Source: a virus
Length of the DNA stretch: 22,597 nucleotides
IMG/VR virus record: IMGVR_UViG_3300034012_000094
Coordinates: 1 to 22,597 of that record
Direction: 5' to 3' (one strand)
Part shown: piece after piece, positions 1 to 22,597 of the stretch
How the letters are laid out: each line of letters opens with the position of its first letter
How positions within the stretch are numbered: the stretch's first letter is position 1
Position numbers and translations under genes: made by a program
Notes under the pieces: generated by a model
Seen by the model: the letters and a program-made list of their open reading frames with translations, nothing else
Told to the model about the DNA's origin: nothing
The model's database searches: none

Positions 1-606
1 AATATGTGGACGATTGAGCAGGGCACGAAGAATTTGGTACAGGGCACTGCGACGTACGATTTACCGAACGACACCATTGACTTGCTTGAGCACGTTATAA
101 GAACGGGAGCCGGTAATGCCTCTACGCAAGCTGACCTCACACTTACCCGGATTAGTGTATCCACCTACGCCACAATCCCAAACAAACTTTCTCAAGCACG
201 ACCGATACAGATTTACATCAGCCGCAACTCTGGAGCGACCTATCCCGCCACCAGCAGCTATTCTCCATCTGCAACAGCCTACCCCCAATTCACAGTTTGG
301 CCCGTACCTGACCAAGGTACCGAAGCCGCGCCCTATTATCAAGTAGTCTACTGGCGGATGCGCCGCGTTCAGAACGCTGGCGATGGGATTCAAACTCAAG
401 ATATGCCGTTTAGATTCCTGCCTTGTATTACAGCAGGGTTGGCGTATTACATCGCGCAGAAGATTCCTGAAGGGTTAGAGCGGCTTCAAATGCTTAAAGC
501 TGCTTATGAAGAGCAGTGGAATTTTGCCGCTGGTGAGGATCGTGAAAAAGCAGCAGTTCGGTTTGTGCCTCGTAGGATGTATCTGGGTAACACCGGGAGC
601 TTCTAA
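1..606 (+). CDS. Adaptor-like head-tail connector protein (5' partial)
   Basis: Likely a virion connector or adaptor protein joining portal and tail. The reading frame is open to the first base of the window. Related proteins, as I remember them, carry a 40-60 residue helical N-terminus ahead of the motif that here reads LWTIEQ-like, followed by 'LVQGTATYDLPNDTIDLLE'. The ATG at base 4 is therefore probably internal Met and the true start lies upstream. The beta-rich middle is followed by a helical C-terminal half with the pattern PFRFLPCITAGLAYYIAQK, then LKAAYEEQW, and the charged stretch AAGEDREKAAVRFVPRR. That arrangement is typical of this phage family. The next gene starts on the last base of its stop codon (TAATG). 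A second, different adaptor-like gene lies at 1483-2190. Function is inferred from family resemblance and context; precise placement in the neck is unknown. Confidence 0.6.
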   Translation, partial: NMWTIEQGTKNLVQGTATYDLPNDTIDLLEHVIRTGAGNASTQADLTLTRISVSTYATIPNKLSQARPIQIYISRNSGATYPATSSYSPSATAYPQFTVWPVPDQGTEAAPYYQVVYWRMRRVQNAGDGIQTQDMPFRFLPCITAGLAYYIAQKIPEGLERLQMLKAAYEEQWNFAAGEDREKAAVRFVPRRMYLGNTGSF

Positions 607-1034
607 TGCCCAATCAGTTTGCAGCGGGTAAATATGCCATCGCACAATGCGATAGGTGTAACTTTCGCTTTAAACTGAAACAACTTAAATCACTTGTTAT
701 TAAGACTAAGAACGTTAATATTCTTGTCTGTCCTGAGTGCTGGGAACCCGACCAGCCGCAGCTCCAGCTTGGTATGTATCCGGTGTATGACCCGCAAGCT
801 ATACGTAACCCCAGAGTTGATTCCAACTCGTATTATCAATCGGGTGTTAATGGGTTAAGAATTGAGCCTGTCAATAATGATTCAAGCCAAGATGAGAATG
901 GGGTTCCATTAGGTGGCAGTCGAGTTATACAATGGGGTTGGTATCCTGTTGGTGGGGCGCGGTGGTTCGATACAGGACTTACGCCAAATGATTTGATTGG
1001 AGTTGGGGCTGTTAATTCAGTCACCGTTTCTTAG
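606..1034 (+). CDS. Small CxxC/CxxC (zinc-ribbon-like) phage protein
   Basis: This 142-aa protein is of unknown function. The N-terminal part has two cysteine pairs, C15-x2-C18 (CDRC) and C42-x2-C45 (CPEC), about 23 residues apart. That spacing would suit a single Zn ribbon. Next comes a segment rich in Tyr, Pro and Asn (YPVYDPQAIRNPRVDSNSYY) and a Gly/Trp-rich C-terminus (IQWGWYPVGGARWFDTG). Its start overlaps the preceding stop by one base, and GGGAG lies six bases upstream. It sits between connector genes, so a minor virion or assembly role is plausible. I recall similar short Cys-pair proteins next to adaptor genes in other phages, but no function is established. Confidence 0.6.
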   Translation: MPNQFAAGKYAIAQCDRCNFRFKLKQLKSLVIKTKNVNILVCPECWEPDQPQLQLGMYPVYDPQAIRNPRVDSNSYYQSGVNGLRIEPVNNDSSQDENGVPLGGSRVIQWGWYPVGGARWFDTGLTPNDLIGVGAVNSVTVS

Positions 1035-1043
1035 GAGTCCATA

Positions 1044-1223
1044 ATGGATAAGAAAGATTTAGCGCAAGACAAAAAGATGATTGCCGGTGCTGTGCACAAG
1101 CATGAGAAAGCCAAGCATAAAGGTGCCCCACTGACTAAGCTCAAGAAGGGTGGTCCGACGGGTATGGATATGCGGAAGATGGGTCGGAATATGGCTCGTG
1201 CCCGTAATCAGGGGATGCGGTAA
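1044..1223 (+). CDS. Short basic phage protein, 59 aa
   Basis: This small gene has AGGAG about eight bases before its ATG and encodes 59 residues. It begins MDKKDLAQDKKMIAGAVHKH and is very rich in Lys, Arg, His, Gly and Met, with almost no acidic residues after position 25. The C-terminal part (GGPTGMDMRKMGRNMARARN) is strongly basic. The stop overlaps the start of the next gene as TAATG. The clear ribosome site, the tight packing and the good fit to neighbours argue that it is real despite its size. I recall homologue-like short basic proteins at this position in other phage connector regions, but the role is unknown. Nucleic-acid binding or a minor capsid role would be guesses. Confidence 0.75.
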   Translation: MDKKDLAQDKKMIAGAVHKHEKAKHKGAPLTKLKKGGPTGMDMRKMGRNMARARNQGMR

Positions 1224-1486
1224 TGGCTAGCTACAGCATGAAAAAAGGCGGTAAAGAAGTTGGCCCTGCGTCAACTTATGCCGAACCCCACACAATGAAG
1301 GGTAAAAAGACCAAGGTTGAAGCTAACCCTGGTTCTGGTCCTGATCATAGTGCAGTTGATACCGTTGACATGACGATTGGCAATAAAACCAAACGAGTCA
1401 ACAACGAGGTAAAAACTTCGGGTATTAAGATGCGCGGTGCGGGTGCTGCCACTAAAGGTGTTATGAGTCGGGGTCCGATGGCGTGA
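1223..1486 (+). CDS. Small basic Gly/Lys-rich phage protein, 87 aa
   Basis: The protein has no predicted membrane segment and looks largely disordered. The N-terminus is Lys/Gly-rich (SMKKGGKEVGPAS). A central stretch has Asp/Thr (DHSAVDTVDMTIG), and the basic C-terminus ends with the recognisable tail GAGAATKGVMSRGPMA. I recall this type of tail, 'GAGAATKG...RGPMA', from small hypothetical phage proteins next to adaptor genes. It is translationally coupled on both sides: TAATG with the 59-aa gene upstream, and a four-base GTGA overlap with the adaptor-like gene downstream. Function is unknown; a minor virion component is inferred only from context. Confidence 0.7.
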   Translation: MASYSMKKGGKEVGPASTYAEPHTMKGKKTKVEANPGSGPDHSAVDTVDMTIGNKTKRVNNEVKTSGIKMRGAGAATKGVMSRGPMA

Positions 1487-2190
1487 ATTACGCTGAATTA
1501 AAAACTGCGATCCGAGGGTACGTCGAAAACGACTTCCCGACGATAAATATGACAGACTCCGGCACGGTCTGGAGTTCTGACGATCAGCTCGCTACGTTTG
1601 TTCAGCAGGCTGAGCAGCGCATTTTTAATTCAGTACAATTCCCATCCATACGTAAAAACGTTACTGGTAGTACGTCAGCTAATAATCCTTACCTGACATG
1701 CCCTGATGATTTTCTTGCGCCTTATAGTATGGCGGTTATTGATACGGATGGGCGGTATCACTACCTGCTTAATAAAGACGTTAACTTTATTCGTGAAGCC
1801 TACCCTATACCCACAGGGTCAGGGAATACAGGACGTCCACGGCATTACGCTATTTTTGGTCCCTATGTCGTTAGCCAGACAATTACAAACGAATTAAGTT
1901 TTATTCTCGGGCCAACACCCGATGCAAGCTACAACGTTGAGCTTCACTATTACTACTACCCAGAATCTATTGTGACGGCGGGTACGACGTGGCTTAGCGA
2001 AAACTTTGATACGGTGCTGCTGTACGGTGCGCTTCGTGAGGGGTATTTCTTCATTAAAGCTGAAGAACCTATGATGGCTGCTGTGCAGTCAAAATACGAT
2101 GAGGCTATGACGCTTGCTAAACGTCTTGGTGATGGTATGGATCGTCAGGACGCCTACAGGTCTGGGCAAGTTCGGTATCCGGTGAGATAG
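1483..2190 (+). CDS. Adaptor-like head-tail connector protein
   Basis: This 235-aa protein resembles the phage adaptor family that docks on the portal ring. It has an N-terminal helical part (MNYAELKTAIRGYVENDFP), a helix before the beta core (DQLATFVQQAEQRIFN), the beta-rich core with FRKNV/YLTCPDDFLAPYSM-like strands, and the motif FILGPTPDASYNVELHYYYYP. The C-terminal helical part has FDTVLLYGALREGYFFIKAEEPMMAAVQSKYDEAM. This layout of LxxCPxDFL, then YxxxLxYYYxP, then LLYGALxEAYxF is one I know from adaptor or 'gp6/gp8-like' proteins of podoviruses. The start is GTG at 1483, overlapping the previous stop by four bases. It is distinct in sequence from the adaptor-like protein at the window's left edge. 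Confidence 0.7.
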   Translation: MNYAELKTAIRGYVENDFPTINMTDSGTVWSSDDQLATFVQQAEQRIFNSVQFPSIRKNVTGSTSANNPYLTCPDDFLAPYSMAVIDTDGRYHYLLNKDVNFIREAYPIPTGSGNTGRPRHYAIFGPYVVSQTITNELSFILGPTPDASYNVELHYYYYPESIVTAGTTWLSENFDTVLLYGALREGYFFIKAEEPMMAAVQSKYDEAMTLAKRLGDGMDRQDAYRSGQVRYPVR

Positions 2191-2191
2191 T

Positions 2192-2620
2192 ATGGCAATC
2201 GTTCAGACTATGTGCACAAGTTTTAAGGCAGAAGTAGCCCAAGGACTGCACAACTTTACAAGGAGTACGGGGGATGTTTTTTACCTTGCGCTCTACACCG
2301 CTAACGCTACCCTCGGAGCGGATACCACTGTCTATACGACATCAAACGAGGCGAGTGGAACCAATTACACCGCTGGTGGCATTGCACTTACAAACATCAC
2401 GCCTCTTGCAGCCAACGGCACAGGTTATTGGTCGTTTGACGACGCAACCTTTTCAAACGTTACTCTTACATGCGCTGGGGCATTGATTTACAATTCAACG
2501 AATGGTAATCGTGCAGTTTGTGTTTTAAACTTTGGGCAGACAATAACCAAGACTGCCTCTAACCTTGTAGTTACTTTTCCGCCGATGGGCGCAACCGACT
2601 CTGTATTAAGGATTTCATGA
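2192..2620 (+). CDS. Beta-rich virion protein, 142 aa
   Basis: Probable minor tail or virion structural protein. It starts MAIVQTMCTSFKAEVAQGLH, followed by the recognisable run 'DVFYLALYTANATLGADTTVYTTSNEASG', then YTAGGIALTN, a WSFDDATFSNVTLTCAGALIYN segment and a C-terminal LVVTFPPMGATDSVLRIS strand. This order (N-terminal helix, 'FKLALYT..a.l...T..Y', 'GyTaGG..L', 'F.....t..galiYn') matches, from memory, a family of small hypothetical tail-associated proteins widespread in phages. A GGTGAG site lies just upstream. The stop overlaps the next start as ATGA. It has no catalytic motif, and the exact role is unknown. Confidence 0.65.
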   Translation: MAIVQTMCTSFKAEVAQGLHNFTRSTGDVFYLALYTANATLGADTTVYTTSNEASGTNYTAGGIALTNITPLAANGTGYWSFDDATFSNVTLTCAGALIYNSTNGNRAVCVLNFGQTITKTASNLVVTFPPMGATDSVLRIS

Positions 2621-3183
2621 TGGAAAAAGCTAAAGCTAATGATGTCACTGCAAGCGGGTTAATTGCTCGTCCTGCTTCGTCGGAAGGTGCCCGTGCTATG
2701 GGTAAATTCACGTTTGAGTGCTATGACAAAGATGGCAAACTCAAGTGGACGGCTGAATCCAAGAACCTCGTTGTTAACGTTGGGCTTCAGTATATGGCTG
2801 GCACGGCGCTTGATGGTGCTACGGCACGTATCACTGCTTGGTATATTGGGCTTTATGGCGCAGGTGCTTCTAACACCCCGGCAGCTTCAGATACGCTAGC
2901 TTCACATGCGGGTTGGACTGAGATTACGCCTTACTCGGGTAGCCGCCCTGCCGCTACGTTTGCTGCTGCAACTACTGCAAACCCCTCAGTTGTTACGAAC
3001 TCGGCAAGTAAGGCTTCGTACAGCATCACAAGTTCTGCTACGGTTGGTGGTGCGTTCTTGGCAAGTGCTGCTTCGGGTACGTCGGGCACGCTGTTCTCGG
3101 CTTCTGATTTCACTGGTGGGGACCGCTCGGTTGTTAACGGTGACACCTTGCAAGTAACCTACACCTTCAGCTTGTCAGCATGA
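2617..3183 (+). CDS. Beta-rich virion protein, 188 aa
   Basis: Probable tail-associated structural protein. The N-terminal 25 residues are Ala/Lys-rich and likely flexible. The folded part opens with FTFECYDKDGKLKWTAESKN and LVVNVGLQYMAG. It continues with a WYIGLYG strand, an Ala/Ser/Thr-rich centre and a C-terminal DTLQVTYTFSLSA strand. I recall the pattern 'D..Gklkw...~NLVtn.GL..ll...f.......~WYigL~g' from phage proteins paired with the 142-aa type encoded just upstream, which suggests the two act together. AAGGA precedes the start, which overlaps the upstream stop by four bases. Confidence 0.65.
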   Translation: MMEKAKANDVTASGLIARPASSEGARAMGKFTFECYDKDGKLKWTAESKNLVVNVGLQYMAGTALDGATARITAWYIGLYGAGASNTPAASDTLASHAGWTEITPYSGSRPAATFAAATTANPSVVTNSASKASYSITSSATVGGAFLASAASGTSGTLFSASDFTGGDRSVVNGDTLQVTYTFSLSA

Positions 3184-3184
3184 T

Positions 3185-4060
3185 ATGGCCCTTGTCCTTG
3201 CGGATCGTGTACAGGAAACGACGACAACTACAGGCACCGGCACAGTAACACTTGCTGGTGCGGTATCGGGGTTCCAATCGTTCTCCGTTGTTGGTAACGG
3301 GAACACTACCTTTTACACGATTGTCGATTCAACCGCTGGTACTTGGGAGGTTGGCCTAGGTACTTACACATCGAGCGGGACAACGCTGGCACGGACCACG
3401 GTCCTTGCTTCAAGCAACTCAGGCAGCTTAGTCAATTTTGGTGCTGGCACCAAGCAAGTCTTTGTTACTTACCCTGCTTCGCAGTACGGTAACGTTGTAG
3501 GTCCGGCTTCGGCGTCGGATTCCCGAATTGCTCTTTATGACGGCACGACGGGTAGGTTGCTAAAAAACTTTACGTCAGGTGTTGCGTATCTATCGTCGGG
3601 TTCTGAAGCTTATGTTACAGCGATTGGGCAGATAACTGCCAAGTACGCGTTTACACTTGATAGTGCTGATACAGCAGGATGGACATTAAATTCTGCAACC
3701 GCTGGCAATAGTGTTACGTTTAAGCCACCGTCATCGGGTGGAAACAACACATATATTTGGCCTGCTGGCCCTGGGTCTTCTGGGTATGCGCTAACGACCA
3801 ATGGAACTGGAACGCTGTCTTGGACTGCTGTTGGTGGCGGAGGTGGCGCATCCACAATTCTTGAATCCAAGCAGACCATATCAAGCAACTACACACTAAC
3901 GGCTGGATATAACGGCATATCTGTCGGCCCAGTGACAATCTCATCGGGTGTGTCGGTCACGATTCCTTCAGGTGCTAAGTGGCTTGTTGTGAACTCTTCT
4001 CCCGGCGCTACGCCCGTGTCCAGTGGCGGTGGGATCATGCCAGCAATGATTTGGGGATAA
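3185..4060 (+). CDS. Tail-fibre-like protein, 291 aa
   Basis: Likely a trimeric fibre or its virion-attachment module. The N-terminus 'MALVLADRVQETTTTTGTG', followed by TVTLAGAVSGFQSF and NTTFYTIVD, is a module I recognise from the N-termini of many phage fibre proteins, where it probably anchors to the tail. The centre has short repeated beta segments (YGNVVGPASASDSRIALYDGTTGRLL). A GGGGG hinge near residue 219 separates it from a C-terminal half with TILESKQTISSNYTLTAGYN and ISSGVSVTIPSG, a beta-solenoid-like 'carpet' pattern. The C-terminus is Gly/Met-rich. The ribosome site is weak, so translation may depend on coupling to the upstream gene one base away. Confidence 0.6.
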   Translation: MALVLADRVQETTTTTGTGTVTLAGAVSGFQSFSVVGNGNTTFYTIVDSTAGTWEVGLGTYTSSGTTLARTTVLASSNSGSLVNFGAGTKQVFVTYPASQYGNVVGPASASDSRIALYDGTTGRLLKNFTSGVAYLSSGSEAYVTAIGQITAKYAFTLDSADTAGWTLNSATAGNSVTFKPPSSGGNNTYIWPAGPGSSGYALTTNGTGTLSWTAVGGGGGASTILESKQTISSNYTLTAGYNGISVGPVTISSGVSVTIPSGAKWLVVNSSPGATPVSSGGGIMPAMIWG

Positions 4061-4063
4061 AAC

Positions 4064-4438
4064 ATGGCAGCACCGAATTTAGTATCACCGACAACCATAA
4101 ATGGTAAGACTGTGACGGTTGATTTAAGCTCAACCTCAGCGACGTCAATTCTCAGCAATGCTGCATCATCCGGTAAGGTGTTAAAGGTTAATGCACTTTA
4201 TGTAGCCAACGTAGACGGAACGAGTGCTGCTGAAATCACAATCAACTACTACTCTGCTGCTGCGCTTGGTGGTACAGCAACGCCGATTGCTTCTACGGTT
4301 TCGGTTCCGGCGGATGCAACGCTTGTGGTGATTGATAAAGATGCTTACGTTTATCTTGAGGAAAATACATCACTAGGTGCTACGGCTGGCACAGCAAGCG
4401 ATTTGAAGATTGTTTGCAGCTACGAAGATATTAGCTAG
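4064..4438 (+). CDS. Small beta-sandwich virion protein, 124 aa
   Basis: This small protein is made almost wholly of alternating beta strands: [62 protein letters not shown] and a final [12 protein letters not shown] recall near-identical layouts (N-terminal 'I.gkT..v.lss...t.il.N...s.kv.kinsl.vaNvdg', C-terminal 'd..vvv.dkd..iyLeegd.l....s.....vvcSYE.is') in many marine and freshwater phage genomes, always next to fibre genes. They are unnamed structural proteins. A GGGGA site lies six bases before the ATG. A role as a fibre or virion decoration subunit is inference. Confidence 0.65.
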
Positions 4439-4446
4439 GAGTCGCC

Positions 4447-6384
4447 ATGCCAAGAGGTAACGGCGGGATAATCGGCCCCGCAAACATACCAACACTAAGC
4501 TCGGCCAAAGGTGTTTGGTCGCTCATGGAGCAGTTGATCGCTAAACAGCAAGGCATCTGGCCTTTAGCTGGTGGTTATATTGTCGTCCAAACCTTTACCG
4601 CTACGTCTACTTGGACTTCGCCTATTACTGGCGAGATTGAGTATTTGATTGTTGCGGGTGGCGGCGGTGGTGGCCGTCAATATTCTGGAGGTGGTGGAGC
4701 AGGTGGTTTTCTTGCTGGCACTGGGGCTGCTGTTGTTGCAGGACAGGATTACACAATTACCGTTGGGAATGGCGGGGCAGGTTCAACCACAACTAACGTA
4801 GCTGGATCAAATGGTGGTTTATCTTCCATAGCAGGCCCGTCTCCTTTCACAACAATAAGCGCTACGGGAGGTGGCGGGGGTGGAAGTTATCTCACCGGAA
4901 ACGCTGGCAACGGTGGAAGCGGAGGCGGTGGACAATACAATGCTCCTGGCCCAAGAGCTGGAGGTACGGGAGTTGCAGGGCCACCTAGACAAGGATATGA
5001 CGGCGGTTCTTGGCCTTCTTCTCCTGCTGGCGGAGGTGGCGGTGGTGGTGCTTCTGCGGCAGGGTCAAATGGTTCCACAAGTGTTGGTGGCGGCAATGGC
5101 GGGGCAGGACAAACGTCAACAATTACAGGTTCGTCTGTAACTTACGCTGGAGGTGGTGGTGGTGGTGCTGGTGACGCTGCTCCAGCTACTACTGGCGGTA
5201 GTGGTGGTTCCGGAGGAGGTGCTGCCGGAGGTAGCAATAATAATTCTGGTTCGTCTGCTCCTAGTAACCTTGGTGGCGGAGGCGGCGGCGGTGGTGGTGC
5301 TGCTACGTCAGGCGGTAGCGGCGGCTCCGGCATTGTTATCCTGAAGTACACCGTACCAAGCCAAACTGTATTTACATTCAAAGGCACTAGCAAGTGGACT
5401 TGCCCGACAGGTGTTACCAGCGTTGACTATCTTGTAGTTGCGGGTGGCGGTGGGGGTTCAGGCGGCGGTGGCGGAGCAGGTGGGTTTATAAACGGATCAG
5501 CACAAAGCGTTACAGCAGGAAATGAATACACTATTGTTGTTGGTGGTGGCGGCGCAGGACAAGGAAACTCAGGAACGACAAGAGGTATTTCAGGTTCAAA
5601 TTCATCTTTTTATGGTTCGCCTATAACTAACGATCCTTCTGTTTCTAATGCTTCTGGAACTGCATCTTCTATCTCTGGAACAACACTTACTGTTGGCGGC
5701 ACGGTAACTAATACTTTTTATGCAGGTATGGCGTTATCAGGAACAGGTGTAACAACGGGAACAATCATCACTGCTTATGGCACAGGTACAGGAGGTTCTG
5801 GCACTTATACAGTTAATGTAAGTCAAACGGTATCAAGTACAACCATAACTGGATCGCTAAGTGGCATCAATGCGTTTGGCGGCGGAGGCGCGGGAAATAA
5901 CGACACTGCAACAACAGGTAAAAACGGTGGGTCTGGAGGTGGAGGAGGAGCTTCTAGCTCCGCAACAACTGCTGGCGGTTCTGGTCTTTACCCAGGCTCG
6001 CCGTTTATATCTGGAACTCGGCAAGGCTACAACGGAGGTACAAACGGCGGAGTGACTGGTTCGCCTTATCCAGCCGGTGGTGGCGGTGGTGCAGGGGCTG
6101 TTGGAGGAAACGCTTCAGGGACTACTGCTGGAAGTGGTGGCAATGGATCACCATCAAGCATATCTGGTTCATCAGTGACCTACGGCGGTGGTGGCGGCGG
6201 TGGGAACGCCGTAAATTCAGGTACAGCGGGTTCTGGTGGTTCTGGCGGTGGCGGTGCCGGTAATAAAGCTGGTAATGGTAGCCCTGGGGCTGATTATACG
6301 GGCGGTGGTGGTGGCGGTGCGCTTAATGGTTCAACAGGCGGCAACGGCGGCTCCGGTATCGTAATCATAAAAATCAATCAATAA
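4447..6384 (+). CDS. Glycine-rich adhesin-like tail protein with two Gly-rich domains
   Basis: This 645-aa protein is probably a tail adhesin. The N-terminal ~50 residues are ordinary ([18 protein letters not shown], helical [14 protein letters not shown]). Two tandem glycine-rich domains follow. Each opens with a strand pair: '[10 protein letters not shown]' then '[13 protein letters not shown]' near residue 60, and '[12 protein letters not shown]' then '[12 protein letters not shown]' near residue 325. Each closes with 'GSGIVILKY' or 'GSGIVIIKI'. The Gly runs recall polyglycine-II sandwich adhesins (PF21722-like; family name from memory). Domain two is interrupted at about residues 399-470 by an unrelated Thr/Ser-rich domain. 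AGGAG lies five bases before the start. The tracts are Gly-rich but not collagen Gly-X-Y. An 84-aa gene starts two bases after its stop. Confidence 0.75.
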
Positions 6385-6385
6385 C

Positions 6386-6640
6386 ATGACTACAAAAGTT
6401 TATAAATTTCTAGGCATTGATACAGCCATGCACTTGCTTCGTCCAGGTGCTAAATGGGAAATATCTAACAACGTCTTTACAAGGTGGGATGATCCACGGC
6501 CATGCCCAAGCATAGAAGAAGTGTATTGGGTCATTGATAAGATCAGAGAGTTTGAGGACAGCATCCCAACGATTTACACCGACGAGCAACTGAAAGAGAT
6601 GGGCATAGCTAAAGAGGAATTTGAACGTGCAGTTGCATAA
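6386..6640 (+). CDS. Hypothetical 84-aa phage protein
   Basis: The short acidic to neutral protein has a conserved-looking core, FLGIDTAMHLLRPGAKWEIS, then FTRWDDPRPCPSIEEV and a C-terminal helix with FEDSIPTIYTDEQLKEM. I recall this 'LRPgAkWe...tRW.D.RPcPs..Ev' arrangement from unnamed proteins in cyanophages and other aquatic phages, usually right after a glycine-rich fibre gene, as here. No ribosome site is evident upstream, so translation may rely on coupling to the fibre gene two bases away. Its 3' end overlaps the oxygenase start by 14 bases. Function is unknown; a fibre-assembly partner is possible. Confidence 0.65.
   Translation: MTTKVYKFLGIDTAMHLLRPGAKWEISNNVFTRWDDPRPCPSIEEVYWVIDKIREFEDSIPTIYTDEQLKEMGIAKEEFERAVA
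6614..6618 (+). promoter_or_regulatory. Ribosome-binding site choosing the GTG start of the oxygenase
   Basis: The purine run AGAGGA sits inside the end of the 84-aa gene. It is eight bases before the GTG at 6627 but only two bases before the upstream in-frame TTG at 6621. Normal spacing therefore favours GTG at 6627. Confidence 0.55.
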
Positions 6641-7229
6641 TCTATTTCCTATCCCTGTAGGCTTTGCAGAGCTTGGTAGACCCTTGTCTGATGAGGAGTT
6701 GTTCTTCATTCGTGAGCTTCAGACACGACCTAACATGGGTAACACCACAAGCACCAACAACTTTGTACTGCGTGACCCTGCGTTGACATCACTTCGTTCG
6801 TTTATCGAAGATAGTGTTTCAGATTACTTTAAAAGCACAGTCAATCCCAAGCACAACGTATCCCTACGCATCACACAAAGCTGGTGTAACTACTCAGATC
6901 CAGGGCAGTATCACCACAAACACGCACATCCCAATAGCTACATCAGTGGCGTGTTCTATGTGCAAACCAACGCTGATGACAGAATTTACTTCTACCGTGA
7001 TGGCTGGCAGCAGATCAAGTTCCCGCCGGAGCAGTGGAACCCGTACAACTCAGAGTCTTGGTGGTTTGAAGCCACAGCAGGAAAGCTGATTCTGTTTCCA
7101 TCGTCACTGACGCATATGGTTCCTGAAGTCAAAGGCGATGACACTCGGATTAGCTTATCGTTTAACACATTCCCTTTCGGTGTTGTCGGGGAAGAAATGG
7201 ATTTAACTGGATTAAAGCTGGAGGCGTAA
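6627..7229 (+). CDS. 2-oxoglutarate/Fe(II)-dependent oxygenase-like protein
   Basis: This 200-aa protein matches the putative 2OG-Fe(II) oxygenase family (PF13759/TIGR02466-like, recalled). Such enzymes couple oxidation of a substrate to 2-oxoglutarate decarboxylation. The double-stranded beta-helix core carries the motif HAHPNSYISGVFYV (iron ligands from H99/H101), then 'GKLILFPSSLTHMV' with the distal H163, and 'DTRISLSFN' with R174, the expected 2OG contact. The N-terminus has 'NLFPIPVGF' as in relatives. The start is GTG at 6627 on ribosome-site spacing; TTG at 6621 would add two residues. Its stop overlaps the HNH start as TAATG. Substrate is unknown: protein, DNA base and small-molecule targets are all possible. 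Its position among tail genes is shared with many aquatic phages, so a virion or fibre modification is a guess. Confidence 0.8.
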   Translation: MQLHNLFPIPVGFAELGRPLSDEELFFIRELQTRPNMGNTTSTNNFVLRDPALTSLRSFIEDSVSDYFKSTVNPKHNVSLRITQSWCNYSDPGQYHHKHAHPNSYISGVFYVQTNADDRIYFYRDGWQQIKFPPEQWNPYNSESWWFEATAGKLILFPSSLTHMVPEVKGDDTRISLSFNTFPFGVVGEEMDLTGLKLEA

Positions 7230-7693
7230 TGGTTACTCAAGAACGTCTTAAGGAATTGTTTGAGTACCGTGACGGATTTCTGTACGCCAAGCAAGGATAC
7301 CAGCCAAAGTTTACGCCAATAAAAGGCGGTCATAGATACATTAGGATGCGTGTTGATGGCAAGGTTTATCCTTTGCATAGGCTTATTTTTTTGTATCACC
7401 ACGGATATTTACCGAAAATAACAGACCACGCCAACAACGACCGCTCGGACAATAGGATAGAAAATCTAAGAGAAGTAACGCAGAGTGAAAATTGCTTGAA
7501 TAGACGCGTTCACGCGAATAACAAAACCGGAATGAAAAACGTTTATTTTGACAAAGGCTGCAAAAAATGGATCGTCCAGATAACCGTTGGCCAAAAGCGT
7601 AAAGTAATGGGTTATTTTGAGGATATTGAACTTGCTGAATTGGTTGCTATCGAAGCAAGAAACAAGTTTCACGGAATATTTGCAAGGAGTTGA
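7229..7693 (+). CDS. HNH homing-type endonuclease with AP2 DNA-binding domain
   Basis: This 154-aa protein combines an HNH_3-type nuclease domain and an AP2-like DNA-binding domain. The nuclease part has PLHRLIFLYHHGYLP (H50), ITDHANNDRSDNRIENLREVT (H67, N75, N79) and NCLNRR. The C-terminal ~55 residues (NKTGMKNVYFDKGCKKWIVQI, then GYFEDIELAELVAIEARNKF) have the AP2 pattern. Such free-standing endonucleases are mobile genes that spread into related genomes. By hand count, 7381-7620 is about 39% G+C (94/240), against 47-58% in sampled 60-base stretches of its flanking genes, consistent with transfer. It fits with almost no gap: TAATG upstream, and its stop is two bases before the next ATG. Residues needed for catalysis look intact. 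Confidence 0.85.
   Translation: MVTQERLKELFEYRDGFLYAKQGYQPKFTPIKGGHRYIRMRVDGKVYPLHRLIFLYHHGYLPKITDHANNDRSDNRIENLREVTQSENCLNRRVHANNKTGMKNVYFDKGCKKWIVQITVGQKRKVMGYFEDIELAELVAIEARNKFHGIFARS
7684..7689 (+). promoter_or_regulatory. Ribosome-binding site inside the HNH gene for the next gene
   Basis: AAGGAG lies in the last codons of the endonuclease gene, six bases before the ATG at 7696. It picks that ATG over the in-frame TTG at 7690. Confidence 0.7.
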
Positions 7694-7695
7694 TA

Positions 7696-8052
7696 ATGGC
7701 CCATTTCTGCCGCATAGACGAAAACGGATTGGTGCTGCAAGTTGTTGTGGTTGACAACAAAGATACGGCTGATGCCTCCGGCGTGGAGAAAGAGCATATC
7801 GGCGCAGCGCATCTTGAGAAGATTCTTGGTGGTACTTGGAAGCAGACTTCTTACAACGGCAACATGCGTAAGAACTACGCAGGGATTGGCTACACCTACA
7901 GGTCTGACATTGATGCCTTCGTGCCGCCGCAGCCTTTTGCTAGTTGGATTTTGAACCACGACACGGCACAATGGGAGCCACCCACACCCATGCCGACAGA
8001 TGGAAAAATGTATAGCTGGGATGAAGCAACAACCTCTTGGAGGGAAGTATGA
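7696..8052 (+). CDS. Conserved small phage protein, 118 aa
   Basis: It starts MAHFCRIDENGLVLQVVVVD. The core has GGTWKQTSYNGNMRKNYAGI, then GYTYRSDIDAFVPPQPFASW and the C-terminal 'ILNHDTAQWEPPTPMPTDGKMYSWDEATTSWREV' type segment. I recall this exact domain order in T4-like cyanophages and other aquatic phages, as an unnamed protein usually near fibre and lysis genes. The C-terminal Trp/Pro part is reminiscent of fibre chaperone or fibre-associated proteins, but function is not established. The start is ATG at 7696, with AAGGAG six bases upstream. The end overlaps the next start as ATGA. Confidence 0.7.
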   Translation: MAHFCRIDENGLVLQVVVVDNKDTADASGVEKEHIGAAHLEKILGGTWKQTSYNGNMRKNYAGIGYTYRSDIDAFVPPQPFASWILNHDTAQWEPPTPMPTDGKMYSWDEATTSWREV

Positions 8053-8489
8053 GTTCAATTGCGGTCACGGGTAATGCAAGCGGTACGGGGACGCATACCC
8101 TTCAATCAGCTAATACAAATAGTAACGTCACGCAAACACTACCGCTTACTGACGGTGCGATTCTCGGTTATGTAAATGCGCCTATTAATTCGCAGACTGG
8201 ATCGACTTACACGCTGGTGCTGACAGACCAAGGGAACACGGTTTACATCACAAGCGGATCTACTGCTACGCTGACGGTGCCAACGAATGCCTCAGTAACT
8301 TTCCCAACCGGCACGGTAATTTTGGTGGTCAATAATAATTCCGGGGCGCTGACAATTTCAGGCGCGGGTGTCACATTCCAGTTAGCTAATGGTGCGACAG
8401 GGAACAGGACGGTAGCAACTAAAGGTATGGCAACGCTGTTATATGTTGGTTCTGATACTTGGTATGTTTCTGGCGCGGGAGTGACCTGA
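8049..8489 (+). CDS. Fibre-shaft/knob-like phage protein, 146 aa
   Basis: The N-terminal 45 residues are Ser/Thr/Asn-rich (SGTGTHTLQSANTNSNVTQT, then LPLTDGAIL). The remainder is a beta domain of the 'tyTLVLtDqGntVyit.gstaTlTvPtnasvtFptGTvilvvNn.sGaltisgagvtf' pattern, followed by ATKGMATLLYVGSDTWYVSGAG. That domain is, from memory, a common distal module of phage tail fibres. Here it stands alone as a short protein, so it may be a separate fibre tip or a split piece of a larger fibre. The start is ATG at 8049, after GGAGG; an upstream TTG is not needed. Its stop overlaps the LamG protein start as TGATG. Confidence 0.65.
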   Translation: MSSIAVTGNASGTGTHTLQSANTNSNVTQTLPLTDGAILGYVNAPINSQTGSTYTLVLTDQGNTVYITSGSTATLTVPTNASVTFPTGTVILVVNNNSGALTISGAGVTFQLANGATGNRTVATKGMATLLYVGSDTWYVSGAGVT

Positions 8490-10516
8490 TGGCTGGCGCA
8501 CTTACAGCAGCGATTGCCGCAGCATTTGCCGGAGGGGTAACCCCTGACCCTTACTTTGAATACACCACGCTATTGCTTCCTGGTTCTGGAACCAACGGCG
8601 CACAGAACAATACGTTCTTAGACGGTTCTACCAATAACTTCACCATCACCCGCAACGGCAACACAACACAAGGTACGTTCTCACCGTTTAGTCAGACTGG
8701 GTGGGGGAATTATTTCAATGGGAGTAGTTATTTAACTGTTTCAGATAATGCTGCGTTTACTTTAGGAAACTCTGATTTTTGTATTGAGTTATGGATAAAC
8801 TCATCATCTTCAATGGGAGGGTATGCAGGATTTTTTGGTCAGTGGGCAAACGCAACAACAAACTGTTCGTATATTTTTCGGACGCAAGCTTCCCAGATTG
8901 TGCAGTTTGGTTACACGACAACTGGAAACGCACAAACCGGTACGACTGTTGATGGATCGGCTTTAACGACAAACAGTTGGAATCATTTGGTTGTATGCCG
9001 TAGCGGGGCCAATCTAGCAATCTTTCAAAACGGAACAAGAACAGCCACGCATAATATTTCAACGCTAACGATTGCTGATAGCACTAGAGATATGCAGATT
9101 GGTTATTCTACAGACGGTGGCTATGTGCTTGGCTACATGAGTAATTTAAGGCTTGTAAAAGGGTCTTCAGTCTACGATCCAACACAAACCACAATCACAG
9201 TTCCAACTGCACCACTAACCGCCATCACTAACACTTCCATTCTCACCTGCCAATCCAACCGTTTCAAAGATAACAGCACTAACGCATTTACTCTCACCGC
9301 AAGCGGCTCACCAACTGTAGTCGCCTTCTCCCCATTCAACCCCACTGCATCGTGGTCTGCTGCGACCTATGGTGGGAGTGGGTATTTTGATGGTAACGGA
9401 GACTACTTAACTGCTCCAAGTAACGCAGCTTTTGCAGTTGGCTCAGTATTTACAATTGAGTTTTGGCTGTATCCGATTAGTGCGGGAGCAAATCCTGTTT
9501 ACATATACCTTAACGAAAACACAGGGTCACTTCAATTTGGTCTTAATGGTGGAACTTTAAGTCTTGCTGCGGCGGGGGTTGCGTGGAGACTAACAGGTTC
9601 AAAAGGCCCTGTAACTAATGCGTGGAATCATTGCGTATTGGTTAGATCTGGCACAGGAGCAAATCAGACCAGTATTTTCCTAAACGGTGAACGTATTGCT
9701 AACGGCACTGTAACGGATGCGTGGACAACAGATGTTCAAGCAATAATTCAATCTACATTAGGGACTTCATATCTAACCACTGGATACATGTCAGGAATTC
9801 GTATCGTAAAAGGCACAGCAGTCTACGACCCAACGCTAACAACCCTGACAGTCCCAACCGCACCGCTCACCGCCATCACCAACACATCCCTACTGCTCAA
9901 CTGCACCAACGCTGGTATCTACGATGCTACGTCTAAGAATGACTTGGAGACGGTGGCAGATGCACAGATAAGCAACACCACAGCTAAGTGGGGTAGCACG
10001 AGTATTAAGTTTGATGGGACGGGGGATTATTTAACAAACAACAATGCAAGCAATTCTTTATTGGCTTTTGGTACTGGCGATTTCACAATAGAAGGCTGGT
10101 TTTATTCAAATAATGCTTCTTCTGCGGTGCAAAAAGGCATGTTCCAAACTTCAGACACAATTGGTGGGTTAAAAACAAGCTATACAACTGGAGTTTCCAT
10201 GAATCATGGGTCAACCGGGGAACTTAGTGTTAATGTAGGAAGTACCGTTTACACTACAAGCGGAGCTTCCATAACAACAGGCGCTTGGTTTTATTTTGCA
10301 ATTACCAGAAGTTCAGGAAATGTAAATGTGTATGTAAACGGTGTTTCTAGGGCAAGCGGTTCTGGAAATACAAATAATTTAACAGGAACTTATATTTCTG
10401 TTGGTGGTTATTACAATACATCATATTTATTTGATGGTTATCTTCAGGATTTTCGCATTACCAAAGGCTATGCAAGAACCATTACAACACCAACAGCAGC
10501 GTTTCCCACGTTATAG
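8489..10516 (+). CDS. Tail adhesin with three LamG/concanavalin-like domains
   Basis: This 675-aa protein is probably receptor-binding. A short Ala-rich N-terminal helix (MAGALTAAIAAAFAGG) is followed by three jelly-roll domains of LamG/PF13385 type. They start near residues 75 (FNGSSYLTVSDNAAF), 298 (FDGNGDYLTAPSNAAF) and 507 (FDGTGDYLTNNNASN). Each has 'FTIE(G/F)W', a later 'W(N/F)H(C/L)V..RSG...IF.NG' and a final 'YMS(G/N)LRIVKG..VYDPT' or 'YLQDFRITKGYAR' signature. Linkers repeat too (VPTAPLTAITNTSIL and VPTAPLTAITNTSLL). LamG-like domains commonly bind glycans. No catalytic motif was seen. The start ATG overlaps the preceding stop by one base; the in-frame upstream TTG at 8459 lies inside the previous gene. 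Confidence 0.75.
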   Translation: MAGALTAAIAAAFAGGVTPDPYFEYTTLLLPGSGTNGAQNNTFLDGSTNNFTITRNGNTTQGTFSPFSQTGWGNYFNGSSYLTVSDNAAFTLGNSDFCIELWINSSSSMGGYAGFFGQWANATTNCSYIFRTQASQIVQFGYTTTGNAQTGTTVDGSALTTNSWNHLVVCRSGANLAIFQNGTRTATHNISTLTIADSTRDMQIGYSTDGGYVLGYMSNLRLVKGSSVYDPTQTTITVPTAPLTAITNTSILTCQSNRFKDNSTNAFTLTASGSPTVVAFSPFNPTASWSAATYGGSGYFDGNGDYLTAPSNAAFAVGSVFTIEFWLYPISAGANPVYIYLNENTGSLQFGLNGGTLSLAAAGVAWRLTGSKGPVTNAWNHCVLVRSGTGANQTSIFLNGERIANGTVTDAWTTDVQAIIQSTLGTSYLTTGYMSGIRIVKGTAVYDPTLTTLTVPTAPLTAITNTSLLLNCTNAGIYDATSKNDLETVADAQISNTTAKWGSTSIKFDGTGDYLTNNNASNSLLAFGTGDFTIEGWFYSNNASSAVQKGMFQTSDTIGGLKTSYTTGVSMNHGSTGELSVNVGSTVYTTSGASITTGAWFYFAITRSSGNVNVYVNGVSRASGSGNTNNLTGTYISVGGYYNTSYLFDGYLQDFRITKGYARTITTPTAAFPTL

Positions 10517-10525
10517 AGGTAGACC

Positions 10526-10837
10526 ATGCAATACTGGACAAAGAACGGGTCTATCCCAAGCACTGAAACAGATGGTACTGAAGGCTGGCAACCGGCTCCA
10601 GAGCCTCCGACAGACGTTCCTGCTGACAAAGAACTTGTATGGCTAAACTGGGAATGGATCGTAAGAGACCCTAAGCCAGTAGACAGGGCGGGCTATCAGT
10701 GGAACTGGCAGCACGAAGGCAAGACTTGGGTAGAGAGTGCTTGGCAAACATCGCCTTCAGAAGAAATACCCATTACAATCCCAGAAGTCCTAACCACATC
10801 CCAAGTTTCAAATCTCACCACGGCACAGCTCATATAA
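10526..10837 (+). CDS. Small Trp-rich phage protein, 103 aa
   Basis: The product is acidic and Trp-rich, with 'QYWTKNGSIPSTETDGTEGW', 'WLNWEWIVRDPKPVDRAGYQWNW' and 'KTWVESAW', and no membrane segment. The alternating W-x-W/W-E-W segments are typical of short unnamed proteins lying beside fibre genes, possibly fibre-assembly chaperones. I do not recognise a specific family. GAGGT lies five bases before the ATG. It sits between the triple-LamG protein and the 20-residue repeat protein. Confidence 0.6.
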   Translation: MQYWTKNGSIPSTETDGTEGWQPAPEPPTDVPADKELVWLNWEWIVRDPKPVDRAGYQWNWQHEGKTWVESAWQTSPSEEIPITIPEVLTTSQVSNLTTAQLI

Positions 10838-10846
10838 GGCAACAAT

Positions 10847-11962
10847 GTGTTCGGTTTTGATCCGTTTTCAACTGCGCCGTTCTCAGCGATCAGTGGATCG
10901 GGTGCCAACACATACCAAAAGGAAGTAGCCGAAACAGCCACCGGTACTGACGCTACCGATGCAATCCTAACGATTAATTCAGCCGTTGCAGAAACGGCTA
11001 CGGGTACAGACACCACCAACGCAAACCTCACCATCGATTCGGCTGTTGCAGAAACGGCCACGGCAACAGATACAACTGCGTCAAACCTCGCGCTTGATTC
11101 AGCCGTCGCTGAAAGCGCCACGGCAACAGACACCACCGACGCAACACCTGTATTAAGTGGGACCATAGCCGAGTCCGCTACGGGTACTGATGCCGTAAGC
11201 GCAGAGCAAACGCTGGGTGCGAGCGTAGCCGAGACCGCTACAGGTACTGACTCAATCACCAACAACCTCACGCTAAATACAAACCTAGCTGAGTCGGCTA
11301 CTGCTACAGATTCGGTGACGGCTGGTGACGTATTTAGTGAAGCAGTTGCGGAATCAGCAACAGGCTCAGATGTCGTTGCGGGTGATAAGTTTATTAATAC
11401 CCTGATTGCCGAAGCAGCGACAGCGACTGACAGTATTAGCGCTACGTATACTTTGGTGGCTTCGGTTTCAGAGGTTGCGCTCGGTGCCGACGCTATAACA
11501 ACCATCATCGATACGTCTGGCAGCGTGTCAGAAAGTGCGACGGGTTCTGATGCTACCTCTGCGGCAGGGGAAGTTGATGGGGCTATTGCCGAGACTGCTA
11601 CAGGTACAGACAGCACAGCGGCTGGGTTCTTATACGATAAGGCAGTTTCTGAGTCTGCAACAGGACTTGATTCGGTTGAGTCGCTCTATATTCTGGGTGC
11701 CATCGTTGCTGAAACTGCGACAGCAGTGGATAATGTCGTAGCGCGAGCAGATTTTGTTGATGCTGTACTTGAGTCGGCGCAGGGCGCGGACCTAACGCAG
11801 GGTGGCGGGTTGTTTAATGTTGGGGTGTCGGAGTCGGCGTCCATAACAGACGTGGCGTTTAGTCGGTTCTTGTGGGAGCTTATCGATGATTCCCAAGTGG
11901 CAAACTGGCAGACCATTAACACAAACCAAACTTCCAACTGGCAACCCGTCGATATGACATGA
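10847..11962 (+). CDS. Fibre-like protein of 16 tandem 20-residue repeats
   Basis: This is a 371-aa protein. After 26 ordinary residues (MFGFDPFSTAPFSAISGSGA, NTYQKE) it is built of 16 consecutive repeats of exactly 20 residues (residues 27-346). Each begins with VAETATGTD or a close variant and ends in a variable beta-prone half. The C-terminal 30 residues (FLWELIDDSQVANWQTINTN, QTSNWQPVDMT) contain two NWQ motifs. The ETATGTD repeat is known to me from phage and some bacterial surface proteins; its fold is uncertain, and a solenoid or trimeric fibre shaft is inference. The start is GTG at 10847, with AAGG seven bases before it. The ATG at 10845 is out of frame. The same repeat reappears in the LamG fibre gene at 12968. 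Confidence 0.7.
   Translation: MFGFDPFSTAPFSAISGSGANTYQKEVAETATGTDATDAILTINSAVAETATGTDTTNANLTIDSAVAETATATDTTASNLALDSAVAESATATDTTDATPVLSGTIAESATGTDAVSAEQTLGASVAETATGTDSITNNLTLNTNLAESATATDSVTAGDVFSEAVAESATGSDVVAGDKFINTLIAEAATATDSISATYTLVASVSEVALGADAITTIIDTSGSVSESATGSDATSAAGEVDGAIAETATGTDSTAAGFLYDKAVSESATGLDSVESLYILGAIVAETATAVDNVVARADFVDAVLESAQGADLTQGGGLFNVGVSESASITDVAFSRFLWELIDDSQVANWQTINTNQTSNWQPVDMT
10925..11884 (+). repeat. 16 tandem in-frame 60-bp repeats encoding VAETATGTD units
   Basis: Sixteen units of 60 bases encode the first nine or so residues as VAETATGTD, (V/I)AESATGTD, VSESATGSD and similar forms. The last eleven residues diverge. Unit length is constant, with no indels, which keeps frame. 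DNA similarity between units is moderate because third codon positions vary, so the array is old rather than freshly expanded. Confidence 0.8.
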
Positions 11963-11970
11963 GGTAAACC

Positions 11971-12960
11971 ATGCCTATTACAAGAACTTCTCTCCTCGAT
12001 TTACCCATTATTGAAACCGACACGGAAGTTGGTCAGTGGGGTAACGCCATTAATAATGGCTTAACGCAGTATATTGATATTGCTGTTGCAGGGATTACTA
12101 ACCTGACAGGTTCAAACTTTTCAGGCTCGCCAAACTACGACCTGACATTATCCCTAACCGAGGGTGATGCAAGTGCAACCAATATTGTTTATAACAGCGC
12201 TCAATACTCCACAATCAGGGTATCAAGCCTTAACGCTAACTCAACCATCATAGCCCCTGCGTCATCACGCTCCTATAAAGTTATTAACGCAGACTCAACC
12301 TACACGCTAACAGTTAAAGCTACAGGTCAAACAGGCGTAACGGTTAACCCTGGTGCCTCACTCGTTGCTGTGTTTAACGGCACGGACTATGTGGGTCTTG
12401 GTGTGCAGGCTGCTGCCACACTTACATCAGGGCAGCTCATTAAAGGTGCAGGTTCTACGGTTGTTACACCTGCTACTGCCGGAACCGATTACGTAGCTCC
12501 CGGTACAGCCACAACATTCACGGCGCTTCAAACGTTTTCTGGTACTTCGGCAAACCTCGCTCAAGTGCTTGCAAATTCGTCAGAAGTCGTGACGGTTAAC
12601 GCCACCGTTGTTCCATCCACGGTTAACTACGATGTGACTACACAGTCCGTTATTTACTATACCGGTGGGGCTGGTGGTTCTAATTGGACCGTTAACTTTA
12701 GGGCTTCGACGGGCACAACACTTAATACGGCGCTGGCAACAGGGCGCAGTGTGACCGTGGCATTGATGGCTACACAGAACGCAACTCCTTACTACAACAA
12801 CATCATACAAGTTGATGGAAACACCATAACTCCAAAGTATCAGGGCGGTATTGCTTGGACCGGAGGTAATGCTTCGGGTATTGATGTTTACGTATATACG
12901 ATTATTAAAACAGCATCGGCAACTTTTACGGTGCTAGCTTCTCAAACTAAATTTACCTGA
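11971..12960 (+). CDS. Tail-fibre-like protein, 329 aa
   Basis: Likely a fibre component. The N-terminus (PITRTSLLDLPIIETDTEVG, then QWGNAINNGLTQYIDIAVAG) is a virion-attachment module I recognise from other phage fibres ('W G...N.gl...ida'). Then come beta segments NSTIIAPASSRSYKVINAD and STYTLTVKATGQTGVTVNPG, typical of shaft domains. A linker follows, 'TSGQLIKGAGSTVVTPATAG', then 'TDYVAPGTATTFTALQTFSG', also typical of fibre shafts. The C-terminal third (VTVNATVVPSTVNYDVTTQS onward) looks like a separate beta domain. GAGGT lies five bases before the ATG. No enzymatic motif was seen. Confidence 0.65.
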   Translation: MPITRTSLLDLPIIETDTEVGQWGNAINNGLTQYIDIAVAGITNLTGSNFSGSPNYDLTLSLTEGDASATNIVYNSAQYSTIRVSSLNANSTIIAPASSRSYKVINADSTYTLTVKATGQTGVTVNPGASLVAVFNGTDYVGLGVQAAATLTSGQLIKGAGSTVVTPATAGTDYVAPGTATTFTALQTFSGTSANLAQVLANSSEVVTVNATVVPSTVNYDVTTQSVIYYTGGAGGSNWTVNFRASTGTTLNTALATGRSVTVALMATQNATPYYNNIIQVDGNTITPKYQGGIAWTGGNASGIDVYVYTIIKTASATFTVLASQTKFT

Positions 12961-12967
12961 GATTGAT

Positions 12968-13846
12968 ATGCCGGTTATTCAACGTTTAGCTGCTGGAGGC
13001 GCTCGGGGTTTTGGTTTCGGTGTCGGAGGTGTTACTTATTCCGGGCTTATTACTGAAACTGCAACCGGTGCAGATAGCGTAAACGGTATACCCCCTTATC
13101 AAGGCATTATTACTGAAACTGCAACCGGTGCAGATAGTACAGACGGTACGTCTAATTCGACATATCAAGTGTCAACCGCAGAAACAGCTACGGGGTCTGA
13201 TTCCATATCCAGCAGCCTGATTTTGCCAGGGTACGCTAGCTTTGATTTCAATGGGTCCGCATACGTTGATACGCCGACTAGCTCTACGTTTGCAACAGGA
13301 TCAAACGATTGGACTTTGCAGTTTTTTATTTATCTTCGCGCTACCCCCAGCTCAAACACTACCGTATTTGACGTAGGCAGTGGGGTTGTTACTAATGGGT
13401 GGCGGGTTGAAATTACGACATCTAGACAAGTTCGGCTTCTTGGGCTGTCTTCTTATAACACTACTGCGGGGCTCTCATTAAACACTTGGTACTTTATTAC
13501 AGTAACGCGGTACTCATCCCCCGGCGTTTATATTTTTATTGACTCTACAAGAAACACAGCGTCTTCGTTTAACCTTGGTACGCTTTCTTCCAGCACCTAT
13601 TGCCGTATCGGTGGGGCTCAGAATAACGCAACACGTATTAATGCGCTGATTAGTAATTTGCAGTTTAGAAACAATATTTCTGTTTCGTCTGTAACTGTAC
13701 CAACAACCCCACTTACAAACGACGCAAATACGTTGCTGCTCACTTGCCAGAACGGGACAATTATTGATAACAGCACTGCTAACGGTGGCAGTCCGTGGAC
13801 GCTGACTAACAGCGGAACGACAACAACTTCTACGAATCCACTTTGA
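12968..13846 (+). CDS. Repeat-plus-LamG tail adhesin, 292 aa
   Basis: This protein is a chimera of modules used elsewhere in the window. A Gly-rich N-terminus (PVIQRLAAGGARGFGFGVGG) leads to three copies of the ETATG motif (residues ~28-80): LITETATGADSV, IITETATGADST and STAETATGSDSI. A LamG-like domain follows from about residue 93, with FDFNGSAYVDTPTSSTFATG, WTLQFFIYLRAT, NTWYFITVTRYSSPGVYIFI and LISNLQFRNNISV. The closing segment VPTTPLTNDANTLLLTCQNG, then DNSTANGGSPWTLTN, parallels the linkers of the triple-LamG protein. It is probably another receptor-binding protein. The upstream ribosome site is weak. Confidence 0.7.
   Translation: MPVIQRLAAGGARGFGFGVGGVTYSGLITETATGADSVNGIPPYQGIITETATGADSTDGTSNSTYQVSTAETATGSDSISSSLILPGYASFDFNGSAYVDTPTSSTFATGSNDWTLQFFIYLRATPSSNTTVFDVGSGVVTNGWRVEITTSRQVRLLGLSSYNTTAGLSLNTWYFITVTRYSSPGVYIFIDSTRNTASSFNLGTLSSSTYCRIGGAQNNATRINALISNLQFRNNISVSSVTVPTTPLTNDANTLLLTCQNGTIIDNSTANGGSPWTLTNSGTTTTSTNPL
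13047..13137 (+). repeat. 31-bp exact direct repeat, 60 bp apart
   Basis: Bases 13047-13077 recur exactly at 13107-13137, a 60-base period that matches the 60-bp units of the repeat gene at 10847. Both copies encode ITETATGAD. The exact identity suggests recent duplication by slippage or recombination. Confidence 0.75.
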
Positions 13847-13883
13847 TGTGGGTTGAATGAAGTCATCAGTAAGAAATAAAAAC

Positions 13884-14300
13884 ATGGACGATAAAACCCA
13901 CGAGCTAGCAGTCCTGAAAGCACAAGCCAGAATTAGGCTTGAAGAGCTAAAGGCCCAAGACTCTGCCAAAGAAGTTGCTGGTAAAGCGATTGGCGAAGAT
14001 GGATTGCTTTACATCTTCTTGATTGTGCTCGTGGGCGTTGGTGCGTCCTTATTCCTAGAAGGCGAAAAAATTGCTGCTGTTATGGGTCTTTTGGGCGCTT
14101 CACTTACTGCACTTATTCAAATGCTAAATGGCATCGCAGGCACTGCGCCAAAGCAAGAAAAGCCTGAGTTTGAAGTCATCAAGGATCTCATCACTCGGTT
14201 GGACAAGCTTGATCGTGCCGAGCCACCCATGCAAGTGGATGTTGAAGGATCCAAAGTTACAGTCAAGAAAGGTGCCGACATCGTGACGGCTAAGGGGTAA
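13884..14300 (+). CDS. Small membrane protein of the lysis cassette, 138 aa
   Basis: A charged, helical N-terminus (MDDKTHELAVLKAQARIRLE, ELKAQDSAKEVAGKAIG) leads into a transmembrane helix, GLLYIFLIVLVGVGASLFLE, and a second hydrophobic stretch, IAAVMGLLGASLTALIQMLNG. The C-terminal half is charged (residues 96-138) and ends VTVKKGADIVTAKG. With a 3-TM holin-like gene and a lysozyme immediately after it, it may be a second holin, an antiholin or another membrane lysis factor. It has no lipobox, so it does not look like a spanin. The start is uncertain: ATG at 13884 follows an AAGAA run and begins the natural MDDKTHEL terminus, while the in-frame ATG at 13857 would add nine residues but has only a poor ribosome site. 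Confidence 0.6.
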   Translation: MDDKTHELAVLKAQARIRLEELKAQDSAKEVAGKAIGEDGLLYIFLIVLVGVGASLFLEGEKIAAVMGLLGASLTALIQMLNGIAGTAPKQEKPEFEVIKDLITRLDKLDRAEPPMQVDVEGSKVTVKKGADIVTAKG

Positions 14301-14302
14301 TC

Positions 14303-14806
14303 ATGCTTTCACTTCTCTCAACACTTGGTGGCCTACTTATTTCGGGTCTACCCAAACTGCTTGATTACTTTCAAAACAAAGCTGACCAAGCCCATGAGCT
14401 TGAGCTTGCAAGGATGCAATCGGAGCGCGAACTAGCCTTAGCCAAGGAAGGTTTTATTGCCCAGCAGCGTGTGGAAGAGATTCGCACTGACCAGATTGCC
14501 ATGCAGACGGATGCTCAAATGACCGTGGCGGCGCTGGACCATGACAAGCAGATCATTGAGAAGTCTAGCAAGTGGGTGGTGAACTACATTGGAACGGTGC
14601 GGCCTAATGTTACTTACCTGCTTATCTTGGAACTCATTGCCATTAACGCTGTGCTTGCTTATTACGTTTGGCAACACCCGCATCTTGTGCAAAACATTGA
14701 TGACTTGGTTCGGGTCAGTACGATCATCTTTTCCGATGATGAGATGGCAATGCTTGGCGGCATCATTGGCTTTTGGTTTGGCTCGCGTAGTTGGCAGAAG
14801 AAATGA
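14303..14806 (+). CDS. 3-TM holin-like protein
   Basis: This 167-aa protein resembles the GTA-type three-TM holins (PF11351-like, recalled). It has an N-terminal hydrophobic segment (LLSTLGGLLISGLPKLLDYF), then a long helical coiled-coil-like segment (residues ~25-95, rich in E, Q, A, K: 'HELELARMQSERELALAKEG'), then SSKWVVNYIGTVRPNVTYLL into a second TM (ILELIAINAVLAYYVW), and a third short hydrophobic end (MLGGIIGFWFGSRSWQKK). The terminal 'GGIIGFWFGSR' is the hallmark I rely on. Holins form the membrane lesion that lets the cytoplasmic lysozyme reach the wall. AAGGGG is well placed before the ATG. The end overlaps the lysozyme start as ATGA. Confidence 0.7.
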   Translation: MLSLLSTLGGLLISGLPKLLDYFQNKADQAHELELARMQSERELALAKEGFIAQQRVEEIRTDQIAMQTDAQMTVAALDHDKQIIEKSSKWVVNYIGTVRPNVTYLLILELIAINAVLAYYVWQHPHLVQNIDDLVRVSTIIFSDDEMAMLGGIIGFWFGSRSWQKK

Positions 14807-15312
14807 AAACAGGACAAGCTGGTATAGACTTGATGCACAGTTTTGAAGGTAAGAGCCTTAAGCCTTACTTATGCCCCGCCCACATTTGGACGATTGGCTA
14901 TGGTCATGTTTTGTATCAAGATCAAATTAAATTACCTGTAATAAGGAAAGATGGCTATACCGGCATCCTTCGTAAGGACTACCCGCTCGCAGCCCAAGAT
15001 AATCGCACTTGGTCGCAGGAGGAGATTGATCGCCTTTTTGAGGATGATCTCGTCCGTTTTGAACGCGGTGTATTGCGAATGTCTCCTAATCTTGCTGGCC
15101 GTCAGTCAAGCTTCGACGCTGTGGTCAGTTTTGCGTTCAACGCTGGAACTGGGAGGTATCAGAGTTCCACAATAAGAATGAGAAACAACCGCGCCGACTA
15201 TGAAGGTGCAGCAGAAGCGTTTATGATGTGGACTATGGGCGGAGGTAAAGTGTTACCGGGATTGGTGCGCCGCCGCAAAGCTGAAAAAGCGTTGTACCTA
15301 CGGGGTGCATGA
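14803..15312 (+). CDS. GH24 phage lysozyme (endolysin)
   Basis: This 169-aa T4-type lysozyme cleaves the peptidoglycan glycan backbone. The catalytic motif Glu-x8-(Asp/Cys)-x5-Thr is visible: E15 in 'SFEGKSLKPYLC', C24, and T30 in 'WTIGYGH'. It is thus the Cys variant. A roughly 30-residue insert (VLYQDQIKLPVIRKDGYTGI then LRKDYPLAAQDN) follows, then WSQEEIDRLFEDDLVRFERGV, the conserved FDAVVSFAFNAGTG and a C-terminal LPGLVRRRKAEKALYL. No signal peptide is visible, so export depends on the upstream holin. The start is ATG at 14803, overlapping the holin stop as ATGA; the in-frame TTG at 14791 is less likely. The stop overlaps the next gene's ATG. Confidence 0.85.
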   Translation: MKTGQAGIDLMHSFEGKSLKPYLCPAHIWTIGYGHVLYQDQIKLPVIRKDGYTGILRKDYPLAAQDNRTWSQEEIDRLFEDDLVRFERGVLRMSPNLAGRQSSFDAVVSFAFNAGTGRYQSSTIRMRNNRADYEGAAEAFMMWTMGGGKVLPGLVRRRKAEKALYLRGA

Positions 15313-17378
15313 TGCCACTCAAAAAGATACTTTTTAAACCCGGAACAAACCAAGAAAATACTCGGTATACCAACGAGAACGGCTGGTATATCAGTGAAAA
15401 GGTTCGGTTTCGTCAGGGTACACCTGAGAAAATTGGTGGGTGGCAGCGTATTTCCCCGTATACGTTTCAAGGAATTTGCCGGTTTCTTTGGAATTGGGTA
15501 ACGCTTAGCTTTGATAATTTACTTGCTGTCGGTACAAACCTCAAGTTTTATATTGAGCGAGGTGGTGTCTACAACGACATCACCCCCATACGAGAAACCG
15601 CAACCCTAACAAACCCTTTCACTACAAACATAACTTCAGGTACAGCTAATAGGGTTTTGGTAACCGATGCTTCTCATGGGGGAAAGACTGGAGATTTTGT
15701 AACTTTCAGTGGAGCTTCAGCAGTTGGGGGGTTAACCCTTAATGGTAACTACCAGATAGCAAATGTTACAACCAATACTTACACCATAACAGCTTCATCA
15801 AATGCCACGTCTGTAGCTACAGGTGGGGGTACAGTAACTGCTAAATACGAAATTAATGTTGGCCCTGCCATTCAAGGCGCTGTTATTGGATGGGGTTCTG
15901 GTGGTTGGGGTATGGGCGGCTGGGGTACGGGCGTTGCCGGTACTGAGCGGTTGCGGTTGTGGGATGCCCAGAACTGGGGTGAAGATTTAGTTTTTGGGTA
16001 TCGTGGTGGACCCCTCTATTATTGGGATGCAACTAATGGTGTTACTACTCGGGGCGTTGCTCTTAATTCGATTGGCGGAAATGTAAGTTTTACGTCAGCC
16101 TCCCCTACAGTTGTTACGTTTGCTTCGGTTTTATTGTCCGAGGGCACTGCTGTTAAGTTTGCCACCACAGGCACGATGCCTTCTGGGGTCACTGCGGGTA
16201 CGACGTATTACCTGCGAAATGTAGATGGGGCCACAGCAAACATATCGGCTTCTCCCACTGGAGCGCTGGTTAACGCCGCATCTACTGGGTCGGATGTATA
16301 TGTTTCTGAGCTTGTTGATGTGCCGTCAAAACAAAACGGGTTGATTGTTTCCGATACATCTCGGTTTCTTCTACTCTTCGGCACAACAGCTTATGGCAGT
16401 GCAGTGCTTGATCCGATGCTGATCCGTTGGGGTAATCAAGAATCGGTTACTGATTTTGTACCTGCTGCCACAAACCAAGCAGGTAGTCTGCGTTTATCCC
16501 ACGGTTCACAGATTATTTCTGAGCTTCAAACACGCCAAGAGATCTTAGTGTGGACTGATTCGGCGTTGTACTCCTTGCAGTATCTCGGCCCTCCGTTTGT
16601 GTGGGGGTCTCAGTTACTTGGCGACAATATATCTATCGTTGGACCAAACGCTACGGCTGTTGCTTCAGGTGTGGTGTATTGGATGGGGGTTGATAAGTTT
16701 TACACTTATAACGGGCGAGTGCAGACGCTTCGCTGTGATCTAAGGCGGTATGTCTTTTCCGACATTAACGTCTCGCAGCTTGATCAGATCTTTGCCGGAA
16801 CAAATGAAGGCTTTAACGAAGTCTGGTGGTTTTATTGCTCCACCAATTCCACGGTGGTTGATAAGTACGTTGTGTACAACTACGCAGAAGATATTTGGTA
16901 TTACGGCACGATGGGGCGCACGGCTTGGCTTGACTCGGGGTTACGCAACTATCCTGAAGCAGCTACATACAACTATAACGTTGTTGATCATGAATATGGG
17001 GTGGACGATAACACCACAGGTACAGCCACCGCAATTGAAGCTTATATCGAATCGGCTGAGTTTGATATTGAAGACGGGCAGAACTTCGGATTTGTATGGC
17101 GCATGGTGCCGGATCTGACATTCCAAGGATCTACAAGCCAAAGTCCACAGGTCACGATGACGCTCTACGGTATGAATGGTTCCGGGTCTGGATTTAACAC
17201 CGAAGCCGCCAAAGCTGTTGCTCGTACTTCCACAGTGACGATTGAGCAGTTCACCAATATTATCTACACCCGTATTCGTGGACGACAAATGATTATGCGG
17301 GTTGGCTCTGATGGGCTGGGTACGACGTGGCAGCTTGGTGCACCACGAATCGATGTTAAACAGGACGGTCAGCGGTGA
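15309..17378 (+). CDS. Nozzle/packaged-DNA-stabilization-like tail protein, 689 aa
   Basis: This large protein likely forms the tail hub or nozzle of a podovirus (P22 gp10/T7 gp12 role by analogy). The N-terminus 'MPLKKILFKPGTNQENTRYT', then NENGWYISEKVRFRQGTPEK and IGGWQRIS, is a signature I recall from many phage 'stabilization' proteins. The rest is beta-propeller-like, with repeated strands: YRGGPLYYWD, SRFLLLFGTT, IRWGNQESVTDFVPA, ILVWTDSALYSLQYLGPPFV, VVYWMGVDKFYTYNGRVQTL, FNEVWWFYCS, YVVYNYAEDIWYYGTMG and YIESAEFDIEDGQNFGFVWR. Two Thr/Ser/Gly-rich stretches at about residues 100-182 and 258-333 look like inserted small domains. The start overlaps the lysozyme stop (ATGATG). The end overlaps the next GTG by four bases. 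Confidence 0.65.
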   Translation: MMPLKKILFKPGTNQENTRYTNENGWYISEKVRFRQGTPEKIGGWQRISPYTFQGICRFLWNWVTLSFDNLLAVGTNLKFYIERGGVYNDITPIRETATLTNPFTTNITSGTANRVLVTDASHGGKTGDFVTFSGASAVGGLTLNGNYQIANVTTNTYTITASSNATSVATGGGTVTAKYEINVGPAIQGAVIGWGSGGWGMGGWGTGVAGTERLRLWDAQNWGEDLVFGYRGGPLYYWDATNGVTTRGVALNSIGGNVSFTSASPTVVTFASVLLSEGTAVKFATTGTMPSGVTAGTTYYLRNVDGATANISASPTGALVNAASTGSDVYVSELVDVPSKQNGLIVSDTSRFLLLFGTTAYGSAVLDPMLIRWGNQESVTDFVPAATNQAGSLRLSHGSQIISELQTRQEILVWTDSALYSLQYLGPPFVWGSQLLGDNISIVGPNATAVASGVVYWMGVDKFYTYNGRVQTLRCDLRRYVFSDINVSQLDQIFAGTNEGFNEVWWFYCSTNSTVVDKYVVYNYAEDIWYYGTMGRTAWLDSGLRNYPEAATYNYNVVDHEYGVDDNTTGTATAIEAYIESAEFDIEDGQNFGFVWRMVPDLTFQGSTSQSPQVTMTLYGMNGSGSGFNTEAAKAVARTSTVTIEQFTNIIYTRIRGRQMIMRVGSDGLGTTWQLGAPRIDVKQDGQR

Positions 17379-18022
17379 CTTTACTTAGGCAACCAGCACC
17401 ACCCAGTTTACCTGCGGCAGGGGCTAGCTATGAACGCGCATACCATGACCAGTTCAACAATGTTTTACGCCTCTACTTCAACCAACTTAACAACAACGTT
17501 TCAGCACTACTAGGTACAGACGGGGGGCGGTATTTAAGTATTCCGTTTGGGGCGTGGTCTAGTGATTCGGATCAAGTTGCTGTTAGTACAACGGCAGCGT
17601 ACGCCGTTACGTTTGATGTCGCTGATATTGCTGACAGTGTGACGCTTGTCGATGATTCAAAACTAACGGTGCGTTACTCTGGGGTTTATAACTTACAATT
17701 CAGTATCCAGTTTGTTAATACAGACTCCCAGATACATGACACTGATGTTTGGGCCGCAATAAACGGCACCAATGTCCCAAATAGTAACTCTCGGTTTTCT
17801 GTTCCTAATAAACACGGTGGGGTAGACGGGCATTTGATTGCAGCTTTGAATTTGTTTTTGCCTTTGTATTCGGGTGATTACGTCGAGCTGTACTGGCATA
17901 CTGACAACACTTCAGTTAGTATTGAGCAGATTAACGCTGCTTCTTCCCCCACACGCCCTGCCACCCCCTCAGTTATAGCCACTATGGTGTTTGTCTCTGC
18001 GATACCGGATAGCACGACATGA
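17375..18022 (+). CDS. C1q/TNF-like jelly-roll virion protein, 215 aa
   Basis: The N-terminal segment 'LLRQPAPPSLPAAGASYERA', then YHDQFNNVLRLYFNQLNNNV, is helical and Pro-rich. I recall it from virion proteins of many phages ('...yd.ry.dQl.nvLRLYFNqL'). A beta jelly roll of C1q/TNF type follows (SDQVAVSTTAAYAVTFD, LTVRYSGVYNLQFSIQFVN, DTDVWAAINGTNVPNSNSRF, LNLFLPLYSGDYVELYWHTD and VIATMVFVSAIP). Such domains trimerise and may bind ligands or decorate the tail tip. The start is GTG at 17375, coupled to the nozzle-like gene. The end overlaps the next gene as ATGA. Confidence 0.65.
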   Translation: MTLLRQPAPPSLPAAGASYERAYHDQFNNVLRLYFNQLNNNVSALLGTDGGRYLSIPFGAWSSDSDQVAVSTTAAYAVTFDVADIADSVTLVDDSKLTVRYSGVYNLQFSIQFVNTDSQIHDTDVWAAINGTNVPNSNSRFSVPNKHGGVDGHLIAALNLFLPLYSGDYVELYWHTDNTSVSIEQINAASSPTRPATPSVIATMVFVSAIPDSTT

Positions 18023-19092
18023 CCACTTCGACCCAAATCACACCCGAAGCAGCTCTGGCGAAGTTCAATGCGTTTGTGCAGTCGCAGCAAATGCAGGATT
18101 ATTTATCCCAACGCCAACAGCAATATGGCACAACTCCCAAAGGCGCAGCTTCGGATAAGGGGTGGACCGCAGGTGAATCTTACGCCAACCCGTTTGCAGG
18201 GTTGAAGGAATTTGGTTCAGAGGAAAAACCCACATTAAATTGGAACGCAGCGCTTGGCGAAGCGGGTGAGTACGAGTCTGGAACTCAGACCCAACAGAAG
18301 TCAGCCTATGACATATTAAAAGGCGCTTTTAATACAGAAGATAATATCTTTGGACACAAGTCCACCTTCACTAAAGCCTACAGTACATCCGAGAAAGATG
18401 CTAAGGGCAATCCGATTGAGATTAAAAACCCAACGCTTGAAGATATTCAATCAGGCAAAGTTGCTTTTTTAGTAGGCGGTAAGACAGGTGGTGAAAGCCG
18501 CGAGCGTATGGCTCAGATGTATTTGCCTATGGGTGATAAACTTGTCCCTATCGGAGATCCCCAGTATTACAAAGGCGAGCATCCTGACGCTAAGAATGTA
18601 GCTAATGCCTTAAAGATTGCTTCGATTGCTTCACTGCCTTTTGGTGGGATTGGTGCGTTTCTTGGGCCTGTAACCGGCACGGTTGCTAGCGGTATCGCTT
18701 CGCTTGGACTTCCAGCTATGGCGGCAAATATCGGCGCTAATGCTTTGGTAAGCGGGGGGTTAAACGCTGGTATTGCAAAACTCGTAGACATGGATGCGGG
18801 TAAAGCATTTAAGTCTGGCGCTACATCCGGGGCTATTGGTGCGGGACTTGGCGAACTCGGTGCGGCTACTGGTTTGGATAAAGGGTTAGGTGCGCTGTAC
18901 ACCCCCGCTAAATCAATCGCTACTTCTGGGCTTACGTCTGCTGCGCTTGGTAGACCGTTTAACTTTTCCGAAGCTGCCAAGAATGCAGCCCTGTCTTATG
19001 GGTTACAGCAAGCTTTGGGTTCAACCGATTTAGCCCCCAAGCAGGGCGAAGCACTTAACAAATTCCTAGAGTTTCTGGGGAGGAAGCCGTAA
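18019..19092 (+). CDS. Putative internal virion protein with Gly/Ala-rich hydrophobic region
   Basis: This 357-aa protein starts with a Gln-rich helical stretch (ALAKFNAFVQSQQMQDYLSQ, RQQQYGTTPKG). The mid part (residues ~35-190) is mixed and polar. Residues ~195-320 form a long Gly/Ala-rich hydrophobic region (ASIASLPFGGIGAFLGPVTG, SLGLPAMAANIGANALVSGG, then SGATSGAIGAGLGELG) with small-residue spacing like a membrane-active segment. The C-terminus is FSEAAKNAALSYGLQQALGS. The region resembles the amphipathic or hydrophobic parts of podovirus ejection proteins, and it sits ahead of two other Ala/Gln-rich genes. No enzyme motif was seen. Assignment as an internal/ejection protein is inference. 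Confidence 0.5.
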   Translation: MTTSTQITPEAALAKFNAFVQSQQMQDYLSQRQQQYGTTPKGAASDKGWTAGESYANPFAGLKEFGSEEKPTLNWNAALGEAGEYESGTQTQQKSAYDILKGAFNTEDNIFGHKSTFTKAYSTSEKDAKGNPIEIKNPTLEDIQSGKVAFLVGGKTGGESRERMAQMYLPMGDKLVPIGDPQYYKGEHPDAKNVANALKIASIASLPFGGIGAFLGPVTGTVASGIASLGLPAMAANIGANALVSGGLNAGIAKLVDMDAGKAFKSGATSGAIGAGLGELGAATGLDKGLGALYTPAKSIATSGLTSAALGRPFNFSEAAKNAALSYGLQQALGSTDLAPKQGEALNKFLEFLGRKP

Positions 19093-20507
19093 TGACAACA
19101 TCTTTTGGGTTTGGTATTGGCCCCGATAACGACGGGCTAACCACTTTGCCGGAAGATTTAACTTACGACGATTTCTTCGAGGCTTTAAGTAATATTGACC
19201 CTTCAACAGTAGCGGCAGCAAATAAATTTTTATCTACTGAAGATCTGATCACTGGGCGCGGTACTGATGTTCAACAAATGCTGCAAAATATATACTCCAC
19301 GCCAGGGTCGCAAGAAGTTATAGCCCCTTACTTTGAGGAGTTTTCTAGGCAAAACCCTGAGCTAGCTGCTCAGTTGCAGCCGTATTTTGAAAAGTTGGTA
19401 GATCCTAATACCCCACGCACGGTATTTGATACTAAGTCTTTTTCCATGCCAACTACTGAAAACAACACCGCTAGCTTTTTAAACTCGGGTGTAAATATGA
19501 GTACAGCAATCGAACCAATATCCAGATTACCTCTCGACCCGGACGAGAATATCGCTAGGTTAGATGTTTCTGGCACGGTGGATATTCCAGATGACATTTC
19601 CATATTACGCGATATTGATGACGCAACTATTGGGGATGTTTCAATTAAACCCCCTAGCGGTGCAGACCTAGCCAGCTTTTTTGACGCTTTTAAAAACATA
19701 GATCCTATTGCTGCCGCAGCTTTACTTGGAATACCTGCGATTGCTAGCGCGTTAAGCGGTAGCGGAGCTGGAACTGCCGCAAGTTCTGCTATTCCTACAA
19801 CTACACCCCCACCCGGAACAACTACACCCCCACCCGGAACAACCACACCTCCACCCGGAACAACCACACCTCCACCCGGAACAACCACACCTCCACCCGG
19901 AACAACCACACCTCCACCCGGAACAACCACACCTCCACCCGGAACGACTACACCTCCACCTACAACAGATACAACGACAACTTCAACAAGTCCAAATCCG
20001 ACAGAAGATGAGTTAATAAGGGCTGGGGTGCCTAAAGAATTAATCCCGCTGCTACTCAAATACGGCCTTGGGGCGCTAGCTTCTTACTTATCCTATAAGT
20101 CTGCCAAGGATGCTCAGGAGCAAGCTAGAGGTGCGTCATTTACTGAGAAGGGTCCGGTAACTTCAACACGTCGGGCGTATCAAGGTAGTACGTACAAACC
20201 TGCGGCGCAGGGTGGGCTGATGACGCTTGCCGGTGGTGGTATGACTGCTAAGCAACCCTTTTACCTCGGCGGTCCTACGGATGGTATGGCAGATGAAGTC
20301 CCTGCACATATCGACAACAAGCGCCCTGCTGCATTAAGTGATGGTGAGTTTGTGATCCCGGCAGATGTTGTTAGTCATTTAGGCAATGGTAATTCCAATG
20401 CTGGTGCAAGTCGTTTATATGAAATGATGGATCGCGTGCGTGAAGCACGTACTGGTAACAGAAAGCAGGGTATTCAAATCAACCCTAACAAATTTATGCC
20501 GAGGTAA
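19092..20507 (+). CDS. Putative internal virion protein with Pro-rich repeat linker
   Basis: This 471-aa protein has three regions. Residues 1-235 are mixed and helical, with a hydrophobic FDAFKNIDPIAAAALLGIPA segment. Residues 236-291 are eight TTTPPPG repeats followed by a Thr/Ser stretch. After a hydrophobic helix (LIPLLLKYGLGALASYLSYK), the C-terminal ~100 residues include the motif LMTLAGGGMTAKQPFYLGGP and 'ALSDGEFVIPADVVSHLGNG'. I recall that motif from the C-termini of many podovirus-like proteins that precede a large internal-protein gene, as here. GGGGAGGA lies seven bases upstream. Its start overlaps the previous stop by one base. Role is not characterised. Confidence 0.55.
   Translation: MTTSFGFGIGPDNDGLTTLPEDLTYDDFFEALSNIDPSTVAAANKFLSTEDLITGRGTDVQQMLQNIYSTPGSQEVIAPYFEEFSRQNPELAAQLQPYFEKLVDPNTPRTVFDTKSFSMPTTENNTASFLNSGVNMSTAIEPISRLPLDPDENIARLDVSGTVDIPDDISILRDIDDATIGDVSIKPPSGADLASFFDAFKNIDPIAAAALLGIPAIASALSGSGAGTAASSAIPTTTPPPGTTTPPPGTTTPPPGTTTPPPGTTTPPPGTTTPPPGTTTPPPGTTTPPPTTDTTTTSTSPNPTEDELIRAGVPKELIPLLLKYGLGALASYLSYKSAKDAQEQARGASFTEKGPVTSTRRAYQGSTYKPAAQGGLMTLAGGGMTAKQPFYLGGPTDGMADEVPAHIDNKRPAALSDGEFVIPADVVSHLGNGNSNAGASRLYEMMDRVREARTGNRKQGIQINPNKFMPR
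19797..19964 (+). repeat. 8 tandem 21-bp repeats (TTTPPPG)
   Basis: Eight 21-base units, ACAACYACACCYCCACCCGGA in form. Units 1-2 are identical to each other, units 3-7 are identical to each other, and unit 8 has diverged. The length stays a multiple of three, so changes in copy number would alter linker length without breaking frame. Confidence 0.85.
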
Positions 20508-20509
20508 TC

Positions 20510-22597
20510 ATGGCTGTTGACATTGAAGCACTAAAAATAGCTGCCGCTGGTTCTGAAGGCGACAAGATTAAATGGTATGCCTCGCAGTTACGTGCAGGAT
20601 ACACCGACGCTCAAATACGTGATGCTGTTAATAGAGCGCTAGGCACCACTTACACTGGCGCGGAAGAAGATTGGAAATATCTTCAAGATAAAGCTGCTGA
20701 AGATGTTATTAAACAAGTTAGTACAGGGTCTGCAAAAGATAAGGCTACGGCGTACAACCAGCTCTATCAAGGTGCAGGGTTAAGTAACGACGCTATCCAG
20801 CAGAATATTATTGAGATTGCGGGAGAGCAAGATCCAGAAGATATTAGAGCGCTTCTTGGGATTGCTGGTGCTCAACGCGCAGCGCAATTACCAACTGGGG
20901 AAGCTAAAGCTGATTATGTAAAAGAGATGGTTGGGTATGACTATACCCCCGAAGAAATTATTAATTACATTAATACAGGTGTTGGCGAACAAACTCCAGA
21001 AGATATGACTGAGTTGTTCAGGCTCGCCGGAATACAGATACCCGCTGCTGGTGGTGCTGATACGGTTAAAGCTGCTGGTGGTGCTGATACGGTTAAAGCT
21101 GCTGGTGGTGCTGATACGGTTAAAGCTGCTGGTGGTGCTGATACGGTTAAAGCTGCTGGTGGTGCTGATACAGTTGTAGCTGGTGGAGGTGCTGATACGG
21201 TCACGGCTGCTGGTGGTGCTGATACGGTCACGGCTGCTGGTGGGAACGACACCGTTAGCGCAACAACTACTTGGACATCTCCTACGGGTATAACAATCCA
21301 AGTCCCTGCTGGGTGGGAAAGATTCACTGGACAGCAAAAAGTTGACTGGTTCAAAAGTAAGAATATGACCGGCTCTACGCTGCAAGCGTTGGGCATACCC
21401 GCTACCGATATAGCAAGCGCAATCAAATTAGGTTTGCCGTCAGGCGCAAGTGCAAACTTTGACACCACAGTTAGGGGCGCTCCTACCACTGACCGTGTTG
21501 GTACAGGTGTTGCAGTTACAGGAGAGTCTGGACTGCGTGAGGGGTATGCCCCTTATGTACAACGCTTGCTTGAACGATCTTCTGCTGAAGCTGATGTGCC
21601 TTTTCAAAAGTACACGGGGGAATCCCCCTTGCTTGAGTCGGCTAAGGCAGGGATTGCTAACTTAACAACACCCGCTCAATTCTTACAGGGTTCCAATCTT
21701 GCACAGGCTGCGGGTATCGGCGCTTTGGGTTATGGGCAATATAAGCCTACGGCGTTTACGACGGGTACGTTCGCTAACCCTGTGCAGACTGAAACTACTG
21801 TACCCAAAGCTCATGGTGGTGAAATTGAGGGGTATGACGCTGGTGGTGCAGTTGATGTAGGTGGAGATTCTGCTACTAATCCTTACACAGTACCTGCTAA
21901 CCCCAACATCCAACCAACTACTTACGGTGGGCAGAACGTCACCAATGTGCAGGCGTCTTACATGTCGCCTTATATGCAGAATGTTGTTGATGTCCAGCAG
22001 CGCGAAGCCAAACGCCAAGCAGATATTGCCAACCAAGCTATCGGAGCAAAAGCCGTTCAAGCCGGTGCTTTTGGTGGGTCACGTCATGGCTTGCTGGAGT
22101 CTGAAGCAAACCGTAATCTTATGACTCAGCTTGGCGGTATTCAAGCTAAGGGTTTACAGGATGCCTATACCCAAGGACTCGGCCAATTTAATATCGAGCA
22201 AAACCGTGGGCTTGAAGCGCAGAAAATGGGCGAACAGTCTCGGCAGTTTGGTGCAGAGCTTGGGCTTAAAGGTTTGCAAACTGGTATCCAAGCAGGGCAG
22301 GCGCTTGGTAATCTTGGTCAACAACAAGGTTATCTTGATCTGGCAACGCTTAAACAAATGGCTGACTTGGGTACTGCTGACCGCAACTTTGACTATAACG
22401 AGTTCCTACGCGCTGAGAAGTATCCGTATGAGAACCTTACGTTTATGAAGAACATGCTGACGGGGCTACCTATCAGTGCAGCAGCTACGGGTATTGATCC
22501 TATGTCACAGGCGCTTACGGGGGGATTATCTACAGTAGCGCTCATAGACATGTTAAATAAAATCAATACAGGGTCTACTGGCCCGACCACAACAGGC
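20510..22597 (+). CDS. Large Ala/Gln/Gly-rich internal virion-like protein (3' partial)
   Basis: The frame runs open for 696 codons to the last base, with no stop, so the gene continues beyond the window. The N-terminal ~178 residues are helical with repeating units (SEGDKIKWYASQLRAGYTDA and similar segments at LYQGAGLSNDAIQQN). Residues 179-250 are eight nine-residue repeats (AAGGADTVK). Then comes a polar part (residues ~250-470), and the conserved block VQASYMSPYMQNVVDVQQRE, then AKRQADIANQAIGAKAVQAG, AFGGSRHGLLESEANRNLMT and LGGIQAKGLQDAYTQGLGQF. I know this block from many aquatic phages, where it marks a large virion protein, probably internal or ejected. GAGGT lies four bases before the ATG. 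Length of the full gene cannot be seen. Confidence 0.65.
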   Translation, partial: MAVDIEALKIAAAGSEGDKIKWYASQLRAGYTDAQIRDAVNRALGTTYTGAEEDWKYLQDKAAEDVIKQVSTGSAKDKATAYNQLYQGAGLSNDAIQQNIIEIAGEQDPEDIRALLGIAGAQRAAQLPTGEAKADYVKEMVGYDYTPEEIINYINTGVGEQTPEDMTELFRLAGIQIPAAGGADTVKAAGGADTVKAAGGADTVKAAGGADTVKAAGGADTVVAGGGADTVTAAGGADTVTAAGGNDTVSATTTWTSPTGITIQVPAGWERFTGQQKVDWFKSKNMTGSTLQALGIPATDIASAIKLGLPSGASANFDTTVRGAPTTDRVGTGVAVTGESGLREGYAPYVQRLLERSSAEADVPFQKYTGESPLLESAKAGIANLTTPAQFLQGSNLAQAAGIGALGYGQYKPTAFTTGTFANPVQTETTVPKAHGGEIEGYDAGGAVDVGGDSATNPYTVPANPNIQPTTYGGQNVTNVQASYMSPYMQNVVDVQQREAKRQADIANQAIGAKAVQAGAFGGSRHGLLESEANRNLMTQLGGIQAKGLQDAYTQGLGQFNIEQNRGLEAQKMGEQSRQFGAELGLKGLQTGIQAGQALGNLGQQQGYLDLATLKQMADLGTADRNFDYNEFLRAEKYPYENLTFMKNMLTGLPISAAATGIDPMSQALTGGLSTVALIDMLNKINTGSTGPTTTG
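21044..21259 (+). repeat. 8 tandem 27-bp repeats (AAGGADTVK)
   Basis: Eight 27-base units lie in frame. The first four are identical; units 5-8 vary (the endings VVA, VTA and VSA appear, and unit 8 reads AAGGNDTVS). The identity of the first units points to recent expansion. Unlike a CRISPR array, there are no spacers. Confidence 0.85.

Follow-up and report, generated by a model that had tools for sequence, protein, structure and literature searches.

A 20-residue acidic repeat unit in two putative tail-fibre genes of a tailed phage, with whole-unit length change and homology breaks at the repeat stack

Why do two fibre-like phage genes that do not adjoin carry the same short repeat, has that repeat moved from one to the other, and what might it do in each? 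The question arises in the IMG/VR virus record IMGVR_UViG_3300034012_000094, which was analysed in its entirety (22,597 bases) and is called the window here. A first-pass annotation had described a 60-bp module common to both genes and proposed that it moves between fibre genes by recombination and can be trimmed or extended in 60-bp steps. Here, we follow up these proposals in the window itself and in related virus records, and weigh what the unit may contribute to the proteins that carry it.

Two fibre-like genes and their shared unit

The window encodes structural proteins of an uncultured tailed phage. A cluster of fibre-like genes, including a Gly-rich gene (4447), a LamG gene (8486) and the genes of the repeat proteins, lies upstream of a lysozyme gene (14791) and a gene for a P22-type stabilisation protein (15309; phrog_3287 match), the latter having tblastn matches in Phage DSL-LC04 and in Roseobacter, Planktothrix and Pelagibacter phages. 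The two repeat-bearing genes, gene 1 (10847..11962) and gene 2 (12968..13846), and the gene between them (11971..12960) are all on the plus strand, as are the parts of genes 1 and 2 and the joints located below. The intervening gene is fibre-like and unrelated to either neighbour, as the first-pass annotation had it; it contains no units, and its C-terminal half corresponds to phrog_5906. Judged by gene content, with a fibre-type gene between genes 1 and 2 and the lysozyme and stabilisation genes downstream, the cluster is tail-like, and synteny and domain content suggest that the products of genes 1 and 2 are virion tail fibres.

The cluster also holds a 2OG-Fe(II) oxygenase gene (PF13759; 6621-7229), a type likewise annotated in the fibre cluster of DSL-LC04, and an HNH_3 endonuclease gene (PF13392, 7e-16; 7229-7693) that looks like a mobile insertion, because in relative L010 the oxygenase gene is directly joined to the next gene. 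Two shorter-period arrays lie elsewhere in the window, a 21-bp array coding TTTPPPG (19797-19960; 7.8 copies, 97% matches) within an ORF at 19092-20507, and a 27-bp array coding AAGGADTVK (21044-21243; 7.4 copies) whose reading frame is open at the window end.

Gene 1, delimited from its ORF and its relatives, has a GTG start and encodes 371 residues, made up of an N-terminal cap (MFGFDPFSTAPFSAISG..., 10847..10924) that most relatives retain, an array of 16 tandem 20-residue units of 60 bp each (10925..11884), and a W-rich C-terminal tail (FLWELIDDSQVANWQTINTNQTSNWQPVDMT, 11867..11959) that is conserved in A5 and resembles the DSL-LC04 tail. The tail overlaps the end of unit 16, which is degenerate and runs into FLWELI. 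The 16 constant-length repeats first reported for this gene are indeed present, with all 14 spacings between the 15 motif-called units being exactly 20 residues. The protein has 53 D/E and 5 K/R residues and, besides its long array, no recognisable binding domain in family scans; Pfam SVA matches scored under the curated cut-off and were discounted as an effect of composition. Within the core, gene 1 units agree with one another at 77% of codon positions 1 and 2 and at 32% of third positions, so that the DNA is hardly a 60-bp repeat now, except in gene 1 units 1-3 and gene 2 units 1-2. The likeness lies chiefly at the protein level, in a core of ~9 residues.

Gene 2 encodes 292 residues. Its N-terminal anchor (MPVIQRLAAGGARGFGFG..., 12968..13048), similar to an anchor in unrelated marine phages, is followed by three units (13049..13234; individually 13049-13108, 13109-13168 plus 2 residues, and 13175-13234) and then by a lectin-like LamG_3 domain (PF13385; 13250..13666, residues 95-233) that passes the Pfam curated cut-off (36.5 vs 27.6 bits) and is replaced in relatives by Lcl_C, an SBBP propeller or another domain. 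Two earlier observations on this gene were confirmed: three ETATG motifs, spaced 20 and 22 residues apart, and a 31-bp exact repeat, the 31-mer TTATTACTGAAACTGCAACCGGTGCAGATAG occurring at 13047..13077 and again, offset by 60, at 13107..13137.

Is the likeness between the two genes more than chance? A 20-position profile derived from gene 1 alone was run over all six frames of the window, with 200 shuffles of gene 2 as control. The top three matches outside gene 1 were the gene 2 units (23.3, 23.1 and, for the middle unit, 11.9 bits), and the shuffles gave a best match of 12.0 bits and a mean maximum of 1.2, so the middle unit taken alone does not exceed the shuffle maximum. The likeness of the gene 2 units to gene 1 is not chance. 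Both genes keep a 20-residue phase with Glu at position 3 and Asp at position 9 of each unit, and the claim of a module common to two fibre-gene families, whose N- and C-termini differ, stands.

The unit family and its possible fold

A profile scan of IMG/VR returned 202 related stretches, the best 80 of which were fetched and form the basis of our array statistics. By its sequence, gene 1 is a member of a widespread, unnamed virus protein family, whose members mostly retain the cap type MFGxxxFSxxPFSxL and the W-rich tail. Among the best 80 of the 202 stretches, spacing between neighbouring gene 1 units is 20 residues in 879 of ~970 intervals (~90%) and 21 in 37, and arrays mostly hold 8 to 20 called units, the extremes being 3 (in a fragment) and 37. 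In about a dozen gene 1 loci ~290 residues lie between unit 3 and the remaining units; this stretch is Gly-rich in L013, L014 and others, and in L013 it is a PF21722 domain. One gene 1 relative (L061:1731-3137) has a GWGxGxWG N-terminus as in DSL-LC04, yet carries Glu/Asp units, and cap and repeat type therefore seem freely combinable.

The acidic pair is nearly invariant. Of 804 distinct gene 1 units from relatives, 99% have Glu-3 and 95% have Asp-9, figures that profile detection favours; among 33 in-phase units that the profile missed, which are hence free of its bias, 32 have Glu-3 and 27 have Asp-9. Gene 2 units from across the relatives (n=27) give 100% and 96%. Conserved positions are mainly odd (1 V/I, 3 E, 5 A, 7 A/G, 9 D, 11 V/I), the pattern expected of beta-strands with a single conserved face. 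K and R are nearly absent across gene 1 arrays, and S, T and A account for half the residues across all units.

None of Pfam, NCBIfam or PHROGs names a repeat family for the unit in 26 gene 1 members, matches being weak or unnamed; the function-less phrog_12240 matches 7 of the 26 (best 5e-9). When four gene 1 proteins were compared with a phage collection by tblastn, in which the low-complexity filter may hide some relatives, only PhiCh1 and a short C-terminal piece of DSL-LC04 were found, and the one scan of cellular genome contigs confirmed no relative. Literature searches with the unit core peptides found no description of the unit, and those on tandem-repeat copy number and fibre length found nothing about it.

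Of the known systems, Natrialba phage PhiCh1 came up by sequence search (gp34 against a gene 1 relative, tblastn E 9e-9). Like gene 1, gp34 is a tail-fibre gene in which a tandem-repeat region precedes a C-terminal domain, but its visible period is 10 residues (SQTAMDAVSD) and lacks the invariant Glu. Gene 1, with its period of 20 and no 10-residue AMDAV core, was accordingly rejected as a PhiCh1 gp34-type repeat fibre. PhiCh1 fibres also differ in being switched by an integrase and an invertible segment; no such switch appeared in Pfam and PHROG scans of the window's fibre genes or in the ORF list, the other window genes being partly scanned. Phage DSL-LC04, known from an uncultured Dishui Lake genome (PMC10611076), encodes at the corresponding position, ahead of a fibre gene of the same kind, a protein (WJZ48131) with tandem repeats and a W-rich C-terminal tail, whereas the repeat of this protein (VTGVQATGQVG...) is without the Glu/Asp pair and its N-terminus is of the GWGxGxWG type.

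A third comparison comes from structure. AlphaFold2 (AF2), given a 7-sequence input, assigned each gene 1 unit two strands (pLDDT 65 on average, and ~80 over the first nine or ten units), and left the gene 2 repeats at pLDDT below about 35, too low for a comparison of the folds of the two repeat sets. When the gene 1 model, with its mean pLDDT of 65, was compared with solved structures, the best well-fitting match was MpAFP region IV (3p4g; Z 24.5, rmsd 2.6 over 269 residues), an RTX-like, calcium-bound beta-solenoid (PMC3492233). AF2 is known to assign beta-solenoids confidently but wrongly to repeats, among them solenoids in which internal acids are stacked (PMC11795689), and because of this proneness we treat the match as a lead only. 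Foldseek returned no PDB match to the model at E below 0.001 and one unnamed viral model at 6.7e-4, and a sequence search of solved structures reached a best E of 0.046, at chance level. The 19-21-residue MpAFP repeat has a GTGND turn that resembles the ATGTD of the unit, but the unit has no GG, position 7 is G in only 42% of units, and there is no significant sequence match. We also tried to place the units as RTX- or MpAFP-type by motif (GGxGxDxUx or xGTGNDxuxuGGxuxGxux); neither motif is present, GG being absent, and Pfam and NCBIfam returned no RTX family for the 26 gene 1 members.

The unit fold is possibly a cation-binding beta-solenoid. Both acidic side chains would sit on the conserved hydrophobic face, flanking a turn, with almost no K or R to balance them. 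We put forward, tentatively and as something we think rather doubtful, that Glu-x5-Asp units make up a new type of cation-binding repeat and, when stacked, form a cation ladder, most likely with calcium, that would make a rigid shaft of adjustable length.

The same composition could be read quite differently, as that of a flexible, acidic, disordered linker in which only length and hydrophilicity matter. The excess of acidic over basic residues and the abundance of S, T and A fit such a linker, as do the low pLDDT of the gene 2 units and the liability of AF2 solenoids on repeats to be artefacts. Against this, a disordered linker needs neither the constraint seen at Glu-3 and Asp-9, which extends to the units that the profile missed, nor the near-constant spacing of 20, and it would not need conserved residues to alternate in beta-strand fashion; we consider it unlikely. 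A multivalent binding array, in which host glycans, metal ions or particles are bound by the units themselves and a change in length adjusts avidity, not reach, would account for an invariant acidic pair in every unit and for long gene 1 arrays that accompany no recognisable binding domain. Yet in gene 2 the anchor and the lectin-like domains lie on either side of the units, a spacer-like position, the conserved residues take in a hydrophobic face such as a core should have, and no family match points to binding, all of which makes this reading improbable as well.

Proposed unit movement, length change and homology breaks

If the module were a cassette that ongoing recombination shuttled from one of the two genes to the other within a genome, the core common to both genes and the recent duplications within each (the 31-bp exact repeat in gene 2 and units 1-3 in gene 1) would be readily explained. 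In the window, however, the closest pair of a gene 1 and a gene 2 unit is 55% identical in DNA, third codon positions are saturated, and gene 2 units are no closer to the gene 1 of their own genome, which ranks 2-15 of 17, than to that of other genomes. Relatives, moreover, keep the intervening gene in order. DNA identity and own-genome ranking thus lend no support to the proposed movement as recent exchange within one genome, and we regard a cassette of this kind as very improbable.

All 16 virus records that were searched whole have a long array in one gene, and only the window's near relatives (L010, L013, L031, L032 and L035) have units in the anchor gene as well; the others, L012 and ten records of more distant viruses that include fragments, have units in one gene only. 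In other phages a similar anchor (GSARGFGFG) leads straight into a Gly-rich domain with zero units. These sequence comparisons suggest that the anchor gene probably gained the module once, long ago, and within the window's clade alone.

The proposed trimming and extension in 60-bp steps fared better, and is borne out in both genes. The near-identical gene 1 arrays of L043 and L065 have 17 and 18 units, most of them 98-100% identical, and the additional one matches the unit beside it at 92%. In L087 a block has been duplicated, units 7, 8 and 10 matching units 11, 12 and 14 at 93-100%, and L012 has one unit pair at 90% identity. The distance in gene 2 from the first-unit Glu to the next domain also differs by exactly one unit, between 57 residues (window) and 37 (L021) in LamG forms and between 52 (L010) and 72 (L013, L034 and L035) in Lcl_C forms, and L032 has about eleven gene 2 units. 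Gene 1 unit number is identical in the window, L009, L010, L031 and L032 (98-71% identity), which indicates that length change is not frequent in this lineage. Separately, the gene 1 arrays of L043 and L049 form a mosaic, with units 1-6 (83-97%) and 13-15 (72-83%) similar and units 10-12 dissimilar (47-48%).

Homology between phages breaks at the gene 2 stack. The window and L010 (L011 is nearly the same virus) share 94.6% identity over 10833-13075, into the first gene 2 unit, and show no relationship from there to 13884. Homology to seven relatives ends within 13021..13138, the joint on the left side of the exchanged segment: at 13051 in L013 and L035, 13059 in L021, 13057 in L031, 13138 in L034 and, ahead of the first unit, 13021 in L032. 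Six relatives therefore break at the first units and one just before them. The right joint (13884..13886) is the ATG that starts the following gene (MDDKTHELAV), and from there five of the seven (L010/L011, L013, L021, L034 and L035) are homologous again. The non-homologous regions encode LamG (diverged in L021), Lcl_C, an SBBP propeller or an unnamed domain. A gene 1 segment (10888..11624) is likewise without DNA homology in four relatives (L013, L021, L034 and L035), in which homology is lost just before unit 1 (10888-10896) and regained at units 11-12 (11537-11609); L032 has a gap at 11311-11624.

The relatives that display the gene 2 joints are few and mutually related, and an end of homology at the stack may reflect a crossover inside it, a crossover beside it or homology decay there. 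The idea of a recombining module thus holds in part: homology does break at the module, but between phages, and what is exchanged is the domain behind it. Such behaviour is of a known kind, the domain mosaicism that phage receptor-binding proteins show (Smug et al. 2023, PMC10684548), in which otherwise similar phages keep a conserved N-terminal part and exchange unrelated C-terminal domains. It differs here in that a tandem 20-residue unit, itself variable in number, forms the joint, and this unit is new and unnamed in Pfam, NCBIfam and PHROGs.

A probable adjustable shaft and exchange joint

Taken together, we think it likely that the 20-residue unit serves as a length-adjustable shaft or spacer of putative tail-fibre proteins and as a joint for exchange. 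The architecture, the whole-unit changes in copy number, the loss of homology at the stack and the swapping of domains are direct observations; that the stack is a shaft, and that recombination at the units produced the swaps, we infer. In gene 1, the long stack would link the conserved N-terminal cap to the conserved W-rich C-terminal tail, and in gene 2 the short stack would keep the N-terminal virion anchor apart from a C-terminal domain that can be exchanged (LamG, Lcl_C, SBBP propeller or other). Since the units are self-contained and in frame, unit-to-unit recombination would add or remove 60 bp, and whatever lies behind the stack could be swapped when phages recombine at it or close by. 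The swapped C-terminal domains are presumably host-binding tips.

These data add a fibre module that is present in many uncultured phage contigs and is named by none of the family libraries searched. Its variation in unit number, mostly 8 to 20 and up to 37, offers a natural series for the effect of fibre length on infection, and the locus displays concrete joints between which phages exchange their presumed receptor-binding tips. Should the acidic pair prove to bind calcium, the unit would also be a new metal-stabilised repeat.
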